Source: a virus | Strand: one strand, 5' to 3' | DNA: 64,000 nt | Virus record (IMG/VR): IMGVR_UViG_3300048924_000191 | Coordinates: 64,001-128,000 of that record | In this document: positions 1 through 64,000 of the stretch, piece by piece | Position numbering within the stretch: the first letter of the stretch is position 1 | How the letters are laid out: every line of letters begins with the position of its first letter | Translations under genes and position numbers: made by a program | The notes under the pieces: generated by a model | Seen by the model: only the letters and a program-made list of their open reading frames with translations | Told to the model about the DNA's origin: nothing | Databases searched by the model: none

Positions 1-8
1 TGTGAGGG

Positions 9-602
9 TTAGTACGTCAGGATCAGATTGAGGGCAGTCGGACCTTCGAGCCCAGTGCCTCGAACCTTGGCTTGGCCGATCAGTTCAAGCGACTTAATCG
101 TACCGGTAATGCTGGTAGCGAACAACGTGCCTGATAGACCAACGTCTTCCAGAACAAATTGCGGCTCGTAGAAACCTGCTTTTGGCGCGCACAACAGATG
201 AATGATTTCTTGTAACTTGAACTCATCGCCATGCAGACACAAGATAACTGCAGGTTCACTGCCGTGTTTGTTGACCGTAGCGGAGACAATCGTCTCTTCG
301 ATGGTTTCGATCAACAGGCGATAAGAACGAGAAGCTCCCTCAGGTTCGACGAGCGCGAACTTGTAGCGCTGCTTCTGGAGCTGACCTTCAGTCATTTCAT
401 GAAGCGTGATCGTCTCACAGTTGGGCCGTTGCCAACCGTTGATATCCTCACCGACATGATGTCGCTCTTGAGCGAGGTCCTCGGATTCGATCTGGATCAA
501 CTCGCCGTATTCTTCGACCAGTGCTTTCTCGATCGTGTGCATGACGTGACTCTTACCACGTCCGACAGGACCGATGACAGCCACACGGAGGTTGTTATTC
601 AT
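9..602 (-). CDS. Small P-loop NTP-binding protein
   Basis: 197 residues. A Walker A motif (GPVGRGKS, residues 11-18) lies almost at the N-terminus, followed by a helix, as in very small P-loop NTPases. No convincing Walker B, sensor or helicase motif is visible, so the reaction is unknown. The start has an AGGTGA ribosome site just upstream. The same mini-domain occurs as the C-terminal half of the protein at 32406-32957 (GHINSGKS), so the two are probably paralogues. It is the last gene of its minus-strand unit inside this window. NTP binding is well supported; the role is not. Confidence 0.8.
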   Translation of the reverse strand: MNNNLRVAVIGPVGRGKSHVMHTIEKALVEEYGELIQIESEDLAQERHHVGEDINGWQRPNCETITLHEMTEGQLQKQRYKFALVEPEGASRSYRLLIETIEETIVSATVNKHGSEPAVILCLHGDEFKLQEIIHLLCAPKAGFYEPQFVLEDVGLSGTLFATSITGTIKSLELIGQAKVRGTGLEGPTALNLILTY

Positions 603-667
603 GACTCACCTGCATTGAGTATTGGACATCAAATACAGGTCGGATTTAACAAGTTACAGCATAGAAC

Positions 668-689
668 GCCGAGGGACGTCTCCCTCGGC
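668..689 (-). terminator. Hairpin terminator
   Basis: Perfect 9-bp stem (GCCGAGGGA / TCCCTCGGC) with a 4-base loop. On the minus strand it ends the gene-free stretch upstream of the P-loop gene and is followed by the CTATGCTGTAACTT spacer seen at other transcription-unit junctions here. Confidence 0.6.
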
Positions 690-897
690 TATTGACTCTT
701 TTATCAATACCAAAGCACCGGTGATGAGTCGATACTAAGGTCTACGCTAAACTTCCAGGAAAGCGTATCTAAGGCGGTCTTACCGCGCGTTGCTCAAATC
801 AGGGAGCTGGACGAGCGCACTCTGCCCTTACTGTGATTCTTGCGATCTTCAAATTGTGAATGAGCTGCGGAACAACATTCTCTACATAGGATATAAC
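668..897 (-). ncRNA. Candidate small structured RNA (gene-free stretch)
   Basis: The stretch 603-923 holds no plausible gene on either strand. Reading the minus strand, an AT-rich element (TTATATCCTATG, complement of 885-896) follows the terminator of the upstream unit. Small hairpins follow (774-786, stem GCGGT; 743-767, stem TACGCT), then the strong hairpin at 668-689. This resembles a transcript of about 200 nt with its own promoter and terminator. I see no tRNA features. It is an inference from layout, and weaker than the similar stretches at 2285-2557 and 20845-21492. Confidence 0.3.
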
Positions 898-930
898 AAA
901 AAAAAAGAAAGAGGCGGTGAGGCTCACGCC
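898..930 (-). terminator. Hairpin plus T-run terminator
   Basis: On the minus strand a GC-rich imperfect hairpin (about 912-930), overlapping the stop codon of the gene at 924-1259, is followed by a run of nine T (complement of 898-906). Confidence 0.5.
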
Positions 931-1259
931 CCACCAGTCCTCGTGATCGAACAGACTCTTTCGAGCACTCGATCCATGTCCACCTGAGGTACGGATTCCT
1001 CCGTGTGTAGCAGATGGATTTTACCCTCTGTCAAAACGGACTCCGCGTTCTTTAAGCGTACATCTGCAAAGCTCTGCAGTGCGCTGTAGATAAGCGGATT
1101 CGCTACCTCGTAGTACGAGTCCAAAACAACTGCAACTGCTTCCAGATCGCCTCCGGAAGCGTGCAGGGACTGTACATGATCGACGATGCGACAATTGTGT
1201 TTACCCAGCTTAGAGAAGACATCATTCTTCTTCATCGCTGGACTCTTCTCCATCGTCAT
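924..1259 (-). CDS. Hypothetical protein, mostly helical
   Basis: About 111 residues. No family recognised. The chosen start has an AAGGAG ribosome site about 6 bases upstream; other in-frame ATGs lie at 1274 and further in (Met-Lys-Lys-Asn-Asp). The 5' end overlaps the end of the small acidic gene at 1222-1374 in another frame, suggesting translational coupling. It is predicted soluble and largely helical, with no TM segment or motif. It is followed directly by a T-run terminator. Confidence 0.65.
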   Translation of the reverse strand: MTMEKSPAMKKNDVFSKLGKHNCRIVDHVQSLHASGGDLEAVAVVLDSYYEVANPLIYSALQSFADVRLKNAESVLTEGKIHLLHTEESVPQVDMDRVLERVCSITRTGGA

Positions 1260-1374
1260 CTTCAACTCCTTCATTGTTGCTGTCGTCTTCCTGACGCGTG
1301 TTGTAATTCACGAACAACTCTTCAGCAACGTCTGCCGGGTCGAGCGGTTTGGGGTCATCAGGAAGGCGAGACAT
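1222..1374 (-). CDS. Small highly acidic protein
   Basis: 50 residues, read directly from the sequence. The C-terminal third is almost entirely Asp, Glu and Ser and ends in Asp-Glu-Glu-Glu. It lies between the genes starting at 2208 and 1259, closes that gap, and overlaps its downstream neighbour. The upstream AGAGG is a modest ribosome site. Such a composition fits a nucleic-acid mimic or a small adaptor, but nothing shows the function. Codon use matches the neighbours. Confidence 0.6.
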   Translation of the reverse strand: MSRLPDDPKPLDPADVAEELFVNYNTRQEDDSNNEGVEDDDGEESSDEEE

Positions 1375-1386
1375 TTTGAATACCTC

Positions 1387-2208
1387 TTACAGGGCGAAGT
1401 GGTAGAGCTGTCCTACGTCACCGACGTCGAGGAGCGGGTACGAGGTAGCTGATACCGAGAGGACCGGAACGTTAGCCCGCCCGACGTATGCGGAGCGCGA
1501 GAAGGTCATAGTTACGGTGAAGGTCTTTTCACGGCATGGGGTTACCTTGATCGGCAGCCCAATTCCGAAACGATGTAGCACTTCATCTACCGACAATAGA
1601 TACAACTGGTGTTGTTCGATCAGATACAGGTCGTTCTGATGCTTAACGTGGAAGAGACGATTGATTTCGTCTTGCAGATCTTTACGCAGTGCGATTCCGA
1701 AACCTGCTTCGAACCCGTCATTGATTGCTGCATTACGCAGGACGTTGTGCGGGGTGTTCGGGGTGTGGACGTGGTAGGCATGGCCGTAATCCGGGAGTTG
1801 GAAGACCACCTTCCGGAAGTCTCGCAACCACTCCAGAGCACTGACGATGGAAGTTTCCTTCACGCCACTCAGCGCCAGGCCCATGATCCCGTCAACAGGA
1901 GGGTTGTTGAGCACGTCATGGAATTCGACGTGAGGGTATTTACCGATCAACTCCTTCAACTTGCCATCATCGTCGATCGCCGCCCGTGCCAGCTCACGTA
2001 CCTGGTAGTTGCTGGTCGCAGCGTCCAGGTCGGCGATGACTTGCTTGATAGCTTCCGCACGACCTACGGCAATGGTACCGATACCACGGTAACCGATCAC
2101 TAAGTTGCTGATGTTGCGCACCGCTGTTTCTACAGCGTTGAGAGGACGGCGCGGCCAGTTACTTACGGCGTTAACGACACGGCGTTCTTCAGGGGACAGA
2201 TAGTTCAT
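1387..2208 (-). CDS. Hypothetical protein
   Basis: 273 residues starting at Met-Asn-Tyr-Leu-Ser, preceded by AGGAGC at 8 bases; a further-upstream ATG at 2241 lacks a ribosome site. The N-terminal half is helical and rich in Arg and Ala. The C-terminal part is a strand-rich region ending in a hydrophobic Tyr-His-Phe-Ala-Leu. No TM segment, signal peptide or catalytic motif is recognised. It is the first gene after a promoter-like motif (2244-2256) and heads the small operon that includes the two genes to its left. Confidence 0.85.
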   Translation of the reverse strand: MNYLSPEERRVVNAVSNWPRRPLNAVETAVRNISNLVIGYRGIGTIAVGRAEAIKQVIADLDAATSNYQVRELARAAIDDDGKLKELIGKYPHVEFHDVLNNPPVDGIMGLALSGVKETSIVSALEWLRDFRKVVFQLPDYGHAYHVHTPNTPHNVLRNAAINDGFEAGFGIALRKDLQDEINRLFHVKHQNDLYLIEQHQLYLLSVDEVLHRFGIGLPIKVTPCREKTFTVTMTFSRSAYVGRANVPVLSVSATSYPLLDVGDVGQLYHFAL

Positions 2209-2243
2209 TTGTCTTGCTCCTAATGGATGATGGTTAATCAAGA

Positions 2244-2256
2244 CTACAATGTATTA
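2244..2256 (-). promoter_or_regulatory. Promoter-like motif TAATACATTGTAG
   Basis: The minus strand reads TAATACATTGTAG after a TATGCTGTAACTTT spacer and a hairpin, the same arrangement as at the other junctions in this window. It lies about 36 bases upstream of the start at 2208. Confidence 0.6.
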
Positions 2257-2284
2257 CCAGCATATTTTTAAAGTTACAGCATAC

Positions 2285-2316
2285 AGACCTCCTAGGACCG
2301 AAGCCCTAGGAGGTCT
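2285..2316 (-). terminator. Strong hairpin terminator
   Basis: Perfect 12-bp stem (AGACCTCCTAGG / CCTAGGAGGTCT) with an 8-base loop. It ends the gene-free stretch before the promoter-like motif at 2244-2256. Confidence 0.65.
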
Positions 2317-2557
2317 ACACACCTTTTCTGACCGATACTTCATCCGTTAGCACATTCCCGCCCCGGCCACGAGAGAATATGCTAACGGCTGAGCGCTCAG
2401 TCTCCAGCTAGCCCCGCCGCTCCCCTTATAAGCGACGTGACTGAAGGTCGTCCGGGGGAACGACCTGCGGCGGCTCTACCCCGGGAGAGTCGGGACCCTG
2501 GGAGAGCTTGAATCGTACGGTTTGCCCAGAACCGTCCGAAGCATCCACGCATATAAT
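2285..2557 (-). ncRNA. Candidate structured non-coding RNA, about 260 nt
   Basis: The gap 2209-2586 has no credible gene; an ORF across 2397-2675 lacks a ribosome site and overlaps the acetyltransferase gene. Reading the minus strand, a TATA-like element (complement of CATATAAT, 2550-2557) is followed by successive hairpins. These are 2517-2535 (6 bp), 2445-2466 (7 bp), 2344-2388 (9 bp plus a further 4 bp beyond one mismatch), and the 12-bp hairpin at 2285-2316. A 7-bp hairpin at 2568-2583 upstream may end the acetyltransferase transcript. The same CATATAAT element opens the gene-free locus at 20845-21492. The family is unknown. Confidence 0.5.
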
Positions 2558-2586
2558 AGTAAACGCTCAGTAAAAGTTTACTGCGA

Positions 2587-2994
2587 CTACCAGCCCATGG
2601 TTCTTGGGCGATTGAGCCACTCTTCGTAGACCTTTCCGTTAGCGGTGGTCTTACGTCCGCTCTTGTAGAACCCACTGGTCAGAAAGGCAGTTTGACTCGG
2701 TTTGTTCTCAGGTCTGATCCATGCCTGCCCTGCCTTGTTTGAAAAGTATTGACGGATGAACTGTGCCGCGTATCGCTTACCGCGGTGTTTTGGATCGATG
2801 TAGATAGACCCTACGCGATAATATCCGCCATCGCCTTTCATCGGCATGATGAACCCGATCGTCTCTCCAGTCGGGAGGAAGATGAGTTCCATGCCGTCAA
2901 GTCCAGCCTTGAGAGATTCTGGTCCAAGGAACGGGTCTTTCATGGCCAGATCAAAGAGTCTCTGTTTGGCGCCTTCTACTGTTTCTTTGTTCAT
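2587..2994 (-). CDS. GNAT-family N-acetyltransferase
   Basis: 135 residues. The GNAT core is visible: a strand (Ile-Gly-Phe-Ile-Met), then a strand running into Asp-Pro-Lys-His-Arg-Gly-Lys-Arg-Tyr, which fits the acetyl-CoA-binding R/Q-x-x-G-x-G/A loop, then a helix. Near the C-terminus the Ala-Phe-Leu-Thr-Ser-Gly-Phe-Tyr segment fits motif B. The family transfers an acetyl group from acetyl-CoA to an amine; the substrate cannot be read. In a phage it could modify a host protein or DNA-bound target, but that is speculation. It stands alone between a terminator and an RNA-like region. Confidence 0.8.
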   Translation of the reverse strand: MNKETVEGAKQRLFDLAMKDPFLGPESLKAGLDGMELIFLPTGETIGFIMPMKGDGGYYRVGSIYIDPKHRGKRYAAQFIRQYFSNKAGQAWIRPENKPSQTAFLTSGFYKSGRKTTANGKVYEEWLNRPRTMGW

Positions 2995-3034
2995 GATTGG
3001 AGAACCGGGGAGGTGGTGACATAGCAGTCAAGAC

Positions 3035-3077
3035 AAAAAAAAAGAAAGCCCAGTATAACCTTGCGGCTATACTGGGC
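3035..3077 (-). terminator. Intrinsic terminator
   Basis: Perfect 10-bp stem (GCCCAGTATA / TATACTGGGC, 3048-3077), followed on the minus strand by a run of nine T. It lies directly after the stop codon of the gene at 3084-4409. Confidence 0.85.
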
Positions 3078-3083
3078 GATTGC

Positions 3084-4409
3084 TTAGAGACCGTACTTCG
3101 AGGAAACCATCCATTTGACCGTTTGGCAGATGTTGTCCAGACTGCGTTCATCACCAATCAAACCAGAGCACACTGGTAGAGCATACGCAGGCATGACGAA
3201 CACTTCGACTGGATGTTCGTTGAGTTGCACCATACCCACGATTCTACCGGCCAAGTCCATATCGATCTTGACACGGTACTTGCTCACACCGTAGTACTCT
3301 CGCAGATCCGCCGAAGTTGGTTTCTTGGCACGGACTTCCAGTTCTGCTTCTTCTGGAGTCAGGAAGTCTTCAAAGTCCGAGCTATGCCACGACAACTCAG
3401 GATAGATCGCGCGGACAGTGCCGTTGACCTTGACCACTTCCCCATTGTCGTTGAACCATTCGGCCCATATGTGTTCCATCCCGAGGGATGCGGCTTCTGG
3501 AACCAGCTTCTTCAGATGGTCGTGGAAGATACGACGGGCTGCAGACGAGTGTCCGGTTTCTTCGACTACTTTGAGGTACTTGCGCTCCACAGAAATCTTG
3601 GAGTCTTCGGCGAGCATGTCGTTGAGTTCCTCGTAGGTGAAGAAGCCGTCGTACACCCAGTTGGTTCTGGCTGACAGTACGTCATACACCCGAGTGTGTT
3701 CGAACCTGACTGGCTCGAGTCGGTCCTCGACTTCCGAATAAATCTCGGCTTCTTCTCGGAAGATAGTCGGCCCCCCGCCGGTGGAGATCACGTTGTCGAT
3801 CGCTTTCTCAAGCCTGTCACAATAGAGTTCGGTATCGATATCAGCTATGTTCGCCGATACCGCGCGGTTGTTGATGACCCCGGTCAAGTTGCGGACATCG
3901 TGGTCATCCGGCACGAGGCTGCCGAACGTCAAGACTGAGTTGATGCGGCGCACTACCGAAGACGGGTCTTGACGGAATCCAGGGATGTCTCCTCGACCAC
4001 CCTTCGGTAACATGAGGGTGTCGTAGCGACTCGACAAGATCTCAGTAGCCTCGCTAAGCGGCATGCGATACATCGCCGAACGTAGTCCAACTACTCGGTC
4101 GATATAAAGCTTCGTTTCTGGGGTGAGTTCTTCGGTAGCCTCGCTGTGGCCGTAGACAACGCAGTGATCGCCACCTCGCATCGCATTATTCGGAAACGTG
4201 ACGGCGATCTTGAACGAGAACCGCTGCTTGTCCCAACCGCTCGCTACTTCGATCAGCGTTGCCGAATCGCGAGTGCGGGTATTACGCAAGGCGTTGAGTA
4301 AACCGACATCTGGACTGATGGGTGGGATACTGCCATCGACGACCGGATAAGCCACCTGAGGAGGCATTGGTTGGATAGCGTTGAACTGTACGTTAGCGGT
4401 AAGTTTCAT
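3084..4409 (-). CDS. Hypothetical protein, 441 aa
   Basis: The start at Met-Lys-Leu-Thr-Ala is chosen because GGAG lies upstream and because a promoter-like motif (4441-4453) falls inside the longer reading that begins at 4517. It is a soluble mixed alpha/beta protein with no signal peptide, TM segment or recognised motif. It forms its own unit: promoter in front, strong terminator directly behind. Its isolation and size suggest a substantial product, possibly virion-associated or early, but no family assignment is possible by eye. Confidence 0.85.
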   Translation of the reverse strand: MKLTANVQFNAIQPMPPQVAYPVVDGSIPPISPDVGLLNALRNTRTRDSATLIEVASGWDKQRFSFKIAVTFPNNAMRGGDHCVVYGHSEATEELTPETKLYIDRVVGLRSAMYRMPLSEATEILSSRYDTLMLPKGGRGDIPGFRQDPSSVVRRINSVLTFGSLVPDDHDVRNLTGVINNRAVSANIADIDTELYCDRLEKAIDNVISTGGGPTIFREEAEIYSEVEDRLEPVRFEHTRVYDVLSARTNWVYDGFFTYEELNDMLAEDSKISVERKYLKVVEETGHSSAARRIFHDHLKKLVPEAASLGMEHIWAEWFNDNGEVVKVNGTVRAIYPELSWHSSDFEDFLTPEEAELEVRAKKPTSADLREYYGVSKYRVKIDMDLAGRIVGMVQLNEHPVEVFVMPAYALPVCSGLIGDERSLDNICQTVKWMVSSKYGL

Positions 4410-4425
4410 GCGGACATCTCCAATG

Positions 4426-4453
4426 GATTGAATACATGTGGACAATGTATCAA
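4426..4453. promoter_or_regulatory. Divergent promoter-like motifs
   Basis: The minus strand reads TTGATACATTGTC (4441-4453) toward the gene at 3084-4409. The plus strand reads GAATACATGTGGAC (4430-4443) toward the helicase at 4536. Both resemble the ATACATT motif found at other unit starts, and they overlap back to back. The minus copy is the closer match. Confidence 0.5.
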
Positions 4454-4535
4454 TGGAATTTGTTTCAGTGCGTAATTCTATGATTACCGTGCCTTTATCG
4501 GCGCTACATGCCAACACGATACCGGGGAGTGAGCC

Positions 4536-7500
4536 ATGTTCAGTGGCCTTCGATCAAAGTTAGGAATGGTGCGAGTCAGCACCAGTCCAAAGTACGTCAG
4601 CGTGGAAGGGATCGCATCCCACCAACTGCTGCGTGACATGCAACGCGTCTGGGGTTCGAAGGCGCTAGCCAACAACATGTTCAGTTTGATCCGCAGTGGT
4701 GAAGTGAAGTTCTTGCACTTCTTCGCACTGGACTTTCTGTACATCATGGAAACACTCTACGCCGACACCCAGACCCGTCTCCCCAAACGTGTCCTGCGTA
4801 AGGTCATCGACGAACTCAAGGCCAACACCTGGCTGGGTGACATCGATAAGGACGTGAAGTCCATCGTCGACATGAGCGTGGTGGATCACGTCGTCTCCTT
4901 CCCGCTCAAGCCGTTCCAGAAAGCGTTTGCCCAACACTTCGGTGTGATGGTGCCGACCTATCGTCTGCGTGGCTACATGCTCGACGCAGGCCCTGGTACT
5001 GGCAAGACCGTTACCGACCTTGTGGTGGCTGCTGGTCTACATGCTGGCAAGGTAGTGATCATCTCGCCGAAGAACGCCGTGGAGCGTGTGTGGGAAGACA
5101 CTCTCAAGGATATCGTTACGCACAAGCGTCCGTACTGGACCAGTGCGCAGAACGCGCCCCTCACCACCGACTCGCACTACTACGTGGTGCACTACGAAGC
5201 CCTCTCGACGCTGGTCGACTTCATCAAGGCGAATTGGAAGGACTTCAAGAACACGTTCGTTATTCTGGACGAGTCTCACAACTTCAACCGTTTGGCTGCC
5301 GATCGGACTCAGACCCTGATCGAGCTCTGCCAGATGCCGTGCGTGGATTACTGCCTCTGGGCATCGGGGACTCCGATTCTGGCGCTGGGTATCGAGTGTA
5401 TCCCGTTCATGCGTTGTGTCGACACCCTCTTCACTCCAGAAGCAGAAGAACGCTTCCGCAAGATCTACGGTCGCGACGCCAAGCGTGCTAACGACATCCT
5501 GCGTAACCGTATCGGTCACTTGAAGTTCCACGTACCGAAACAGGACGTGGTCGACATTCCCGTGAAGACTCACCAGATCAAGGTGAAGATGCCGGACGGT
5601 GAGAAGTACACGCTGGAGAACATCGGTAACATCCTTCGTAAGTTCATCGATGAGCGCTTGGCGTACTACGATAAGAACTTCAAGCACTACGAGGGACAAT
5701 ACCTCTCGGCTCTGAAGCTGTTCGAAGGACACTTGAGGACAGATGTCGACCGTCGCCAGTACAAAGAGTACCAGGCTGCGATCAAAGTGATCTCTTCGGG
5801 CTTCGATCCGAAGTTGATGAAAGCTGAGGCGATGCTTTGCAACAAGTACGAGCTGAAGACGATTATCCCGCTTCTGCCTAACCACATGAAGCCGGAATTC
5901 AAATCGGCTCGCAGTGTGGTCAAGTACGTCAAACTTAAGGTCATGGGCGAAGCCTTGGGTCGTATCGTTGGCGGTATGCGTTCGAAGTGCCATCTGGACA
6001 TGATTGCGCACATCGACTTCGAACACTACATCGACCGGGCTGAGAAGAAGACGTTGATCTTCACCTCCTACGTCGAGGTGCTGGAAGCAACAGCAGATCT
6101 GCTGTTCCACAAAGGCTACTCGCCTGCCAAGGTCTACGGGGCAACCAACAAGGATCTGGCCGGTATCGTCAAGAAGTTCTACGACGATCCTGATCTGAAC
6201 CCTCTGGCTGCGACCTACCAGTCGTTGTCTACCGCTGTACCGCTCACCGTGGCGACGGACTTGCTGATGTTGAACCAGCCGTTCCGTGAAGCTATCCGTA
6301 CTCAGACAATCGCACGAGCTGCGCGACTGGGTCAGGACTGCACTGTCAACGTGTGGGACTTCCTGCTCGACACTGGTGATAAGCCAAACATCTCCACTCG
6401 CAGTAACGACATCCTTGAATGGTCGGCTGCGATGGTGTCCTCGATCGTTGGCGTGAATAACGTCGACCTCGAAACCCTGACGCTGGAAGCGAAAATGGGT
6501 GAGGACGGGATGTGGGAATGCCTCAGCATGGAAGCCGAAAGCTTTAAGAAGAACTTCATCGACATTCGTGATGAAGAGGACCTGGCCCTTGAATCTGCAG
6601 AGACTGAAATGGAACACATCGACCTGCCGAACTACCTGTATCACGGCTCGGCATTCCGCCAGACGGAACTGAAGCCTGGCTTCCAACACACTGGCGAGCT
6701 GGTCCAGTGGGATAACACCGAAGACAACACTTGGCTGTACGCGTCTGACGACAAAGACAGTGCGGTGATGTTGGGAATCTCCTCGGCGATTGAGAAGAAG
6801 TTCCAGCTCAATCGTTATCAGTGCGATAACAAAACCAAGAAGATGATCATCCACGTCGCCGAACCATTGTCGATCAAAGACATCCACAATCTACATGTCG
6901 TGGTGTACTCGATCAAGGCGGATGCAGCGGACGGCTGGATGGCCAACCACAACCCTGCGAATGGAATCAAAGGCGAGTACAAAACTCAGCGCACCATCAC
7001 GTCCAACATCCTGCGGTGTGAGGATGTGCGGATTGCTGACGCGTTGCGTGGCTGGCATGTGCAGATCGTCGTGCAGGAAGCGTCGATGGAAAGTCTCTCC
7101 ACCATCGTCGCCGGCATCAAGAAAGCATTCGGCATCAAGACTCCCGCTGAGAAGCGTAAGTTCGAACACAACCAGGTCATGCAGAACGACATGCGTCGTA
7201 ACGCAGCGGCGGTGAAGGAGTATCTGAGCAAGTACTTCGGTAACCAATCCTGGCTGGCCAAACAGACCTTCAACGAAGAAGTCTCTACCGGCGGCATGTC
7301 TCCAGCTCTTTCGGTCAACGGGAAGTTCCTGCCGACCTTGAGTGAAGTGACTCACGCCGTTGAGCAGACCAAATCGCTGGTCAAAGAGGCTGACGGCTTG
7401 CTGTCCGGAATGGAACATCAGGTCGAATCGATCCGAGACAAGTACGAAGCCAAGATCAGTCCTGAGATCGACAAGGACAATCACGACGAAGTACAGAAGT

Positions 7501-7970
7501 TGGTTGAAGCTGCAGAGAAGGAATTCGCTGCCGTTAAACCGACTGTCTTTGGTCTTAAAGGTCGAGCCAGTCTGTGTGGTCACGTCATCACGACTGAGAA
7601 GGTGGATGCCCGCTCTCACGAGATCTGGTTGGGTCGCAAGATCATTCCAGCTCGAGCTCCTGAGAAGATCAAAGCGCTGACGTCGGCTGAGATCTTGCAG
7701 GCAGTCAAGATCGTTGAGGACTTGCTCACTTGGGCCGATGGGAAGTGGTACTGGCAGGGTTGGTTGGACTTCTCTGGCGGCGATGACTTCATCAGCAAGC
7801 TGCACGAGTACAACGAGCCTCTGTACATGGACTTCATCGATCTCTGGGATTACCAGACCGGTGATCAAGTGTTCACGTCCAGCTTACCATACCCGGCAGA
7901 AGTGGCCGAGGAAGTCAGTATTGCGTTGCTGCACTGGATGGACCGTTCCATCAAGGGCGATACCGACTAA
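4536..7970 (+). CDS. SNF2-type superfamily 2 helicase with long C-terminal extension
   Basis: 1144 residues; GGGGAG ribosome site 7 bases before ATG. Motifs are in SNF2 order: Walker A GPGTGKT (152-158), DESH box (245-248), Ser-Gly-Thr-Pro (277-280) and a motif VI of the form QTIARAARLGQ (590-600). The family uses ATP to move along or remodel DNA or its protein complexes. From about residue 700 an extra region begins with Tyr-His-Gly-Ser (H703) and continues with Leu-Tyr-Ala-Ser (Y735) and a Glu at 814, a spacing reminiscent of ADP-ribosyltransferase H-Y-E folds; this part is tentative. The last 250 residues are helical and unrecognised. It is one of only three plus-strand genes and converges on the minus-strand unit ending at 8023. 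Confidence 0.9.
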   Translation: MFSGLRSKLGMVRVSTSPKYVSVEGIASHQLLRDMQRVWGSKALANNMFSLIRSGEVKFLHFFALDFLYIMETLYADTQTRLPKRVLRKVIDELKANTWLGDIDKDVKSIVDMSVVDHVVSFPLKPFQKAFAQHFGVMVPTYRLRGYMLDAGPGTGKTVTDLVVAAGLHAGKVVIISPKNAVERVWEDTLKDIVTHKRPYWTSAQNAPLTTDSHYYVVHYEALSTLVDFIKANWKDFKNTFVILDESHNFNRLAADRTQTLIELCQMPCVDYCLWASGTPILALGIECIPFMRCVDTLFTPEAEERFRKIYGRDAKRANDILRNRIGHLKFHVPKQDVVDIPVKTHQIKVKMPDGEKYTLENIGNILRKFIDERLAYYDKNFKHYEGQYLSALKLFEGHLRTDVDRRQYKEYQAAIKVISSGFDPKLMKAEAMLCNKYELKTIIPLLPNHMKPEFKSARSVVKYVKLKVMGEALGRIVGGMRSKCHLDMIAHIDFEHYIDRAEKKTLIFTSYVEVLEATADLLFHKGYSPAKVYGATNKDLAGIVKKFYDDPDLNPLAATYQSLSTAVPLTVATDLLMLNQPFREAIRTQTIARAARLGQDCTVNVWDFLLDTGDKPNISTRSNDILEWSAAMVSSIVGVNNVDLETLTLEAKMGEDGMWECLSMEAESFKKNFIDIRDEEDLALESAETEMEHIDLPNYLYHGSAFRQTELKPGFQHTGELVQWDNTEDNTWLYASDDKDSAVMLGISSAIEKKFQLNRYQCDNKTKKMIIHVAEPLSIKDIHNLHVVVYSIKADAADGWMANHNPANGIKGEYKTQRTITSNILRCEDVRIADALRGWHVQIVVQEASMESLSTIVAGIKKAFGIKTPAEKRKFEHNQVMQNDMRRNAAAVKEYLSKYFGNQSWLAKQTFNEEVSTGGMSPALSVNGKFLPTLSEVTHAVEQTKSLVKEADGLLSGMEHQVESIRDKYEAKISPEIDKDNHDEVQKLVEAAEKEFAAVKPTVFGLKGRASLCGHVITTEKVDARSHEIWLGRKIIPARAPEKIKALTSAEILQAVKIVEDLLTWADGKWYWQGWLDFSGGDDFISKLHEYNEPLYMDFIDLWDYQTGDQVFTSSLPYPAEVAEEVSIALLHWMDRSIKGDTD

Positions 7971-7974
7971 CAGC

Positions 7975-8017
7975 AAAAAAAAGAAAGCTACAGCACGGGC
8001 GCGATGCCCGTGCTGTA
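7975..8017. terminator. Bidirectional terminator between converging genes
   Basis: 12-bp stem (TACAGCACGGGC / GCCCGTGCTGTA, 7989-8017) between the helicase stop codon and the stop codon of the opposing gene. An A-run at 7975-7982 gives the minus strand a T-run. Confidence 0.8.
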
Positions 8018-8022
8018 TGCCG

Positions 8023-8322
8023 TCAATTGACAAATAGGTAACTGGACGTAACACCACGGAATCCAATCAGGTCTTTCTTAGCCCCACGCATTCCATCGGC
8101 CGAGACCTTAGTCAATACTTCAAACTTAGGTCCAGCCTTGTAGAGTCTTTGCAACAACACGTTGGGACATTTGCCTGCATCGAGTTGTGCGATGAGTTCA
8201 CCCAGCTCTTTGTGGATGTCGACCGCGGTAGTTGCGTAGATACGTCCAGTGTCCTCATGAATCAGAACAAACATCCCTCGTTTGTTGAGGTCTGTTTTCT
8301 TCAATGTGTTTTCGACATTCAC
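8023..8322 (-). CDS. Degenerate GIY-YIG-fold protein
   Basis: 99 residues, GTG start. The pattern Gly-Met-Phe-Val-Leu (16-20), Thr-Gly-Arg-Ile-Tyr-Ala-Thr-Thr (25-32), a helix, then Cys-Pro-Asn-x-Leu-Leu-Gln and Lys-Phe-Glu-Val-Leu (67-71) follows the GIY-YIG endonuclease domain order. The first tyrosine is Phe, YIG is Tyr-Ala-Thr, and the usual arginine after the first helix is not evident. Nuclease activity is therefore doubtful and a binding role is possible. It may derive from a homing-type endonuclease. The ribosome site is weak, so the start is less certain than the fold. Confidence 0.65.
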   Translation of the reverse strand: MNVENTLKKTDLNKRGMFVLIHEDTGRIYATTAVDIHKELGELIAQLDAGKCPNVLLQRLYKAGPKFEVLTKVSADGMRGAKKDLIGFRGVTSSYLFVN

Positions 8323-8373
8323 CGGTAATTCCCCTAACCATCTATACCGTTAAGTCGCCCGGTAACAAAAAAA

Positions 8374-8400
8374 AGAGCAGGGGACGAATCCACCTGCTCT
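8374..8400 (-). terminator. Intrinsic terminator
   Basis: 8-bp stem (AGAGCAGG / CCTGCTCT) followed on the minus strand by eight T, directly after the stop codon of the gene at 8407-9018. Confidence 0.8.
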
Positions 8401-8406
8401 CACGCG

Positions 8407-9018
8407 TTACCGCGGACGCCGCCGCAATGGCGACGAGTTACTGGTCTTGAGATACCGTGCACGTTGCTCGAGCTTGCCGAGCACGCCGTCCAGTTCCTTA
8501 ACCACGTCACCGCGCTCGTTGCGGTCGTTGAGTTGGATCACGATGTCGCGCACAGCTTCACCGATGCACTGAATGGCCCGTACCAGATCGAACTCAAACT
8601 CTTCGGCAGTGACGTCGTCAGGACCATCGTCGCGCCCGTTATTACGAATGCCTAATCCTTTATCGATGACTCGGTTGAAGGCTGTCCATTGTTGACCACC
8701 GAAGCCTAGGTCGTTCTGCGCTTGAATCATTGTGCGTAGGACGATACGACGGACATCGCTGGAGAACGGTTTGAGTTCTTCACCTTCTTCTTCCATGAGT
8801 CGAAGATCACGCAGGCGGAAGATCCCAGCCACAGGAAACGCCACGTAGGCATTTTCCAATTCAGCCCACACCGAAGTGGAGAGTTGGGATGCCTCCAGAC
8901 CGTTGGTCTTGAGGTAGGTTTCGATATGTTCGGCGGTTAGCTGATAGCCATCGAGCTCGGTGAGTGGGAAGATGTCTTTAGGACCACCGTGCTCATTTAC
9001 GAAGATAGAGAAACGCAT
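8407..9018 (-). CDS. Hypothetical protein
   Basis: 203 residues from Met-Arg-Phe-Ser-Ile, with AAGGAA upstream; the 29 residues upstream of this Met lack a ribosome site. Soluble, with acidic and basic helices in the second half and an Arg-rich tail (Arg-Arg-Arg-Pro-Arg). It ends a unit of six genes running from 10975. No family recognised. Confidence 0.85.
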   Translation of the reverse strand: MRFSIFVNEHGGPKDIFPLTELDGYQLTAEHIETYLKTNGLEASQLSTSVWAELENAYVAFPVAGIFRLRDLRLMEEEGEELKPFSSDVRRIVLRTMIQAQNDLGFGGQQWTAFNRVIDKGLGIRNNGRDDGPDDVTAEEFEFDLVRAIQCIGEAVRDIVIQLNDRNERGDVVKELDGVLGKLEQRARYLKTSNSSPLRRRPR

Positions 9019-9028
9019 GTCGATTTCC

Positions 9029-9304
9029 TTACGCCGTAAAGGCGCTGCGAACGTGGGAGGAGTAACGAGCGAGGATTTCGTCGATCTGACGGATGACCCC
9101 TTCACGTTCTTCGGTTACCTGAGCGATCTGGTGGTTGACGACCACCAGGCTACGGCGAGTCAGCTGAAGTTCCATCCGACGAACGGACAGTGCGCTCAGC
9201 TGTTGACGCAGACCTTCACGCCACATCCGCAGATGTTTGAGTTCCTTGCTCAGAGCAACGGAGGCAGAAGCGAATTCTTGATTGTAATCGAAAACCAAGT
9301 TCAT
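9029..9304 (-). CDS. Small coiled-coil protein
   Basis: 91 residues, almost entirely helical with heptad-like spacing of Leu, Val and Ile from about residue 15 to 85. No TM segment. It sits between two unknown soluble genes with short spacers, in the unit with the one-TM/coiled-coil family (9976-10975). A structural or adaptor role is possible; there is no catalytic motif. Confidence 0.8.
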   Translation of the reverse strand: MNLVFDYNQEFASASVALSKELKHLRMWREGLRQQLSALSVRRMELQLTRRSLVVVNHQIAQVTEEREGVIRQIDEILARYSSHVRSAFTA

Positions 9305-9319
9305 TTAACGAATTCCTTT

Positions 9320-9904
9320 TCAGTGTTTGTGTGCGTAAATACGCAGGATAGCAGCGATGACGTGAGGGTTTTCAAACAGCTCTGGGCCGACGGGCGGGAG
9401 CTCACTGCTGCCTTCAGTGGCCCAACGGTGGATGAGGTCGCGTGTCGTCTGGGTGACTTGCGCATCGCTGTCCAAATCGCATGCCAAAAACATGGCATGG
9501 CGGTGGACTTCGTCAGCTTCGTCACTAACTCTCGTTACCCAATCGTCAAGTGTGATCCGACCAATGCCGTTCAACACACCCAGATAAGCTTTCGCTTGCC
9601 GCTTACTGTTCTCGATCTCGTTGAGAATCTTCTCAAACTCACCTGGTTTGTCGGCGAGGTGGTTCGAGAAACTGTAACCGAGAACACCGAGTACGGCGTC
9701 AAGCTCTTCCGGTTCGTTACCTGCGATGAAGCCTGTGTTAACGTAGACCTTTTTCAGATCAGGTTGGTTGTCCAGCAGGTAGTAGGTAGGGCCGAACTCG
9801 CGAATACCCACGAACGATTCCATCCGAGACCACGTTTCGCTGTATACAGCCAGACGGTCGTGCGTGATTATGGTGGGGTTAACGATCACATTGCGGGCTG
9901 CCAT
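9320..9904 (-). CDS. Hypothetical protein
   Basis: 194 residues, soluble, no motif recognised. It starts at Met-Ala-Ala-Arg-Asn behind a strong CCTAGGAGGACAT ribosome site, one of several CCTAGGAGG sites in this window. It lies immediately downstream of the three-gene membrane/coiled-coil family. Confidence 0.85.
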   Translation of the reverse strand: MAARNVIVNPTIITHDRLAVYSETWSRMESFVGIREFGPTYYLLDNQPDLKKVYVNTGFIAGNEPEELDAVLGVLGYSFSNHLADKPGEFEKILNEIENSKRQAKAYLGVLNGIGRITLDDWVTRVSDEADEVHRHAMFLACDLDSDAQVTQTTRDLIHRWATEGSSELPPVGPELFENPHVIAAILRIYAHKH

Positions 9905-9940
9905 GTAGATGTCCTCCTAGGACGGTGAGTGGCAAAGAAA

Positions 9941-9964
9941 GGTAGGTGGGAAACCCCACCTACC
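9941..9964 (-). terminator. Hairpin terminator
   Basis: Perfect 10-bp stem (GGTAGGTGGG / CCCACCTACC) with loop AAAC, followed on the minus strand by CTTTCTTT. It separates the membrane/coil trio from the gene at 9320. Confidence 0.7.
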
Positions 9965-9975
9965 GAGACGCCCAA

Positions 9976-10311
9976 TCAGGCGTCTGTTTCTGGCTCAGCT
10001 TGCACGCCGATCACAGCAGCGATGGCGTTGTCGAGTTGGCTGAGAACCAGTTCCAGCTCCGGAAGGAAGGGCTTGAGCAGTGCCTTCTCAGCTTCGGAGA
10101 TGGTCTTGAGCTCGCCTTCGGTGAGCTCGTGCTTCAGGCGGGTCGATACAGTCTTGAGCGTGGTGATACGCTCTTCGACACGTTTGGTCGCCACTTGGGT
10201 ATCATGTTTGAAGCGCTCGTAGGAACGCGTCAGACGGGTACCCAACCACCAGGCGCCACCGACGGCGACGCCAACGTACACAACACCTTTAACGACATTT
10301 GCGACAGACAT
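9976..10311 (-). CDS. One-TM coiled-coil protein, tandem family member
   Basis: 111 residues. Starts Met-Ser-Val-Ala-Asn-Val-Val-Lys, then one TM segment (about 7-24), a basic stretch, and a long helical C-terminal region. The two neighbours to the right start almost identically (MSIANVLK, MSLMNIVK) and share the layout, as does the gene at 37658-37966. These look like tandem duplicates. Likely inner-membrane anchored with a cytoplasmic coil, by the positive-inside rule. Confidence 0.85.
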   Translation of the reverse strand: MSVANVVKGVVYVGVAVGGAWWLGTRLTRSYERFKHDTQVATKRVEERITTLKTVSTRLKHELTEGELKTISEAEKALLKPFLPELELVLSQLDNAIAAVIGVQAEPETDA

Positions 10312-10325
10312 TTGACTCTCCTTGG

Positions 10326-10646
10326 TTACAGGGTGACGTAGCTTTTGAAACGACGGCCGATTGCCCGGACTTCGTCCAGGAGTTCATTGACCGCAGCAGA
10401 ACTTTCTTCTTGAGCGAGTGCTACACGACCAGCACGTTCGAGGATGATTTGCTCTTCCTCATTCAACGTGTAGTTTGCCAACGCCGCATTAGCGCGGACG
10501 CTGGCGGCAGTGCAGATCAACTCACCACACAGTGCGTTACGCTTTTCCTTCTCCTTTTTATCGGAGATGGCTTTGTTGACGATACAACCTACAACAGCCA
10601 GGCCGACCACAGCACCGGCGAGTTTCAGAACGTTTGCGATGCTCAT
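10326..10646 (-). CDS. One-TM coiled-coil protein, tandem family member
   Basis: 106 residues. Starts Met-Ser-Ile-Ala-Asn-Val-Leu-Lys; TM segment about 8-26, then a Lys/Glu-rich hinge and a helical C-terminal region. Middle member of three adjacent paralogues. A purine-rich ribosome site lies upstream. Function unknown. Confidence 0.85.
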   Translation of the reverse strand: MSIANVLKLAGAVVGLAVVGCIVNKAISDKKEKEKRNALCGELICTAASVRANAALANYTLNEEEQIILERAGRVALAQEESSAAVNELLDEVRAIGRRFKSYVTL

Positions 10647-10657
10647 GGTCTTTCCCC

Positions 10658-10975
10658 TTAAGCTGCTTTGGATTGGTCTTTGAAACGTTGGATTTTGGTT
10701 TGCAGGATATTGATGGCGCTAGTCAGACCTTCCGGCGTTGCTGCGACAGTCAGTGCTGCGAAAGCCCGCACGTCGGTACGGTCTTCTTCTTCCATCTCCT
10801 GCTCGGTGGTCTTGAGTACTTCCATCAGCTCAGCGATGAGGTCGCTGATTTTGTTGATGGATTGTTGGGCTTCTACTGCAGCCTTGCGAGCTTGACCGCG
10901 ACGGTGGACGTAGTAGAAGGTACCGCCGACAACAGCGAGAGAAGCACCCAGTTTGACGATGTTCATTAAGCTCAT
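10658..10975 (-). CDS. One-TM coiled-coil protein, tandem family member
   Basis: 105 residues. Starts Met-Ser-Leu-Met-Asn-Ile-Val-Lys; short TM segment (about 7-23), an Arg/Lys cluster, then an acidic coiled-coil-like region. First gene of its unit: a CCTAGGAGG ribosome site directly upstream and the promoter-like motif at 11026-11040 before it. The trio is therefore probably expressed together from a strong start. Confidence 0.85.
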   Translation of the reverse strand: MSLMNIVKLGASLAVVGGTFYYVHRRGQARKAAVEAQQSINKISDLIAELMEVLKTTEQEMEEEDRTDVRAFAALTVAATPEGLTSAINILQTKIQRFKDQSKAA

Positions 10976-11025
10976 GTTGACCTCCTAGGTCGGTGTGTTG
11001 ATCCGGGATGGATCGGGTTCGTGAT

Positions 11026-11046
11026 GACAATGTATCATCATAAAAA
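11026..11046 (-). promoter_or_regulatory. Promoter-like motif TGATGATACATTGTC
   Basis: The minus strand reads ACTTTTTTATGATGATACATTGTC just after the terminator hairpin at 11059-11092. This is among the clearest copies of the recurrent junction motif. It lies about 50 bases upstream of the trio of TM/coil genes. Confidence 0.65.
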
Positions 11047-11058
11047 AGTTAATTACAG

Positions 11059-11092
11059 CATACAGCCGGTGGGGAGACCCACCGGCTGTATG
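11059..11092 (-). terminator. Hairpin terminator with CATACAG foot
   Basis: Perfect 15-bp stem (CATACAGCCGGTGGG and its complement) with a GAGA loop, directly after the stop codon of the o-spanin gene. The foot CATACAG/CTGTATG recurs at 28571, 50635 and 56433. Confidence 0.85.
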
Positions 11093-11096
11093 TCGT

Positions 11097-11423
11097 TTAC
11101 TCACACGGAGCGCCGTCGCACATGATTTTCACTTCGGCTTTCTTCTTGCGGTTGTAGTCGTAAGCCTTCTGCAACCTGAGATTGTCTTTCTCAAGTCCGT
11201 TAGCCTGATCGATGTAGGTTTGTGCCCACATGTCCAACTTCTGTCGTGGAGTCGCCGTGTCGTACACGAAACGATTCGGTGGAGGAACCAGCGTGCACGA
11301 AGTCAGCCATTGATCATCCACCCCGGAATAGCGAATCGTGTTGCGATCCACATACACCGTCACCGTACGCGTACACCCAGCCAACACCAACGCCATCACA
11401 AGGACGGCGACTGTACGGATCAT
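11097..11423 (-). CDS. Rz1-like outer-membrane spanin lipoprotein
   Basis: 108 residues from Met-Ile-Arg-Thr. An N-terminal hydrophobic signal ends in a lipobox Leu-Ala-Gly-Cys (Cys17). Downstream are a Leu-Thr-Ser-Cys-x-x-(Pro)3 segment and a helix, as in LysC/Rz1-type o-spanins. The start codon overlaps the stop of the upstream i-spanin by 4 bases, the classic two-component arrangement. In lysis the mature lipoprotein would sit in the inner leaflet of the outer membrane and bind the i-spanin to fuse the membranes. The chosen start has GGAG upstream; the longer reading has no signal-peptide start. Confidence 0.85.
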   Translation of the reverse strand: MIRTVAVLVMALVLAGCTRTVTVYVDRNTIRYSGVDDQWLTSCTLVPPPNRFVYDTATPRQKLDMWAQTYIDQANGLEKDNLRLQKAYDYNRKKKAEVKIMCDGAPCE

Positions 11424-11857
11424 GGTTTTGCTCCTTCGGGACAACCGCCCGGAACGGCCTTGCAGTAGGCCCTCCATGCGAGATCGACTTCCAGGGTATC
11501 GAGGGCTTGACCTGGAACCGGTTGAACCTCAGGCGCCGTTGGGTGCGTCTTACGGTAGTCTTCCAATTCCTTCTTGAGCTCAGCGTAGGACTTATCGATC
11601 TGACCGTTCTGATACCGCAGGTCGTCATTGATGTCATCCTTCGCCTTCTGATCATTGCTGGCGTCGAGTAGCTGTTGGTTGAGCTCATTCTTCTCAGCCG
11701 TCAGCTTACTCTTCTCGCCTTGCAGTTGCTCAATGGTCGTAGCCTGCTCCGACAACGTGTCGAAGATCTTGTTCACTTGATAGACGCAGTACGTGATCAT
11801 AGCGATGATGAACACTGCGCTCAGGCCGTAAGCCAGTAGCTTTGCTTTCAGAGACAT
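11420..11857 (-). CDS. Rz-like inner-membrane spanin
   Basis: 145 residues. An N-terminal TM segment (about 9-27) is followed by a long periplasmic coiled coil (about 30-105) and a C-terminal segment with two Cys (Ala-Tyr-Cys and Gly-Gly-Cys), as in LysB/Rz proteins. It overlaps the o-spanin gene by 4 bases. Role: partner of the lipoprotein in the final, outer-membrane step of lysis. No endolysin or holin is visible nearby, so the lysis genes are split in this genome. Confidence 0.85.
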   Translation of the reverse strand: MSLKAKLLAYGLSAVFIIAMITYCVYQVNKIFDTLSEQATTIEQLQGEKSKLTAEKNELNQQLLDASNDQKAKDDINDDLRYQNGQIDKSYAELKKELEDYRKTHPTAPEVQPVPGQALDTLEVDLAWRAYCKAVPGGCPEGAKP

Positions 11858-11866
11858 GAGGCCACC

Positions 11867-12559
11867 TTACAATGGAGTGATGATCTTTCCATACAAGATG
11901 ACCTGGATGCGAGAACTTACATCCGTGTACTCGGCGTGGTGGTAGACGTTCGCTTCTTCGTCGTACAGAAATCCCATACCCTTGAGCTTAGCGTCCAAAG
12001 AAGCTGGCAGTAGTGGTGCGTCACCGAAGTACTGGAGGTGTTCATCCTCGCTATCGCACGTCCAGCTGCGCAACTTATAGCAGGCGTCACGACGAGTTGG
12101 AGCGATGACGTCAATGACCACAGGGCGGGAATCGCGAATAACGTTGGACTTCACGTCGTTCTTGATCAGCCACAGAAACCCATCGATTTCACGGATGAGT
12201 TCTACCGCGGCATAGAACGCATTACGACCTCGCAACTGTCTGCTGCCGAATGGAGAGATCGTGATGTGTCCCATCCATGGCAAGTCAGTAGACCCCATGT
12301 CCTCCAGATTCACCATATCGGCCGAGGGAGGGTTGATCTCGTTTGGAGCCAGCGGACTCTTCATGACAACAACACGACGTTTGAAGACATCGTCATGCGC
12401 GTCAGGTAGGGCGGTCATATCCAGCTCAGCCTTCGTGGCTTTGGCCAGACGTTTGACCAGGACGAAGTTGCCTTCAGCGAGATCCTGGTAAGTGACAGTG
12501 CCTGGGTGTGCAACTCGCACCACGCGACCTGGTTCTTTGGCTACGGTGTTAGCGGACAT
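11867..12559 (-). CDS. Hypothetical protein
   Basis: 230 residues. Two ATGs lie in tandem behind AAAAGGAG; the second gives the better spacing and overlaps the preceding stop codon. Soluble alpha/beta protein with no recognised motif. It follows the DUF488-like gene and precedes the spanins. Confidence 0.8.
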   Translation of the reverse strand: MSANTVAKEPGRVVRVAHPGTVTYQDLAEGNFVLVKRLAKATKAELDMTALPDAHDDVFKRRVVVMKSPLAPNEINPPSADMVNLEDMGSTDLPWMGHITISPFGSRQLRGRNAFYAAVELIREIDGFLWLIKNDVKSNVIRDSRPVVIDVIAPTRRDACYKLRSWTCDSEDEHLQYFGDAPLLPASLDAKLKGMGFLYDEEANVYHHAEYTDVSSRIQVILYGKIITPL

Positions 12560-12975
12560 CATGTACTCCTTTTCTCTTTTCCTAATGGTTCGCATTTCTC
12601 TGCGGGGAAAGTGTCAGTCCACTCACCCCTCAAAATGCAGTTCCGCCCAGTCTTGAGACAGACGGCTTTAAACATGTCGGCCAGTAAGTGTCGATGGCAG
12701 AACTTACCGGGTGGACACATACATGCGATTGCAACAGTCGGCATGTCTGCGACCTCGAGCCACGCTGCTCTATAACGCTTGTAGCTTTCGCGCATGAGTT
12801 GCGTGTATCGTTCAGTATAAGTTTCCTGGGAGATGCGTCCATGCTTGACATCCATGACGATCTCCCAGGTGGGTGCGAAGGTAAGGTCTCCGCACTTCAC
12901 TGTGGTGTTCAGTACGGGTACTCCCAACTTCGCGGCAGCTTTAGCTCTTGCTAATTGGATCGTCCATACTTGCAC
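12559..12975 (-). CDS. DUF488-like protein
   Basis: 138 residues. The central segment Ala-Cys-Met-Cys-Pro-Pro-Gly-Lys-Phe-Cys-His-Arg-His-Leu-Leu-Ala matches the cysteine/histidine signature of DUF488/DUF4326-type proteins (C-x-C-x4-5-CHR-x-x-L), which are common in phages and near restriction or nucleic-acid genes. Function of the family is poorly defined; a nuclease or metal-binding role has been suggested. The stop codon overlaps the next gene's start. Confidence 0.7.
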   Translation of the reverse strand: MQVWTIQLARAKAAAKLGVPVLNTTVKCGDLTFAPTWEIVMDVKHGRISQETYTERYTQLMRESYKRYRAAWLEVADMPTVAIACMCPPGKFCHRHLLADMFKAVCLKTGRNCILRGEWTDTFPAEKCEPLGKEKRST

Positions 12976-12984
12976 AGTGTTACC

Positions 12985-13596
12985 TCACGGAGTCCAGGTT
13001 TTGAAAAGCTCGTCCAACTGCATGCGGTGGTCGAGCGTATTGAACGCGATCAGCAAGCCGTTCTTGGTGTCGTGCTCCATCACCGCAACCCGAAGGTTGA
13101 GCGATAGGCCAATCTCCCGGATTACTCGCATAGCACCATCGGTAGGTCCACCGAAGATCGGGCAGGTCGGGAACGTTCCATCCGGCAGCTCTTCGTCCCC
13201 TGGCATGTAGAGGAACACGAGCCGAGGGCCGGCGTACTCGATACCCAGTTCTTGGACAGTCGATTGAGCTCGAACGAAGTAACGGCGGTTTGCGATACCG
13301 ATACGGTAAGCAATCACCCCTTGCGCTCTGTTAGGCAGCATTGATTTAGACAACGCTGCGTACACTTGCGCCAGAGAGGCGGAATCAACACCCTTACACC
13401 AACCGTAGTTGATGAACTGGTTATTGGACTCGACCTCTGCTTCGTTGGATTGCTCATAACGCCGCAGGATGATCGGCGGACGGAGGAGTACCGTAGGAGT
13501 CATGGGTGTTGGTTGCTGAATCTCGACCGCTTCAACGACCGGCGGGTCTACCCAGTCAGCGAACCGGCGTAGGGTCTTTTTCAGAGCTTCCTTCAT
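12985..13596 (-). CDS. Hypothetical protein
   Basis: 203 residues from Met-Lys-Glu-Ala-Leu. The N-terminal 50 residues are basic, then Pro-rich. The rest is mixed alpha/beta. The 5' end overlaps the 3' end of the gene at 13556-14092 by about 40 bases, so the exact start is uncertain (13629 is the next upstream option). No motif recognised. Confidence 0.75.
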   Translation of the reverse strand: MKEALKKTLRRFADWVDPPVVEAVEIQQPTPMTPTVLLRPPIILRRYEQSNEAEVESNNQFINYGWCKGVDSASLAQVYAALSKSMLPNRAQGVIAYRIGIANRRYFVRAQSTVQELGIEYAGPRLVFLYMPGDEELPDGTFPTCPIFGGPTDGAMRVIREIGLSLNLRVAVMEHDTKNGLLIAFNTLDHRMQLDELFKTWTP

Positions 13597-14092
13597 GAGT
13601 CCCTCTCGTCCATTGTTGGAAGTAGTCACGGCCCTGTGTCCCAGAACCCTCAGCGGTCAACTTGTCGTGCAACCATCCATCGAGCGCCGGACTTGGTTGT
13701 AAGTCCCAGCCGATCAGACGAACCAACTTACGACGCAGTACCAACGCCCGTGGTCGGAACGAGTAAGTTGGGGTCTCTTTCAGAGCGTGTTGAAAGACTT
13801 CGCGATATGGGCCGTACGCACGAACATCGCCGATCACCACATGATTGTCGAAGTCGATGTCGACATTTGACAAATGGCCCGTTACGCGATTCTCATCCAC
13901 GTAACTGTAGCGGACGATCCAGTCTTCCTGGGACATCATGGGCGGGCGTTGTGGACAACCCAACTCCATGAAGATACCGTGACTACGTGCTCGACGCAGG
14001 AATTCTTGAATCGCCGGTTCGTTCTCTTCTTCCTGAAGCATCCCTCGCAGCGAATGCGGGAGGGGTATGGAAATCCGTTGTACTTGAGTCAT
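13556..14092 (-). CDS. Hypothetical protein
   Basis: 178 residues, soluble, rich in Arg and aromatic residues; no family recognised. It follows the two-TM gene at 14095 with 2 bases between and overlaps the next gene, so it is probably translationally coupled. The C-terminal tail is Gly/Ser/Glu-rich and likely disordered. Confidence 0.8.
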   Translation of the reverse strand: MTQVQRISIPLPHSLRGMLQEEENEPAIQEFLRRARSHGIFMELGCPQRPPMMSQEDWIVRYSYVDENRVTGHLSNVDIDFDNHVVIGDVRAYGPYREVFQHALKETPTYSFRPRALVLRRKLVRLIGWDLQPSPALDGWLHDKLTAEGSGTQGRDYFQQWTRGTHEGSSEKDPTPVR

Positions 14093-14094
14093 TG

Positions 14095-14391
14095 TTAATT
14101 ACCTGCGAGGAAGCTGGCGAATTGTAGGAGTATGTCGTGGAACCAACGTCCGAAGGCACCCTGTTCTTCAATATAGGCGATAAGCATCGCCACCAGGGCA
14201 CCGACCATAGCGACGAAGACCAACGTCATGTATTTGGTCAAGTTGTGTTCTTTCTGCCTGAAGTGTTGTTTTTCTACAACGTCAGAACAAGCTTCGGCCT
14301 GACGGGTAGCTTTGTGGCGGAACGCATTCATGACGAGGATCGCCAGAACGGCGATCAGAGACACGATGTAGCAAATCATCGAGACTCTCAT
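14095..14391 (-). CDS. Two-TM membrane protein
   Basis: 98 residues. TM segments at about 5-22 and 54-73, separated by a charged loop with one Cys. No lysis-protein hallmarks beyond size and topology; a holin role is conceivable, since two-TM small proteins include holins and the spanins are 3 kb away, but this is only a guess. Tightly spaced after the dCTP deaminase gene. Confidence 0.75.
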   Translation of the reverse strand: MRVSMICYIVSLIAVLAILVMNAFRHKATRQAEACSDVVEKQHFRQKEHNLTKYMTLVFVAMVGALVAMLIAYIEEQGAFGRWFHDILLQFASFLAGN

Positions 14392-14393
14392 GG

Positions 14394-15239
14394 TTAGGTC
14401 CTCGCCAGCGTGGTACCTGTCTGACCTTGGTACTTCCCACCCTTGTCCTTGTAGCTGACCTCACACTCTTCATCACCCAACAGGAAGACGAGTTGTGCGA
14501 TACCGCATTCAAGGTAGACACGAGTCGGCAGGTTGGTCATCGAAGCGATCTCAAGGACCAGCTCACCTTCCCACTCAGGCTCCAGCGGCGTCATCAGCTG
14601 GGTCAGACCTACGCGAGCATAGGTCGACTTGCCGAGACAGATCACCAGCAGGTCGCGTGAGATGTTGAACCACTCGACCGTGTGCGCCAGCGCTACGCTG
14701 TTTGGCGGTAGTAAGAAGTAGTGCAGACCGAACTCTTCATCAAAGTGAATGATCGGATCAGCCAACTGTTTCCCGTAAGGACGCATCGGGTCGATCGCTT
14801 CACCGGAGAGGTTGGTGAAGAGCTTAACACCATCGGCCTTGATGCGGACATCATAGCCGTACGACGAAAGACCGTAGCTGATGATCTTCTGCTGTTCGAT
14901 CAACTCGCCAGTATGGACGAATGGATGTCCTTCACCGTCTGTCGCCAGAGCGTGTTTCTTGGACGTCTTGTCGATGAACCGAGTCGGTTCTGGTACAAAC
15001 GGAGTGATCAGCGGTTTCCAGTCCATGAATCGCCGCAGATCGGTGAGACGTTCCTCATCGTTCTTCCCGCGTAGTCTGTGGAACCGAGGGAAGCTTCGAT
15101 CATCCCAGTTCTTGACCAGTTCTTGAGGGTGTGTGACGTCAGGAATGACGACACTCCACTCTCGCGAATCTCCGTTCATCACCACACCGATCGGCATGAT
15201 GGATCTTTCTTTGATCTGACGATCAGATAAAACTCCCAT
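14394..15239 (-). CDS. dcd: dCTP deaminase (Dcd family) with insertion
   Basis: 281 residues against about 190 in bacterial Dcd. The family start (Leu-Ser-Asp-Arg-Gln-Ile) is at 4-9, then about 95 extra residues, then the Dcd core. That core has Tyr-Asp-Val-Arg (129-132), Gly-Lys-Ser-Thr-Tyr-Ala-Arg (203-209) and Trp-Glu-Gly-Glu-Leu-Val-Leu-Glu (223-230; E230 aligns with the catalytic Glu). It closes with Gly-Gly-Lys-Tyr-Gln-Gly-Gln-Thr-Gly. It would convert dCTP to dUTP, feeding dTMP synthesis by the thymidylate synthase and kinase encoded further right. A CCTAGGAGG ribosome site belongs to this cluster's neighbour at 15249. The insertion at residues 14-110 is unrecognised. Confidence 0.9.
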   Translation of the reverse strand: MGVLSDRQIKERSIMPIGVVMNGDSREWSVVIPDVTHPQELVKNWDDRSFPRFHRLRGKNDEERLTDLRRFMDWKPLITPFVPEPTRFIDKTSKKHALATDGEGHPFVHTGELIEQQKIISYGLSSYGYDVRIKADGVKLFTNLSGEAIDPMRPYGKQLADPIIHFDEEFGLHYFLLPPNSVALAHTVEWFNISRDLLVICLGKSTYARVGLTQLMTPLEPEWEGELVLEIASMTNLPTRVYLECGIAQLVFLLGDEECEVSYKDKGGKYQGQTGTTLART

Positions 15240-15248
15240 GGATGCCTC

Positions 15249-15536
15249 CTAGGCAGACAGAACACTCACCTTCCCTTCACGGAAGATGACATTCCTCAAT
15301 TGTTCTTTTAGCGCTGGATGTTTCATCAACGCCTTTTCGAATTCAATAGCCAGACGTTCAACGTCCTCACGTTCACCGTACAACTCGTCGAGAAGGACGG
15401 AGACGGCGCCGCAAACTTCCAACGACTGTTGGTACTCTCGATCCTCACGACTGACCGAATTAGGTAACCTGGCGATACGCTGGAGCCGTACGTGACCGAC
15501 CCCATTGCTTACGTCAACCTGCAGATCGAAGTACAT
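15249..15536 (-). CDS. Hypothetical protein
   Basis: About 95 residues from Met-Tyr-Phe-Asp-Leu; an ATG four codons earlier (15548) is equally possible. Strand-rich N-terminus, helical C-terminal half. The 3' end shares weak similarity with the end of the upstream gene (Pro-x-Leu-Lys ... Ser-Val-Leu), so the two may be distant paralogues. Overlaps that gene's end. Confidence 0.7.
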   Translation of the reverse strand: MYFDLQVDVSNGVGHVRLQRIARLPNSVSREDREYQQSLEVCGAVSVLLDELYGEREDVERLAIEFEKALMKHPALKEQLRNVIFREGKVSVLSA

Positions 15537-15822
15537 TGCCGCCACCATACAGCACCGATACCGACTCGATGAGATTCTTGAGTTCAGGTACGGCGCAGAT
15601 ACCTACATCGAGTGCCTCGGACAAAGCTGCCGGAGACAGGATGACGTCATCGGCATAACGCTCGAGGATCGATTCAACATGACCCATCACGAAGTCGTCG
15701 ACAGCTGCACCGTCAGTGCGATCAACAATCGTCAGGTTGGTACGACGCAGACGAGGAATCAGACCTGACTGCACCATCTCTACCTGAACGACATACCGCT
15801 TATTAAAGTTAGCGAGATTCAT
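15514..15822 (-). CDS. Hypothetical protein
   Basis: 102 residues from Met-Asn-Leu-Ala-Asn, preceded by GGAGG; the longer reading from 15906 has no ribosome site and runs through the end of the ATP-grasp gene. Overlaps both neighbours. No motif recognised. Confidence 0.75.
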   Translation of the reverse strand: MNLANFNKRYVVQVEMVQSGLIPRLRRTNLTIVDRTDGAAVDDFVMGHVESILERYADDVILSPAALSEALDVGICAVPELKNLIESVSVLYGGGNVLRSAG

Positions 15823-16921
15823 GTCTGCCTCCAACTGCGCCATACCACCCATTGACACCATGCAAACTGGTCCATACATCCGCAACCGGCTCGTCATGCC
15901 ACTCATGCATTTTCATCACGATGAACTGCAGATGTAAAGCCCGTGCAATATCGGCAGGTACGCCGGAGATACCGAACTGATTGCAGTATTCGAAGATCCC
16001 CCAGCGTCCACCGATCGTGAAGAAGAGATCGATGGAAGACATTGGCCCGATCACCTCAGAGCAGAGTCGCTCGAAGTATTCACGATCAACCTCCGGGTGG
16101 TCGACGAACCATTTATCCGCATCGTCACAGATGTTCGAATGTTCGATCCGCACACCACCTCCGGTGGCTTGAGTGTACTTACTGCCGGTTGGCTCATCGT
16201 CGGTCTTTCTGACTTGACGTTCCTGGAAGTAGACTGGTTTACCTTCAAAGTCGGTCAGTACGCGAAACTCTTTCTCGACGAACTGCACACGACTCTGCAC
16301 CAAGTACCCTTGTTGGTGTAGTGCGACAAGACCCTCGTATTTCTCTCGGTCCCCGCTCGAGTGGTATTCTACATGTTCACCGAAGTCCTCGAGGAACTTG
16401 TTGAACGCGTCATCTTCCAACTTCTTGTTAGCCGCCTGTTCGACAATCCAGTCAAGGCGCTTGAGGAAGAAGTCGAGGTTGATGTAATGGCTATCCAACA
16501 CGAAGTGACCAATACCCCGTGCGCCATCAAGTGGTTTAATAACCAACCAACCGGTGGCATCGGGATAGTTGCGTTTACCCCAACCAACTGCCCAGGCAGG
16601 TACGTTCTCGAAATTGGTTTTACTGCCGTAGTTCTTATTGAACCGACGGAGCAACACACCCTGAACGTCTTTCGGGTATCGCTTCAAACCGATGTACTGA
16701 CCGGGTTCCAGTAGATCACTCCACGGCGTCTTACTGTACCCACCGTCGATCAACAGATCGAAGTTAGGGACGCTCCCATGGAAGGTGTGGGACAGTCTTG
16801 GATCGTTGTGGATGAGGACCCGAACACGAGAATCGTCAGACAGCGGGAATTCCAGAGCGGTACCCAGCGTGGCGAAGTTATCCATCTTCGGATCGATGGC
16901 AATGACGACGGTTTTCGACAT
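15809..16921 (-). CDS. ATP-grasp fold protein
   Basis: 370 residues. The segment Val-Ile-Lys-Pro-Leu-Asp-Gly-Ala-Arg-Gly-Ile-Gly is the nucleotide-binding lysine and glycine loop of ATP-grasp ligases. Further on, Gly-Tyr-Leu-Val-Gln-Ser-Arg with a hydrophobic strand, and a C-terminal segment Trp-Gly-Ile-Phe-Glu-Tyr-Cys-Asn-Gln-Phe-Gly, fit the adenine-binding and Mg-binding Glu/Asn positions. ATP-grasp enzymes join a carboxylate to an amine or thiol through an acyl phosphate; peptide or protein modification is the usual theme in phages. The substrate is unknown. A second ATP-grasp protein is at 47844-48599. Confidence 0.75.
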   Translation of the reverse strand: MSKTVVIAIDPKMDNFATLGTALEFPLSDDSRVRVLIHNDPRLSHTFHGSVPNFDLLIDGGYSKTPWSDLLEPGQYIGLKRYPKDVQGVLLRRFNKNYGSKTNFENVPAWAVGWGKRNYPDATGWLVIKPLDGARGIGHFVLDSHYINLDFFLKRLDWIVEQAANKKLEDDAFNKFLEDFGEHVEYHSSGDREKYEGLVALHQQGYLVQSRVQFVEKEFRVLTDFEGKPVYFQERQVRKTDDEPTGSKYTQATGGGVRIEHSNICDDADKWFVDHPEVDREYFERLCSEVIGPMSSIDLFFTIGGRWGIFEYCNQFGISGVPADIARALHLQFIVMKMHEWHDEPVADVWTSLHGVNGWYGAVGGRHESR

Positions 16922-16946
16922 AAAAAGAATCCTTGCAAAAGAAAGA

Positions 16947-16974
16947 GAGCAATGCAGTCATACCTGCATTGCTC
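16947..16974 (-). terminator. Hairpin terminator
   Basis: Perfect 11-bp stem (GAGCAATGCAG and its complement) with a 6-base loop, between the QueC-like gene and the ATP-grasp gene, followed by CTTTC on the minus strand. Confidence 0.7.
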
Positions 16975-16985
16975 AGGGTAAAGTC

Positions 16986-17768
16986 TTACAGCTCCGTGAT
17001 GTCTTCCTCTTTCACGCGGTAAGCTTCAGCGGGTGGTTGTTCTTTCGCGAGTTGAACGCCGAAAGCGGCCCTACGTTCGTCATGAACGGTAGGAGGGAGA
17101 TACCGCGGACTGGACTGCAGCTCCAGCCGCATCTTTTCAACCTTGCGATTCACGCACGCTGGACAATTACCACATTCCAGATAGACCTTTCGTTCGTCCA
17201 ATGTCTTCTCTACCGGAAGCTCACATACCCAGCAAAGTTTGTAGAGCTCGCGATCGAGTGCCTCCAGGACATGAGCTTTGGTACGATAGGCCTCCGCCAA
17301 AGGGAACTCCAAAGGTACGAGCTCTCCGAGTTTGAAGACCGGCCACAGAAGTTCCCACGCCTGTTTCAAACGCCATAACGCTGGTGTGATCTGGTCACCG
17401 GATATATAGCCAATCTGCACCGACGAATGTCGACTTGGATCAGCAGCAGACATCGCACCAAAGAACCAGGCATACGCTTGAGTGAAGCCAGCACCCGGGA
17501 AAAGTGCGTGGTTGTGATATTCGTATTCTGTGATGGCCTCCCTCATGACGCAGGAGTACTGCAAGTCCTGCCGGCGTTCCGCCAACATACCGTCGAGCTT
17601 ACTGACGATGTCGGCGATAGCCATTTTCTCGGCACGAATCTTGTCCGTACCCTGACCACCACGAATATAGAGGCGATCAAAACCATAACCAGTCTCTACA
17701 GCTTTCTGGGCCAGGTAGGTGGAATCAACACCGCCGGAAAGGAGAATCAATGGGCGTTTCTGACTCAT
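16986..17768 (-). CDS. QueC-like PP-loop enzyme (7-cyano-7-deazaguanine synthase family)
   Basis: 260 residues. PP-loop ATP pyrophosphatase motif Ser-Gly-Gly-Val-Asp-Ser-Thr (11-17) and a C-terminal cysteine cluster (C179, C182, C199, C202, C205, the latter in Cys-Gly-Asn-Cys-Pro-Ala-Cys-Val-Asn-Arg), the zinc site of QueC. QueC makes preQ0 from carboxy-deazaguanine using ATP and ammonia. Several phages use preQ0-derived bases to modify DNA. No folE, queD, queE or tgt-like gene is visible in the window, so the pathway would need other loci or host enzymes; a different PP-loop substrate is possible. Confidence 0.75.
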   Translation of the reverse strand: MSQKRPLILLSGGVDSTYLAQKAVETGYGFDRLYIRGGQGTDKIRAEKMAIADIVSKLDGMLAERRQDLQYSCVMREAITEYEYHNHALFPGAGFTQAYAWFFGAMSAADPSRHSSVQIGYISGDQITPALWRLKQAWELLWPVFKLGELVPLEFPLAEAYRTKAHVLEALDRELYKLCWVCELPVEKTLDERKVYLECGNCPACVNRKVEKMRLELQSSPRYLPPTVHDERRAAFGVQLAKEQPPAEAYRVKEEDITEL

Positions 17769-18184
17769 TGACCCACCTCCTTCGAGTTACCAACGAGTTC
17801 CAGTTCTGCTTCGCTATAGACGAAGCTCGTCACGTCACCTTCTGGGTGGCGGTAGAGGGTGTGGAACCAGTCGTTGAGTTTGGCGATCGAGACAAAGGCC
17901 GCGGTCATGCGCAAAGTGCCGTACGATTTTATTTGAGGGCGTTTAAGCAAAGCTTGAGACAAACCCACAGCCGTGCAGTTGAGTACGTCAGGGAGATGCT
18001 TACGCTTCTCAGCGCGGCTCTGCCAGCACTCCAGACGCACCGCCGATTCGATTGGGACGATACTCCCCAGAGTGTCGACAGGCAGGTAGAGACACACTCC
18101 AACCTCGTGAAGGATTTCCCCGGTCTTTGCGCGAGGGTTGACCACGACTTCAGGTTTGTTGAAGGTAGCGGTTTCGGTGATCAT
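17765..18184 (-). CDS. Hypothetical protein
   Basis: 139 residues, soluble, no motif recognised. Overlaps the QueC-like gene by 4 bases, so the two are probably translationally coupled and may act together. Starts Met-Ile-Thr-Glu-Thr behind AAGGAG. Confidence 0.85.
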   Translation of the reverse strand: MITETATFNKPEVVVNPRAKTGEILHEVGVCLYLPVDTLGSIVPIESAVRLECWQSRAEKRKHLPDVLNCTAVGLSQALLKRPQIKSYGTLRMTAAFVSIAKLNDWFHTLYRHPEGDVTSFVYSEAELELVGNSKEVGQ

Positions 18185-18232
18185 GCTGAACTCCTTGTTT
18201 GTCAGCTGATGTTGAAGATAGGCAGTGTTGAC

Positions 18233-18601
18233 TTAAGACGTCTGGTGTACGGACTCAGAAGGGCTTCCAGGATCAGGTTGTTTGTTTCTCTGTCCGCTAC
18301 GAACGCCCCCGTAAATTCTTCCATGGAGTTTCATTGAGAGGACAACACCCAATGACCCACCAAACCCGGTGCTGAGTAATGCCCACCATCCGCCTGCTAC
18401 GATGAGCGTGACGTTGGTGACCTCAAGTGCGGTGACAGTCCAGGACATGAAGTAGGCGGACTTCGTGTGTCCGGCTACGATGTTCTTGGTCTGGAACGTT
18501 TTGGCAAATGCCAGAAGGAACGTCGCCAGGGCGCTGCCGGTGTAGGTCACCATCGGAGGCAACCAGAGTAATTGCTGATAGATCTCAAAGAGCTGGTCCA
18601 T
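18233..18601 (-). CDS. Multi-TM membrane protein
   Basis: 122 residues. Three hydrophobic segments (about 15-33, 48-68, 70-90) followed by a basic and then Ser/Pro-rich hydrophilic tail. The arrangement resembles small integral membrane proteins of unknown role. Stop and start codons overlap the gene at 18601-19137 by one base. Confidence 0.8.
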   Translation of the reverse strand: MDQLFEIYQQLLWLPPMVTYTGSALATFLLAFAKTFQTKNIVAGHTKSAYFMSWTVTALEVTNVTLIVAGGWWALLSTGFGGSLGVVLSMKLHGRIYGGVRSGQRNKQPDPGSPSESVHQTS

Positions 18602-19137
18602 CAGTTTTCCTTACCAAAACGTTCTTGTAGTTCGTTCCGGTACTCGTCCGTAGGAGCAAACGCATGGAGATGCTCGATGCCATAAGCTTTAGCTACGACA
18701 ACGACAAACCAATTCGGCTTGGTGTAGAAGACCTCCATGGTTCGTTCGCCGACTACGTGTGGTCGATATTCGTATAGATCGAAGAATACTTCCTGAGCTT
18801 CTTCGGTCATCCCGCGGTCACCCATATTGCAGAGTTCGGCGTATACGTTATCCCACTGTGTTTGCTCCTCGATGAGGAGGACTTCCTGTTCATGTGTCGC
18901 GATATGATCGGCCGAGGTATCGAGAGGGCGGAACATCCGGACGTAGTTCTCAGCGTTCACGACCTCCATGATTAGATCTAGAGCTTCTGGTCGCCCCAAT
19001 TTCTCGGCGATCTCTTTAACAAAAGTCCGCTTAAGCTCTAACATTTCTGCAGTCGGGACGTACAGACTCATGACGTGCTTTTGGATGTTAGAAAGAGCCG
19101 CCGAAGCGGCCTGTACTTCGGCACGAATGACCTTCAT
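18601..19137 (-). CDS. Hypothetical protein
   Basis: 178 residues; helical N-terminal half, then an alpha/beta segment with a hydrophobic strand (Phe-Val-Val-Val-Val-Ala) near the C-terminus. No motif recognised. Coupled to the membrane protein gene. Confidence 0.85.
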   Translation of the reverse strand: MKVIRAEVQAASAALSNIQKHVMSLYVPTAEMLELKRTFVKEIAEKLGRPEALDLIMEVVNAENYVRMFRPLDTSADHIATHEQEVLLIEEQTQWDNVYAELCNMGDRGMTEEAQEVFFDLYEYRPHVVGERTMEVFYTKPNWFVVVVAKAYGIEHLHAFAPTDEYRNELQERFGKEN

Positions 19138-19139
19138 GT

Positions 19140-19934
19140 TTAGGCACCCCTAGGGTAGATGCGCAACACTTCGACGAGGCGTTGGAGATTACGCTCTTTG
19201 AGATTGGTGAGTTGAGTCTCGTGACTGTTCTCGATCACCGTTGGGTGTACATCAAGAACCAGCTCTAATCGGGGAGCGTTGGAGATGAACGTTTCAACCA
19301 CGACCTTAACCAACTTCTTGCGAAGCGTAGCCCCCAACCAATCCTGGAGCTTGCCGAGCGTCTGGATCGTAAGGCCGGCCGGCATGCACAGGAATGCCAC
19401 GTCATGCAGCTCAGCTTCTTCGTATTCGCTGTTGTCGCCGATGAAGAATTGCTCTTCGCCTTCTTCGTATACGAGGCGAATGCGGAAGAAGTTGTCCGTA
19501 GTGAGCCCTTCCCAATTGCGTGCGACCTCACCCCAATTACCTTCGGTGGAACGACCAGACACTTCCTTTTCGTCGACGTACTCGTACTTCTCCAGTCGAG
19601 GAAGCGTGGAGAGGTTATAAAAATCGAGGTCTTGCGAACCACGGTACGGACTACCCTGCACTGCGGTTATCCGGCAAAAGCTCGAACCGTTTATATCGAC
19701 GCCAGCCATCGTGACGGATGTTGGATCAACAGAATGTTCGGTTCGGTTCTCAAGCTTCATCGCCCCCAACACATGTTCGATCGACAGCGCGGTCTTCGAG
19801 ATCGTAACCCCTTCCGGGATGTCGAACCGATTGATGACGTAATCGATGAGGCTTTTGGTGTATTCGAACGTCAGGCCGTTTTGCACCATCAGGCGACGGT
19901 GCACTTCTTCGTAAAGCGGGTCTTTGAGAGACAT
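19140..19934 (-). CDS. Hypothetical protein
   Basis: 264 residues from Met-Ser-Leu-Lys-Asp, preceded by TAAGGAGG at 9 bases. Mixed alpha/beta with many acidic residues in the centre; no family recognised. The 5' end abuts the small gene at 19949. Confidence 0.85.
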   Translation of the reverse strand: MSLKDPLYEEVHRRLMVQNGLTFEYTKSLIDYVINRFDIPEGVTISKTALSIEHVLGAMKLENRTEHSVDPTSVTMAGVDINGSSFCRITAVQGSPYRGSQDLDFYNLSTLPRLEKYEYVDEKEVSGRSTEGNWGEVARNWEGLTTDNFFRIRLVYEEGEEQFFIGDNSEYEEAELHDVAFLCMPAGLTIQTLGKLQDWLGATLRKKLVKVVVETFISNAPRLELVLDVHPTVIENSHETQLTNLKERNLQRLVEVLRIYPRGA

Positions 19935-19948
19935 GTTTATCATCCTCC

Positions 19949-20185
19949 TTAAAGTTCTGAGCAACGCAAATAGAAGTACGCGTTCGGCGTCCAGGTATTT
20001 TTGCCACGGATGTAGTTCGTTCCTTTGGATAGAACTTCGACATTGGCGGCCGGCGCCATATCCGTCACGTATTCCATCATGCCTTTACGGCATTGTTCTA
20101 CGGAGGAGTACTCGATGTGATCAATCGTCGAGCCTCCTTGCTGACTTACCGTGACAATCAATACAGCTTTCGCTAAGAGACCCAT
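19949..20185 (-). CDS. Small possibly exported protein
   Basis: 78 residues, AAGGAG ribosome site. A short N-terminal hydrophobic stretch (about 4-14) without a clear cleavage site, then two Cys (in Glu-Gln-Cys-Arg and near the C-terminus, Leu-Arg-Cys) that could form a disulphide if exported. No family recognised. Confidence 0.75.
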   Translation of the reverse strand: MGLLAKAVLIVTVSQQGGSTIDHIEYSSVEQCRKGMMEYVTDMAPAANVEVLSKGTNYIRGKNTWTPNAYFYLRCSEL

Positions 20186-20195
20186 GTGCTACTCC

Positions 20196-20804
20196 TTAAC
20201 GATACTGGTAGGTGGTATCGAGGGTGAGACGGACCAGTTGACGATTGGTGTCTTGGCTGACGACGTGGCCTTCGTGGATGAAGGTAGAGTTGCCGAGGTA
20301 CGTGATGTTCTCCTCGAGCCAGAAGTTTTCCATCTTGCTGAATTGATCACGCAGGTGTTCGCAATCACCGCCACGCCCTGCTGCGCCGTCTACCGTACCG
20401 ACGAATGCTTCGCACGCCATGAAGGTGCTGGCCATGACCACACCGCCCAGATCCGAGTGGTATTGCAGGCGCTGTTGTTCTTCAGTCAGAAGGCGGCCCG
20501 GAGTACCGTTCAGCCAGCCGCCTGAGCTACCCCAACCAAACAGGTAGTTACCGTCGATGTGTACGCCGCCACGGCGCAGTTTGTTGCTCTTCTTCAGGAA
20601 CTGTTCGTCGATGGTGACGTAGAACCCGGTGTGCGCTGGGATACCTGCGTCCTGGAGCATCTTGTCGATCACGGAGTGGTATTGTTCAGGTACGCCTTGC
20701 AGCGGATGACCCACCAGATTGCGAGCCATGTAAACCTGCGCACCGGTGAATTCTGGGAAAGTAACTTGACCTACAGCGCGTGCTTTGGAATGAAGTTGCG
20801 ACAT
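20196..20804 (-). CDS. Possible Fe(II)/2-oxoglutarate-type oxygenase
   Basis: 202 residues from Met-Ser-Gln-Leu-His; GGAG ribosome site. His82-Ile-Asp84 in Gly-Gly-Val-His-Ile-Asp-Gly-Asn-Tyr is followed much later by His177/His180 in Phe-Ile-His-Glu-Gly-His and Arg188/Arg192, the order H-x-D ... H ... R of 2OG dioxygenases with a double-stranded beta-helix core. Spacing fits PhyH-like members best. If correct, it hydroxylates a small molecule, protein or base. The assignment rests on these few residues only. Confidence 0.55.
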   Translation of the reverse strand: MSQLHSKARAVGQVTFPEFTGAQVYMARNLVGHPLQGVPEQYHSVIDKMLQDAGIPAHTGFYVTIDEQFLKKSNKLRRGGVHIDGNYLFGWGSSGGWLNGTPGRLLTEEQQRLQYHSDLGGVVMASTFMACEAFVGTVDGAAGRGGDCEHLRDQFSKMENFWLEENITYLGNSTFIHEGHVVSQDTNRQLVRLTLDTTYQYR

Positions 20805-20844
20805 GTTTTGTATCTCCATTTAGAAAAGTTGCGGCATAAAGAAA

Positions 20845-21492
20845 AGAAATACCGCCCCTGTCCTTCGCTTGGTCGAGAACTCAGGCGCACGCCCTGGCTG
20901 TTCAACTCAATTTATGAATTGAACAGTGGCGAACGGCTGGAACTCCGGCCGGAAGGCATTTACTTCGGGGCGGTGGGTGCTTCTATACTCGACGGTCTGT
21001 AGGTGCTTAGTCAGCATGTTGCTTAAGCCCGCTACCCAGGCAGATTGTCGTCGTGGTATTGCGACATCACACAGATGTCTGGTTTTGGCCGGTCATCCCG
21101 TACCTGAGGTGTGACTATCTACGCTCATCAGTGAACTGTCGTCTGCCAGAAGTTCAAAGGCGTCAGGGAGTCTGGTCCGTGCCTAACCAGGTTCCAATGA
21201 CCTGTGGCTCGGGGGCGAGGGGCGCGAAGCGAGCGCTGTGATTTACGCTGAGTCAAAAGTATCGCGGAGCTGGCGCCCTTGCCTGACAGTACCCGGAGTA
21301 CTGGGACAACGAACAGCGGCTTTCGCAAAACCTTCGGAGAGAGCCGGGCCGTCAACGAATATACGAAGACGGGCCGAGTGTCGTCCCAAAGGATCATCCA
21401 GACCGAGCGGATCTTAACAGCGAAGCTTCGGAGTAACTGAACCAAACGATCCATGGCTCTCCTTAGCGTGCGGCGGTGGTTTTACATATAAT
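20845..21492 (-). ncRNA. Candidate large structured non-coding RNA, about 640 nt
   Basis: The longest gene-poor stretch of the window (20805-21511). On the minus strand it opens with a TATA-like element (complement of CATATAAT, 21485-21492), identical to the one at 2550-2557. Local hairpins include 21287-21303 (CAGTAC stem), 21188-21204 (CAGGT stem) and 20898-20926 (8-bp CTGTTCAA stem). An 8-bp long-range helix (GGGGCGGT at 20967-20974 with ACCGCCCC at 20851-20858) closes the 3' domain, followed by a T-rich tail as in a terminator. The one sizeable ORF (21128-21454) is very poor in acidic residues. No tRNA or known riboswitch recognised. Confidence 0.5.
21128..21454 (-). CDS. Doubtful ORF inside the RNA-like region
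   Basis: 108 residues. A good TAAGGAG lies 5 bases before the ATG, which is why it is listed. The product has about four acidic residues against roughly twenty Arg/Lys and no family resemblance, which argues against a real protein. It may be translated in part, or be chance. Confidence 0.22.
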   Translation of the reverse strand: MDRLVQLLRSFAVKIRSVWMILWDDTRPVFVYSLTARLSPKVLRKPLFVVPVLRVLSGKGASSAILLTQRKSQRSLRAPRPRATGHWNLVRHGPDSLTPLNFWQTTVH

Positions 21493-21511
21493 GGCACATC
21501 GCCGTAAGTAG

Positions 21512-21757
21512 TTACAAGAACGAGGTCTTCTTGACCGTTACGAAGTCTTTGTGGAACTCCACGGTCTTGCCCGGGTAGAGCTTCTTGACCAGTTTCATTG
21601 CCAGCTTGTCCTTGGTAGCCGCTGGGAGAACGCCTACCAGCACGACACGATTGTCGTGTTCTTCCACCACGAAGGATGGATTGCGAATCGGATCGACGTG
21701 CGTCCACGAGAACACGTTGTTGCCGGCATGTTGTTTCTTGTACTGCGTCTTGTCCAT
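21512..21757 (-). CDS. Hypothetical protein
   Basis: 81 residues. Helix/strand mixture with a central Val-Val-Leu-Val-Gly-Val-Leu-Pro segment, then Lys-rich helices. No motif recognised. Four bases from the upstream TM gene and the last gene before the RNA-like region. Confidence 0.75.
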   Translation of the reverse strand: MDKTQYKKQHAGNNVFSWTHVDPIRNPSFVVEEHDNRVVLVGVLPAATKDKLAMKLVKKLYPGKTVEFHKDFVTVKKTSFL

Positions 21758-21761
21758 GGAG

Positions 21762-21959
21762 TTACGTCCTGATGAGTTTGGTTTGTTCTACCCGTGCGGG
21801 CGGTGTGAGTGACTTGTCTTCCGCCCTACAGCTTTTGTAGGCAAGGAACGAGACCAGACAAACGAACAGGCCTACCAGCACCCAGTTAGCTTGTTCGTCT
21901 TTCTTGGCGCAGACACAAGACTTGCCGTGAGTCTTCCAGCAATCGCAGGATGACATCAC
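21762..21959 (-). CDS. Small one-TM cysteine-rich protein
   Basis: 65 residues. A Cys-rich N-terminus (four Cys in the first 17 residues: Cys-Asp-Cys ... Cys-Val-Cys), one TM segment (about 26-42), then a charged tail. The N-terminal cysteines could bind metal. The start overlaps the stop codon of the upstream gene by 4 bases (or by 1 if the second Met is used). Confidence 0.75.
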   Translation of the reverse strand: MMSSCDCWKTHGKSCVCAKKDEQANWVLVGLFVCLVSFLAYKSCRAEDKSLTPPARVEQTKLIRT

Positions 21960-22309
21960 GCCACCTTCTTGCGTTGCTGTTTACGCACAGTCCATACGAT
22001 GGTCGTAGGTCGTGCTGCTGAGATCCAGCGATGAGCCATACGGTTCGTTGCCTGGCACCAAGCAGTCACGAGCTCATACCCCTGACCTGTGGCGTCAGTG
22101 AACGCACAACGACCGACGAAGATGTTCTTACCGTCAGTGTGGAGGTTGAAGACCTGCTCAACGAGGAGCATGTGCGGGATATCCAACACGGGGGTTGGTT
22201 TGGTGATGTAATCGATGTAACCTTCTTTCCCGATCACCCGCGGGAAGGACTTGGGGCTGTGCGTGAACTTAGACAAAGCCCCAAGTAAAGGATCGTCTAA
22301 TACCGACAT
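21956..22309 (-). CDS. Hypothetical protein
   Basis: 117 residues behind a CCTAGGAGG ribosome site. Mixed alpha/beta, with a basic C-terminus (Arg-Lys-Gln-Gln-Arg-Lys-Lys). No motif recognised. Confidence 0.8.
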   Translation of the reverse strand: MSVLDDPLLGALSKFTHSPKSFPRVIGKEGYIDYITKPTPVLDIPHMLLVEQVFNLHTDGKNIFVGRCAFTDATGQGYELVTAWCQATNRMAHRWISAARPTTIVWTVRKQQRKKVA

Positions 22310-22318
22310 CCTGACCTC

Positions 22319-22798
22319 CTAGGTTTTGTTGCTGGCGGCATTCTGCTTGGCGATCAGATGGGTCACCGACATACCGGCAAAGATCCCATTTATCTCGCAT
22401 CTGAGCGCCGTCTCTTCAGCCAGTAGGGAATTGCATTTATCTTTGATCTCAACGATCTTGGCTTGACGAGACATCAGGTTATCGACACATTCGTCGTAAT
22501 ACTCGTCGTCATGGTTGCGCAACCATGTCAACTCACGAATGAAGTGCTCTTCCCGCAGTCTGACGTAACGTTTGTTGAGATACGCCACGGTCGATTTGAA
22601 TATTCGGGACAGGCAGAAACTGACCAGTACCGCATAGAACATCACCAACTCAACTTTCCCGGGTAATGCGTGGAGAAAGAGGAGAGTGGTTGCGATCACA
22701 ACAGCGGTGAAGATGAGGAATAAGATCAGTTCCCGCAACATCTGACGCAACTTCCAGTTGGAGTGTGTGCCAGCATGGGCGAATTCGTATGGAGTCAT
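22319..22798 (-). CDS. Two-TM membrane protein with coiled coil
   Basis: 159 residues from Met-Thr-Pro-Tyr-Glu, with AAGGAAG upstream; an upstream extension of the same frame (to 23041) runs antisense-like through the AAA+ gene and is rejected. TM segments about 25-44 and 48-66, then a long helical, charged cytoplasmic region with two Cys. Function unknown. Confidence 0.8.
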   Translation of the reverse strand: MTPYEFAHAGTHSNWKLRQMLRELILFLIFTAVVIATTLLFLHALPGKVELVMFYAVLVSFCLSRIFKSTVAYLNKRYVRLREEHFIRELTWLRNHDDEYYDECVDNLMSRQAKIVEIKDKCNSLLAEETALRCEINGIFAGMSVTHLIAKQNAASNKT

Positions 22799-22818
22799 CA
22801 ATAACTTCCTTTGTAAGT

Positions 22819-22840
22819 AGGGCGGGGAAATCCCCGCCCT
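22819..22840 (-). terminator. Hairpin terminator
   Basis: Perfect 9-bp stem (AGGGCGGGG / CCCCGCCCT) with loop AAAT directly after the AAA+ gene stop codon region. Confidence 0.65.
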
Positions 22841-22848
22841 GTATGCCG

Positions 22849-23982
22849 TTAACGTCCGCCGAAGCCTGCGCGCTGGCGACCTTTGCGGAATTCGAGGTTC
22901 TCGTGCCAGTTCAGAGCTTCTGCGAGGGTGAACTTGTTGCGACCTTCTGGGAAGACCACCTCGTGTTCGCAGTGCATCATTTCGCGAACCGCGATCGCCT
23001 GCTCCAGATCCAGGTGTTTGAACTCCAGGATGTCGAAGCAACGACCACCACGGGTGAGCGCCTCGTCGACCTTGTGGAGACTTTCCAGGTTGGTCGAGAT
23101 GATGATCTTGGTATCACGAGAAACGATACCGTTTGCCGCGCTGAGCATCGCCTGCATGTTGGAGTTACCCAGATCACGAGCTTCGACCAACTTGTCGGAG
23201 TCTTCGGTAACGAAGATTGCACCAGAACGCAGACCGCGGATGTAGTCAGCCAGAGATGGGTTCAGGAGAACGTCTTCACGGTCAGCCATGTGGGCGTTAT
23301 CGTCAGCGAAGTTTGCGACGTGCAGAAGCTCGGTAATCCAGTTGGACTTGCCGGTGCCTGGCGGACCGATCAGCAGGACGACGTTGGAGTTGGACGCCTT
23401 GAACTCCTGCCAGAAAGCGGCCGGTAATTGACGCGGTTCGAAGTACGGGTACATCTTCTGGATATCGGAGATCGCTTGCCGTGGAGCAATCGGTTCCCAG
23501 CCCGGGATGATACCGCCGTTACCGTTCAGGGTCAGACGGGTCATGACCGGCACTTTATCCGACTTGGCCAGTTCGGCGAATTGACCGGTGACGTAGTCCA
23601 CCAGCTTCTTACCGCCCAGCAGGTCGTAGAACGCTTTGGTGTTCTCGTTCTTGACGTTCACCAGGGCACCGAACACTTCATCGTCAGAAACGATCAGGCG
23701 GCCCATGATGACGCGAACGAAGCGCAGACCTGCGGGCTTGAGGATCTCTTCTTCGAAGATCCGCAAGATGACCGTGTCGTTGTCTTCCGGTTTGATATTC
23801 AGCGGAACGTTGGTCTCCAGCTTCTTCTGCACGCAGTTGATACCACGGCCTGCAAAGAACAGGCGAGATACGTCGTACAGGTTGTCGCCGCGCAGCAGCG
23901 CCAGACGCTCGGAGAAGAAGTGGATCTCTTCCAGCAGTTTCTGGGAGGCTTGTGGTTCACGGAAAATATTCAGATTAGTCAT
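22849..23982 (-). CDS. AAA+ ATPase
   Basis: 377 residues. Walker A Gly-Pro-Pro-Gly-Thr-Gly-Lys-Ser (206-213), Walker B-like Ala-Ile-Phe-Val-Thr-Glu-Asp (255-261), sensor Ile-Ser-Thr-Asn (295-298), and Arg-Gly-Gly-Arg-Cys-Phe-Asp (311-317) as a possible arginine finger. The N-terminal 200 residues form an unrecognised domain. It resembles AAA+ proteins that remodel protein complexes more than DnaC-type loaders. The phage role is unknown. It is the first gene to the left of the RKK microprotein array and may share its transcript. Confidence 0.85.
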   Translation of the reverse strand: MTNLNIFREPQASQKLLEEIHFFSERLALLRGDNLYDVSRLFFAGRGINCVQKKLETNVPLNIKPEDNDTVILRIFEEEILKPAGLRFVRVIMGRLIVSDDEVFGALVNVKNENTKAFYDLLGGKKLVDYVTGQFAELAKSDKVPVMTRLTLNGNGGIIPGWEPIAPRQAISDIQKMYPYFEPRQLPAAFWQEFKASNSNVVLLIGPPGTGKSNWITELLHVANFADDNAHMADREDVLLNPSLADYIRGLRSGAIFVTEDSDKLVEARDLGNSNMQAMLSAANGIVSRDTKIIISTNLESLHKVDEALTRGGRCFDILEFKHLDLEQAIAVREMMHCEHEVVFPEGRNKFTLAEALNWHENLEFRKGRQRAGFGGR

Positions 23983-23991
23983 GCTGCTTCC

Positions 23992-24294
23992 TTACTTACG
24001 GTCTAGTGGTAGTGGTTGAACATTATGTTGCAAAAAGCGATCGGTCTCGTCGTAGTCCGGACCACCCAACTGGTCCTCGAGGTCATGGAACTCAGCGCGA
24101 GTTAACCGAGTACGGCAGGATGAAGCGTTGTCGCGGTACTGTACACGCATACCGCCGGTACGTACCTCTTCGCCGAGACTCTCTCCGTCCTGCACGCGAT
24201 GGGGTATGTCGTGATCGTCTGCTCCCAGGGATGCGCGGATAGATGATGTTGAAGTGCGGTCTTTCTTGCGGTTGGTTAGGTCGGTAAATTTCAT
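23992..24294 (-). CDS. RKK-family small acidic protein (array member 8)
   Basis: 100 residues. Starts Met-Lys-Phe-Thr-Asp-Leu-Thr-Asn-Arg-Lys-Lys (RKK at 9-11), then a hydrophilic, Asp-rich region with little predicted structure. Last member, in transcription order, of eight adjacent small genes with this layout. Followed by the AAA+ gene after 9 bases. No hydrophobic core or catalytic motif is evident. Confidence 0.8.
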   Translation of the reverse strand: MKFTDLTNRKKDRTSTSSIRASLGADDHDIPHRVQDGESLGEEVRTGGMRVQYRDNASSCRTRLTRAEFHDLEDQLGGPDYDETDRFLQHNVQPLPLDRK

Positions 24295-24304
24295 GATCAG
24301 TCGT

Positions 24305-24562
24305 CTACCTACTCACGTAAGGATTGAAGTAACCCGAATTCCACGACTGATGCATGCGGATAGGATCTTCATCGATACTCACCGATCGTTCGGTTCCAGC
24401 TCGTCGAGATTTCGGCGATCTGTAAACAACAGCACCGCCAAACTTAGGATCAGTCCTCGTACCGTCCATATCGACAGGCTCATCTCTGGTGTCATCCGTT
24501 CCCCAGAATTGGCGGTCGTACGACGGGCGGTCGACACACTTCTTACGGTTAATGTCAGACAT
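24305..24562 (-). CDS. RKK-family small protein (array member 7)
   Basis: 85 residues from Met-Ser-Asp-Ile-Asn-Arg-Lys-Lys (RKK at 6-8); GAGG ribosome site and an 8-base overlap with the preceding stop codon. The segment Asp-Met-Asp-Gly-Thr-Arg ... Gly-Gly-Ala-Val-Val-Tyr-Arg recurs in altered form in member 1. Confidence 0.8.
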   Translation of the reverse strand: MSDINRKKCVDRPSYDRQFWGTDDTRDEPVDMDGTRTDPKFGGAVVYRSPKSRRAGTERSVSIDEDPIRMHQSWNSGYFNPYVSR

Positions 24563-24893
24563 CGGCCTCATCCCTCATCCCCGGCCACGGTTCAGGGAAC
24601 TTGCCTGGCGGACATGCTTGTATCGGAATCATCATCTCCTTAGGCATTTCTCGCCAGTTGGTAGCCAAGTCGAAGTGCCCGTCTTCAGCGCAGTGTTCGC
24701 GAAGCTGGTCCTGATCCCATACGCCGCATTCAGGTTCTGCATACTCGTGGTCATCATCGGCGTTGTGCTGATGGGTGTCGGCATGTACGTCGGGATCGTA
24801 AGGAACTTCCCCAACGAATTCCTCAACCACGCAGGACCCACGAAAGACCTGTTGTAACGGCACGCGTTTCTTTCGGAACACACTCCTGTTCAT
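24555..24893 (-). CDS. RKK-family small acidic protein (array member 6)
   Basis: 112 residues. Met-Asn-Arg-Ser-Val-Phe-Arg-Lys-Lys (RKK at 7-9), then Val-Pro-Tyr-Asp-Pro-Asp-Val, a His/Asp-rich stretch, and Asp-Gln-Leu-Arg-Glu shared with member 5 (Asn-Gln-Leu-Arg-Glu). ATGA overlap with the upstream gene. Confidence 0.8.
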   Translation of the reverse strand: MNRSVFRKKRVPLQQVFRGSCVVEEFVGEVPYDPDVHADTHQHNADDDHEYAEPECGVWDQDQLREHCAEDGHFDLATNWREMPKEMMIPIQACPPGKFPEPWPGMRDEADV

Positions 24894-25237
24894 TTGTCCC
24901 TCCCTTCCCCGTCGTGATATCCATACGCGGCGTTGATGTCTGGCTCATCATCACCTATTCCTTCCGGAAACCAGGGAACGTGACTAACTTCCCTGAGCTG
25001 GTTTGAATTGTGCCAACCACCGTCACCATCGCCATCGCGATTGGTATCCATGTCTAGCCCCATGTCGTAGTCGTCAGGGTCTCCAGGACCGAAGTCGTCC
25101 ATTTGGAAAATGCACGAGTCAGGTCTCTCTTCGATGTCGATGACGACAGCCTCATGGAACTCCGGAATATAGCCGGAACCTCTGACGAAAGCTTCCAGCG
25201 TCAACTCCTTCTTGCGGTAGAGCTTATGCCTGGCCAT
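24890..25237 (-). CDS. RKK-family small acidic protein (array member 5)
   Basis: 115 residues from Met-Ala-Arg-His-Lys-Leu-Tyr-Arg-Lys-Lys (RKK at 8-10). Strongly acidic centre with repeated Asp-Gly-Asp. A second ATG three bases upstream is possible. TGATG overlap with the preceding gene; ATGA overlap with the following gene. Confidence 0.8.
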   Translation of the reverse strand: MARHKLYRKKELTLEAFVRGSGYIPEFHEAVVIDIEERPDSCIFQMDDFGPGDPDDYDMGLDMDTNRDGDGDGGWHNSNQLREVSHVPWFPEGIGDDEPDINAAYGYHDGEGRDK

Positions 25238-25500
25238 CATCCACCTCTAGCGAAGTCACACACCAAGTCACGGTTCTGACCGCGGAGTAGACTGGTACCG
25301 TGCCCATAATCGGGATCTCGAACCCGACCGCCGTCACCCTCATGTTGGAACATTCGGCTTTCGACCGAATGTGAGGACATCGTGTGGTTCACCATCTCAG
25401 GATCGAAGGGGAGATCGGTCAACGTCTCGCCGTCATGTAGACCGCGTTCGTTGATAGTGGTTGCAACACCGTCGTATTTCTTTCTTTCAAATCGTGGCAT
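25237..25500 (-). CDS. RKK-family small acidic protein (array member 4)
   Basis: 87 residues. Met-Pro-Arg-Phe-Glu-Arg-Lys-Lys (RKK at 6-8), then Leu-Pro-Phe-Asp-Pro-Glu-Met-Val, a box shared with members 3 and 6, then Gly/Asp/His-rich sequence. Overlaps member 5. Confidence 0.8.
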   Translation of the reverse strand: MPRFERKKYDGVATTINERGLHDGETLTDLPFDPEMVNHTMSSHSVESRMFQHEGDGGRVRDPDYGHGTSLLRGQNRDLVCDFARGG

Positions 25501-25503
25501 GGT

Positions 25504-25758
25504 CTAATCCCAGTTAAGTCCTCGGCACAACCACCGACCTTCGTATTCTTCGGCGAAGTGCTCATCACGGATCACATCTCCATCGACGTCACGGAACACG
25601 GATGTAGAATCGAGGTCGCTGCGGTTATCTACCGTACGGTTAGAAGTCGCGGCGTCACCCACAGTCTCAGGATCGAATGGAGGTTCGCAAGACAACCCTA
25701 AGACCGCTGCGTTTTCGTCGATGAGCTTCTTTCTATCGTACGGGAATTTAGTCGACAT
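25504..25758 (-). CDS. RKK-family small acidic protein (array member 3)
   Basis: 84 residues. Met-Ser-Thr-Lys-Phe-Pro-Tyr-Asp-Arg-Lys-Lys (RKK at 9-11), then Pro-Pro-Phe-Asp-Pro-Glu-Thr-Val and Asp-Val-Asp-Gly-Asp. AAGGAG ribosome site; TGATG overlap with member 2. Confidence 0.8.
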   Translation of the reverse strand: MSTKFPYDRKKLIDENAAVLGLSCEPPFDPETVGDAATSNRTVDNRSDLDSTSVFRDVDGDVIRDEHFAEEYEGRWLCRGLNWD

Positions 25759-25979
25759 CAGCGCTCTCCTTCGTCACCGTCGTCCTGATCGCAATCCGGT
25801 CCTAGTTGTTCGAAGTCACCGTCACCCGGTGGCGTACGGTATTCATCTACAGACATTTCCGTCTCATCGCCGGTTGATTGACTGTCGTCATAAAGGTCAG
25901 CTGGAGAATCGGCAGAGCCGACCCTCCATAGCTGCTCCCGACACCCTGCTTTCTTACGGTTGACGTCAACCACGGTCAT
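25758..25979 (-). CDS. RKK-family small acidic protein (array member 2)
   Basis: 73 residues. Met-Thr-Val-Val-Asp-Val-Asn-Arg-Lys-Lys (RKK at 8-10); the C-terminal half is extremely acidic (Asp-Gln-Asp-Asp-Gly-Asp-Glu-Gly-Glu). GAGGTG ribosome site within the 14-base overlap with member 1. Confidence 0.8.
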   Translation of the reverse strand: MTVVDVNRKKAGCREQLWRVGSADSPADLYDDSQSTGDETEMSVDEYRTPPGDGDFEQLGPDCDQDDGDEGER

Positions 25980-26184
25980 CGAAAATCACCTCGTTACGGT
26001 GCTCCGTTCGAGCAGGTATTTCGTCGTTCTGATCGTCATGGTAAACTTCCGACCGCACGCCGAAATAACCGGTCCCATCCATGTCTATTAACGGGATGTC
26101 GTCCAACCGGTACATTTCGCGACAGGATTTGAACGGACAACTGACCGGCTTAGCGTCCAATAGATCTACTGATCGCCTGGCCAT
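25966..26184 (-). CDS. Small acidic protein at head of RKK array (member 1)
   Basis: 72 residues. It lacks the RKK triplet (Met-Ala-Arg-Arg-Ser-Val instead) but shares Asp-Met-Asp-Gly-Thr with member 7 and the same size, acidity and overlapping arrangement. It has a Cys-Pro-Phe-Lys-Ser-Cys pair. Overlaps the membrane-protein gene upstream by 19 bases. Confidence 0.75.
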   Translation of the reverse strand: MARRSVDLLDAKPVSCPFKSCREMYRLDDIPLIDMDGTGYFGVRSEVYHDDQNDEIPARTEHRNEVIFDDRG

Positions 26185-26666
26185 ACGAGCGCATCCGCTT
26201 TACCAGTGAAGACCAGCCATGCGCACTTGAAGCGCTGACGAAGAGTGGCGTAACCAATACCACGCGCTGGAATAAAGATGTCGCCGTGACGTATGGTGGT
26301 TATTGGTTGGTCACCATCGTGATCACCTTTACGGTTCCAGTGACCGGTGGGGAACTGTACGCTCGACAGATTGACGACGTTCGGATACTTGGCTTCGTAA
26401 CGACGGTCGCAGAGGTATTCGACGACCAGTGCGATTACCAGCAGCCCGCAGTACACTGCCAGACAGCAGACTACCAATGGCCAGAGTGCGTAGCACCAGT
26501 AGCGCTGCTCATCGCTGAGGGAGATCAGGCCGGCATGTCGATTCTGCCATGCGTACGGGCGCTTCTTGTAGTACGCTCGTTCCTTGAGAAACAGGATCAC
26601 GGCACCGAACCCCCAGATTGTAAACATCGCCAACGTGGCGAGGATAGCGTTAGTGCTGAACTCCAT
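26166..26666 (-). CDS. Membrane protein
   Basis: 166 residues. TM segments at about 8-27 and a long hydrophobic stretch at about 56-86 (one or two further TMs), then a soluble C-terminal domain with Arg-His-Gly-Asp-Ile-Phe-Ile-Pro. Function unknown. It sits one base from the phosphatase gene and leads into the RKK array, so all are probably on one transcript. Confidence 0.8.
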   Translation of the reverse strand: MEFSTNAILATLAMFTIWGFGAVILFLKERAYYKKRPYAWQNRHAGLISLSDEQRYWCYALWPLVVCCLAVYCGLLVIALVVEYLCDRRYEAKYPNVVNLSSVQFPTGHWNRKGDHDGDQPITTIRHGDIFIPARGIGYATLRQRFKCAWLVFTGKADALVWPGDQ

Positions 26667-27350
26667 TTAGAAGATCTCCAATGTTTCGAGGTTGATGAGG
26701 GTGAGGTCGCGATCTTCCTTACCGCCTGTGGTGTCGATGTAATACGTATTGCCGAGCACGGTGACTTCGTCAACCGGTATATGCCCAACGATCACCGCAC
26801 GGATATTCTTGACCGGTTCGGTATTTGACAGCGCATAGCGATCTTGAGACCAGAGGCAGCAATGCAACTGCTGTTTGAGTTTCTTCCCCTTGGCGTTGTT
26901 GAGGTTGTCGATCATGTCGTTCCAGTCGAGGTTGACGCACTCGGCGTGAACGATGCCGACTTTCCCTTTGGAGGTCTCGACTTCGATGACGGCGGGGAGT
27001 TCCTTGAACGCTTCGGCATACTCACGGCGTTGCGCTTGGGTCAGGTCGTAGAACCATTCCGTACCGTGTCTACCCCACCGATGTGGCGGGATGTTCGCAT
27101 AGCCGATCAGCAGTTCTTCGTGGTTGCCTTTGATGGCGTTGAACCACAGATACCTCAGATACTGAAGAATCAAGTAACTCTCAGGTCCGCGGTCCACCAG
27201 ATCACCGGCTGGGAAGAGTCTGTCCACTTCAGGATCAAACCCAACCTTGTCCAGCTTGTGGGCTAGACGCGTGAACCAGCCGTGAATGTCCCCCACTCCG
27301 AAGTCACGACCCTTCGTATTACGCTTGAAGGTCCTGACTAACTTGCTCAT
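26667..27350 (-). CDS. PPP-family Ser/Thr protein phosphatase (lambda type)
   Basis: 227 residues, the size of lambda phosphatase. All metal and phosphate-binding motifs are present: GDIHG (20-24), GDLVDRG (49-55), GNHE (75-78), His135 in Val-His-Ala-Glu, and His190 in Val-Gly-His. It would hydrolyse phosphoserine/threonine and possibly other phosphoesters with two metal ions. In phages it may reverse host kinase-based responses; that is inference. Overlaps the upstream gene by one base. Confidence 0.92.
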   Translation of the reverse strand: MSKLVRTFKRNTKGRDFGVGDIHGWFTRLAHKLDKVGFDPEVDRLFPAGDLVDRGPESYLILQYLRYLWFNAIKGNHEELLIGYANIPPHRWGRHGTEWFYDLTQAQRREYAEAFKELPAVIEVETSKGKVGIVHAECVNLDWNDMIDNLNNAKGKKLKQQLHCCLWSQDRYALSNTEPVKNIRAVIVGHIPVDEVTVLGNTYYIDTTGGKEDRDLTLINLETLEIF

Positions 27351-27913
27351 CAGCTTTCACTCTCAGGTGGGGTGTACAGAGTGGTAAAGCCCAGAGCGGT
27401 GAGTTGCTCGTGGAGGTGAAGAATCAGTGCCGGCTCGAGCAAACCTTTGCAGGTGCTGAGCATGTAGACAACCGATTCGTGCCGATTCGGATCGACCAGT
27501 TTGGCGTAACAGTCTTCGGTATGAAATCCGACCACCTGTTGGGCCAATTCGATCCCTTCAACTACTGACTTGTAGATGCCGAGATCGACGACGTGGAGCA
27601 TCGGTTGCTTGGTCACTTGTGGGATCGATGCTTTCACCGAGTAGCTAGAACCGGCGGTTAGGTCCGCAACCTCATTTAGGTGTGCTTCGGCCAAACGGAA
27701 ATGAGGTTGCGGATCGTTACGCTGAAATGCGTAATTACGCAGCAACCATTCGCGGAAGCCGATACCTTCTTCAGCAACGTGGTGGACTTGAGACCCAGGA
27801 GTGGTCAGCGAGTAGTCTAGCGGATTACGTTTGTTGGGTTCGTGCACCACCAAACGTACGTGAGCTTCACTGTGCTCATTGGCTTCGCGCTTCGACAGAT
27901 GGACAATAATCAT
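27350..27913 (-). CDS. Hypothetical protein
   Basis: 187 residues from Met-Ile-Ile-Val-His-Leu-Ser, with AAGGAAA upstream; the 25-codon longer reading has no ribosome site. Mixed alpha/beta, His-rich. No motif recognised. Confidence 0.8.
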   Translation of the reverse strand: MIIVHLSKREANEHSEAHVRLVVHEPNKRNPLDYSLTTPGSQVHHVAEEGIGFREWLLRNYAFQRNDPQPHFRLAEAHLNEVADLTAGSSYSVKASIPQVTKQPMLHVVDLGIYKSVVEGIELAQQVVGFHTEDCYAKLVDPNRHESVVYMLSTCKGLLEPALILHLHEQLTALGFTTLYTPPESES

Positions 27914-27923
27914 GCTGGTTTCC

Positions 27924-28505
27924 TTACACGAGAAAGTAGTTGGAATTTCCGACGCGTTGACCGCCCATGCGTTCAGGACCACGGGCAATCTTCAATAGTT
28001 CGAGCATACCGCTGAAACCACGGTTGGTGAAGAGCATCACTTCACACTCCAGCTCATGGAGGTTGAGGTGGTTCATCACAGCGTGAGCCATGGCGAGTTT
28101 CATCTCGTCTTCGTTGGCGCGAATCCAGTCCATCTCCTCGTCCCGCTCTTTGATGAGTATAGACTTCGGTTTGGTAGGCTCCTGCTCCATCCGCACTTTG
28201 AGACCTTCGATTTCGATCTGTACGCCGTAGGCTTCGCCGTTGTACAGGACCATGCCTGGGAAGCCTTCATCCGAAAGCTCTGTAGCGACCTGCGACAACT
28301 CACTGTCTTGAATGGCTACGTTCCAGATGGCTTCCTTATAGGTCTTGTATTTGGTTTGCAGGATGTCCATTTGCACGCCTTGCTTGGCGTGGGGTTGGCA
28401 GCGCTTCAGCACCTTGAGAATGAGTTTCTTCATCTCTTTTTCAGGATGGAAAGTCGCCATCAGGACCAGCGTGTCGATTGCTTCAGCTCCGGTGTAATTG
28501 TACAT
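27924..28505 (-). CDS. Hypothetical protein
   Basis: 193 residues. Helical N-terminal third, then a strand-rich section (Gly-Met-Val-Leu-Tyr ... Tyr-Gly-Val-Gln-Ile-Glu-Ile), then helices. First gene after the promoter-like motif at 28541-28557, heading the unit that runs through the phosphatase and probably the RKK array. Confidence 0.85.
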   Translation of the reverse strand: MYNYTGAEAIDTLVLMATFHPEKEMKKLILKVLKRCQPHAKQGVQMDILQTKYKTYKEAIWNVAIQDSELSQVATELSDEGFPGMVLYNGEAYGVQIEIEGLKVRMEQEPTKPKSILIKERDEEMDWIRANEDEMKLAMAHAVMNHLNLHELECEVMLFTNRGFSGMLELLKIARGPERMGGQRVGNSNYFLV

Positions 28506-28540
28506 CGCCTAAGTTCCAAGTGTTATCCATATGACAGGCT

Positions 28541-28557
28541 AGTAATGTAGGATCATA
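28541..28557 (-). promoter_or_regulatory. Promoter-like motif TATGATCCTACATTACT
   Basis: The minus strand reads TATGATCCTACATTACT about 36 bases before the start at 28505, directly after a terminator hairpin. The TACATTAC core is one base from the TATATTAC early-promoter core reported for phiKZ-type phages. Confidence 0.6.
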
Positions 28558-28570
28558 CAAAAATAAAAGA

Positions 28571-28602
28571 CATACAGCCCGGGGTTTCCCCCGGGCTGTA
28601 TG
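28571..28602 (-). terminator. Hairpin terminator with CATACAG foot
   Basis: Perfect 14-bp stem (CATACAGCCCGGGG and its complement) with loop TTTC, followed on the minus strand by CTTTTATTTTT. Confidence 0.85.
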
Positions 28603-28609
28603 CTGCTAG

Positions 28610-28702
28610 TTACTGCTTCAGCTTCTTCAGATCCTGAGCAAACGCGACAAGGCCGCGAATGGACAGAACCGCCACTACGATAAAGCCAATGGTTGAGAGC
28701 AT
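28610..28702 (-). CDS. 30-residue membrane peptide
   Basis: A single TM segment (about 4-22, Ile-Gly-Phe-Ile-Val-Val-Ala-Val-Leu) followed by a Lys-rich end. AAGGAG ribosome site 6 bases before ATG. It lies between the 683-residue gene and a terminator. Too short for family assignment, but the ribosome site and operon position support it. Confidence 0.65.
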   Translation of the reverse strand: MLSTIGFIVVAVLSIRGLVAFAQDLKKLKQ

Positions 28703-28705
28703 GAT

Positions 28706-30757
28706 TTACTCCTTGGATTGATCCTCACTCGAAGGCGCATCGGTCTGGGACGCTTCGAGGTGTTGGAAGTGAGGGGTTTGACCACGACCGTAACTGGCGA
28801 CCTCGGTTTCGGGTTCGGCGCTTACCGCTCCAGGCTGGAAGCCGAGTTCCTGACCTGGGCCATCGACGAATTCCTTCAGCTGTGACGCTACCGAAGGACC
28901 TTTCGGGCGAACGGCATTCGCCACCAGGCTGTCAGCGGTGGTACCAGGCTCGTCGAAGAGGTCGGTGCCATCAGCCTCGATGAACTGACCTGGAGTGTAA
29001 GCTCCGAGATCACGCGCCGCTTGAGCCGCTTCGATCAGGTCATCCCACGAAGTTTCCGGAGACGTGAACACGCTCTGGAAGTGCAGGAGTGCCTGTTCTT
29101 TCTCGTGTTCAGAACCTTCTTCCAGCTCGTCAGGTTCCGGCGGGGTGAAACCAGCCTCTTTCAGGAGGAACGCGACCGTACCGTGCGGGTCCTTGTCTTC
29201 AGGATCGAGAGTCAGATTGATAACTCGTTTGACCGGACGGTCGTTGAGTTCCCAAATAACTTCTTCCAGACGCACGAATTCGTTATTGAATTCATCCGGG
29301 GTAGTGACTCGTAAGATGCCGGCGGCATCGTCCAATTGAGGTCTGATGTACGCCCAGGCGCCGTGTTGAATCAACTGCGCGCCTTCCCCGTGTTTGGAAA
29401 CCACTGCGGCAACACCATCAACCAGAACATCGTAGCGGTAATGTTTGCAGAGAGCGACGAATCGACCCGGATCTTCCTGAAGGAATTGTTCGGCCTCGAA
29501 TACCCCACCGACCTTATACCGCCCTTCGAGAGGGGTATTGCGAGCCATGTTTATGTACTGAGTAGGCGTGAACTCGACCTCATCGGAGTTAAGGTCCGGC
29601 CATCCGGCAAGACTTTCAGCCAACTCGCGCAGTTCTTCGAAGTCGCTACCTGGGTCAGAGTGGGTCGCAACCACCTTGCGGAAAGCTTCGGTGTAGCACA
29701 TGCCCTGATCCAGATATTCCTGGTACAGGCGACGAGCTTCGGTTACCGGTGCGTTACTGGTGGTCTTGGTCTGGAACTTCGACGGATCAACAGTGGTTAC
29801 ACCAGGGATGTCGTTCAAGTCGAGAACAACTTCCGGCTTACGCTCGTCAGCGGTTTTGAAATCACGCAGGCGCAGGCTTTCGAACGGATTAGTCTTACCG
29901 GCCGCATCAACCACCCGCACACTACCCAGCCACCAGTGACCCACTTGCACGACTGAGATCAGCCTGAGGTAAGCGCTGTTGTCTTCGTCACGGCGGTTCT
30001 CGAAAGCCAACTCAACGAAGTCTGGCTTGGAGGTCCAGTCTTTGATGAACGGATGATCGAACAGCTCTTCACGAGTGGAGAACTGGAACTTCTGCAACAT
30101 CGTTTCCGGAATACCTTGACCACCTTCGCGGAACTCGAAGACCGTTTTCGGTTCGACCCAGGTAGGTAGATCCAGCAAGTCGAAGTCGTGGGCGGCGGCT
30201 TCGATGCGCGCCACGACGAAGAACTTACCGTTTTTCATCTCTGCCATCAGATGACTGATGTCGTCGTGGCGCCACAGGGAGAAACGGTTGAACCCGTCAG
30301 TCTTCCAGTCAGCGACGAATGGAAGGACTTCGATCTCGGCCCAGGAATCGACGTAAACGTCAACCGATGGCTCAGTGCGATCGACGAAACTAGGAAGGTG
30401 TTGAATCACACGGAATGGTTTCACGGGAGTTTCCTCGGTGGTCAGAACGGGGAGGTCGGTGATCACAGGCAGACCGAGCGCTGCGAGCGGCTGATCGCCG
30501 AGTGCGCTGACGGTCGCGATGGTGCGAATTTCGTTATCAAGCCCGAAAATTCCAACCAACGATGCTTTGGTTGGATTGACATCAGCGGGATCGAAGTACT
30601 TGATCGCGAAGTGACGGAAGCTGAAATAGCCGACCGCGTTCATGATGAACGTGGCATTGAGTGCCGACTGCCAGTTGTCGACGGTGACTTCGTCCGGCAC
30701 TGGGCCGCCGTTCTGACCTTCTATTTCTGGCGAGAAATATTCTACGAACTTGTACAT
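28706..30757 (-). CDS. Large hypothetical protein, 683 aa
   Basis: The longest unrecognised protein of the window. Mostly mixed alpha/beta with many Trp and Phe up to about residue 420, then helical and acidic, ending in a disordered Ser/Glu/Gln-rich tail. No TM segment, signal or nucleotide motif. The size suggests a virion or large regulatory protein. It follows a one-TM gene by 3 bases and precedes the 30-residue peptide. Confidence 0.85.
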   Translation of the reverse strand: MYKFVEYFSPEIEGQNGGPVPDEVTVDNWQSALNATFIMNAVGYFSFRHFAIKYFDPADVNPTKASLVGIFGLDNEIRTIATVSALGDQPLAALGLPVITDLPVLTTEETPVKPFRVIQHLPSFVDRTEPSVDVYVDSWAEIEVLPFVADWKTDGFNRFSLWRHDDISHLMAEMKNGKFFVVARIEAAAHDFDLLDLPTWVEPKTVFEFREGGQGIPETMLQKFQFSTREELFDHPFIKDWTSKPDFVELAFENRRDEDNSAYLRLISVVQVGHWWLGSVRVVDAAGKTNPFESLRLRDFKTADERKPEVVLDLNDIPGVTTVDPSKFQTKTTSNAPVTEARRLYQEYLDQGMCYTEAFRKVVATHSDPGSDFEELRELAESLAGWPDLNSDEVEFTPTQYINMARNTPLEGRYKVGGVFEAEQFLQEDPGRFVALCKHYRYDVLVDGVAAVVSKHGEGAQLIQHGAWAYIRPQLDDAAGILRVTTPDEFNNEFVRLEEVIWELNDRPVKRVINLTLDPEDKDPHGTVAFLLKEAGFTPPEPDELEEGSEHEKEQALLHFQSVFTSPETSWDDLIEAAQAARDLGAYTPGQFIEADGTDLFDEPGTTADSLVANAVRPKGPSVASQLKEFVDGPGQELGFQPGAVSAEPETEVASYGRGQTPHFQHLEASQTDAPSSEDQSKE

Positions 30758-30760
30758 GTG

Positions 30761-31333
30761 TCAGTGATCCTTCTGTTCAGAGGTGGTTTCGCGAGGATGT
30801 TGCGTACAGAACGCTTCGTACTCGAAGGCCCCGTAGTTCTTGCCGGAGACAATCACGTAGGTATCGGCCCGTTGCAGTTTCATGGTACCTGCTGGACCTT
30901 CCATCTGCTGATCGCCTGTCCACTTCTTGCCCTGGGAGACCCCAACGACAGTAGTGGCTTCACGCGGGAGATTGATGATGGTGCTTTCAGACACGCGATC
31001 AACCTCCAGGAACCGATGTCCGAAAACCTCGGTGTAGGGGTAGGTGTAACTCCGACGGCCTGTGATCTCCAGCTTACCGACCTGCCAGCTGCATTCACGA
31101 TAATCGGTGACTGTGGCTTTGGTCATGGTCTTCATGGCCATCGCGTACGTGATAACGCCAGTCCCCACCAAGGCCACCAAGACCATCAGGAAGATCCGGA
31201 AGAGGATACGACGGACCGCATACGCGAGGCTGCGCTTTTGCACACGCTCTCTCGCCATGGCTCCTTTATCGATCTCGACTTCATTACGAGTGGGTGTAGC
31301 GGGCGACTGGTCGTTGGTTTCGATGGCTAGCAT
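30761..31333 (-). CDS. One-TM protein with exported domain
   Basis: 190 residues. A charged N-terminal 40 residues, one TM segment (about 43-66), then a strand-rich domain with two Cys (Glu-Cys-Ser-Trp and Phe-Cys-Thr-Gln) that would face the periplasm. No family recognised. AGGAAA ribosome site. Confidence 0.8.
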   Translation of the reverse strand: MLAIETNDQSPATPTRNEVEIDKGAMARERVQKRSLAYAVRRILFRIFLMVLVALVGTGVITYAMAMKTMTKATVTDYRECSWQVGKLEITGRRSYTYPYTEVFGHRFLEVDRVSESTIINLPREATTVVGVSQGKKWTGDQQMEGPAGTMKLQRADTYVIVSGKNYGAFEYEAFCTQHPRETTSEQKDH

Positions 31334-31609
31334 TTATTGGTTTCCTACCAGATATTTGCAATTACGCACAGCGTTGATGATGGCGGTGCGGCGAGGATGT
31401 TTGATCTTGCACGAGAGTATCATTTCCTCTACTCTTATTCGGAAGATCCGTAAGTCGATACCACGGTAATCCGCCGTAACGTCTACATGGGGAAGTTTGA
31501 ACAAACCGACTGTAACCAACTCGGCAAAACCGTCAGTGGTAAAGTCGACACTGAGTTCTGGACGTTCAGGTACGTCCGCTTCAGCTCTATAGAAAGAAAG
31601 CGAGAGCAT
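31334..31609 (-). CDS. Hypothetical protein
   Basis: 91 residues, strand-rich first half and basic C-terminal half. Directly abuts the gene to its left. TAGGAGG ribosome site. No motif recognised. Confidence 0.8.
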   Translation of the reverse strand: MLSLSFYRAEADVPERPELSVDFTTDGFAELVTVGLFKLPHVDVTADYRGIDLRIFRIRVEEMILSCKIKHPRRTAIINAVRNCKYLVGNQ

Positions 31610-31621
31610 CCTACCTCCTAA

Positions 31622-31645
31622 AGCGGTGATCTCCAGACCACCGCT
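31622..31645 (-). terminator. Hairpin terminator
   Basis: 7-bp stem (AGCGGTG / CACCGCT) with a 10-base loop after the stop codon of the HD-domain gene; a T-run is weak. Confidence 0.45.
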
Positions 31646-31657
31646 GGTTCCGATGAG

Positions 31658-32395
31658 TTATTGTTCTTTGGTGCGTTCGAGCGACCAGGCGTAAAACTTC
31701 TGCACGTTGAGGACCAGCGGGAACAGATGCTCCCACATCCGCTTGCCGGCCTCGGTGTTGAGTTCGACCGAAGTCATGAACTGCTCTTGGCCGTTAGCCA
31801 TTTCCGCTGGAGTCAGCAACTTGCCCAGCCTGTGTTCCAGTTCATGCGGCAGACCATCGATCGGCATAAACGTACCGACGAGTTCGAGTTGAACGAGGAT
31901 ATCCGCATCACGCAGGATACCTTGCAGGTAATGGAACTCTTCTTTCTTCCACGGCCATTCCGTAGAGCGGATGAGCGCCATGACCATTTCTTCGTTGATG
32001 GCGATGCGGGACGGACTACGGAACTGAGTCATGAAGACGCAGAACGCTTCCAGGGCGTAATGGATGTTGACGTAGTCTTCATCCTTACCACCGGTGTGGT
32101 TGTAGTCGTGGAACAGACCGGCCACAAACAACGCTACAGCTTCTTCGCGGTCGAAGTTGTCCAGCCCCAGGCTGACGCGCGGAGTCACCGTGTAGAGGCG
32201 TACAGCCGTTACGGCCATGAGTAGCTGGTGGATGTTGTTGTGATACGGCAGGTCCTTGGAAGGGTTGTTCTGCATCACGTAGTCGAGTACTTCGTTAACG
32301 CCGAGATGGTCAGCGAGCACGCGTGCTTCTACGATGATTTTCTCACGGGAGAGGTTTTCCATCGCGAGAGCCAAACGGTTGTTCACATCAATCAT
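31658..32395 (-). CDS. HD-domain phosphohydrolase, resembling cyclic-nucleotide phosphodiesterases
   Basis: 245 residues from Met-Ile-Asp-Val-Asn, with TAAGGAG upstream. Metal ligands are in order: Tyr-His-Asn-x-x-His (51-56), Phe-His-Asp-Tyr-Asn-His-Thr-Gly-Gly (95-103) and Asp in Leu-Arg-Asp-Ala-Asp-Ile (163-165). The YHNxxH and HDxxHxG patterns are those of class I cyclic-nucleotide phosphodiesterases, rather than dNTPases. A phage enzyme of this kind might degrade a host second messenger; the substrate is not readable from sequence. Confidence 0.8.
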   Translation of the reverse strand: MIDVNNRLALAMENLSREKIIVEARVLADHLGVNEVLDYVMQNNPSKDLPYHNNIHQLLMAVTAVRLYTVTPRVSLGLDNFDREEAVALFVAGLFHDYNHTGGKDEDYVNIHYALEAFCVFMTQFRSPSRIAINEEMVMALIRSTEWPWKKEEFHYLQGILRDADILVQLELVGTFMPIDGLPHELEHRLGKLLTPAEMANGQEQFMTSVELNTEAGKRMWEHLFPLVLNVQKFYAWSLERTKEQ

Positions 32396-32405
32396 GGGAA
32401 ACTCC

Positions 32406-32957
32406 TTAATTGCTGATTTGAAGAAACTCACCGAAGCGAGCGCGGTTGGGACATTCGATCACTCGAATTTCGATATCGAGTTCTTTGTGCAATCGAGCGA
32501 CGCAGTCGGGAGACAATCCCTGGAACCCGAAGGTGCCTGGAAGTCGGTCTTCAATGATCTCCCCTCGCACCAAGTTGGAGTGGCGCAGCATTTCGTTGAT
32601 GATGTGGATCAGATAACTTTTACCTGAGTTGATGTGACCGACCACGGCAACGCCGGTGACCCCTTGATAGTTGACCATGGTGATCGGAGGCTGTACCACC
32701 ATATCCGCATCCCCCGTTATTACGACGTCTTTGACAGCGTCCGGCCCGTAGCGAAGAGGAACGGCGAGATAATGTTCGGACAATACGAACTTGTCTTCTT
32801 CTCGGTATCCGAAAGGACCGGCGTGGCGGCTGTAGACGTGCTCACAACTCACCTTGGTAAAACCGTGATCGTGTAGGCGATTGTTGATGCTACCAGCCAG
32901 AGGGCTCAGCGTACGGTTCTGTCGGTTACCGATGACGAGGATGTAGACCTTACTCAT
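32406..32957 (-). CDS. Two-part protein with C-terminal mini P-loop
   Basis: 183 residues. Residues 1-100 form an unrecognised alpha/beta domain. A Walker A motif Gly-His-Ile-Asn-Ser-Gly-Lys-Ser is at 107-114, followed by the same short helix-strand pattern seen in the protein at 9-602. Probable NTP binding without a visible Walker B. Paralogy between the two is an inference from motif context. Confidence 0.75.
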   Translation of the reverse strand: MSKVYILVIGNRQNRTLSPLAGSINNRLHDHGFTKVSCEHVYSRHAGPFGYREEDKFVLSEHYLAVPLRYGPDAVKDVVITGDADMVVQPPITMVNYQGVTGVAVVGHINSGKSYLIHIINEMLRHSNLVRGEIIEDRLPGTFGFQGLSPDCVARLHKELDIEIRVIECPNRARFGEFLQISN

Positions 32958-32967
32958 TACGGTGTCC

Positions 32968-33471
32968 TTAAATCAGGGAAAGGGCTTCTTCACGGGTAGC
33001 TTCGCCATCGGCGATCAAACCCAGGACTGAGGTGATGTCGTCAAGACCGAGGGCGGATACTCGACCCAATCCCTCCAGTCCTGGCAGTTCACCCAAGAGT
33101 GAGATGGCAGCGACTTTCGTCGCGCCAGTGTTGGCAGCCAGCGCGTTGGCCAGGCGATGGATATCACCTTTGGTACCGTCGTCAGCAGGGCGGGACGGTT
33201 GATTACGCAGCTGTCGTACTTCCTGAGTCGCTGTAGCCATCTCGACCAACAAGCGCATCTCTTCCTCGGTGCCTTCGAAGACCGACTGATCGACACAACC
33301 CATCACGACAGTGCGAGTTTCCACGCGAGTGGGTTCGATACTGACGATGTGACCGCCGAACGCGAGTTCGCAATTGGTGAGGATGTCGAGCGCCTTGGAA
33401 GGTTTGACTGTACGAGAGGACGGATAAACACCGCCCTCAGGTTTGGTACGACAATCGGAGAATGTGATCAC
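32968..33471 (-). CDS. Hypothetical protein
   Basis: 167 residues. N-terminal Val-Thr-rich segment, then two short helical repeats rich in Ala, Gly and Leu (Leu-Gly-Glu-Leu-Pro-Gly-Leu ... Leu-Gly-Leu). No motif recognised. Confidence 0.8.
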   Translation of the reverse strand: MITFSDCRTKPEGGVYPSSRTVKPSKALDILTNCELAFGGHIVSIEPTRVETRTVVMGCVDQSVFEGTEEEMRLLVEMATATQEVRQLRNQPSRPADDGTKGDIHRLANALAANTGATKVAAISLLGELPGLEGLGRVSALGLDDITSVLGLIADGEATREEALSLI

Positions 33472-33481
33472 GTTGGTTTCC

Positions 33482-34327
33482 TTACTTACGGTTGCCTTTA
33501 TAACCGCCGCGCTTCATGTGCGGGATGCGGTCTTTGCGTTCTGGTACAGAGGACTTCGTACCGAGGTGAGGATCGCTCCAATGCTTGAGCGGCAGGATTG
33601 GCGAAATCGAATCGATATCACCTAGCTTGGAGAACACGTCACCGCCGATGGTCGGGTAACTGATCGGCTGGTCGCCCTCCCAGACAGGATCTACGAAGTC
33701 ACCGCTGTGGAGGGCGTAGTAGTGCTTCGTAGATCCCAAGGCTCCAGAAACGCTATTACGTGCCCACCACTCGCCCTGGTTGAACTCGTATTTCTGAGCC
33801 AATCTCCGAACCGGGGTCGGACTGCCATCCCAGCATTTGACCGACAGTACATCCTGCGTAACCGATGTGTTCTGGAGTTGGTGTTCGCGCGGAGACCACG
33901 TCCCCAGCGATCCCATCAGGTCGTCGGCTAACGACTTGAAGACGATCTGCTTAGCAGGTGGGATACCGTAGGTGTTCTTGATGGCACGACTCAACCAGCT
34001 TTCTTTGGCTTGACCGTAGGCGAGTGCCTCGATGTAGTGCTTCTCCAACTCCCACTTACCGAGGATGCTGTCGATCTTCTTCTTGTCTAGGAATTGGCCT
34101 TCGAAATCCCATTCGGTGAAGATGATGTTCTTCGGATCGATCTTGCCGGACAGGATGCCTTCACGGATGAATCGACCTTTTAGATCAGACTTCGGCAAGT
34201 CCCAACCTGGGATGGGAGAGTGGATCATAGCCAACTCGCCTTGTTTGAAACCTCCAGTTAGAACATCGAACAGAGGACCGGTACCCGAGAATCTGCCAAA
34301 CAACTTATCGCGCAATTCTTGATTCAT
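33482..34327 (-). CDS. Hypothetical protein
   Basis: 281 residues. Early segment Gly-Gly-Phe-Lys-Gln-Gly-Glu-Leu-Ala-Met-Ile resembles the entry to a RecA-like ATPase (as in DnaB/Sms-type proteins), but the following loop (Ser-Pro-Ile-Pro-Gly-Trp) lacks the Gly-Lys-Ser/Thr of Walker A. Basic Gly/Arg/Lys-rich C-terminus. Could be an inactivated RecA-fold protein; low certainty. Confidence 0.75.
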   Translation of the reverse strand: MNQELRDKLFGRFSGTGPLFDVLTGGFKQGELAMIHSPIPGWDLPKSDLKGRFIREGILSGKIDPKNIIFTEWDFEGQFLDKKKIDSILGKWELEKHYIEALAYGQAKESWLSRAIKNTYGIPPAKQIVFKSLADDLMGSLGTWSPREHQLQNTSVTQDVLSVKCWDGSPTPVRRLAQKYEFNQGEWWARNSVSGALGSTKHYYALHSGDFVDPVWEGDQPISYPTIGGDVFSKLGDIDSISPILPLKHWSDPHLGTKSSVPERKDRIPHMKRGGYKGNRK

Positions 34328-34349
34328 TTAACTCTCCTTAATGGCATAA

Positions 34350-34375
34350 ACCACCTACCGGTTAGGGTAGGTGGT
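34350..34375 (-). terminator. Hairpin terminator
   Basis: Perfect 10-bp stem (ACCACCTACC / GGTAGGTGGT) with a 6-base loop after the stop codon of the gene at 34382. Confidence 0.65.
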
Positions 34376-34381
34376 CATCTA

Positions 34382-34645
34382 TCAATACTTACCTTTACCG
34401 CGCTTACGCGGCACACCACTACCACGCAAATCTGCACGGTGCGGATGAGGCGCTGTGTTCTTACGAGCTTCTGCCGTGAGTTCAACGACAACGTTCTTGA
34501 TGGCACTCTGGATACCGTTGTAGATGTCCCGGCAGCCGTTCTTTGCAATCACCACTGCCTGCACCGCGACCTGTTGTGCTTTGTGCTCACAGATCGAATA
34601 GAGGAGTTCATCAGCTTCGGACGATGCGTTCGCTTTATCGTTCAT
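34382..34645 (-). CDS. Hypothetical protein
   Basis: About 87 residues; helical N-terminal 65, then a basic Gly/Arg/Lys tail that could bind nucleic acid. The chosen ATG forms a TGATG overlap with the preceding stop; an ATG 12 bases upstream is possible. Confidence 0.75.
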   Translation of the reverse strand: MNDKANASSEADELLYSICEHKAQQVAVQAVVIAKNGCRDIYNGIQSAIKNVVVELTAEARKNTAPHPHRADLRGSGVPRKRGKGKY

Positions 34646-34974
34646 CACTTCATCCATTTCTTGGGTTTTATGGAACCCTTCTTTTTACGGGAGGGTTTTC
34701 CATGACGATCAACATCGTTGCGCGTGGGATGAAGTCCCTCACTACGACGATCGTGCTCCAGAGGGAAGTTCCACCAAGAAGCACCGCGACTGCGCAGAGT
34801 CGAATTGCGTTTGGCGACTTCCACCGCCTCCTTCGGAGACAGTTGTTTCACCGACTGCTCTTCCTCCAACAATCGAGCGGCTCCCAGGATCTCGGTCACC
34901 TCATCAGGCGTCAGTTTGGTTTCGATGGTCGCGCTGGCGCTGATATACGACTTTGAATCAATCGAGTTCGACAT
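34645..34974 (-). CDS. Hypothetical protein
   Basis: 109 residues from Met-Ser-Asn-Ser-Ile-Asp, with a GGAGAAGGTG ribosome site. A helical acidic N-terminal half and a very basic C-terminal tail (Arg-Lys-Lys-Lys ... Lys-Pro-Lys-Lys). Overlaps both neighbours. No family recognised. Confidence 0.75.
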   Translation of the reverse strand: MSNSIDSKSYISASATIETKLTPDEVTEILGAARLLEEEQSVKQLSPKEAVEVAKRNSTLRSRGASWWNFPLEHDRRSEGLHPTRNDVDRHGKPSRKKKGSIKPKKWMK

Positions 34975-35605
34975 CACCTTCTCCCGGAGTGGTGGCCTTC
35001 TCCAAATCACGCCAGTCCTGAAGGATTCGGCGGTAGTGGTAGGTGATGGTCGCATGACCAAACCCAGGTTTGGCGACTTTCAAGATCAGGCCATTACCTT
35101 CCTGGTTCTTGAGGTTGTGTTCGAGGACAATCCACTCGCACTGGTCGAGTTGATTCGCCACCTCCATCGCAAACAGGCCGATCGGAGGATGAGTATCCGT
35201 CACCATGTTCATGGCCGCTAAGGTGATCTCAGCAGCCTTGTACGCCCACGGTGTCTGCGCAGGGATCTCGATGTCCTGGTCGATGAACGCCATCGTGTAG
35301 AACGGCTCTGGAGCCGTATCCTCGAGTTCGGCATAGCCGCGCTTCACGATCATCTCACGAATGCGTGAGCACATGATGAACGTCGCACGGTCTTGATGTT
35401 CAGGGTCCATGACCGGTTCAGGGAGGAGTGCCTCCATGACGATCTTGTTACCTGGACAGACGTGTTGCGGGAACGCATCAGCGATCAACGAGAACGGTTC
35501 CCCAACCGACCACATCAGGTCGTAGTGTTCAGCCCACCAAGCCGTCAGGTCTTGATCGAACTTCTTGTTGTCTTTGAACTGACTCAAGTTAACGACGTTA
35601 TCCAC
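34958..35605 (-). CDS. Hypothetical protein
   Basis: About 215 residues with a GTG start that overlaps the preceding stop codon (GTGGATAA) and has GAGGTGG upstream. An ATG at 35653 would extend it by 16 residues but has no ribosome site. Mixed alpha/beta, Met- and Trp-rich; no motif recognised. Confidence 0.75.
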   Translation of the reverse strand: MDNVVNLSQFKDNKKFDQDLTAWWAEHYDLMWSVGEPFSLIADAFPQHVCPGNKIVMEALLPEPVMDPEHQDRATFIMCSRIREMIVKRGYAELEDTAPEPFYTMAFIDQDIEIPAQTPWAYKAAEITLAAMNMVTDTHPPIGLFAMEVANQLDQCEWIVLEHNLKNQEGNGLILKVAKPGFGHATITYHYRRILQDWRDLEKATTPGEGDVELD

Positions 35606-35966
35606 AAACCACCTCAGCTTCTTTGCGTTTCTTCTTCCGCTCTTTACGGGCATTGATAAACGAACCGTCTACCTTTGCCTTCCAAGCACTCTTGTACGAC
35701 GTATGACCCAGCGCGTGCGCCAGGATTTCCAACGCACCCCCGTACGTCAAGTTACCTTCGGACAATTCCATCACTGTCCTTGCCAGGCCTTTGAAACGGT
35801 TGTGGGTCACGAAGTCCACCGTGGTCAGCCGATGAAGGAGACCGACGACGTCTGTGTGTTTACCGCTTTCCTCGTAAGGAACCCTATCCCGCAGTCTTTC
35901 TCCGACCGCGTTCATTACCCCACGAGAATAGGCTCGAAAACCATTCTTCAACGATTCGGATTCCAT
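35598..35966 (-). CDS. Hypothetical protein
   Basis: 122 residues, helical, with a strongly basic C-terminal segment (Arg-Lys-Glu-Arg-Lys-Lys-Lys-Arg-Lys). Possible nucleic-acid binder. Coupled to the next gene through the overlap at 35598-35605. Confidence 0.75.
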   Translation of the reverse strand: MESESLKNGFRAYSRGVMNAVGERLRDRVPYEESGKHTDVVGLLHRLTTVDFVTHNRFKGLARTVMELSEGNLTYGGALEILAHALGHTSYKSAWKAKVDGSFINARKERKKKRKEAEVVCG

Positions 35967-35979
35967 AAGTCCCCCATGA

Positions 35980-36120
35980 CTACTTGGTCGAATTAACGAC
36001 CTTACTTCCGTTGGATTGGTTTGCGTTTTGTTGTTTCTCCGCGATCTTCGGCAGCATACAAAGTACCAGCGCGAAGATCGCCAACATTACAATCTGTGGT
36101 CCAATTCCGTTGAACTTCAT
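35980..36120 (-). CDS. 46-residue membrane peptide
   Basis: Read directly from sequence. One TM segment (about 9-25) then a hydrophilic Lys/Gln/Asn/Ser-rich tail. Only a weak GGGTGAT ribosome site. Lies 3 bases after the upstream gene's stop, closing an otherwise empty gap. Confidence 0.55.
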   Translation of the reverse strand: MKFNGIGPQIVMLAIFALVLCMLPKIAEKQQNANQSNGSKVVNSTK

Positions 36121-36123
36121 AGA

Positions 36124-36639
36124 TCACCCGAACGAAATGTGAGGGGCGTGGACTTTGACGGCGGATACCAGATGTCGGGTCAGCTCGCACGGGATCGGGT
36201 CGTGGCTGATGCGGTAGTGCTGAGGTAGCAACGATACCCGGCGACTCAGCACGCCGATGTCCAGGCCGTTGGCAACGACCAGGTACATCTCAGCTGGTTT
36301 ACCGTCATGCAGCTCGGCACGACCGATGTTCAGCACTTCGAGCGAAGGCTTGACCGCTGGTTGTTTGAATTCGAACTTGAAGTTCAGCATTGCTGGCTCA
36401 CCCACTGCCTTGGCAAAGAACTTCTCATCGAACTTGCTGTCAGCGTTCGTCATGGTTGGACGATAGACGAACGTTTCAGCCAGCACGTAAGCAAGGCCCG
36501 GCGCGTGACGCACTACCATGAAAGGAGCGGTACTCGAACTCAGGAAATCCTGCTCCGACTCTTGTTGCAAGAAACGCAACATGTACGCGCCATTGACCAT
36601 CGTGGCTATGGCGAGAACGTAATTCTTCTTTTGTTCCAT
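36124..36639 (-). CDS. Hypothetical protein
   Basis: 171 residues, strand-rich with alternating hydrophobics; no TM segment. First gene behind the promoter-like motif at 36668-36680. No motif recognised. Confidence 0.85.
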   Translation of the reverse strand: MEQKKNYVLAIATMVNGAYMLRFLQQESEQDFLSSSTAPFMVVRHAPGLAYVLAETFVYRPTMTNADSKFDEKFFAKAVGEPAMLNFKFEFKQPAVKPSLEVLNIGRAELHDGKPAEMYLVVANGLDIGVLSRRVSLLPQHYRISHDPIPCELTRHLVSAVKVHAPHISFG

Positions 36640-36667
36640 TGGATGAATTCCTAGTGGTGATTCATTC

Positions 36668-36690
36668 GGATAATGTATCGTCTAAAAAAG
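36668..36690 (-). promoter_or_regulatory. Promoter-like motif GACGATACATTATCC
   Basis: The minus strand reads GTAACTTTTTTAGACGATACATTATCC, following the terminator at 36745-36776 and about 30 bases before the start at 36639. Confidence 0.6.
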
Positions 36691-36730
36691 TTACGACATT
36701 CATACAAACAGTTGTTTCAGTAACTTTAAA

Positions 36731-36776
36731 CAAAAAAAAGAAGCGCTATCCAGCAGGCACATGCCTGCTGGATAGC
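36731..36776 (-). terminator. Intrinsic terminator
   Basis: Perfect 14-bp stem (GCTATCCAGCAGGC and its complement, 36745-36776) with loop ACAT, followed by a run of T on the minus strand. Confidence 0.88.
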
Positions 36777-36784
36777 TATGTTCT

Positions 36785-37258
36785 TTACTCAGGTTGCAAG
36801 GCATCGAGGCCATCGTTGATTGCGCCTCTGAGGTTCATCCACAGGGCGGTAGCCTTCGCGTTATCACGCACAGCGACGTCGAGCAGTTTGGCGAACGTTA
36901 CACCTGGGAGACCCGCCAGGAGCACACGGCGCAATTGCTCGTTGAACTCATCGTCGTTGTACAACTCAGTGCCCGACCACTTGGTGGACACGCCCAGCAC
37001 GTTGCCAGACTGATCGATCGCCATCCAGCCGATCATGGTCGGCAAGATAATGCCGGTCAGGTCGGCGCCGCGTTTGAACTGCTGGCTGTAGGTGAATGCC
37101 ATTTTGGCACCGATCTTGCTTTGGTCCAATGCGCAGAGTGCGCGTGCAAGAGCGCCAGACTTCTGTACGCTGGCGCATACGGTGCTCAGGTATTCCAGGC
37201 CTTTCACTGGGTTTACCGTTGCGATGGCCAGGTTCTTTTCCTTGACGCTGCTTGACAT
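36785..37258 (-). CDS. Hypothetical protein
   Basis: 157 residues from Met-Ser-Ser-Ser-Val, with TAGGAGA upstream; the longer reading is antisense-like in composition. Mixed alpha/beta, Ala/Leu-rich; a central Gly-Ile-Ile-Leu-Pro-Thr-Met-Ile-Gly-Trp strand. No motif recognised. Last gene before a strong terminator. Confidence 0.8.
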   Translation of the reverse strand: MSSSVKEKNLAIATVNPVKGLEYLSTVCASVQKSGALARALCALDQSKIGAKMAFTYSQQFKRGADLTGIILPTMIGWMAIDQSGNVLGVSTKWSGTELYNDDEFNEQLRRVLLAGLPGVTFAKLLDVAVRDNAKATALWMNLRGAINDGLDALQPE

Positions 37259-37271
37259 GTTGAATCTCCTA

Positions 37272-37601
37272 TCAGTGTTGTGGCGGTTTGCCGATGTAAC
37301 GCTCGCAGTGCGCGAGCTGGTTTGCCGACGATGCATCGGCTGATACTGTGCTAACGAATGATTCATTTACAGCCTCCTGGACCATCGGGTACATTGCTTT
37401 GTAACCGGGGTCTTCCATGCGCTTGGGGTCACTGACACGCCCCAAGAAATGCTCAAGGGGGACTCCAGCGTCACGACTCATTACCGCAGCCTTCGCAATA
37501 AGTGCGATGCCTTGGCAGTCAGAGCGAGTGACGAGGAATTGATCAGCAGCGTTTACAGCAAAGGTGGATACGGCCAACATAAGGGCAATTGCGGTTTTCA
37601 T
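37272..37601 (-). CDS. Small secreted (periplasmic) protein
   Basis: 109 residues from Met-Lys-Thr-Ala-Ile-Ala-Leu. Classical signal peptide with likely cleavage after Val-Asn-Ala (residue 18). The mature part has two Cys (Asp-Cys-Gln-Gly and His-Cys-Glu-Arg) that could pair. Exported phage proteins of this type sometimes block superinfection; nothing here proves that. Confidence 0.8.
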   Translation of the reverse strand: MKTAIALMLAVSTFAVNAADQFLVTRSDCQGIALIAKAAVMSRDAGVPLEHFLGRVSDPKRMEDPGYKAMYPMVQEAVNESFVSTVSADASSANQLAHCERYIGKPPQH

Positions 37602-37625
37602 GGGTGGTCCTTGCAGATGAAAAGA

Positions 37626-37650
37626 GATGAGCCAGGACACCTGGCTCATC
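37626..37650 (-). terminator. Hairpin (terminator or intercistronic)
   Basis: Perfect 11-bp stem (GATGAGCCAGG and its complement) with loop ACA between two genes; no T-run, so it may stabilise mRNA ends instead. Confidence 0.5.
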
Positions 37651-37657
37651 TGGCACG

Positions 37658-37966
37658 TCAGCCTACGATCTCGGCGATCAGGCTGCGCATGTCCCGGCTC
37701 AGAGCTTCGAGCAGTTCGGGTCGGGTGATGCTGGTGTCGAATCGTTCGAGCAGTTGTTCGTAACCTGCTTTGGACTTCTTCTTCACTTCAGCACTGGCCT
37801 TATCGAACACAGCCTTCAGCTCTTTGACGTCGTCTTTCACCAGGTCAACAGCGGCCTGATAGTTCGACAGCGCTTTTCGTTTCTGCTGCCAGTCGCGGAA
37901 TCGCCAGCCTGCGTAGAACCCTACGCCTGCGGCTACCACAACCCCCGTTACTTGTGCGGCTTGCAT
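37658..37966 (-). CDS. One-TM coiled-coil protein, paralogue of the 9976-10975 family
   Basis: 102 residues from Met-Gln-Ala-Ala-Gln, with GAGG upstream. A TM segment (about 5-22) followed by Arg/Lys (Trp-Arg-Phe-Arg-Asp-Trp) and a coiled-coil-like C-terminal region, the same layout as the three tandem genes near 10 kb. First gene after a promoter-like motif, as in that cluster. Confidence 0.8.
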   Translation of the reverse strand: MQAAQVTGVVVAAGVGFYAGWRFRDWQQKRKALSNYQAAVDLVKDDVKELKAVFDKASAEVKKKSKAGYEQLLERFDTSITRPELLEALSRDMRSLIAEIVG

Positions 37967-38000
37967 AGGCAATACCTCGTTGGTGGTTGATGTTGCATGA

Positions 38001-38026
38001 CGACTATGTATCATCATAAAAAAGTT
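38001..38026 (-). promoter_or_regulatory. Promoter-like motif TATGATGATACATAGTCG
   Basis: The minus strand reads AACTTTTTTATGATGATACATAGTCG, nearly identical to the copies at 11026 and 59028. It lies about 35 bases upstream of the start at 37966. Confidence 0.65.
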
Positions 38027-38041
38027 AAATAGCATAAAACA

Positions 38042-38075
38042 CCACCACTACCTGGGATGTCCCAGGTAGTGGTGG
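38042..38075 (-). terminator. Hairpin terminator
   Basis: Perfect 15-bp stem (CCACCACTACCTGGG and its complement) with loop ATGT directly after the gene at 38084. Confidence 0.85.
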
Positions 38076-38083
38076 GTAGTACG

Positions 38084-38824
38084 TCAGAAGTTCTCGGTGG
38101 AGTAGTGCGGCTGGCCTTGTTTGATGATGGTCTTGCCGAGGCGGATGAACGCATCGGTAGGCATCAACACCGGCTTATCTGCATACATCTTGCGCACGAC
38201 AGTACGCACGATCTCCAGCGAAAGCACGGAGTCAGGAGTGAAATGTTTGTGCAAGCTTTCGAAGGAGACTTCCCAACTGCCTTTCTTGTCCTTCGTAGGG
38301 CCGGCCGTCAAGCCGTGGTAGACCTGGAGGAACATGGCTTGCGCTGGATCGATCGACGGGCACCAAGCCTCATGGAAGAAGCTGACACCGAATCCTTCAC
38401 GCTGGATGATTTCGCGCAGACTGTCGTCGTAGTTCTGGATGTTGATGTGCTGTTGGTCATCCACTTCGAGGTACTCACGAGCGATGAACAACGCGCAGGT
38501 CAGGTAATCGAGTACCAGGAAGCGATTCATCAAATCGTGGAGTTTGAGCTCTACCATTTCGGTACCGTCGCTGGAGACAGTTGAGCTGGTCACATTGCCG
38601 ATCGAGCCTTCGTGACGCTGTTCGATCCGTTCGGCGGTTTCTTGCACGCGTTTGAGGAAGTCCGGGGTTGGTTCGACGGACCACTCGTCGTCGCGACAGA
38701 TGCGGCGTTGAGTGACGATGGTCTTACCGTTCTCCAGGTGGAGGTGTACACGCTTGAGTTTGACTTCAGGTAGGACAAAGGCTTCTTCCATACCTTTGAG
38801 TGTTTCAGTGAGAGCTTTAGACAT
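38084..38824 (-). CDS. Hypothetical protein
   Basis: 246 residues, mixed alpha/beta, no recognised motif. Shares one base with the stop of the DHH phosphoesterase gene, so it is probably co-translated with it. Confidence 0.85.
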   Translation of the reverse strand: MSKALTETLKGMEEAFVLPEVKLKRVHLHLENGKTIVTQRRICRDDEWSVEPTPDFLKRVQETAERIEQRHEGSIGNVTSSTVSSDGTEMVELKLHDLMNRFLVLDYLTCALFIAREYLEVDDQQHINIQNYDDSLREIIQREGFGVSFFHEAWCPSIDPAQAMFLQVYHGLTAGPTKDKKGSWEVSFESLHKHFTPDSVLSLEIVRTVVRKMYADKPVLMPTDAFIRLGKTIIKQGQPHYSTENF

Positions 38825-39774
38825 TATTGACCTTCCTTAGGGACGGATGGATTGACGGTGAGGAGCTTGCTGATGAAAGCTGGATTACCGAGCAGTTGTG
38901 CGATGGTCGACTTGTCCTTGGAGAACGAACAACCGGCAGCTTTCGGGTTACCGGCGCCGTTGAACATGGCGGCGAATTCAGCTGCGTTAAGACCCCGGTT
39001 ACCGTTCGTACGGAAACTGCCTTTACGGTAGCCGGCGTAGTCCTCGTACATGACGACGAGACAGTAGCGATCAGTCAGACGATCTGCCACCTTGTTAGCA
39101 ATGTAACGTGGGGCGTTTACCACTGGGATCAGCAGACCTGGATAGAAGAAGTCCAGGTCGAGGTATTCGACCATCTTGAGGTGCCAGTCAACCATCTGGT
39201 TATCTTTCTTGACCAGCAGCTGACCGCCCTTCACTGCGCTATCCCAGTTCTCGTGGATCGCATCGACCGAGGAGAACGACAGACCCAGCATGCCGAGATA
39301 GGCCATGATCGGTTCAGTGGTCTCATGTTCGAACTTCCACAGGTCATGGTCCTGAGCTGCCTGAACGATAGGCGGCATCTCGTGGTTAGCCCACAGTTGA
39401 TGCCATGCGATACCTGCACCAGAACGACTGTGGTCGAACACAACGTTGGTCGGACAGCAATCTTCGCTGAAGTCGATACCGATGAAGTTCTTCTCAGCCG
39501 ACTCGTGGTGGTCGAACACGCACAGCTGTTTCGCCACCGATGCGATTTTGAGCATGTAGTCAACCGGCCAGCTGAAGTCGGTGATGATCACGATCCGGTC
39601 ATGGAACAGTTCTACATCAGGCAAGTAGTCGCGATAGTCCCAGTACAGCACTTCGTACGAGTACCCACACTCGATTGCCCAACGGTGTACGACCCAGGCT
39701 GACACGAGCCCGTCAAAACAATCCTTGTGGCTGATGTTCAGCACTGAGCCAAGGGGTGCAGTTGCATTGCTCAT
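38824..39774 (-). CDS. DHH-family phosphoesterase
   Basis: 316 residues. Motifs in order: His16-Lys-Asp18-x-x-Asp21 (HKDCFDG), Asp66 in Ile-Thr-Asp-Phe-Ser, Asp88-His-His (DHH), and a C-terminal Gly-Asn-Pro-Lys-Ala-Ala-Gly segment typical of DHHA1. The family hydrolyses phosphodiesters in short oligonucleotides, cyclic dinucleotides, pAp or polyphosphate using Mn. Single-domain organisation and size suggest a nanoRNase/oligonucleotide type. A role in nucleotide recycling or in removing signalling nucleotides is plausible but unproven. Confidence 0.85.
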   Translation of the reverse strand: MSNATAPLGSVLNISHKDCFDGLVSAWVVHRWAIECGYSYEVLYWDYRDYLPDVELFHDRIVIITDFSWPVDYMLKIASVAKQLCVFDHHESAEKNFIGIDFSEDCCPTNVVFDHSRSGAGIAWHQLWANHEMPPIVQAAQDHDLWKFEHETTEPIMAYLGMLGLSFSSVDAIHENWDSAVKGGQLLVKKDNQMVDWHLKMVEYLDLDFFYPGLLIPVVNAPRYIANKVADRLTDRYCLVVMYEDYAGYRKGSFRTNGNRGLNAAEFAAMFNGAGNPKAAGCSFSKDKSTIAQLLGNPAFISKLLTVNPSVPKEGQ

Positions 39775-39785
39775 TGACGCTCTTC

Positions 39786-40538
39786 CTATTTGTATTCTGA
39801 ATCGGGTGTGTGGTTGGTGATGAACGCACTCGCCAACAACTCCATCTCTCGCATGGCATCTGCAATTGTAGGGGCGATGTGAATCAACGCAAAGCTGGTT
39901 AGCGATGTACCGAACCTTCCATTTACAGGGAGTTCAATATCCAAGACTACCGAGGCGACGTGCTTGCTGTCCTGACAACGCTTGAATTGTTCGTCCAACA
40001 GTTTAGTCAGCACTACTGGCGCGATGTAGTTAGACCGCAAGAACATGAGGATTTGTTCAACCCTTAAGTTCTTGTCCATAGGTCGCGAATCGATCGTCAG
40101 ATGACCACGACTTTCAAGGATGGTGGGTGTCGAGGCTTTACCGGCCTTGAGCTTACCCTCAGGAGACAACTCAATCACAGCACGCTCATAGAGCGCCCAG
40201 TCACGTTTGGAGATGACCGTACTGCAGAGGAGTTTGTCCGTCCCCAGCGTGACGGCAAGAGCTCTGGCAACCTCTATTGCGTTGTGGCGATGACGGTGTT
40301 CGCCCTCTTCAAGCGTTACCGTAAACTCGGTATTGAGAAACGGCCCGAACTTGCGCACGAACCATAAGAGAGGTGCATTCTGATACTTTTTATCAGGACC
40401 CCATTTGGTCATGTCGTTGAGTCGTTCGACGAACGCCATGAGACTGTATTCGCGGGACACCGTGATGGTCAGGTAAAAGAAGCCTGACTTGATGTGGGTG
40501 ATCCGGAAGATTCTGAAATACCTTTGTGGACTGTACAC
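39786..40538 (-). CDS. Hypothetical protein
   Basis: About 250 residues with a GTG start 4 bases after GGGAGG; the upstream reading runs into a terminator, and the next ATG (Met-Ala-Phe-Val) would remove about 33 residues. Mixed alpha/beta; no motif recognised. Confidence 0.75.
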   Translation of the reverse strand: MYSPQRYFRIFRITHIKSGFFYLTITVSREYSLMAFVERLNDMTKWGPDKKYQNAPLLWFVRKFGPFLNTEFTVTLEEGEHRHRHNAIEVARALAVTLGTDKLLCSTVISKRDWALYERAVIELSPEGKLKAGKASTPTILESRGHLTIDSRPMDKNLRVEQILMFLRSNYIAPVVLTKLLDEQFKRCQDSKHVASVVLDIELPVNGRFGTSLTSFALIHIAPTIADAMREMELLASAFITNHTPDSEYK

Positions 40539-40552
40539 ATGACCTCCCTGAC

Positions 40553-40589
40553 AAAAAGAAGAAAAGAACCGGGAGCCTACGCCCCCGGT
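40553..40589 (-). terminator. Hairpin plus T-rich terminator
   Basis: Stem ACCGGG / CCCGGT extended past one mismatch (40568-40589) with a T-rich minus-strand tail, after the gene at 40597. Confidence 0.65.
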
Positions 40590-40596
40590 CTTCGAG

Positions 40597-41280
40597 TTAC
40601 TCAGTCGCTCGAATCGATTTGAGAACGTGCGACCAGGCAAATGCTGCGCTGGATGGACCCCCGTTGTTCCCTTCCATGATCTCAGCGATCCGGTCGTGGA
40701 TGATTTCCACCGACAGTACCGATTGACCGCGTTTCAACATACCGCGGACGTGTTCGGGGAGATCAGCGAACCCAGGGATCGACTCAAGGATTTCAATAAT
40801 GCGTTTGAGATCACTCTGGATCTCCCAAGGATTGGGAAATTCCGAACCGACCGAGAGGGTCTGGATCGCCGAAGCGTTGGTTCTTGGCTTCAGATCAGCG
40901 AAGTAGTTCCAGACCTTGACGATAAAGAACTGACCGATACCCGCATAATCGGTATCGTCGAGCGTAGCGTTCGCCAGTTCGATGCCGTGACGATTGAGCA
41001 GTCCGCTATCTTCAGCGACCTTCCAGAAACCCTGACCGTGTTGTCCTTTGAACTTGCCGGACTTACGCACGACCAAAGCGGTGAGAGGCGGGAGGCCTTT
41101 ATGGTCGCACCAGTGGAAGATCTCCAGCAAGAGCTTGGTGACAGCCATGGACAGAGCGTTACCTTGCGTGGGAAGGCCGCACTCGATAGCCAGGGCTTCG
41201 TAATAGGTGGTTTCCCGACGGCAGGCTACGCCCATCAGGAATTGTACTGCTTTCTGGTTTACGTTCATTTCTTGAGTCAT
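40597..41280 (-). CDS. Hypothetical protein
   Basis: 227 residues, soluble, mainly helical with a central alpha/beta part (Leu-Val-Val-Arg-Lys-Ser). A segment Gly-Gln-Gly-Phe-Trp-Lys-Val-Ala resembles small-molecule or peptide-binding proteins but gives no family. Met-5 is an alternative start. Confidence 0.8.
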   Translation of the reverse strand: MTQEMNVNQKAVQFLMGVACRRETTYYEALAIECGLPTQGNALSMAVTKLLLEIFHWCDHKGLPPLTALVVRKSGKFKGQHGQGFWKVAEDSGLLNRHGIELANATLDDTDYAGIGQFFIVKVWNYFADLKPRTNASAIQTLSVGSEFPNPWEIQSDLKRIIEILESIPGFADLPEHVRGMLKRGQSVLSVEIIHDRIAEIMEGNNGGPSSAAFAWSHVLKSIRATE

Positions 41281-41333
41281 GTGACTTTCCTATACGTCGT
41301 GTGACGTTGGGTGGTTTTGGCAGAATTGCCGTG

Positions 41334-41600
41334 TTACAGTGTTGCTCGGTACTCCGCAACCTTCTTGCGGATCATGTTGCGGTATTGTTCGGAATCACAG
41401 CCTGCGCGAGCGATGCAGCTGTAAATGTATTGATCGGCGCAGACCCAGAAGTGGTCGTCCGTAGGTTTGAATGGTCCGGTATAGGTTTTCCGATAGAAAC
41501 TATCTTTTTCCACCATATCCTCGAGGAGTTCTTCTACTTTAATCTCATCGAGTTGGAAGTGAAGTTCGTCCTTACGCTCTTTACGAGTTTTCGTGCTCAT
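41334..41600 (-). CDS. Hypothetical protein
   Basis: 88 residues, highly charged N-terminal helix, then a segment with two Cys (Trp-Val-Cys-Ala ... Ser-Cys-Ile). No motif recognised. Confidence 0.8.
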   Translation of the reverse strand: MSTKTRKERKDELHFQLDEIKVEELLEDMVEKDSFYRKTYTGPFKPTDDHFWVCADQYIYSCIARAGCDSEQYRNMIRKKVAEYRATL

Positions 41601-41610
41601 TTCTTTATAC

Positions 41611-41976
41611 CTACCCTAGTCTGATGCGTTTAAGGTGTTTTGGGTCGATGTAGCGGATCTCAGCCAGCCACTCGTTAACCCGTTTCTTCGACAGTACGAC
41701 CTCGAGCGATTTCTCGTGCCGTACGTCACCAATGCGAGTGACCCAGGCGCCCTCACCATCGCGCATCGCCACCGAGAAATTAGGACCATACGTCACGGTC
41801 ATCTGCACATCTACTCGACCAAGCGAATCGAAGAATGTGTAACCTTCTTCGGCTTGATTCGCCATGCGGTTGTAATGCCTACACGCATAGACAGTAGCCC
41901 GATAAGAACGTGTGTCATTGAACCAGGCTGGATCGATCTCATCGAGATCGACTGTTACTACAGACTTCTTGGACAT
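41611..41976 (-). CDS. Hypothetical protein
   Basis: 121 residues from Met-Ser-Lys-Lys-Ser, with GGAG upstream. Mixed alpha/beta. The longer reading from 42018 has no ribosome site. No motif recognised. Confidence 0.8.
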   Translation of the reverse strand: MSKKSVVTVDLDEIDPAWFNDTRSYRATVYACRHYNRMANQAEEGYTFFDSLGRVDVQMTVTYGPNFSVAMRDGEGAWVTRIGDVRHEKSLEVVLSKKRVNEWLAEIRYIDPKHLKRIRLG

Positions 41977-42023
41977 AAAGACTCCAACAGGTGCAGCGGC
42001 CTGAGCCGCCACACCCATACGCG

Positions 42024-42566
42024 TTACTGAACGGCTTTGACCGTGATCGGATCAGACTTGACCGACAGCGGCTGGTCAGACACGAAGTAGTTCAGGCCGT
42101 TGACTTCGATGTAGGTGTCGGTCGCCGCGTCGAAGAAGAAGACAGCGCGGCAATCACCGCCGCCGTAGGTACCGCCCAGCCCAGGTGCTTTCATCAGCTG
42201 ACTGGAGTGACCGTAGCTGGTGGATACGTGCCAGAGATCATCCGGTGGCGTCAGGAGAGCGCAGACCGATACGGGGCGAGTGTTCGATACGTAGTAGCCC
42301 ATCTGCTGACCGTTGTCGGCGAGGATGTAGACGTAGAAGAGTTTACCCTTCTCGTCCAGGCGCTTGACTTGCTTCGCTACCGCTTCACGCGACAGGAAGT
42401 TGCTGACCCGAGGAACTGGTACCGTAGCGGTGGCGCGATCCATCACGCTTTTCTGCGCAGCGACGTTGGTGTCGCGGGCGGTTGGTGCTTCTGACGAACA
42501 GCTGGTGTTACCCATCATGGCTGCAGCCAGGAACAGACCGCATACTCCGTAGATCAGTTTACGCAT
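42024..42566 (-). CDS. Probable lipoprotein or exported protein
   Basis: 180 residues. N-terminal signal (Met-Arg-Lys-Leu-Ile-Tyr then hydrophobic to about 17) ending in Gly-Asn-Thr-Ser-Cys (Cys23), a possible though imperfect lipobox. The mature part is strand-rich with two more Cys (Val-Cys-Ala and Asp-Cys-Arg). Overlaps the one-TM gene upstream. Envelope location is likely; the role is unknown. Confidence 0.75.
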   Translation of the reverse strand: MRKLIYGVCGLFLAAAMMGNTSCSSEAPTARDTNVAAQKSVMDRATATVPVPRVSNFLSREAVAKQVKRLDEKGKLFYVYILADNGQQMGYYVSNTRPVSVCALLTPPDDLWHVSTSYGHSSQLMKAPGLGGTYGGGDCRAVFFFDAATDTYIEVNGLNYFVSDQPLSVKSDPITVKAVQ

Positions 42567-43000
42567 TGCGTTTTACCCCCAGTGATGGAATCGTCGAGTT
42601 GTTGCGGCAGGCTGGAATCCTTGAAGCGTGCCTGCGTGTAGACCTTGCGCACGTCAGCATTGTACTGCGCGATGGCGCGACTACGCTGAGCCTTGATGCC
42701 GGCGATGACCGTTTGCAGACGGCTCTTATCTTCCGGAGTGGTGGCTGCTTTCAAGGCCGCTTCTTGCACCTCGATCGAGCCTTCGTAGCCCTGGATCGCA
42801 GCGCACTGGTCGAAGTACTTCTCGTAGTTACCGATGCGGCTGTCGGCACTTTCGATCTTCCACTCGGCGTCTGCCTTACCGGCGACTGGCGCCATGTAGT
42901 ACTTCCAGGCGAAACCGCCCAGAGTCAGGAGGATCAGCACCAGAACGGCGAAGATGATCCACCGACCGGTGTAGGTGAACTCGTTGTCATACTTGGCCAT
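42554..43000 (-). CDS. One-TM protein with helical exported domain
   Basis: 148 residues. TM segment about 14-33, then a helical domain with Cys in Asp-Gln-Cys-Ala and near the C-terminus. Resembles the i-spanin layout, and it overlaps a possible lipoprotein gene, but the lipoprotein is much longer than a typical o-spanin. Listed as an envelope protein of unknown role. Confidence 0.75.
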   Translation of the reverse strand: MAKYDNEFTYTGRWIIFAVLVLILLTLGGFAWKYYMAPVAGKADAEWKIESADSRIGNYEKYFDQCAAIQGYEGSIEVQEAALKAATTPEDKSRLQTVIAGIKAQRSRAIAQYNADVRKVYTQARFKDSSLPQQLDDSITGGKTQCVN

Positions 43001-43139
43001 ACGTGCGTTCCTTTTGACGATGTTTGTCGTACGCCGCTACTCGTTCCATGTATTTCTTGGCACGGTCACCGGTCACGTACAGCGGGAAGATATACTCACC
43101 CGCCAGTGGGTTTTGCTTAGTACGCTGTCCGTCGGACAT
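42987..43139 (-). CDS. Small basic protein, 50 aa
   Basis: Read directly from sequence. Starts Met-Ser-Asp-Gly-Gln-Arg behind TAGGAG. Hydrophilic with a short hydrophobic Tyr-Ile-Phe-Pro-Leu-Tyr-Val stretch and a basic C-terminal helix. Overlaps the next gene by 14 bases, suggesting coupling. Confidence 0.65.
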   Translation of the reverse strand: MSDGQRTKQNPLAGEYIFPLYVTGDRAKKYMERVAAYDKHRQKERTYGQV

Positions 43140-43161
43140 GTTGCGCTCCTAATGGTTGGAT

Positions 43162-43183
43162 GGACCTCTTATCCCGGAGGTCC
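43162..43183 (-). terminator. Small hairpin after gene
   Basis: 7-bp stem (GGACCTC / GAGGTCC) between the genes at 43139 and 43194; no T-run. Confidence 0.4.
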
Positions 43184-43193
43184 TTCGGGTAAA

Positions 43194-43517
43194 TCAGGAG
43201 TTAAAGCTGATCGCCACTTGCTGCGGATGGACGAGTTCAACGATACCACGACTCTCCAACTCAGCACCGATCCGCTCTTTGAGCGTGGCGAGGTTCTTCG
43301 CCATCAACTCTTCACGGTTCAGCGGGCTGACAACAACACCGGTGTCATCCGGCGTAACGCGAACGGCTGGGACGCGCAGAGAGAACTCGCCTTGGAAAAT
43401 ACTTCCCTGACCGTCCACCATGGCCCCCAGATCGACATGAGTCGTGAGGTAGGTAAGATGGTCGGCGCCGTTAGAGAAGCGGTGCTCTACACGAGCGATG
43501 AGATGGCTGAGATCCAT
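43194..43517 (-). CDS. Hypothetical protein, paralogue of upstream gene
   Basis: 107 residues behind AAGGAGG. Strand-rich first half and a helix (Met-Ala-Lys-Asn-Leu-Ala-Thr-Leu-Lys). Shares the order Gly-Glu-Phe ... Ser-Pro-Leu-Asn-Arg ... Met-x-Lys-Asn ... with the gene at 43527, so the two are probably duplicates that have diverged. Confidence 0.8.
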   Translation of the reverse strand: MDLSHLIARVEHRFSNGADHLTYLTTHVDLGAMVDGQGSIFQGEFSLRVPAVRVTPDDTGVVVSPLNREELMAKNLATLKERIGAELESRGIVELVHPQQVAISFNS

Positions 43518-43526
43518 TGATCCTCC

Positions 43527-43913
43527 TTAACCTTCGCCGCGAAGCGGACTGACATCAATAGCCACACCGCCTGCGCTGACGACCGATTCCGATTCGTCGT
43601 TGCTGGCGAGTAGCGCCTGTTCGATTTCCTGGAGCAGCAGGTTCTGGTTCTTGGTCATCAGGAAGACGCGGTTGATTGGCGTCGCTTCCAGACCCTGGTC
43701 CGGCACCAGAGGTTTGACCGGTTCGGCCGATACCGTGGTGGTGAACTCACCGTGACGTTTCTCGCCGTCAGCGTAGATGACTTCGCCGATGCTGATCTTG
43801 GTTTCCAGGATGTGGTCGCCGTGAGTATCGAGCTTGAAGACGTGGTGGACGTCTTGGAACAGACGAGTCAGGTCGGAACGGTTGGTGATGATGATCGGAT
43901 CGGGAATGCTCAT
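43527..43913 (-). CDS. Hypothetical protein, paralogue of downstream gene
   Basis: 128 residues, GGAG ribosome site. Contains Gly-Glu-Phe-Thr ... Thr-Pro-Ile-Asn-Arg ... Met-Thr-Lys-Asn-Gln, matching the neighbour at 43194. No known family. Confidence 0.8.
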   Translation of the reverse strand: MSIPDPIIITNRSDLTRLFQDVHHVFKLDTHGDHILETKISIGEVIYADGEKRHGEFTTTVSAEPVKPLVPDQGLEATPINRVFLMTKNQNLLLQEIEQALLASNDESESVVSAGGVAIDVSPLRGEG

Positions 43914-43977
43914 GGAATAATCTCCGTTGATTGGGTGAGTTTTGTTGTTCTACAGCAGTGGGTGATTCGGTAGGCTT

Positions 43978-44250
43978 TTACTCGCGGTACCGTACCTGGA
44001 TGCGACCTTCTTTACCTTCGCACGGCTTGTATTTGCGGTGGAAGGCCGCAGGCGTCATGCTGGACGAGTCGGCCGCGTCCATGTGGCGCTTGACGAAGAT
44101 CGAACCGTTCTTGACCTTGTCGACGATCACGTACTCAACACCGCGTTTGTCGTCTTTCCAGATAGTCCCTTTCTTGACTTCTGGGTATTCGACATCGCGC
44201 AAGTCGTTGCGCAGTTTCAACAGTTCTGTGTTGGTGGCTTGTTTACGCAC
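43978..44250 (-). CDS. Small basic protein, possible SH3-like fold
   Basis: 90 residues. After a basic helix, the pattern Gly-Thr-Ile-Trp-Lys ... Gly-Val-Glu-Tyr-Val-Ile-Val ... Gly-Ser-Ile-Phe-Val resembles small SH3-like beta-barrel proteins common in phages. Function unknown. Confidence 0.75.
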   Translation of the reverse strand: MRKQATNTELLKLRNDLRDVEYPEVKKGTIWKDDKRGVEYVIVDKVKNGSIFVKRHMDAADSSSMTPAAFHRKYKPCEGKEGRIQVRYRE

Positions 44251-44262
44251 TGGTAGTTCTCC

Positions 44263-44595
44263 TTACTTGGCGAAGCGCTGTTTGTAGATAATGCGGTCGA
44301 TCATCTGCTCGAACGTGTAACCGCTCGGCTCAGTCGGCGTGTGATTGAACGTCACCAGAGAGGCGTGGTCGACGTAGGCCTGGAAGTTGAAGAAGTAGCG
44401 GCCTTGCTGCAACGACACCACCTCACACACCGTGTTACGGTCAGCTCTCTCCGACCACGGAACACAACCGTAGACGGAAACGCCATCTGGAGCCTGACCG
44501 GTTACGCCGAGGATGATGGTGCCGTCCTTACGAACGACACGATGATTCTCATCGATGGCGGCGATGAAGTTACGTATGATTTCTTCGCGGTTCAT
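44263..44595 (-). CDS. Hypothetical protein
   Basis: 110 residues, strand-rich centre with two Cys (Tyr-Gly-Cys-Val and Thr-Val-Cys-Glu). Shares one base with the preceding stop codon. No motif recognised. Confidence 0.8.
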   Translation of the reverse strand: MNREEIIRNFIAAIDENHRVVRKDGTIILGVTGQAPDGVSVYGCVPWSERADRNTVCEVVSLQQGRYFFNFQAYVDHASLVTFNHTPTEPSGYTFEQMIDRIIYKQRFAK

Positions 44596-45167
44596 TAAAG
44601 ACCTCGTTCGGACATGGTCCCGAAAGCATCCGGGAATTTCTTGTTGACGTTATCGAGCAAAGCAAACATCGGTTCTGCTCGATGACCGATTTTGTTCAAC
44701 GACTTGATTGGGTCGAAGTACGGGCTGGTGCGTTTACCGCTCTGCTTGCGCGTCATGGTGTCGAACCACTGAATGAGTAGGTCCACAGGCACTTGCAGAC
44801 GCATGCAGGTGTACATCAACCGCACGGCTTTGGCACCAAGGATATCGCCGTCCTGAATCGCCCAGGACTCACTGAGAAAGAGCGTCGCTGCGTTCTCCAT
44901 GCCGTTGGAGATCAACATGGCGTAACCGTATTCACCATGGATGTGAATCGAATCACAACCTGCATGACCATGGTTGGCCAGATAGAGGTTACGCCACTTC
45001 GGCTGGAGGGCACACAGACCGGTGTAGAAGTCAGCGGCCTGGAACGGAGCGGTGAAATCACTTCCTGGGTTCTTCAGCGTCGCATTGCAGAACAGTTGAC
45101 CAAAGTCGGTCACGGTGATCGGCAAAGCGTTCTCGATTACAGGTACAGCTACGGCAGAAAGAGCCAT
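44595..45167 (-). CDS. Hypothetical protein
   Basis: 190 residues, alpha/beta, with several Cys and His (Gly-His-Ala-Gly-Cys-Asp-Ser-Ile-His-Ile-His). This His/Cys-rich segment could bind metal, but no known domain is matched. Confidence 0.8.
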   Translation of the reverse strand: MALSAVAVPVIENALPITVTDFGQLFCNATLKNPGSDFTAPFQAADFYTGLCALQPKWRNLYLANHGHAGCDSIHIHGEYGYAMLISNGMENAATLFLSESWAIQDGDILGAKAVRLMYTCMRLQVPVDLLIQWFDTMTRKQSGKRTSPYFDPIKSLNKIGHRAEPMFALLDNVNKKFPDAFGTMSERGL

Positions 45168-45185
45168 CCTTGAAGTCCTTGTTTA

Positions 45186-46052
45186 TTAATTAGCGGCGTA
45201 GATACGCATCTTGCGATTGAAGTACTCGGTCTCACGCAGGCCACTGCTGGCAAAGACCAGAGAACGACTGGCGGAGGTCGGTTCAGGGAAACGGAGGTTG
45301 TGGTTACACAGACTCACACCGATCTCCAAATCGAGATTGTGTTCCGGTAGCGTCCCCACTCCGATTGCCAGACGTTCCAGATCGACGAGTAAGTCGAACT
45401 TATCACCGTCTTCCAACGTGACCGCGATCTTCTTGACGGAAAGTATCGAGGTGTTGTAAGCCGGTGTAGATTTCACTGCGACTTCGTTACCGGACAACCG
45501 GGTAGCACCTACAACCGTGACGTTACGGACCGAGTCTGTCTGATCGAACAGGGCCTTCGTCATGAGCGACTGCGGCTGGCGCATCTGCACTTCATCACGA
45601 GGGGCTGAGGTCGGCGATGTCGGGCGCTTAACTCCAGCATGACGTCTCTCGTACATCTGCTGGACCAAGTTATTGTCTGCGATGTTCTTGATGAAGTCAC
45701 CGAACTTAACCCCGCCGTTGACCACTTCGGCATGACTCATGTCCTTGTAGCCAAGTGCTTGCATGACCACATGTCGAGCCAAGCGTTCAGACATCTGACG
45801 ATTCGACATCACGCGCAGTTGTTTGACCAGATTGACGATCTCACGGACAGTCATCCCTGGACCAAACGCCACTTCCAGCAGAACACCACCGATGGTGTCT
45901 GGAGAAAGCTCGTTATCCTCATCGGCAATGAAACCGCCGGCGTTGTTCTTGTTCATGAACGCACGCATGTGTTCGCCCAAGGATTCTGGACGTACCTGCG
46001 CTGTGGGTTTAGAGGGTTCTTTCTGTGGCGGTAGTATCGTGATTTCAGCCAT
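45186..46052 (-). CDS. Hypothetical protein
   Basis: 288 residues from Met-Ala-Glu-Ile-Thr, with GGAG upstream. Helical N-terminal two-thirds, strand-rich C-terminal part. Preceded by a hairpin (46073-46093) and a promoter-like motif. No motif recognised. Confidence 0.85.
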   Translation of the reverse strand: MAEITILPPQKEPSKPTAQVRPESLGEHMRAFMNKNNAGGFIADEDNELSPDTIGGVLLEVAFGPGMTVREIVNLVKQLRVMSNRQMSERLARHVVMQALGYKDMSHAEVVNGGVKFGDFIKNIADNNLVQQMYERRHAGVKRPTSPTSAPRDEVQMRQPQSLMTKALFDQTDSVRNVTVVGATRLSGNEVAVKSTPAYNTSILSVKKIAVTLEDGDKFDLLVDLERLAIGVGTLPEHNLDLEIGVSLCNHNLRFPEPTSASRSLVFASSGLRETEYFNRKMRIYAAN

Positions 46053-46072
46053 GCTGGCTCCTGTATAGATGA

Positions 46073-46093
46073 CCCGCCGAAACATCCGGCGGG
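46073..46093 (-). terminator. Hairpin at unit junction
   Basis: Perfect 7-bp stem (CCCGCCG / CGGCGGG) with a 7-base loop; no T-run. It lies between the promoter-like motif and the next start codon, so it could instead be a 5' leader structure. Confidence 0.4.
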
Positions 46094-46109
46094 AGTCTGG
46101 ATTCAATCC

Positions 46110-46124
46110 GGTAATGTGTGATTC
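46110..46124 (-). promoter_or_regulatory. Promoter-like motif AATCACACATTACC
   Basis: The minus strand reads GAATCACACATTACC. ACATTAC core as at 28541, 53610 and 56401. Upstream of the gene at 45186-46052. Confidence 0.45.
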
Positions 46125-46656
46125 AATCCCGCTTGAACCTCGGCGAGAGGTGCGGGTGGAGTTCGATCACATGGTCGTACATGAAGTGTTTCTGCTCGAC
46201 CTGCTCCAGTCGCGCCAGGATGTCGTCCCACTTCACATCCTCATCCGCCGGAACAACCTGCCAGAAGTAAAACAACTTCTCGATACACGACTGGATCTCG
46301 CTCCTGAAGTCCATTGACTCCATGTGGTCCAGCGCTTCGATAACTTTGCACAGCTTGGACGTTTCGATGATGATCTCATCGTACGAGAAGCCGTTCACTA
46401 CTGGCGCATAACTACCGGTGATCTGGTAGTTGATCACGTTGGCCATCGACATCAAAACAATGATGGCGTCTACCTTGACGGCAAACTTACCTTCATCATT
46501 CTTGGCTGCTTGCTGGACCAGGTATTTGCCTTGGTACTTGGCCAGATGCAACGTCAAGTGCTTGAGCCGGTTGTGTTTGCTCAGACAGTAGATGTCCCAG
46601 TGGAAGAGCCTGTCGTGCTCCTCCTGTCGATACTGCATGTCGGCACGAATCTTCAT
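46123..46656 (-). CDS. Helical protein, possibly MazG-like
   Basis: 177 residues, nearly all helical. The pattern Glu-Glu-His ... His-Leu-Thr-Leu-His-Leu-Ala-Lys-Tyr ... Val-Asp-Ala-Ile-Ile-Val-Leu-Met resembles the all-alpha NTP pyrophosphohydrolase layout, but the expected acidic residues are incomplete. Function is left open. Confidence 0.7.
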   Translation of the reverse strand: MKIRADMQYRQEEHDRLFHWDIYCLSKHNRLKHLTLHLAKYQGKYLVQQAAKNDEGKFAVKVDAIIVLMSMANVINYQITGSYAPVVNGFSYDEIIIETSKLCKVIEALDHMESMDFRSEIQSCIEKLFYFWQVVPADEDVKWDDILARLEQVEQKHFMYDHVIELHPHLSPRFKRD

Positions 46657-46919
46657 TCTTCAGGTTCCTCGGGGTGCTGTGGCGGTGGTGGCTTGACGGT
46701 CAGATCGTAATACGTGTCGGCATGTCCGCGTTGAGGATTGGTCAATTCGAAGTCGCCTGGAATGTAGACCATGCTCTCACTACAGCTGACACCGGCGGAA
46801 TTACCGCAGTGGTCCGTCTTACGGCTGCGGATGATTACTCCGCTCGGCACAATCATGGCTTCGGTTCTGTCGCGTTTCCCCTCACCGCTAGATGGGTACG
46901 TGATGTAATACCAGCGCAT
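46653..46919 (-). CDS. Hypothetical protein
   Basis: 88 residues, strand-rich, ending in a Pro/Glu-rich tail. 4-base overlap with the next gene and 1 base with the previous. No motif recognised. Confidence 0.8.
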   Translation of the reverse strand: MRWYYITYPSSGEGKRDRTEAMIVPSGVIIRSRKTDHCGNSAGVSCSESMVYIPGDFELTNPQRGHADTYYDLTVKPPPPQHPEEPEE

Positions 46920-47563
46920 TATTCCACCACTTCGGTTGGTGTTGGCGATGTGTCAGCTTTGAGATTGTTGAGGACCTTCTCGACCTCTTCCTTAACGAAC
47001 ACACGGTTACCTTCGATCTTGTACCACTGGATCAGCGAGTACAGTTGACGCCATTCGACGCCAGCCTCTTCGCCAAGCTTACTCGCTTCGTCCACCGATA
47101 TCAGCGTCTTACCTTCCGTCAGCTTCTTGGCGTGGTACTCGACGCAGGTATGGAGCGTATGGCGGCACATGTGGTGATCATGACCGCGGTGGTCGAGGTA
47201 AGTGCCGGACGGCATGTACGTCTTGGCACCTTCCATGTACTCAGCCATGCGGTGGATGAAGTAAGCAATTGCCGGAGATCGCACACTACCTTCACCGCAA
47301 TGGACGATGATGTCTTCGCCCTTCTCCACGATCGGCGTTACGAAGTCGATGATCCGCTGGATATCTTCTTCCTGGATCAGGTGCTTTAAGCTGTGCTCCT
47401 GGATACCTGAGTAGTGGTTGATGAAGCCCACCTTCAACAGGTTGTGCTTAACGCTGAATTCAGCCCAAGAGCCGTACGGGTCGTTGATCGAGATCAGGTT
47501 GACCGGTGTACGAATCGATTGGGCAGTTTTCTTTGGAACGAAATAAACCTTTGGCATGTCCAT
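46919..47563 (-). CDS. Protein tyrosine/dual-specificity phosphatase-like protein
   Basis: 214 residues. Active-site loop His-Cys-Gly-Glu-Gly-Ser-Val-Arg-Ser (C89, R95) is the HCx5RS signature of cysteine-dependent phosphatases. A His-rich insert (Asp-His-Arg-Gly-His-Asp-His-His) and a C-terminal helical region with Asn-Arg-Val-Phe-Val follow. It would dephosphorylate phosphotyrosine or another phospho-substrate through a Cys intermediate. With the PPP enzyme at 26667 the window has two phosphatases of different classes. Confidence 0.8.
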   Translation of the reverse strand: MDMPKVYFVPKKTAQSIRTPVNLISINDPYGSWAEFSVKHNLLKVGFINHYSGIQEHSLKHLIQEEDIQRIIDFVTPIVEKGEDIIVHCGEGSVRSPAIAYFIHRMAEYMEGAKTYMPSGTYLDHRGHDHHMCRHTLHTCVEYHAKKLTEGKTLISVDEASKLGEEAGVEWRQLYSLIQWYKIEGNRVFVKEEVEKVLNNLKADTSPTPTEVVE

Positions 47564-47568
47564 TACTC

Positions 47569-47847
47569 CTATTTTAATAGTCCGATAACGTAGGCGATCA
47601 GGAGAGTCAGCGTACCGCCAACGATGATGTCAAGAGCAATCACCGCTCCTCTCCCCATGACGAACGACTTCTTGGTACGTTTACCGTACTTGCGTTCGTT
47701 CACCCCTTTCTTGTATCCGGCGCGATAGTCCCACCACAGTCGCCATTGACTGCGGCGGTATCGGCCAGACTGTCCGTACTTACCACTCAACCCGTCTTGA
47801 TATCCGAGCTGAATGGCGGAACGGATGCGTTGCTTGGTCTTACTCAC
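47569..47847 (-). CDS. Small basic protein with C-terminal TM
   Basis: 92 residues with a GTG start forming a GTGA overlap with the preceding stop; ATG at 47874 is an alternative. Very basic, Tyr/Arg-rich first 60 residues (Tyr-Gly-Gln-Ser-Gly-Arg-Tyr-Arg-Arg) then one TM segment (about 66-90). Tail-anchored topology. Confidence 0.7.
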   Translation of the reverse strand: MSKTKQRIRSAIQLGYQDGLSGKYGQSGRYRRSQWRLWWDYRAGYKKGVNERKYGKRTKKSFVMGRGAVIALDIIVGGTLTLLIAYVIGLLK

Positions 47848-48599
47848 CACTGCACCCCGATCAGTTCTTGCCAACGCGCTGAGATCATGTTCCAGTAGTT
47901 GGCCTCAATGCCGTCACCATAAGCTCCGACGGCATAACCGTCGTTCACCTCAACGACTGCTGTCCGGCCATCGGCCAGAACGCCAAAGTCAATGACGTAA
48001 CCGGCTGGCGCTGCGTGCTTACCGGAGAGGCGTACGACTTCAGACACTACCCCAAGATCAGGCGCTATCTTTGGGTCGCCGTCGTAAAACGACAGTGCCG
48101 TATGGCGATTATGAGTGATGTAGCAGCGCCATTCAGACACGAACTCAACCACCTCGCTCATGTACACCGGACATTGACCTGAAGCGCCGTTGAAGCGAGG
48201 ATCGTAGCTGTTGTCGGCTACGAATCCAGTGAAGCGTTTGGCAGCTTCCGGTTTGATGAAGAAGCGATGACCTTTGTCGAGGAGTTCTTTCGCACCGTTC
48301 AGTCTGAACCCAGGTGTGATCTTGCGCCGGTAATAATTCGTCAAGCAAGCCGGATAAGAAGGTTCCTCGACGTTAGCCAGCTCCTTACCGTAACGCCGGA
48401 GTGCGTGTTTGATGAACGAGATACTACCCGCCACCAAGTCATACGGTCCCAACTCGACGAAACCACGTGCCACGAGCTTCTCAGTCAATTCCTCGACCTT
48501 GATGTTGTTGCGAACGGCGTAGTCTGCGAGCAGTTGTTCTTCGCGCCCGAGTTTGCCGTTACGGCGTTCCAGGACCAGTCTGACCGGTAGTCCCTGCAT
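47844..48599 (-). CDS. R2K-clade ATP-grasp protein
   Basis: 251 residues from Met-Gln-Gly-Leu-Pro, with AGGAGGTG at 8 bases. The C-terminal half follows the phage R2K ATP-grasp pattern. It reads Val-Val-Glu-Phe-Val-Ser-Glu-Trp-Arg, then a Tyr-Asp-Gly-Asp-Pro segment, Tyr-Val-Ile-Asp-Phe-Gly-Val, Val-Val-Glu-Val-Asn-Asp-Gly-Tyr, and Gly-Ala-Tyr-Gly. These are the conserved Arg and the metal-binding Glu/Asn of the fold. R2K members are thought to modify peptides or proteins. Overlaps the DHFR gene's 3' end by 41 bases. Confidence 0.8.
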   Translation of the reverse strand: MQGLPVRLVLERRNGKLGREEQLLADYAVRNNIKVEELTEKLVARGFVELGPYDLVAGSISFIKHALRRYGKELANVEEPSYPACLTNYYRRKITPGFRLNGAKELLDKGHRFFIKPEAAKRFTGFVADNSYDPRFNGASGQCPVYMSEVVEFVSEWRCYITHNRHTALSFYDGDPKIAPDLGVVSEVVRLSGKHAAPAGYVIDFGVLADGRTAVVEVNDGYAVGAYGDGIEANYWNMISARWQELIGVQW

Positions 48600-49236
48600 T
48601 GTCGGCACCTCCTGTAATTGGCTTAGATGGGGTTTTGAAGATGTCGTTAAACACCTCACTGAAGACGCCGGAGAATATCGGCGGTGTGTACTTCCGTACG
48701 AACTCCAGATAGGTGTGTGAAGGTTTGCCCAGCTGCGTACCTTCGTCTTCGATGAAGACGGTTACGGACGTGGATTTGCGCCACTCTTCATTCGGGAAGC
48801 CGAAGTCCTTAATGAAGACGTCGCATTCGTAGGGTTCGTGCACCAGAGTGACTGCCACACGCTCGACGATTTTCATTGCGTTCTCGAACACCCAAGCGCC
48901 GCCGATGAACCACACCCACTCAGTGGCGAAGGACTTGGCAAGCGTCAGAGCTGTCTTCAGATCGAAAACGTAGTGCACTTCCGCATCAGGGTATTGTTCG
49001 CGCAGCCCTTCCCAGTATTCATAGTTGCTACCAGCGATGACGATGTTAACACGACCGTCCAGAGGCTTGCCAATCGACTCGAACGTGCGGCGACCCATGA
49101 TCACAACCTGACCCATGGTCAAGGTGCGGAAGTTCTTCAGATCGCCTTTGAGTGAGTTCCACGGCAGTTTATTGCCGAGACCGATACCACCTGCTGGAGT
49201 GGCGGCTACGATCATACCCAGTTTTGGTTCAGCCAT
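48559..49236 (-). CDS. folA: Dihydrofolate reductase
   Basis: 225 residues against about 160 in bacterial DHFR. Conserved elements: Gly-Ile-Gly-Leu-Gly-Asn-Lys-Leu-Pro-Trp near the N-terminus, Val-Ile-Met-Gly-Arg-Arg-Thr-Phe-Glu-Ser, and Phe-Ile-Gly-Gly-Ala near residue 115. It reduces dihydrofolate with NADPH, regenerating the folate used by thymidylate synthase (encoded at 51686). The extra C-terminal 50 residues are Gly/Thr-rich and likely disordered. The ATG overlaps the preceding stop (TGATG); GTG at 49239 is an alternative. Confidence 0.9.
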   Translation of the reverse strand: MAEPKLGMIVAATPAGGIGLGNKLPWNSLKGDLKNFRTLTMGQVVIMGRRTFESIGKPLDGRVNIVIAGSNYEYWEGLREQYPDAEVHYVFDLKTALTLAKSFATEWVWFIGGAWVFENAMKIVERVAVTLVHEPYECDVFIKDFGFPNEEWRKSTSVTVFIEDEGTQLGKPSHTYLEFVRKYTPPIFSGVFSEVFNDIFKTPSKPITGGADNAGTTGQTGPGTP

Positions 49237-49535
49237 CACTCAAGCTCCCGCAGAATGTAACGTTGACCAGATTTGAGCAACGGCAGCTCAATAGCAACTT
49301 CATTGAGTTTAACTTTGCCGGTCAAAGGCAGACCACCGATACTACCTTTCTCGAGATCCGACAACTCATGAACAGAGACGACGGTGGTCGGCTTTGTCGG
49401 GTGTTTGGTCGCTTCGACGCACCCTGGGAGAGCTTTCAGTCCAGCACAAACGCCGTCTGAGTCACGCCATTCGCTGGGGTCGTAGGTGGATTCCATCTCG
49501 ATGTAGATGCCGTAGAACTTCGAATTATCGCTCAT
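49236..49535 (-). CDS. Hypothetical protein
   Basis: 99 residues, no motif recognised. Coupled by overlaps to DHFR and to the gene at 49532. Confidence 0.8.
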   Translation of the reverse strand: MSDNSKFYGIYIEMESTYDPSEWRDSDGVCAGLKALPGCVEATKHPTKPTTVVSVHELSDLEKGSIGGLPLTGKVKLNEVAIELPLLKSGQRYILRELE

Positions 49536-50089
49536 GCTCTTCTCCTAGACTGTAGTGGTATTACATTTGCTGGTCTGACAATCTCGATTTCTTCTGGGAG
49601 ATACGCCCAGTAGCGGTTCCACTCGATTACCAGAATGAAATCAATCATCTTCGATCCGGTATTCAGTCCAGATCCGAAATTGAAGGCCGCGTTGACGCCG
49701 CGGACTTCCCGTGAAAGGTTTTTGATTTCCTTTAGTGCCGGACAGTCTGGGAATCGAACGAAGTAGAAGTCGTCCGACGATAGTCGTTTACGTGCAGCAA
49801 AGGACGTCAGGAGATAACGGCTGTTCTCCTCTCCCTCTCGGATACGGGTTACTTCCAGCACGTCGTGGAAGTCGTGGAACGACACCGCATAGTCAGAATG
49901 ACGAAGGTACAGGTGTTTGTCGGAGTATCCAACGATCAGTCCTGTAAACTCCTCGCCATTGTCTCGGATGACTTTGGCTTTGTGTGTCGCTGCGTTGTCT
50001 TTGACGATCTGCTCGTAGATCGCTTTGAATTCGCGGTATTGCTGACGACGAAACAAACGATTGACCATACGTCTAAAAAAGGTTTTCAT
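49532..50089 (-). CDS. Hypothetical protein, paralogue of upstream gene
   Basis: 185 residues. Basic N-terminal helix, then a strand-rich part with Val-Gly-Tyr-Ser-Asp-Lys-His-Leu-Tyr-Leu-Arg-His that matches Val-Gly-Tyr-Asp-Ser-Asp-Ser-Leu-Tyr-Val-Arg in the gene at 50086. The two overlap by 4 bases and probably arose by duplication. Confidence 0.8.
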   Translation of the reverse strand: MKTFFRRMVNRLFRRQQYREFKAIYEQIVKDNAATHKAKVIRDNGEEFTGLIVGYSDKHLYLRHSDYAVSFHDFHDVLEVTRIREGEENSRYLLTSFAARKRLSSDDFYFVRFPDCPALKEIKNLSREVRGVNAAFNFGSGLNTGSKMIDFILVIEWNRYWAYLPEEIEIVRPANVIPLQSRRRA

Positions 50090-50604
50090 ACTTCCTCCAG
50101 CTCCCTGCCGAACCAGGCGGTGAATTGATTTCTTGTCGAGGCATCCACAAACATCGTAAGCAGTCTGGGAATTTCCTCGCTGCGCCTGAACTTGAACAGT
50201 CGATTGGCCTCACGGCTAGCGGCGCTGTTGTGGATGATGAACGGCGCCAGATTCGTTGGGTTTTCACGTGGTGCAACTCTGTAGGTCGCGTGGTGCGAAA
50301 ACCCATAGACACTCAGTTTATCTAACGCCCTTACGTAAATTGTCTTTTGATGTTCTTTGGTCAACGTCACGAACGACAGTTCGGACTTTGGGAACTTCTG
50401 GATGGAGCGATCGTCACGACGGACATAGAGGCTATCAGAATCGTATCCCACCAATACCGCAGCGAGTCTACCTTCCCCTTTCGACGCGATGCATGCAGTG
50501 TACTCAGGGACATCTTCTTTGATGTAGGACTCCAACCACGCATCTAGTCTTCGGAACTTTCTCTTGGCGCGCCATCGCCTGAACTTACCCAGTAAGGTGA
50601 GCAT
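50086..50604 (-). CDS. Hypothetical protein, paralogue of downstream gene
   Basis: 172 residues with an Arg-rich start (Arg-Arg-Trp-Arg-Ala-Lys-Arg-Lys) and the same Val-Gly-Tyr ... Leu-Tyr-x-Arg core as its neighbour. First gene after the terminator at 50635. Confidence 0.8.
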   Translation of the reverse strand: MLTLLGKFRRWRAKRKFRRLDAWLESYIKEDVPEYTACIASKGEGRLAAVLVGYDSDSLYVRRDDRSIQKFPKSELSFVTLTKEHQKTIYVRALDKLSVYGFSHHATYRVAPRENPTNLAPFIIHNSAASREANRLFKFRRSEEIPRLLTMFVDASTRNQFTAWFGRELEEV

Positions 50605-50612
50605 AGACTTCC

Positions 50613-50632
50613 CCTGTAATTTAGGTTATTAC
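50613..50632 (-). promoter_or_regulatory. Possible promoter motif CTAAATTACAGG
   Basis: The minus strand reads GTAATAACCTAAATTACAGG between terminator and start codon; weaker match to the TACATTAC motif. Confidence 0.35.
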
Positions 50633-50634
50633 GA

Positions 50635-50666
50635 CATACAGCGCGGGGATGTCCCCGCGCTGTATG
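50635..50666 (-). terminator. Hairpin terminator with CATACAG foot
   Basis: Perfect 14-bp stem (CATACAGCGCGGGG and its complement) with loop ATGT directly after the gene at 50667. Confidence 0.85.
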
Positions 50667-50894
50667 CTACTTCATGTGCGGTTGTTCGAAGAACGTCTTC
50701 ACGGCATGGTCTACGCCTTGCTGTTCGTAAGACTTGCCTTCTTTCGGCGGACGACCTTCCAATTTACGCCATTCTTTATCCAGATGATCGAGATGTTTGT
50801 TCAACTCGATGAACTCTTTCTTCCGATAAAGTTCCAGACCGTGAGAACCTGGCACCAGCCAAATGTCGCCGTACTTCACTGCGTCTCGGTACAT
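50667..50894 (-). CDS. Hypothetical protein
   Basis: 75 residues, highly charged helical second half. An internal Tyr-Arg-Lys-Lys-Glu is not N-terminal, so I do not group it with the RKK array. No motif recognised. Confidence 0.75.
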   Translation of the reverse strand: MYRDAVKYGDIWLVPGSHGLELYRKKEFIELNKHLDHLDKEWRKLEGRPPKEGKSYEQQGVDHAVKTFFEQPHMK

Positions 50895-50897
50895 GGG

Positions 50898-51329
50898 TTA
50901 CCCCTTGACGGTTATGAGGATATCCTCGTCCTTGTATTCATCAGCGTTCCACTTCTCGAGGAATTCGTGCAAGTCTGCCATGGTCTTCGGACGACTGACC
51001 AAGAAATACGCAGGAAGTTTTTTGGTCTGACTGAGAATGCTGATGGCGTACCCAACTGCGTTCAGATCGACATCCGTCCAAGAAGCGATCTTCTTACCGA
51101 GATTCTCGATTGCTTCGATGACAGTACTGCCGGAAGCAACAGGGAACCAGCTGTCGTCAGTCCACAGACCGTACAACTCCCATCGACTTTCACCGTTCAT
51201 GTCGTTCACGCTGTCGAGGATAGAATCGTCATCGATACCTTCAACACAGACGACATACCCGCAGCCGTAACGATGTTCTACGATACTGAGTTGCTTACCG
51301 TAGAGTTGTAGAAGTTCTTCGACTTTCAT
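50898..51329 (-). CDS. Hypothetical protein
   Basis: 143 residues from Met-Lys-Val-Glu-Glu, with GGAG upstream; the longer reading runs through the upstream gene. Acidic alpha/beta protein; no motif recognised. Confidence 0.8.
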   Translation of the reverse strand: MKVEELLQLYGKQLSIVEHRYGCGYVVCVEGIDDDSILDSVNDMNGESRWELYGLWTDDSWFPVASGSTVIEAIENLGKKIASWTDVDLNAVGYAISILSQTKKLPAYFLVSRPKTMADLHEFLEKWNADEYKDEDILITVKG

Positions 51330-51333
51330 GCCG

Positions 51334-51615
51334 TCACTCCTTCCAGCGAGTTTGGCGCTCCAGTAGAGCTTTGGTACCTTCTGCCATGTTCTTACGAATA
51401 CGACCAAGCGCTTCGGAAGTAGGTTTGGCTTGGAGCGCTTTGATCATCTCGTCAGACATCGGTCTGTCGCGCATGATGTATTTCTCGCCGACCTTGATGT
51501 CGTCACCGAGCATGAGTTTCATACCTTCGATGTTCTTCTTGGTGATGGTGAAGTACTTCTGCGAAGCGAAGTGATCGCGCAGATTACGGAACTTGCCTTT
51601 GCTAATACGTGCCAT
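51334..51615 (-). CDS. Small basic protein
   Basis: 93 residues from Met-Ala-Arg-Ile-Ser, with AGGAG at 5 bases; the longer reading is mostly antisense to thymidylate synthase. Lys/Arg-rich helices; possible nucleic-acid binder. No motif recognised. Confidence 0.75.
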   Translation of the reverse strand: MARISKGKFRNLRDHFASQKYFTITKKNIEGMKLMLGDDIKVGEKYIMRDRPMSDEMIKALQAKPTSEALGRIRKNMAEGTKALLERQTRWKE

Positions 51616-51638
51616 TTTTACTCCTAATCGTTGGTATC

Positions 51639-51661
51639 GAGGTTCGGCCATTCCGAACCTC
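51639..51661 (-). terminator. Hairpin terminator
   Basis: Perfect 9-bp stem (GAGGTTCGG / CCGAACCTC) with loop CCATT after the thymidylate synthase stop codon; no T-run. Confidence 0.55.
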
Positions 51662-51685
51662 TTCCGAATCAACTGTATCTTTGGG

Positions 51686-53296
51686 TCAAACGGCGATAGG
51701 GATGTGAATGTCCTTACCTGGGATGTAGCCATAGACCTCGACGCCGTCAGCGGTGATATCGTCGATGTTGGTGAATTGCTGCTTGAAGCGAATGCGTGGA
51801 TCACACTCGACGTCAGAACCGCAGTCCAACATCTCTTCCATCGCCTCCACCTGGTTGGCGTAGACGTGAGCATCCACACCTAGGGTCACCAGCTCGTCGG
51901 CTTCCATGTTTACGACATGGGCAATCGAGTGTAGCAGGTAGGCGTACTGGATGACGTTGAAAACTGCGCCAGCAGGGACGTCATTACTGCGCAGCAACAC
52001 GAAGCCGGAGATCGCCCGAGTCGGCAGGTTGTTGGCCTTGATGTACTCGAGGATCTTTTCCTTGGCTGTTTCTTTGTCGGAGAAGAGATCTTCGTTCAGA
52101 CGACCTTCCGCGTCTCGGTGCGTGTTGAGATACGCTTGGAACAGACCGCGGTTCTCGAGCATACCTTCGAGCTCCGAGAAGTCCATTTCCCACGACACCA
52201 CCTGGAAGTACAGATGGCAGGGCGGGAGAGCTGCTTGCCAGATACGTCCTGGGTTCCAGGCGATCATGAGCATGCGGCGATCGTCAGGGTTGGTTTTGAG
52301 CGCATTGACGATGTTCTGCAGTTGGTCGATCTCGCGGTGCATGACCATACGGCCGCTGTCCCAACCGATACCTTCCTGGAGCACACCAAGGTTTTCGTAA
52401 CCTTGATCGCGGTAAGCTTGCACCAGAGCCAGATCACTGCCATTCACCAGTTGTGTGTCTTGCCACTTCCGCCACTGGACACCGTAGCTACCTTCACCGA
52501 TGGAAGCATCGAGCAATCGGTACTTCGGCACTTCAAGCTGATCGAGGATGTGAACCACCGTCGATACCTTCTCAGGATCGATGAAGTGTTCTTCGAAGTC
52601 TTGCGCCTCCGGGTTCCAGACCGTGACCTTGACCGGGTTCTCCTCCGCAAACATCGCGGCAGCTTCGATGATGCGCGGATAGATGATGTTCCATTTCACG
52701 CCGTTGTTCTTCGATACGCGGGAGAGTCGCTTCTTGAGCGAGACTTCCTCACCACCACCGACCTTGACTTCGGTAGGTACGCCGAATTTGTCCAGGGCGG
52801 TGTGGAGCATTTCGATACCGGTTTGGGTAACGTTGTTCCACTCGAACTGTTCGCCACCCAGCGTGAAGACGAAGTGAGTCGAACCGATCATCGACTTCGA
52901 ACTCTCGTACATGTCGATAAGTGCACGGATGTTGCGGACCTGCTCAGGATCGGTCAGGTAACCAACGCGGTCTTCGAGACGCACTTTCTCGAAGCGTGGG
53001 ACGTCGTACACCGCAGTGCCTGGAATGAACCAGCTGTCCCAGATACCGATCTTGCGATCGCACAGTGGTTTGATCGACGGATTGCCGGTCTTGAACATGT
53101 CCATCTCAACGAGACTGTTCATGTAGCGAACCAGGCGGGTGGACAGGATCGGCATACGCAGGCCGCCGAGAGAGAAGCGCATCATTTGCGCAAACAGCAT
53201 GTGGGTGCCGTGACCGGTACGCGACGACTTCCAGTGGCCGTAGTTCATGACCGCTGCGGTCAGTTGATGCAGTTGCGAATCAGCAGGGTTCAGCAT
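51686..53296 (-). CDS. thyA: Thymidylate synthase (ThyA type) with large insertion
   Basis: 536 residues against about 265-300 usually. Family elements: Arg-Thr-Gly-His-Gly-Thr near residue 26, Trp-Asp-Ser-Trp (86-89), Tyr-Gly-Val-Gln-Trp-Arg (271-276), catalytic Cys360 in Pro-Pro-Cys-His, Arg-Ser-Asn-Asp with Phe-Asn-Val-Ile, and Asp-Ala-His-Val-Tyr near the C-terminus. It methylates dUMP to dTMP with methylene-tetrahydrofolate. Between Trp-89 and Tyr-271 about 180 residues are inserted where most enzymes have a short loop; the insert is unrecognised. It acts with the Dcd, DHFR and Tmk encoded nearby. Confidence 0.92.
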   Translation of the reverse strand: MLNPADSQLHQLTAAVMNYGHWKSSRTGHGTHMLFAQMMRFSLGGLRMPILSTRLVRYMNSLVEMDMFKTGNPSIKPLCDRKIGIWDSWFIPGTAVYDVPRFEKVRLEDRVGYLTDPEQVRNIRALIDMYESSKSMIGSTHFVFTLGGEQFEWNNVTQTGIEMLHTALDKFGVPTEVKVGGGEEVSLKKRLSRVSKNNGVKWNIIYPRIIEAAAMFAEENPVKVTVWNPEAQDFEEHFIDPEKVSTVVHILDQLEVPKYRLLDASIGEGSYGVQWRKWQDTQLVNGSDLALVQAYRDQGYENLGVLQEGIGWDSGRMVMHREIDQLQNIVNALKTNPDDRRMLMIAWNPGRIWQAALPPCHLYFQVVSWEMDFSELEGMLENRGLFQAYLNTHRDAEGRLNEDLFSDKETAKEKILEYIKANNLPTRAISGFVLLRSNDVPAGAVFNVIQYAYLLHSIAHVVNMEADELVTLGVDAHVYANQVEAMEEMLDCGSDVECDPRIRFKQQFTNIDDITADGVEVYGYIPGKDIHIPIAV

Positions 53297-53360
53297 GGTG
53301 GAGACTCTCCTTTAAGGGTATCCTATTTTACGAAGTCGTAACAAAATAAAGACAGCGTGG

Positions 53361-53380
53361 GCGGGGACTCCGGTCCCCGC
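53361..53380 (-). terminator. Hairpin terminator
   Basis: Perfect 8-bp stem (GCGGGGAC / GTCCCCGC) with loop TCCG after the small gene at 53386, T-rich tail nearby. Confidence 0.6.
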
Positions 53381-53385
53381 TTCGC

Positions 53386-53562
53386 TCAGTAGCCGTTGTC
53401 TTCTTCGTCGGCTGCAGTTGGCCAGCGATAGCTGGGCATGGTGCGCAGATCAACACCGCCGTTACGCTCGGCAGCTTCATCCATAAGCTGCTGCGCTGCT
53501 GCGTCGACAGGATCGATGGCCTTCTCTTCTTCGTCGAAGAAAGGTTCGTTGTTACGGTTCAT
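53386..53562 (-). CDS. Small acidic protein, 58 aa
   Basis: Read directly from sequence. Met-Asn-Arg-Asn-Asn-Glu start behind AAGGAAG. Acidic and Ala-rich, probably helical, ending in Asp-Glu-Glu-Asp-Asn-Gly-Tyr. Sits between a promoter-like motif and a terminator as a one-gene unit. Confidence 0.65.
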   Translation of the reverse strand: MNRNNEPFFDEEEKAIDPVDAAAQQLMDEAAERNGGVDLRTMPSYRWPTAADEEDNGY

Positions 53563-53609
53563 GGTGTACTTCCTTTATGTTGCGAGATAGGTGGATTACA
53601 TTTCACTCT

Positions 53610-53624
53610 CGTAATGTGTGAGTG
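53610..53624 (-). promoter_or_regulatory. Promoter-like motif CACTCACACATTACG
   Basis: The minus strand reads CACTCACACATTACG, close to the copy at 46110. Upstream of the 58-residue gene. Confidence 0.45.
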
Positions 53625-53633
53625 AAAACCGTT

Positions 53634-54056
53634 TTACTTTGCGACCGAGTTGAAGAACCCGATGAGTTCCATGACCTCGAGGACGGTCAGTTCTTTGTAG
53701 ACCTCCAACACTGCAGCCGCTTCTTTGATCTTGCCCTCGCGGATGAGCTCCCTCCACGGATAAGTCTTACCATCGATCGATTCACGATCGCGGATGTACT
53801 GGACGTTGGCAAGTACCTCCATCATGCTACCGACGGAGTGAGCACGGATGCGCAGGTGGCGACCGACAGATCCCACGTTGTACGGCACACGCATCATGTC
53901 AGGTCGTGGGCCCTGACGGTTAAACAGATCGGTGAAACGAGTATCTGCATTGTTGGCGGCATCTATCGTCAACTTGGCCATTTCCTCCAAGGCATCGACA
54001 ATAGTGTTGGTAAGCTCGGTCATGCGGCCGGCAGCTTGGGTGGTGAAGTCTTGCAT
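53634..54056 (-). CDS. Hypothetical protein
   Basis: 140 residues, helical ends with a central basic loop. No motif recognised. Last gene of the Nudix/Tmk unit or its own unit: a hairpin lies upstream. Confidence 0.8.
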   Translation of the reverse strand: MQDFTTQAAGRMTELTNTIVDALEEMAKLTIDAANNADTRFTDLFNRQGPRPDMMRVPYNVGSVGRHLRIRAHSVGSMMEVLANVQYIRDRESIDGKTYPWRELIREGKIKEAAAVLEVYKELTVLEVMELIGFFNSVAK

Positions 54057-54087
54057 GTTGTTTTACTCCCGTGTGCGGCATAAAGAA

Positions 54088-54113
54088 CCAGGAGTAGCCG
54101 AAGCTACCCCTGG
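54088..54113 (-). terminator. Hairpin terminator
   Basis: 11-pair stem with one A/C mismatch (CCAGGaGTAGC / GCTACcCCTGG) and loop CGAA, after the Nudix-like gene. Confidence 0.65.
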
Positions 54114-54120
54114 CGGAAAA

Positions 54121-54885
54121 TCAACCGTTATCAGCGCCATGGGCGATGAAGCGCTTACGGCGCTCACCGGCAACAGCGTGTTTGACCAACAGACGAGACC
54201 AGTTCTCGTACTGTCCTTCGTGGAACTTGGTATCGCGGACAATGTCGCCGATGTGTTCCCAATGCGGTTCGCGTACTTCGGTCGGCGAGTTCGGTACGAA
54301 GATCGCTTTGTCCGACACGGTGACTTCGAACAACACCGCGACGTGAGTCAGACCGACGTCGTCGCTTGGGTCATAGATGAAGCCCACCGACTTGAGATCC
54401 CCCACCGCTGTCTCGGTAATGTCGATGCTGTTACGACCTGTCCCGTCTTGGCTTGGTTCGCCAGGCATTTCGATACGGATCTCCTGAATGAACTCACTCC
54501 AGGCAGCGTTCCAGAGAGACTGCTCCAGAGTCAGCACATGGTTGTCGTACTGAAACGCTTTACTGTCTGGGTGTCCGCCCAGACCGATCGAGAACTGGCC
54601 GTCCAGGCGGGCTTCGCCGTCATCCCGAGCGGGACGTTGGTAGACCATCACTCGATCACCCGATCGGTTGGTAATCTTGATGTACGGGATGAAGTGAAGT
54701 TCAGTAGTTGACTTCTCCAACATGAACCGGGGTTTGATGGAGTAGTGACCGGAACAGATCACTTCATGCAACGCGGCGTAGACGTCTTGGATCGAAACGT
54801 CGCCGACGACTTTGAGTTGTTTGAGCATCGGGATAACCTCTACGCCGATGCAGGCTTCGGATTTCTTAGGGATAGTGCTAGCCAC
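54121..54885 (-). CDS. Nudix-like protein
   Basis: 254 residues. The order fits a Nudix fold of the type that hydrolyses nucleotide derivatives. A strand with Val-Met-Val-Tyr-Gln-Arg leads to Arg-Leu-Asp-Gly-Gln-Phe-Ser-Ile-Gly-Leu-Gly-Gly-His, then a helix Leu-Trp-Asn-Ala-Ala-Trp-Ser-Glu-Phe-Ile-Gln-Glu in the place of the Nudix box. The canonical Arg-Glu-x-x-Glu-Glu is altered (Trp-Ser-Glu-Phe-Ile-Gln-Glu), so activity is uncertain. Confidence 0.7.
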   Translation of the reverse strand: MASTIPKKSEACIGVEVIPMLKQLKVVGDVSIQDVYAALHEVICSGHYSIKPRFMLEKSTTELHFIPYIKITNRSGDRVMVYQRPARDDGEARLDGQFSIGLGGHPDSKAFQYDNHVLTLEQSLWNAAWSEFIQEIRIEMPGEPSQDGTGRNSIDITETAVGDLKSVGFIYDPSDDVGLTHVAVLFEVTVSDKAIFVPNSPTEVREPHWEHIGDIVRDTKFHEGQYENWSRLLVKHAVAGERRKRFIAHGADNG

Positions 54886-54901
54886 GGTACTTTCCTTTTT
54901 G

Positions 54902-55939
54902 TCAGATGCGAAAATCGCGTTCGGCTGAGATGGCGATTGGCTCGCCAGTATATGGAGTGCGTTCTACCCGCAGCTCTTTGATCCAGTCGCGTTGCTTGAT
55001 CGACAGGTTGTTGACCACACTCTCAACGATCTCGCCAAGGAGACGCGCTGGGAACTGATCGAACGAGGTCTTGCTCAGACCCACCATGTCTTCGGTCTCG
55101 TGATCGGAAGTGACGAACTCCACCCGCTCGTCTTGATATACGACGCCGATGCGGAACTGCTCATCGCCACTCACCACTTCGACCTCGACTCCCCGAACGT
55201 AGATGACCGAGTTGGTCTTCACTTCTGGAGTCGGTCGCTTCTTCATGCTGTTGATCGCGGTCATCAGGTGCGGCATCATCTGCGCGAAGACCTGCTCGCG
55301 ACTGACGTTGGCGTCGATCCGGACGAGCGCATCTTGTTCGCCAATACACAACAGGTTGCGGTTGTTGTACTGACCCCATGGACTTGCGATATCGCGATAA
55401 GCCCGGCAGATCGCTTGTTTGTACTCGGCAGGCTTATCGTCGTAGTAGTCCGCTGGCCGACCCGACTTCTCGCGTTCCAGACGCAGACGCTCTTCTGCGA
55501 CTTCATAGTCGACATCGAAAATGAACGTCAGGTCAATGTTGAAACAGTCTTTGCGAACCGCAGCGTCGATGTTGTGGAAGTCAAGCCAATCCACACCACC
55601 GACTACATGTTGATAAACGAACGACGAGTAGTGGTACCGATCGGACACCACCACCGCACCGCGAGTCAAGGCGGGGATGATGACTTCACGGATCAGTTGT
55701 GCTCGTGCGGCGTAGTTCAGCAACAGTTCGGTGATTGGGTGTTTGGTTTCACCTGTTTCGACCGGTTGTTTGTTGAGTTCGCGGATCTTCTCGGCGAACA
55801 TCGTACCACCTGGTTCACGGACTTCCACTACTTCCAGACCGTGGTCACGGAAGAGCTTTACCACATTACCGCGCTGTCCGGTTTTACCGGACATGTCCGG
55901 ACCATCGAGTACAACGAGCATACCTGGGTATTGTTTCAT
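54902..55939 (-). CDS. tmk: Thymidylate kinase with C-terminal extension
   Basis: 345 residues against about 210. Walker A with preceding Asp (Asp12-Gly-Pro-Asp-Met-Ser-Gly-Lys-Thr20), Arg-Glu-Pro-Gly-Gly-Thr (dTMP binding) and Asp-Arg-Tyr-His-Tyr-Ser-Ser. It phosphorylates dTMP to dTDP. From about residue 235 an unrecognised strand-rich domain of about 110 residues is attached. Completes the Dcd, ThyA, FolA, Tmk set. Confidence 0.92.
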   Translation of the reverse strand: MKQYPGMLVVLDGPDMSGKTGQRGNVVKLFRDHGLEVVEVREPGGTMFAEKIRELNKQPVETGETKHPITELLLNYAARAQLIREVIIPALTRGAVVVSDRYHYSSFVYQHVVGGVDWLDFHNIDAAVRKDCFNIDLTFIFDVDYEVAEERLRLEREKSGRPADYYDDKPAEYKQAICRAYRDIASPWGQYNNRNLLCIGEQDALVRIDANVSREQVFAQMMPHLMTAINSMKKRPTPEVKTNSVIYVRGVEVEVVSGDEQFRIGVVYQDERVEFVTSDHETEDMVGLSKTSFDQFPARLLGEIVESVVNNLSIKQRDWIKELRVERTPYTGEPIAISAERDFRI

Positions 55940-55986
55940 GAGGACATCTCCTGGTTATCCAGAAGATTCCTCATGTCGGTAAGTGT

Positions 55987-56367
55987 TTACTTGACGATGA
56001 ACGGCATCAAGTCATTGAACTTGACGGCAGTATCGCCATTGGCCAGATTGGCGTGGAACCCACCCTTTCCATTACCGAGGATGGAGAGGATCTTGTCGGC
56101 CTTGCCTTTCTTTGGTCCGGAACGATACGCGACCATCATCCCTTCGATTGGGGTCCATGGATCGCAAGGCGCAACGACGGTTTCGTCATGTGGTTCGTCT
56201 TCTGGGGTATTCAGGGATACTTCCAGACGAGCGATGATTTCGGAGTTCATACTCCGGTGGTGGGTGCGGGCAGCTTCGGCGATACGTTCGCGCATGCCGT
56301 CAGGAAGCCTGACGACAAACTTGTCTGCAGTACGGGAAGAATAAATAGCTTGTTTGAGAGGACGCAT
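55987..56367 (-). CDS. Arc-like ribbon-helix-helix DNA-binding protein
   Basis: 126 residues from Met-Arg-Pro-Leu-Lys, with GGAG upstream; the longer reading crosses the promoter-like motif and terminator. Residues about 17-52 follow the Arc repressor pattern: strand Lys-Phe-Val-Val-Arg-Leu-Pro, helix Gly-Met-Arg-Glu-Arg-Ile-Ala, then [11 protein letters not shown]. A dimer binds the DNA major groove. A C-terminal domain of about 60 residues follows. Probable transcriptional regulator; targets are unknown, though the recurring junction motif is a candidate. Confidence 0.85.
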
Positions 56368-56400
56368 TCTAAAACTCCATTGGATTGTGGTTACACAGGG

Positions 56401-56416
56401 CAGTAATGTAGTATCA
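56401..56416 (-). promoter_or_regulatory. Promoter-like motif TGATACTACATTACTG
   Basis: The minus strand reads TGATACTACATTACTG about 34 bases before the Arc-like gene and just after a terminator hairpin. Confidence 0.6.
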
Positions 56417-56432
56417 AAAGAATCTTTGACAG

Positions 56433-56464
56433 CATACAGCCGGGGCGTTTGCCCCGGCTGTATG
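56433..56464 (-). terminator. Hairpin terminator with CATACAG foot
   Basis: Perfect 14-bp stem (CATACAGCCGGGGC and its complement) with loop GTTT directly after the gene at 56471. Confidence 0.85.
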
Positions 56465-56470
56465 TCGTGA

Positions 56471-57478
56471 TCACTTGAGGGACTTGAACAGAATCTCGGC
56501 CAACCCCTTCTCCATGTCAGCGAGGATACGGTTCTCGCCGATCTCCATGCCGTGGAACTCACCTGCGACTGGGAAGAGATTCAGCAGATGTGCAATGTCT
56601 TCGTCATCGTCAGGGAACCTCGAGATCCACCAGCGGTAATCGTCGGTATCGTCAAGGTACCATTCACGGTCGCCGATGTCGAAGCATTGATCCAACAGCC
56701 CCGACAGCTTGAGCATCAGCTCACAACACTTCTTGGCTTCCGGCAGGGTGAGTGCCTGGATATAAGAATCCATGCCGCCGTAAAGGGGCTTACGCCTCTC
56801 CAGAACCTTCGAGTGAGGAAGCGTACCGATCTTCCCACAGACCAGCGTGAGGTTGGTGAACTTCACGGCACTGTGGTCGATCTTCAACGCGTAATCAGCG
56901 TACACGCCCTCGGCCAATGGCTTGGCATGACGGTAGGCTTCTTTAGGACTAGGTAACCGTTTAGCTTCTTCGTAGATCTTCTCAAGAGCCTGGGTCATGT
57001 TGGCACGTAGCTTGAGGTAGTTGATCAACCACCGACCGAACGCGCCAAAGTTCTCTTCAACGCTAGACAACCACCGATGGTTCGGCCAGTGCCAGAGATG
57101 CATCAGCGTTGCCGAGTTACCGAGGATGATGGTCTTCTTCTTGAGCATCTCTTCGGTGATCTTGGAAGAGTCGTGCTTGAGTTCAGAAATCATCTTCTCA
57201 GCAGCGGCTTTCTCTTCAGGCGTGGGGAAGCCGAGGATGCGTTTGAGGACATCACCAAAAGATTCGAAGGACTCTTCAGGGTCATTACCCTTGTCGTCTT
57301 TCTTCTCAGCACGGTCAGGAAGCTTCTCCCACCATTCGGGATCTTCCTTACGCTTCTTCTTGTCCTCGTCGTACCACTCCTTCGCTACCTGCTGAGAGAT
57401 ATTGCGAGATTTGGCGAACTCGGCGTCATGCGCGGCCATCCGCATGAAGCGAGCTTGGGACTTACTATTACTCGGCAT
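56471..57478 (-). CDS. DUF3008-like N-terminus; possible head-associated protein
   Basis: 335 residues from Met-Pro-Ser-Asn-Ser. The first 40 residues (Ser-Lys-Ser-Gln-Ala-Arg-Phe-Met ... Gln-Gln-Val-Ala-Lys-Glu-Trp) resemble the DUF3008-type start found in phage proteins. At 70-72 lies Ser-Phe-Glu-Ser, followed by a short amphipathic helix (Val-Leu-Lys-Arg-Ile-Leu), as in the two inner-head proteins at the right edge (Ser-Phe-Glu-Ser ... Tyr-Ser-Thr-Glu). This suggests protease-processed packaging into the head, but needs proof. The remainder is helical and unrecognised. Confidence 0.75.
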
Positions 57479-57493
57479 TTTCGCTCCCCAGAA

Positions 57494-57534
57494 CAAAAAA
57501 AAAGAAGGAATGTGCGGGGTGTCGAGCACCCCGC
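57494..57534 (-). terminator. Intrinsic terminator
   Basis: 8-bp stem (GCGGGGTG / CACCCCGC, 57514-57534) followed by ten T on the minus strand after the gene at 57544. Confidence 0.85.
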
Positions 57535-57543
57535 TTCATATCC

Positions 57544-57882
57544 TTACCCGCAGACCTTGATCAGGTTCAGCTTACGGAAGACCACCACGATTGCCAAGCA
57601 TGCAGCCTGGTTAACCGTGATGTAGTAGAACGAGAACGAGAGGCCGAAGAAGTAGGTAACTCCCAGCACTATCAGCAGGATCGGAAAGCTGATCAGCAGG
57701 TAGGACTTGGGAGTGGTGGTGAAGCCGGTGAGTCCGGCCGCTACCGAATAGACCAACGCAGTCGGTCGGAACATACAGTACGTCGGGTCCTTATACGCCT
57801 TGAGATTGGCGTAGATCGTGAAGCCCGCAGTACCGAGCAACAGGACCAGGATGAACAGATCGATTGCGAGGGTGATGCTCAT
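57544..57882 (-). CDS. Multi-TM membrane protein
   Basis: 112 residues with three to four TM segments (about 5-25, 40-56, 62-82, 86-100). CCTAGGAGG ribosome site. Function unknown. Confidence 0.8.
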   Translation of the reverse strand: MSITLAIDLFILVLLLGTAGFTIYANLKAYKDPTYCMFRPTALVYSVAAGLTGFTTTPKSYLLISFPILLIVLGVTYFFGLSFSFYYITVNQAACLAIVVVFRKLNLIKVCG

Positions 57883-57921
57883 GGTGTCCTCCTAGGACAT
57901 TGGGTTGTGTTGCCTTGGTGA

Positions 57922-58026
57922 TTAAGCCGGCCGTTTAGCCAGCTCAGTATTGATCGCCTGGATGACGTAGTGTGCAGCTACTACGGAGACGGTCAAAATT
58001 GCTACGCTGCGGATGATACCGAACAT
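57922..58026 (-). CDS. 34-residue membrane peptide
   Basis: Read directly from sequence. One TM segment (about 4-21) and a short polar tail. GGAG lies about 9 bases upstream. Fills the gap between 57882 and the lipoprotein gene. Confidence 0.55.
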   Translation of the reverse strand: MFGIIRSVAILTVSVVAAHYVIQAINTELAKRPA

Positions 58027-58062
58027 GGTTTTTAACTCCATAAAGTGGCGCCCACTCCCATT

Positions 58063-58079
58063 GGGAATGTATTACGATA
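58063..58079 (-). promoter_or_regulatory. Promoter-like motif TATCGTAATACATTCCC
   Basis: The minus strand reads AACCTATCGTAATACATTCCC upstream of the two small membrane genes. Confidence 0.5.
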
Positions 58080-58099
58080 GGTTTTTTAACTTCGATTTA

Positions 58100-58228
58100 T
58101 TACTTACCGCATACTTCGACGCACCAGCCTTTGCGGGCCAGTTGATAGTCGGCGGCTTCGTCGAACAGACCGCAGCCGAGAAGAACAGCCAACGACATAC
58201 CGCACAGAACGAGCTTGAAAGGTTTCAT
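58100..58228 (-). CDS. Small lipoprotein, 42 aa
   Basis: Read directly from sequence. Signal with lipobox Leu-Leu-Gly-Cys (Cys19), leaving a mature lipopeptide of about 24 residues with two further Cys. Size and topology fit an o-spanin-like or immunity lipoprotein. No partner is identified. Its start overlaps the stop of the next gene upstream by 4 bases. Confidence 0.65.
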   Translation of the reverse strand: MKPFKLVLCGMSLAVLLGCGLFDEAADYQLARKGWCVEVCGK

Positions 58229-58596
58229 GGGTGATCCTCAGGAATGATGGTCATTTGCGCTGTGCCTCTGTGTGGGTCGAGGCCGTGGTAGAGCGCAATG
58301 AAGCGGCAACGTTTGTCCCGCTTGTTGTATTCGATCAGCGCATGTAGGCGATCCCCCAGCGCTACCTGCACATCACCGCCGATGGAGTGGCGGTCGAGGT
58401 AAACTTTCCCGTTGACCAAAGCGAACGGGTTGATCGTGAAATACGGAATATCGTAGAGCATCACGACGTGCTCAGTTCCGTTGGTGGATACGAACGTCGC
58501 AAACGCATTCGCTACGCCGTCTTCGCCGGTGTGGGTATCGTGGTACCGGCCGCCGCTGGAGATCAATGCCTGAACCAGCTGCTGAACTTTGTTCAT
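58225..58596 (-). CDS. Hypothetical protein
   Basis: 123 residues from Met-Asn-Lys-Val-Gln, with GAGG upstream. Mixed alpha/beta. The 4-base overlap with the lipoprotein gene suggests coupling. No motif recognised. Confidence 0.8.
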   Translation of the reverse strand: MNKVQQLVQALISSGGRYHDTHTGEDGVANAFATFVSTNGTEHVVMLYDIPYFTINPFALVNGKVYLDRHSIGGDVQVALGDRLHALIEYNKRDKRCRFIALYHGLDPHRGTAQMTIIPEDHP

Positions 58597-58621
58597 GTTG
58601 TCAATCCTCAAGAGGGGGAAA

Positions 58622-58645
58622 GTCGGATAGCCGCAACTATCCGAC
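58622..58645 (-). terminator. Hairpin terminator
   Basis: Perfect 9-bp stem (GTCGGATAG / CTATCCGAC) with a 6-base loop after the gene at 58654. Confidence 0.6.
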
Positions 58646-58653
58646 CGCGGCGG

Positions 58654-58965
58654 TTAGAAAGCTACTTCTTTAACGTGGTCTTGATACATGAAGAACACGG
58701 GCATAGCCAGAACCACGATTACGATCGAGCTCCACAGGCACCAGGTCATACCCAGCAGCCAAGTGATGACGATGGAGAAGACCCACAGACCGATCCACAC
58801 CTTCTTGGAGAAGGCGGGATGGGACCACAGGACCTGACCTGCCAGAGTGGCGAAGAACTCTTTGCTGGTCCAGCCGTCACGTCCAGCGCAGAACGAGGTA
58901 GAGTAGATGATGAACATCAGGCCGATCATGCCGACGATGTAGGATACGATATCGAAAGTTGCCAT
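58654..58965 (-). CDS. Three-TM membrane protein
   Basis: 103 residues; TM segments about 5-22, 57-74 and 76-94. CCTAGGAGG ribosome site. First gene after the promoter-like motif at 59028. Function unknown. Confidence 0.8.
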   Translation of the reverse strand: MATFDIVSYIVGMIGLMFIIYSTSFCAGRDGWTSKEFFATLAGQVLWSHPAFSKKVWIGLWVFSIVITWLLGMTWCLWSSIVIVVLAMPVFFMYQDHVKEVAF

Positions 58966-59027
58966 GGTGTTGTCCTCCTAGGACTATGATTGATCCGGAA
59001 TGGATCATGGTTGTGTTGATTCATGAC

Positions 59028-59055
59028 GACTATGTATCATCGTAAAAAGTTTAAC
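59028..59055 (-). promoter_or_regulatory. Promoter-like motif TACGATGATACATAGTCG
   Basis: The minus strand reads AAACTTTTTACGATGATACATAGTCG, nearly identical to 38001-38026. Confidence 0.65.
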
Positions 59056-59063
59056 TTCAGTCA

Positions 59064-59097
59064 TACACACCTACCTGCTTACGCAGGTAGGTGTGTA
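59064..59097 (-). terminator. Hairpin terminator
   Basis: Perfect 15-bp stem (TACACACCTACCTGC and its complement) with loop TTAC after the macro-domain gene. Confidence 0.85.
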
Positions 59098-59102
59098 CAG
59101 TA

Positions 59103-59558
59103 TCAGTCCTTGGTAAATACGTAGACGGAGAGACCGCAGCCTTTTGGGAATACTTCCTCAAAGATAGGCTTGACTTCGGACTCCCAATCCAGTTGTCCTG
59201 TTTGCTTACCACACCCGACGCGCGGCATGCAGACCAACTCGATGTTCTTACTTTCCATGTACTCCTTCAAGCGATTAGCAGACTGACGGATGAGTTCAAC
59301 GTCAGATGGATTGGCCCAGTGGTACTTCGTCGGGAACATGGCCAGTAACCCATCTTTGGTTTCACACACGGTCATTTCAGCAGCGGTCATGTTTCCCCGT
59401 CTGCAGATTTTCCGATAGTGATTGAACGCGTCTGGATAACGCATCCTCATCCAACACGCCAACCCCTTCCCTGCAACACCGACCGTATTGACCGGTACCA
59501 CGAGGAGAGGTTTATTCTTCAGCGTCCCTAGCAAGTTCCCCTGCAGTTCTACTAACAT
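59103..59558 (-). CDS. Macro-domain protein, DarG/TARG1-like
   Basis: 151 residues from Met-Leu-Val-Glu-Leu. The macro-domain path is clear: Val-Asn-Thr-Val-Gly-Val-Ala-Gly-Lys-Gly-Leu-Ala early, Phe-Pro-Thr-Lys-Tyr-His-Trp in the middle, and Met-Pro-Arg-Val-Gly-Cys-Gly-Lys near the end, with Gly-Gln-Leu-Asp-Trp. This pattern is that of macro domains which bind ADP-ribose and, in the DarG group, remove it from DNA bases. It is a natural candidate for countering DarT-like defence. It is separated from the ligase-like gene by an overlap of 47 bases. Confidence 0.85.
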   Translation of the reverse strand: MLVELQGNLLGTLKNKPLLVVPVNTVGVAGKGLACWMRMRYPDAFNHYRKICRRGNMTAAEMTVCETKDGLLAMFPTKYHWANPSDVELIRQSANRLKEYMESKNIELVCMPRVGCGKQTGQLDWESEVKPIFEEVFPKGCGLSVYVFTKD

Positions 59559-61317
59559 CGGCGGTGTCCTGTAAAAGTCGTCCCATTCTGACCAGCAACT
59601 CACTACCACGCTCTACCTTACAAAAATCAATGAATCGACGAGCATTCGTGCTACTCATGTAATCCTCAAGGATCGCCTGACCGCCTGTAGAGACTGCGAT
59701 CTCCTGGAGTCGACAGATATCCATCTCTTCCATCAAAAGGTTCGCATCTCGCAGCGTAAGGCCTGGTAGACCCATGTTACCCAAGTGCGCGGCAGGTAGG
59801 TAATGAAGTGCTTCCTGGATCTGTCTGATCCATTTCTCCGAACTGGCTTTGGCGAGCTTATAGTTGTCGAACACCTCGGCCTTAAGTTCATACAGATCGG
59901 GAATGGCTTTGAGATGTCCATCCCGGATCAGGGCCGGAATCACCACTTTGGGAATAGCGATACCCATACCCGTGTTGCTCAGGTACTGATAGAACCGTTC
60001 CGCAATCTGTCCTGGACATTCGAACGTATTGCAGCAACGTAGAGTCGGTCCTCGGCTGCTGTCGTAAAGAAGGAAGCTATTGCATGCCGGACAGTGTTCA
60101 GGAATCTCTACCGGACTAGCGTCCACGGCGCGGGGTTCATCTACACGTTTGCTGAACACGAAGTCGACACTACCGTGATGACGACGAACCAAGATCTTGT
60201 CGCCAATCCAGATCTTGGTTGCCTGTAGAAGACCCACACCACCCAACACCAGATCGTCTCTCTCCTTACCCATTACGGTAATCGGTTCGACCTCGACCCG
60301 TGTATTGATAGCTCCATCGATGGCAACTTCGAACTTGATGTCGGTGACTGTCGTGCAGTTCCTGTTCCCGTATCTCCAGACAACACCCCATCCTGCACCG
60401 AACCGAAAGTTTCTGCCGATCGGTCCCGGCTGATGAGATTGTCGATCCAACATGTCGTCGAGTTTAAGAAGAACGCCATCAACGGTGTACGGCTCCGTAT
60501 CGATAACCTTCTCAAACTTTTCGATCTTCGCTGCGACCTCGACGTAGTCAACGGAAGGTGTGGGTTTGTTTACGCCGATGTGGAGGTAGTGGGCTCGACG
60601 CAAGCGGTCAGTTGCCGTGAGATCGTTGGCAAACAGATTGGACTGTGGGCGATCGATCATCGGGACATCTTCAAGAATGAAGTCCAGCCGGTCTTCGCAA
60701 CCCTCTAACGTCCGATCGAAGATCGCTGACGACATGGAGAACGGGTTCTTAAATACCCGGACCATGGTACCGTTAGTTAACTGCTCGTTGACTGCACGGA
60801 ACTCCGAGATCGGCATGGTCACCGTGCCGTGGAACGTCCTGATGGCATCAAAGACCGGAATCTTCAACGGCACACCACGCACCTGACTGACGATATCGTA
60901 AACATCGCTACCGGTCATGCCGTTACCACGAGCACCCACCCAAACCAGATTGCCGTGGGCGTAGACCAGCTCTACTTCATGACCTACGTAACGAGGTTCA
61001 ACCCGGTACGTACTTCGACCCGTATGCGTCAGGTAACGGTCCAACTCCTCCACTTCGTCTGCTTGCCGGAAATCCCAGATGCGCGCGACGTGAGGTAGAG
61101 TTGGTTGATTGGTGTAAAGATTGGTGAGTGGTCGATCCTCACCCATCGCATCGGCTATAGTCCACTCAGGATGGCGGTTCTCGAGCGCTTGGAGACAGTT
61201 CAGTAACTGTTCGTAAACACCCTCGGAGATTGTATTCAATCCGACCTCTCGCAACTTACGGTGGTCGATCACCGTGCTAGCAAGTAGGTTGTAGGTTTTC
61301 AGCAATGAGTTTTCCAT
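59512..61317 (-). CDS. NAD-dependent DNA ligase homologue lacking the catalytic lysine
   Basis: 601 residues from Met-Glu-Asn-Ser-Leu. It aligns along the LigA plan: adenylation domain, OB region, four-Cys zinc finger (Cys-Pro-Ala-Cys ... Cys-Cys ... Cys-Pro-Gly) and helix-hairpin-helix part. The active-site motif Lys-x-Asp-Gly is here Arg109-Tyr-Val-Gly; the following Arg-Gly-Asp-Gly is Arg-Gly-Asn-Gly; and the Arg-Gly-Glu motif is His-Gly-Thr. With the adenylated lysine and its partners gone, nick sealing by the normal route is not expected. It may bind NAD or nicked DNA. A BRCT domain is not obvious. Confidence 0.85.
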   Translation of the reverse strand: MENSLLKTYNLLASTVIDHRKLREVGLNTISEGVYEQLLNCLQALENRHPEWTIADAMGEDRPLTNLYTNQPTLPHVARIWDFRQADEVEELDRYLTHTGRSTYRVEPRYVGHEVELVYAHGNLVWVGARGNGMTGSDVYDIVSQVRGVPLKIPVFDAIRTFHGTVTMPISEFRAVNEQLTNGTMVRVFKNPFSMSSAIFDRTLEGCEDRLDFILEDVPMIDRPQSNLFANDLTATDRLRRAHYLHIGVNKPTPSVDYVEVAAKIEKFEKVIDTEPYTVDGVLLKLDDMLDRQSHQPGPIGRNFRFGAGWGVVWRYGNRNCTTVTDIKFEVAIDGAINTRVEVEPITVMGKERDDLVLGGVGLLQATKIWIGDKILVRRHHGSVDFVFSKRVDEPRAVDASPVEIPEHCPACNSFLLYDSSRGPTLRCCNTFECPGQIAERFYQYLSNTGMGIAIPKVVIPALIRDGHLKAIPDLYELKAEVFDNYKLAKASSEKWIRQIQEALHYLPAAHLGNMGLPGLTLRDANLLMEEMDICRLQEIAVSTGGQAILEDYMSSTNARRFIDFCKVERGSELLVRMGRLLQDTADVSRTAGELARDAEE

Positions 61318-61912
61318 CACGAAGGCACTTCTCTCGGTGTTGTGCGTGGACGACGTTGCAGAAGAACTCCAGTCGCGCTTCCAGATCAGGTTCAATTAGG
61401 TTGAATACCGGGATATCCCTTTCGAGGGCTATCTTGACAGCCGTAGCTGTTCCACCAGTCACCTGCGGGCCGTTGCTTTTATACGGAGCCCAAGTCAGAA
61501 CGAAATCAACGGGGGAGTTCAGATCATCGCCAAGCACCTGATACGGGTTTCTGGAGTGGTGTGCGACACTACCACGTCCAGCGTTATGCCATCCACCTCT
61601 GGCTTTCTCACCGAGGGCGGCAGCTTCTTTGTAATTCTCAAAATGGTCCTGAGGGCAGTAGAAGCCATTCTCAGGATCGTGACGCAGTCCAGACATTCCT
61701 TCCCAGGAAATGTAGATACGGTTCTTGGACTTGTCGGAGTTCTTGTGAGAGTACGCTCCACGCAGCCCTGCGTAGTCCATTCCTTTCGGACAGCCGCCAC
61801 TGTACATCGAGTAGCCGAGCTCTGCCAGAATGTTCGTGAACCTGAACGTGAGTTTGAGGATATGTTGCGGAGTCTCTCTCGATCCAATGCAAGCGTATCG
61901 TTTGGTGATCAT
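61277..61912 (-). CDS. SLOG/DprA-like Rossmann protein
   Basis: 211 residues from Met-Ile-Thr-Lys-Arg, with GGAGG upstream. Cys-Ile-Gly-Ser-Arg-Glu-Thr-Pro near the start, Ser-Gly-Gly-Cys-Pro-Lys-Gly-Met-Asp, and later Val-Thr-Gly-Gly-Thr-Ala-Thr-Ala-Val-Lys-Ile-Ala are the glycine loops of the SLOG superfamily (DprA/Smf, LOG, YpsA). Members bind nucleotides or ADP-ribose-type ligands, or single-stranded DNA. Overlaps the ligase-like gene by 41 bases, so the three genes 59103-61912 form one unit. Confidence 0.8.
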   Translation of the reverse strand: MITKRYACIGSRETPQHILKLTFRFTNILAELGYSMYSGGCPKGMDYAGLRGAYSHKNSDKSKNRIYISWEGMSGLRHDPENGFYCPQDHFENYKEAAALGEKARGGWHNAGRGSVAHHSRNPYQVLGDDLNSPVDFVLTWAPYKSNGPQVTGGTATAVKIALERDIPVFNLIEPDLEARLEFFCNVVHAQHREKCLRDGKLIAENLQPTC

Positions 61913-61961
61913 CCCTTCCTCCAACGTGATTCTATGTGACCTAAATGCGGTGGTCAGACGC

Positions 61962-61986
61962 TATATGACTAATACATTAGGTAAAG
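61962..61986 (+). promoter_or_regulatory. Promoter-like motif on plus strand
   Basis: TATATGACTAATACATTAGGTAAAG, read here as TATATG then ACTAATACATTAGG, lies 41 bases before the inner-head gene start. It is the plus-strand counterpart of the recurring minus-strand junction motif. Confidence 0.6.
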
Positions 61987-62026
61987 ATTCACCGCGAACT
62001 TTCCCATTCTCCAAGGACGTGTGTTC

Positions 62027-63286
62027 ATGAGCATCACGGGCGATCTGTCTCGGCGTTCCATCCAGCAATCTCAACAACTGTACCGCGACAATGCTGTCGC
62101 ACTAGGCAATGATGCTCTTACCGCCGAGATGGCGTCTTTCGAACACCTCCTTGATCGTCACCGCCGTGTGACTGAAGCGATGCGTTCGGTCGAAGACCTG
62201 ACTCGGATGTTCTTCAGTCAGCACCGTCTCGGTGTACCGATCGAACAAGCCAAGATGTACGAGTTCTCGGTCGAGTCGATTATCCGCGCCACTGGCGAGG
62301 AATTCCCACACGACATGCACGAACTCTCTTTCGAGTCGTCTTACGACTACTCGACTGAAGCTGAGTCGAAGGTCGGCAGTTCCCTGAAGAAGGTCGGCGC
62401 TTGGTTGATGGAAATCCTCACCAAGATCGCAGAAGGTCTCAAGGGTATCCTCACCAAGTTCACCACTTCCGTTCAAGGCAACAAACGCAAGCTGGAAGAA
62501 CGTCTTGCTCAGATGCGTGCCAAGGGCAGTAAGAAAGAAGGTGGCGAGAAGGACGACAAGGAACCCAAGCCAAGTACCGAGGCTAAGGGCCGTGCAATCG
62601 AAGTGCCAGACATCAAGATCCTAGGCGGCACTGGCGTACGTGTCGAAAACACCATCGACAAAGCCAACGCCAACACTCGTAAGGGTGGTCAGGATCTGCT
62701 GGGTATTGTGCGGGCATGTGGTGAAGCAGCCAAACGCTTCAATCCTTCGCAACACACCAGCAAGGACGGCCTGGATGACTTCATGAAAGACATCATGTTG
62801 TCGGTAGGGATGAAGACCGATGGCGGTAATGGTCATCGTGAGTTCCTCATCGTAAACGGTACTGGCGTCGAGATCACCTTCAACCGTAAGTCTGACGCAA
62901 CAGTCTCTGCCAAAGCTGGCAAGATCGCTTACGAGAAGAAGTCTGGTGAGATGCCTGGTCTGGATGAGGGCGAAGCCATGAAGTTGCTCGAGCACCTGAT
63001 TGAGTCGTACAACCAGATCGATAGTCTGCGTAAACCGCTCGACACCGTCTCCACCGTCTTTGGTCAATTGGCCAAGTCGATGAACGACGCGTACCGAGCT
63101 ACGCTGAACTCTCTGGCAGGCGCCGATAAGGACGCTGCCGATAAAGCTACTCAATCGAGCCGCGTGTACTCCACTCTGGGCCACGTCATGGCGACTCTGG
63201 GTCAGCTGCCGTCTAACCTGCTGAGTGGCTACCTCCAGGTTCACTACGCCGCCGACAACTACGCCGACAAAGCGTCTCGCGGTTAA
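62027..63286 (+). CDS. Inner-head-type structural protein with protease site
   Basis: 419 residues from Met-Ser-Ile-Thr-Gly, AAGGAC 8 bases upstream (a GTG at 62021 is less likely). Ser-Phe-Glu-Ser (101-104) and Tyr-Asp-Tyr-Ser-Thr-Glu-Ala-Glu (106-113) precede an amphipathic helix. S-T-E fits the S/A/G-X-E site cleaved by prohead proteases of phiKZ-type phages, after E111. The N-terminal 110 residues would be a removed propeptide that targets the protein to the prohead. The mature C-terminal part is helical and Lys-rich. Confidence 0.8.
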   Translation: MSITGDLSRRSIQQSQQLYRDNAVALGNDALTAEMASFEHLLDRHRRVTEAMRSVEDLTRMFFSQHRLGVPIEQAKMYEFSVESIIRATGEEFPHDMHELSFESSYDYSTEAESKVGSSLKKVGAWLMEILTKIAEGLKGILTKFTTSVQGNKRKLEERLAQMRAKGSKKEGGEKDDKEPKPSTEAKGRAIEVPDIKILGGTGVRVENTIDKANANTRKGGQDLLGIVRACGEAAKRFNPSQHTSKDGLDDFMKDIMLSVGMKTDGGNGHREFLIVNGTGVEITFNRKSDATVSAKAGKIAYEKKSGEMPGLDEGEAMKLLEHLIESYNQIDSLRKPLDTVSTVFGQLAKSMNDAYRATLNSLAGADKDAADKATQSSRVYSTLGHVMATLGQLPSNLLSGYLQVHYAADNYADKASRG

Positions 63287-63310
63287 TCACTCCTCATCAA
63301 GGAACAACAC

Positions 63311-64000
63311 ATGAGCACCATTTCTGAAGCACTGGCCAAACGCAACATGGCTGGCGGTACTGGTATCCGCGATACCCTCAGTCTGGAATCGGCCGCAGTG
63401 GACGCACGCGACGAAGTCGTAGGTCACATCGAAGGCCTGCATGAAATCGCCGCACAGATCGCCAAAGAAGGCGAGGATATCACCACCGGCACGTTGCTGG
63501 CGGACAACATCGACACGCTGGTCGATAACACCATCCAGGCTTACAAAGAAGGCGGTGTGGACGAGCGTGGTGCTGACCTGCTGGAAGTATCGATCGAATG
63601 TCTGATCCGTGCAACCAACCTGCCTCTGCATTATCGCGCCGTTGTACCTTCGTTCGAATCTGTTGCGCGACGTGAAGACTACTCGACCGAAGCCGAGAAG
63701 AAGAAAGACGGTTTCCTCTCCCGTCTGTTCACCATGCTGCGTGAAGCGCTGGCACGTCTCGGTTCTATTGTTCGTAGCTTCGTCGCTCGCATGCGCAAAA
63801 CCAGCGGTTCGCTGGAAAGCTACATCAAGTCGGTGAAGGCGCGTGCTGATCGTCTGCAAGGTGCCAGCAAAGGCGGTAAGGTCAAGATCGCCCAACAGGT
63901 GGCGTGGAACATGATCGACTTCGGTGGACATCTGCTGAAACCTGCCGACGCTATCGATCGCAACACCACTGCCTACGCTCGCTTCGTTGCCCAAGTGCAG
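63311..64000 (+). CDS. Inner-head-type structural protein, partial (runs off window)
   Basis: 230 codons visible with no stop before the window edge. AAGGAAC ribosome site 7 bases before ATG; 24 bases after the previous stop. Ser-Phe-Glu-Ser (114-117) and Tyr-Ser-Thr-Glu-Ala-Glu (124-129) with the same following amphipathic, basic helix as the neighbour, so the two are paralogues with a predicted cleavage after E127. The long open frame on the opposite strand over this region is its shadow. Confidence 0.8.
   Translation, partial: MSTISEALAKRNMAGGTGIRDTLSLESAAVDARDEVVGHIEGLHEIAAQIAKEGEDITTGTLLADNIDTLVDNTIQAYKEGGVDERGADLLEVSIECLIRATNLPLHYRAVVPSFESVARREDYSTEAEKKKDGFLSRLFTMLREALARLGSIVRSFVARMRKTSGSLESYIKSVKARADRLQGASKGGKVKIAQQVAWNMIDFGGHLLKPADAIDRNTTAYARFVAQVQ

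Follow-up and report, generated by a model that had tools for sequence, protein, structure and literature searches.

A conserved structured RNA in the 3' part of a predicted short-ORF transcript of phiKZ-like jumbo phages

We analyzed a window of 64,000 nucleotides, positions 64001–128000 of the 243,378-bp IMG/VR record IMGVR_UViG_3300048924_000191 (hereafter G000), from a phage known from metagenomes only. Proteins encoded in this record include a virion RNA polymerase of phiKZ type (PHROGs 3148 and 2986), a major head protein, a tail sheath and chimallin, the protein of the nuclear shell (PHROG 4795). The phage is thus a phiKZ-like jumbo phage and probably forms a nucleus. The minus strand carries nearly all genes near the locus studied here and all elements of the RNA locus described below. 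The locus occupies a 707-base gap (20805–21511) in which no frame shows codon usage like that of the phage's genes, in agreement with an earlier note that had singled out the stretch as gene-poor. The note also took it for the largest such stretch, a rank that is tentative: the gene caller behind the list of gaps was crude, and the longer gaps on that list, e.g., 47704–48558, hold a long ORF. The same note had seen no tRNA or known riboswitch, and our searches concur: ARAGORN found no tRNA in the 64-kb window, and the Rfam 15 families, including GOLLD, ROOL, OLE, tmRNA, RNase P, group I/II introns and riboswitches, gave no gathering-score match in the window, nor in any of four relatives. A search against Rfam with relaxed E-values returned microRNA noise only. 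The gene adjoining the locus (20196–20819, minus strand) belongs to PHROG 8970 and is ~80% identical in three other phages, G001–G003. These are otherwise distant from G000 and have only this closely related gene in common with it, and the gene has probably been exchanged recently between jumbo phages.

At the right end of the gap lies a predicted promoter, TTACGGCGATGTGCCATTATATG (21485–21507, minus strand), with the layout TTACGG-N9-ATTATATG. The late element of the phiKZ non-virion RNA polymerase (nvRNAP) is TATG with the start at its G (+1), and phiKZ middle promoters have AAanTTACc near −24 (PMC4666361). The element ATTATATG (21492–21485) shows this TATG with its G at 21485, and because the phiKZ rule places +1 at that base, transcription of the locus by the phage nvRNAP is predicted to start at 21485. 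The pattern TTACKG-N12-15-TATG occurs five times in the G000 genome, each time between genes (shuffle mean 1.45; noncoding fraction ~12%). A similar promoter precedes the other members of the RNA family that are long enough to show one, with the exceptions that G007 has TATA for the terminal TATG and that the spacing differs in G005. On the plus strand ATTATATG reads CATATAAT, found in the window only at 21485–21492 and 2550–2557 (0.44 copies expected), and the locus thus opens with the same element as a shorter locus at 2285–2557, as had been noted earlier. Their kinship extends to the promoter but not to the RNA; no homolog of the 2285–2557 locus was found in the relatives. A third copy of ATTATATG in the genome lies ahead of the chimallin gene, and the element also precedes the chimallin gene of G001.

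Several other loci came to light around these promoters. The minus-strand region 2285–2573 is a second predicted transcription unit, with the same promoter (TTACTG...ATTATATG) and ~265 nt without evident gene, and it is strongly folded (z −4.5), much of this being due to a 21-bp terminator hairpin. In G008 (= L280; 228033, minus strand) and G026 (= L117; minus strand), a ~450-nt locus with no evident gene lies 3' of ATTATATG; it has two consecutive terminator-like hairpins, is 85% identical between both phages and is a candidate second RNA family. In G006 (= L287:9591, plus strand), ATTATATG is followed by ~260 nt without evident gene, with a hairpin and TTTATGCCG at the end. In two distant jumbo phages (L017:16466–16848, minus strand; L025:16865–17111, plus strand), the leader of the chimallin gene starts with the same ATTATATGTGAA and continues into a small hairpin, upstream of promoters of the early type. 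Nowhere in the G000 record is there a copy of TATATTAC, the early promoter motif seen in phiKZ and G001–G003; TACATTAC/TACATTAT stands before genes in its place.

Downstream of the promoter lies an ORF of 108 aa (21128–21454, minus strand) whose coding status is doubtful. A Shine–Dalgarno sequence, AAGGAG (21459–21464), is placed 4 bases ahead of its ATG, and the relatives have an ORF at this position, as would be expected if the locus made a protein from 21128–21454 and the remainder were the debris of a decayed gene. Against this, the codon score of the ORF is −0.058 per codon, compared with a mean of +0.229 for same-length in-frame stretches of genes, and falls below the genes' 1st percentile (+0.024). 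The product has no PHROG or Pfam match and no similarity to the corresponding ORF of L312, and the remaining ~370 nt of the locus covary as RNA (below). We therefore regard a coding or decayed gene as a very improbable account of the locus, and for its 3' part a coding reading is strongly disfavored. In a separate observation on ribosome-binding sites, we found AGGAG Shine–Dalgarno sequences set within small inverted repeats at 9921, 10989, 57896 and 58982 of the window (minus strand), and the same arrangement at L013:10095, L015:13797, L019:14105 and L020:16928 (minus strand). The arms of these repeats differ compensatorily (GACCT/AGGTC, GTCCT/AGGAC, TTGCCT/AGCAA), and the ribosome-site hairpin is repeated ahead of at least eight genes.

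At the corresponding place, the relatives carry unrelated ORFs of 86–113 aa, and in every sufficiently long member an ORF led by a Shine–Dalgarno sequence begins after the promoter. These upstream ORFs are of the kinds MFGSF... (L312, L313 and L315), LDIR... (G010 and G045) and MELLL/MEILL... (G005 and G048, E 2e-12 between the two). The upstream gene of G007 resembles that of G048; the ORF of G007 at this place has only 16 codons, against 99 in L353, a syntenic relative of G007, with the RNA intact. The dN/dS values for the ORF of L312, L313 and L315 (0.36–0.51) indicate some purifying selection; those for G010 and G045 (0.65–1.0) indicate little constraint. The ORF of G048 stops within hairpin A (below) and so overlaps the fold. 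The first ~280 nt of the locus showed no conservation as RNA among the relatives. The earlier description of a 640-base RNA-like locus consequently holds for the 3' ~370 nt (21204–20835), a conserved RNA, but not for the 5' ~280 nt, the position of the unrelated ORFs. The poor codon usage of the G000 ORF and a minimum-energy fold that can join both transcript ends could also be reconciled with a single intact noncoding RNA of ~640 nt, folded throughout and containing the ORF by accident; as the first ~280 nt are unconserved and hold real-looking ORFs in the relatives, we consider this improbable as well.

The conserved core (20835–21204, minus strand; ~370 of ~645 nt) defines an RNA family, here called family A, with nine members: G000 and eight other IMG/VR contigs. 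The closer homologs (G010, G045/L249, L312, L313 and L315) are 70–78% identical over aligned pieces, and G007, L314/G048 and G005 are distant; the three most distant members have little common sequence except hairpin A and the tail. Members were found with blastn, DNA patterns and a covariance model. Relatives identified via terminase yielded the homologs in G010 (E 2e-9, plus the 3' tail), G007 and G005, a scan for the T-rich tail added one new member, L249 (its record being G045), and searching for hairpin A brought in L312, L313, L315 and L314. The covariance model, comprising the 5' arm and hairpin A, scores the six closer members at E 3e-25 to 2e-32, these being the same six from which it was built, and the distant members at E 0.02–0.09 only. 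Neither the other jumbo-phage records tested nor twelve jumbo phages in culture, among them phiKZ, 201phi2-1, Phabio and Goslar, matched it convincingly; a match to LucasX was weak (E 0.2). A conserved 20-mer hit five IMG/VR stretches, all five of them family members, and nothing in the genome collection. Family A was not found in GenBank phages, and a DNA comparison of G000 with these gave nothing useful. Two lines of search were set aside: G001–G003, the first relatives found, share only the one closely related neighbor gene with G000, and the absence of the RNA from them is misleading; and CGGGATRACCG alone is not specific as a family marker, most of its 22 matches lying within genes. We also observed, in G030 (= L155:1490–1525, plus strand), a terminator-like hairpin, GAGACGGAG-CGGGATGACCG-CTCCGTCTC, whose tip is identical to that of hairpin A.

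From its 5' end, the core starts with hairpin Z (CAGGUCAUUGGAACCUG, 21188–21204), with compensatory stem differences in G045 and L31x (read by eye, with no pair count), and continues with a 5' arm (GACUCCCUGACGCC...GCGUAGAUAGUC, 21113–21172), the inner hairpin of which covaries. Hairpin A (GGU-A-CGG-[GAUGA]-CCG-GCC, 21087–21104) combines a covarying outer stem with the element CGGGAURACCG, invariant in all nine members, four of which had been found by searching for hairpin A. In hairpin B (GACAUC-UGUGU-GAUGUC, 21063–21079), the stem sequence is free and all counted pairs covary. Arm C (20985–21059), a long imperfect hairpin, recurs, with different sequence, when the other members examined are folded. 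The 3' domain that follows includes a perfect 12-bp hairpin (20898–20926) with a sequence particular to G000, the relatives having other hairpins here. The long-range helix that the earlier note had drawn as closing this domain is corroborated: its 5' strand ACCGCCCC (20967–20974) and 3' strand GGGGCGGU (as DNA GGGGCGGT, 20851–20858) form 8 bp, 6 of which are changed on both sides among eight distinct sequences. All of these features are on the minus strand.

The earlier note had proposed covariation in related genomes as a check on the RNA, and the eight relatives provide it in the form of compensatory changes. RNAalifold on six aligned members predicted 53 pairs, 14 of them covarying. Compensatory changes support five helices, the long-range helix among them: in the six-member alignment, 99.5% of their cells are paired, and both sides have changed in 11 of the 35 pairs. 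Neither value was reached in any of 500 shuffles, and versions slid along the alignment pair in 31–41% of cells. Across eight distinct sequences, 13 of the 19 pairs in hairpins A and B and the long-range helix have changed on both sides, a count that is favored by the registers of hairpin B and the long-range 5' strand having been set by hand; that of hairpin A was anchored on the invariant CGGGAURACCG. MAFFT misaligns the variable arms of very distant members, and helices there were hand-registered. Folded separately, G007 and L314 recovered hairpins A and B, arm C and the long-range helix. Taken alone, the long-range helix is modestly above chance in several single sequences (in a run covering all but the last two members), and folding energy lends weak support (z −1.37 over the whole locus and −1.98 over the core), being unremarkable in several members.

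The long-range helix is immediately followed by a U-rich tail, AUUUCUUUUCUUUAUG (20835–20850, minus strand); L315 has one A–A mismatch in the helix. As DNA this is ATTTCTTTTCTTTATG (20850–20835), the T-rich tail reported earlier, and the relatives have the same tail. In the G000 genome, TTTATGCCG is often found 3' of terminator-like hairpins, and the helix and tail together would constitute the terminator. RNAalifold also proposed a candidate helix between the tail and an upstream GGCAUGG, with almost no compensatory change.

Where the ORF and the fold meet, the level of conservation can be read directly. Five members have an identical GACTCCCTGACGCC, and G045 departs from it by a single base. 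This stretch encodes the QTP-stop end of the ORF in L312, L313 and L315 and DSLTP in G000 and G045, and it lies past the ORF stop in G010. As the frame of these conserved bases varies among the members, selection acts on the RNA. The ORFs are unrelated, and that of G007 is down to 16 codons with the RNA intact, which makes the RNA the stable element of the locus. The comparison shows homology, a conserved architecture and compensatory changes, with the RNA and not a protein being what is conserved.

These observations would fit a mechanism in which the phage nvRNAP transcribes the locus leftward from 21485 to ~20840. The first ~280 nt of the transcript would be a short ORF with fast turnover, serving as a leader or having a second function. 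The last ~370 nt would comprise, in order, hairpin Z, the 5' arm, hairpin A with its invariant GAURA pentaloop, hairpin B, arm C and the 3' domain, closed by the long-range helix that may act with the U-rich tail as terminator. The core would then be a stable, protein-binding RNA acting in trans, with hairpin A and the 5' arm as the putative binding site. We favor, with some confidence, a trans-acting structured RNA forming the 3' part of a short-ORF transcript made by the phage polymerase. Its nearest competitor is a cis-acting 3' UTR, with the fold stabilizing or terminating the mRNA of the small ORF or controlling its translation and having no role of its own. In the sufficiently long members, promoter, Shine–Dalgarno sequence, ORF and RNA stand in line on one predicted transcript, and all such members start an ORF led by a Shine–Dalgarno sequence; the ORF of L312, L313 and L315 is under purifying selection, which makes it conceivable that the RNA acts in cis within a small mRNA and weakens the trans reading. 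The overlap of ORF and fold in G048 points the same way, as does the ~100-nt phiKZ ncRNA cut from a 3' UTR (PMC8545117). However, one RNA family accompanies several unrelated groups of ORFs, G007 has kept the RNA with an ORF of 16 codons, and the invariant 11-nt hairpin element exceeds what stability or termination needs. Because the ORF has been exchanged and lost, we prefer action in trans and give the 3' UTR role a lesser, though appreciable, chance. Three further candidates were rejected: a CsrA/RsmA sponge, as GGA motifs are not enriched; a group I/II intron, riboswitch or tmRNA, for want of an Rfam match; and a hammerhead, as G000 has CUGAUGAG with the other core bases missing and the relatives have CUGAUAAG.

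Dual-function bacterial RNAs such as SgrS/SgrT and RNAIII/delta-hemolysin carry a short ORF and a regulatory structured RNA on each transcript. Family A is similar in having an ORF and a structured RNA on the predicted transcript, with no homology implied, and differs in that its ORF is not conserved between lineages. RNAs C and D of T4 are stable phage RNAs of unknown function located within a tRNA cluster; compared by description only, they are shorter than the family A RNA. Like GOLLD, ROOL and the ICP1 ncRNA, family A is a large structured phage ncRNA of unknown function; the ~800-nt RNA of ICP1 is its most abundant transcript, and tRNA neighbors are frequent, though not universal, for GOLLD and ROOL (PMC7567579). 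Unlike these RNAs, family A has a conserved part of ~370 nt, a window without tRNA in G000, a short ORF preceding the RNA and another architecture, and no Rfam match was obtained at any member tested. Grad-seq of phiKZ identified ncRNAs of ~100 nt from the PHIKZ298 3' UTR and ~180 nt from the p40 5' UTR (PMC8545117). Family A resembles these in the broad phage group, the position at the transcript 3' end and the terminator coming last (PMC8545117), but the phiKZ RNAs are much shorter, with two stem-loops, and the family A model matches nothing in phiKZ.

Family A appears to be a previously undescribed RNA family, its shape kept across at least nine related viruses. Structured phage RNAs longer than 300 nt are seldom described, and for phiKZ-like phages we found two short UTR-derived candidates in the literature. 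A bolder proposal, which we think unlikely but worth stating, is that the RNA is a dedicated structural or regulatory RNA of nucleus-forming phages that is made at high level by the phage polymerase and binds protein, the resulting RNP serving in the phage nucleus or in phage assembly; if true, it would represent a new class of viral RNA machine. A conserved family with an invariant hairpin, its own predicted promoter and a covariance model is a defined object for pull-down, probing and deletion, and it offers a clear case of a structured RNA being retained while the small ORF of one predicted transcript is swapped or lost.

Follow-up and report, generated by a model that had tools for sequence, protein, structure and literature searches.

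A tandem array of small proteins with a shared Arg-Lys-Lys tip upstream of a PHIKZ208-type AAA ATPase in three jumbo phages

The array and its genomic setting

The window, the whole stretch of 64,000 nucleotides analysed here, corresponds to G000:C1:64001-128000 of a 243,378-base virus record, and positions 23992-26184 hold eight consecutive open reading frames (ORFs) of 72-116 residues on the minus strand, all with ATG starts. The closest relatives of a large helicase encoded in the same window (4536-7970) are jumbo phages of the phiKZ/chimallivirus clade, e.g., Eowyn, FLC9, LucasX and Noxifer, and the record, likewise that of a jumbo phage, probably belongs to this clade. In the direction of transcription, the locus consists of the following features.

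28542..28549, minus strand: TACATTAC, resembling an early promoter; a putative operon begins 36 bases further on with its first gene (28505)
26667..27350, minus strand: NinI-like phosphatase, same putative operon
26166..26666, minus strand: preceding gene, outside the family; 166 residues, hydrophobic N-terminus, C-terminal 37 residues matching phrog_21988
25966..26184, minus strand: array member 1 (first transcribed); 72 residues, degenerate tip LLDAKP, box DMDGT
25758..25979, minus strand: array member 2; 73 residues, tip DVNRKK (codons 25950-25958), pI 4.05
25504..25758, minus strand: array member 3; 84 residues, tip PYDRKK (25726-25734), box PPFDPE
25237..25500, minus strand: array member 4; 87 residues, tip RFERKK (25477-25485), box LPFDPE, pI about 5.7
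24890..25240, minus strand: array member 5; 116 residues, tip KLYRKK (25208-25216), box NQLREV
24555..24893, minus strand: array member 6; 112 residues, tip SVFRKK (24867-24875), boxes VPYDPD and DQLREH
24305..24571, minus strand: array member 7; 88 residues, tip DINRKK (24539-24547), box DMDGT, pI 8.9
23992..24294, minus strand: array member 8; 100 residues, tip LTNRKK (24262-24270), stop codon TAA at 23992-23994, pI about 5.7
22849..23982, minus strand: AAA ATPase of the PHIKZ208 type (phrog_14322); 377 residues

The junctions between neighbouring members measure, in coordinate order, +10, -17, -4, -4, +3, -1 and -14 bases, which gives overlaps at five of the seven, and member 1, the most upstream, also overlaps the preceding gene by 19 bases. 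A first-pass annotation made from the letters of the window alone had described eight small consecutive genes, mostly overlapping, and this is confirmed; the array is real and unusual, and its support is now stronger than that annotation could give. All eight members score positively for codon usage, 23992-24294 only weakly (0.03), whereas antisense ORFs and the single alternative frame on the sense strand have negative scores. Arg-Lys-Lys (RKK) occurs in seven members, starting at residue 6-9 (within residues 6-11), as had been claimed, and the eighth (25966-26184) has LLDAKP at the tip position. By residue shuffling, the probability of seven in eight proteins carrying RKK within their first 15 residues is about 5e-22. 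No further ORF of the window that starts with ATG or GTG has such a tip, and inspection of single RKK-codon sites in the rest of the record, covering all except the last nine at the 3′ end, yielded no convincing second case. The short boxes reported for the bodies were likewise borne out, with PFDPE or PYDPD in members 3, 4 and 6, DMDGT in members 1 and 7, and QLRE in members 5 and 6. Judging from their sequences and their similar spacing from the tip, PFDPE, PYDPD and DMDGT may be one and the same box (P-hydrophobic-D-x).

The neighbouring ATPase and arrays in relatives

The gene downstream of the array (22849-23982) matches phrog_14322 over nearly its full length (E 5.4e-94) and is a member of the PHIKZ208-type AAA ATPase family, a link that the first-pass annotation had missed. 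The Walker motifs GPPGTGKS and TEDSDK are conserved in all six ATPases aligned. The protein belongs to the classic AAA clade, in which BCS1 and proteasomal ATPases are nearest by sequence, and YjoB and Bcs1 are nearest by predicted fold, the latter a weak match (TM about 0.33, pLDDT 64). The phiKZ homologue, phiKZ208, was found in high-molecular-weight sedimentation fractions (PMC10914614).

Relatives were gathered first through the helicase and then through this ATPase. A search of 17 relatives gave one strong ATPase match, in the phage L122 (IMGVR_UViG_3300009011_000001, also read as L112), and a weak partial one in G002; there was no match in G003, G005, G008 and G010-G012, nor in a scan of bacterial and archaeal genomes. 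The phage L123 (IMGVR_UViG_3300042009_000063) lay outside that set of 17. The ATPase of the window is 50% identical to that of L122 and 46% to that of L123 (43-51% when Phabio is included), and 35-37% identical to the homologues of phiKZ (37%), PS119XW, phiHQ and BRkr.

Both L122 and L123 have RKK arrays of their own in the corresponding position, immediately upstream of their ATPase genes. The L122 array consists of eight members, of which five keep RKK unchanged and the others carry SKK, RRKS and RKN, and the L123 array of eight RKK members together with one preceding ORF that lacks the tip (8/9), where some member starts (one GTG, one TTG) were picked with the tip in view. When 14 records were searched for RKK shortly after an ATG, clusters appeared, among the matches listed, only in the three phages with arrays, all of which have the ATPase. 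G002 showed single RKK sites after ATG and no array there, and stretches from seven other relatives (including G003, G005, G008 and G010-G012) contained no array.

The connection between array and ATPase goes beyond adjacency. The final RKK module of the L122 array, like that of the L123 array, lacks a stop codon and continues in frame into the ATPase, so that the ATPase frame opens with an RKK module (451 and 438 residues, respectively). In the window, the TAA of member 8 is followed by three codons and then by the ATG of the ATPase, all in a single frame. After its RKK module, the L122 ATPase start has a strong ribosome-binding site of its own (AAGGAG), which means that the fusion protein may be accompanied by a second, shorter product or may be nothing more than read-in; L123 has no clear ribosome-binding site at this point.

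Small genes with other tags are found beside the same ATPase further afield. Small hydrophilic genes adjoin the ATPase gene in all six other phages in which its product is 42-50% identical. In Phabio, a phage of P. fluorescens SBW25 and the closest named isolate with such a set, gp299, gp300 and gp302-306 are small and hydrophilic and lie near the ATPase gene, and R-x-E-[N/S] is present at residues 19-28 in all seven, with a P value of 5e-11 that is optimistic since the motif was spotted after looking. The Phabio set resembles the RKK family in its small hydrophilic proteins and their closeness to the same ATPase, but its tag is different and sits deeper in the protein, and an RNA ligase gene lies between the set and the ATPase. 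L181, L260 and L261 share three or four orthologues, again small and hydrophilic, directly upstream of the ATPase. Two of four such neighbours in the L181 group have R-K at residues 11-12, and homology with the RKK family is plausible. A possible kinship of the Phabio, L181, L260 and L261 sets, with their other tags, to the RKK family is suggested by position and character. Relatives lacking the tip were to count against the first-pass annotation, and the outcome is mixed; within the three array phages exact RKK was retained in 20 of 24 members, whereas in more distant phages the small hydrophilic genes that accompany the ATPase bear other tags. No gene set of this kind stands beside the ATPase of phiKZ, PS119XW, phiHQ or BRkr, which sets phiKZ and its close kin apart from L122 and L123.

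The small neighbours in the L181/L261 pair also gave evolutionary rates, the relatives of the RKK arrays being too distant for dN/dS. Their pN/pS is 0.36-0.61 and their dN 0.37-0.80, compared with 0.20 and 0.08 for the ATPase; they are translated and constrained, yet evolve roughly five to ten times faster than the ATPase.

Conserved tip, diverging bodies and putative early promoters

In an alignment of the 24 members from the three phages, only the Arg and the first Lys of the tip exceed 90% conservation, and the tip consensus reads [D/N]-hydrophobic-x-Arg-Lys-Lys within residues 3-15. The Arg codons of the tip vary (CGN/AGA) while RKK itself is kept, which points to selection at the protein level. 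A reason at the RNA level for the RKK codons was considered as well. The first Lys codon of the tip is AAG in 18 of 20 cases, compared with 70% AAG in seven long genes, and with this weak excess and the variable Arg codons we prefer a protein-level reason.

The bodies behave quite differently from the tip. After removal of the tip, mean pairwise similarity was compared with composition shuffles (100 each). Within arrays, the observed mean was reached by 2, 0 and 1 of 100 shuffles and is thus above chance, whereas between arrays it was reached by 24, 59 and 36 of 100 and is at chance level. The bodies therefore look as if they had been duplicated in each lineage, with no remaining relation across lineages, while the tip was kept. 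This supports the earlier description of a fixed basic tip on a fast-diversifying body, for which a common docking or targeting tag had been suggested; the tip is kept in two distant relatives, and bodies from different arrays are no more alike than shuffled ones. None of the 24 members has a significant match in Pfam or PHROGs, and the longest member, used as a tblastn query, matched nothing in public phages. A profile built from the eight window members also came back empty against 50 relatives, a result that carries no weight because the set included L122 and L123, whose arrays were revealed by synteny. For the 116-residue member, AlphaFold2 with a shallow alignment of eight rows produced no fold (pLDDT 55, pTM 0.18), as would be expected from a disordered protein or from insufficient information.

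The bodies had also been described as acidic, which holds for most of the window array, where five of the eight members have a pI of 4.0-4.7 and 21-29% Asp+Glu. It does not hold for member 7 (pI 8.9) or for members 4 and 8 (about 5.7), nor for the L123 array, whose bodies are neutral to basic (pI 5.6-9.1). Acidity is thus not a property of the family.

Early genes in the phiKZ group carry an AT-rich motif, e.g., TATATTAC in phiKZ and TACATTAT in EL (PMC7058600, PMC7598289). Exact TATATTAC is present in the L123 and Phabio sets and TACATTAC in that of L122, the distance to the first ORF being about 28-39 bases. The window is enriched in TACATTRY, with nine occurrences against 3.9 expected, a number reached by one of 100 shuffles. 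The putative operon that starts at 28505 behind its own copy of the motif appears to lead into the array, and from these promoter-like motifs the array is likely to be expressed early in infection.

Possible roles of the family

Fast evolution usually prevents the grouping of phage accessory proteins. Here, the three-residue tip together with the position of the ATPase and the in-frame continuity provides a handle for finding sets of anonymous jumbo-phage proteins.

The reading that we put first, with a probability of roughly one in three, is that the array encodes early, fast-evolving and probably disordered accessory proteins which share a docking tip with the ATPase and act on host targets. 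Such a family of small proteins, most likely expressed early, would have arisen by tandem duplication, each member combining a constant N-terminal docking tip with a freely diverging hydrophilic body, and together with the neighbouring PHIKZ208-type ATPase it would make up a single functional module. The presence of an RKK module in cis on the ATPase frame of two relatives suggests that the tip gathers the small proteins and the ATPase at one place, most likely by binding a partner or site that brings them together, and we infer that it serves as a docking tip. Each body may then engage a different target, probably in the host or its defences. If the tip is indeed a docking signal, the family would show how one molecular machine is retargeted by a phage with cheap and evolvable parts.

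A second reading, which is possible though doubtful, takes the small proteins as swappable adaptors or substrates of the ATPase itself, where the tip binds the N-terminal domain of the ATPase, the bodies bring clients for unfolding, and the fusion is the covalent form of the same arrangement. Strict adjacency and in-frame continuity speak for it, as does the place of the ATPase in the classic AAA clade near BCS1, the proteasomal ATPases and YjoB, but the structural match is weak, and phiKZ has the ATPase with no array beside it. We consider it rather improbable that the array supplies a phage AAA+ motor with a cassette of interchangeable adaptors, with the tripeptide tip docking small, evolvable proteins to the same motor complex; were it so, duplication and divergence of the bodies would let the phage direct a single motor at many host proteins, and one adaptor could be welded covalently to the motor.

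It is also rather unlikely that the array is a weakly constrained by-product, that is, copies of the 5′ end of the ATPase gene kept for translational coupling or expression, with bodies of little function. Such an origin would fit the reading frame that the last module shares with the ATPase in each of the three phages, the overlapping stop-start junctions and the lack of body conservation between phages. However, every ORF has remained open at similar length, RKK is kept across varying Arg codons, and the orthologous L181/L261 neighbours are under purifying selection.

The nearest analogue in design is provided by the internal proteins of T4 (IPI, IPII and IPIII), in which N-terminal targeting propeptides of 10-19 residues are carried by bodies that are divergent and non-essential; a restriction enzyme is inhibited by IPI, whereas IPIII is of help on one host (PMC9026906, PMC9391042). 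A short N-terminal tag, small divergent bodies and an accessory, host-dependent role are the points of likeness, and by this design the RKK tip could be a capsid-targeting sequence on variable proteins that are packaged in the head and, once ejected into a new host, counteract its defences. We hold this to be unlikely. The T4 tags are propeptides that are removed in the prohead, and the proteins act in the virion, whereas the RKK family has a tripeptide tip and promoter-like motifs that point to early expression. Inspection of the 24 aligned members by eye revealed no cleavage site common to them behind the tip. The same tip is found on the ATPase frame in two relatives, and the phiKZ-type internal head protein of the window (62021-63286, PF12699) is without RKK near its start. 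The overlapping array of eight genes, linked to an AAA ATPase and continuous with it in frame, is a further difference from the T4 proteins. Searches of Pfam and PHROG with the 24 members gave no significant match that would relate them to known internal proteins, and membership is not supported.

A signal for nuclear import or localisation would suit a clade that is nucleus-forming. ChmA is clear in the L123 phage, the L181 phage and Phabio; in the record of the window, phiKZ ChmA as a query found no match, and a ChmA profile gave a weak and diverged candidate in a 686-residue frame at G000:181028 (E 7e-4), with similar matches in five relatives. Nevertheless, published import needs a folded surface patch and PicA, with no terminal signal found (PMC11087766), and, among the RKK sites inspected, the tip is confined to the array and absent from other proteins of the phage, all of which renders this role quite improbable. 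DNA mimicry, among the first-pass annotation's ALTERNATIVES and in which acidic bodies would imitate DNA, suits the five acidic members of the window and falls as a family property with the non-acidic bodies of L123. The basic member 7 and the lack of an ordered fold in the AlphaFold2 prediction also speak against such inhibitors, and we hold this to be the least probable role of all.

Amplification of a small phage gene has a precedent in TifA of T4, a counter-defence gene that underwent segmental or tandem amplification (PMC9391042). The RKK array is alike in its tandem amplification, but the TifA copies are identical and recent, while the RKK paralogues are old and divergent. In the window, a 28-nt direct repeat (79%) shared by members 4 and 3 (25390-25417 and 25660-25687) is likely a trace of duplication between the two.

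Tagged small proteins in other phages

Two other phages encode small proteins with a common C-terminal tag:

L181:1888-2130, small proteins of the first phage
L261:1857-2310, small proteins of the second phage

The tag resembles W-x-T-D-[VI]-[QK]-R-G-L, and together these proteins are another set with a constant tag and a variable body, the tag being C-terminal. In Phabio, R-x-E-[N/S] at residues 19-28 is common to all seven small hydrophilic proteins (gp299, gp300 and gp302-306), which are annotated only as hypothetical.

Small genes near and beyond the RKK array

26166-26666, minus strand, protein with a phrog_21988-like tail, preceding the RKK array
9976-10975, minus strand, three small proteins in tandem

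The first product has a hydrophobic N-terminus and is longer than the 58-aa family phrog_21988, which its C-terminal 37 residues (terminus GKADALVWPGDQ) match; many jumbo phages (DT01, BcepSauron, Kc263, OBP) encode small proteins that end in a similar tail. The trio, a second small paralogous array in the window, has similar hydrophobic starts (MSVANVVKG, MSIANVLKL, MSLMNIVKL) and only weak PHROG matches, and its members are probably membrane proteins.

Larger genes, promoter-like motifs and a shell protein candidate

4536-7970, plus strand, SNF2-type helicase, 1144 aa
51686-53296, minus strand, thymidylate synthase, 536 aa
62021-63286, plus strand, phiKZ-type internal head protein, matching PF12699 at E 1.9e-7
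2246, 11027, 28542 and 36670, minus strand, TACATTRY motifs
G000:C1:181028-181201 (numbering of the whole virus record, beyond the window), minus strand, weak ChmA profile match (E 7e-4)

Helicase homologues in Eowyn, FLC9 and LucasX are about 450 aa shorter, and part of the extension matches phrog_13483. The thymidylate synthase exceeds the usual length, its Pfam matches being split over three separate stretches. The TACATTRY motifs lie close before the first genes of minus-strand gene runs and are a probable early promoter of this phage. The ChmA match falls within a 686-aa frame, possibly a highly diverged nuclear shell protein, and five relatives hold similar frames of 674-694 aa.
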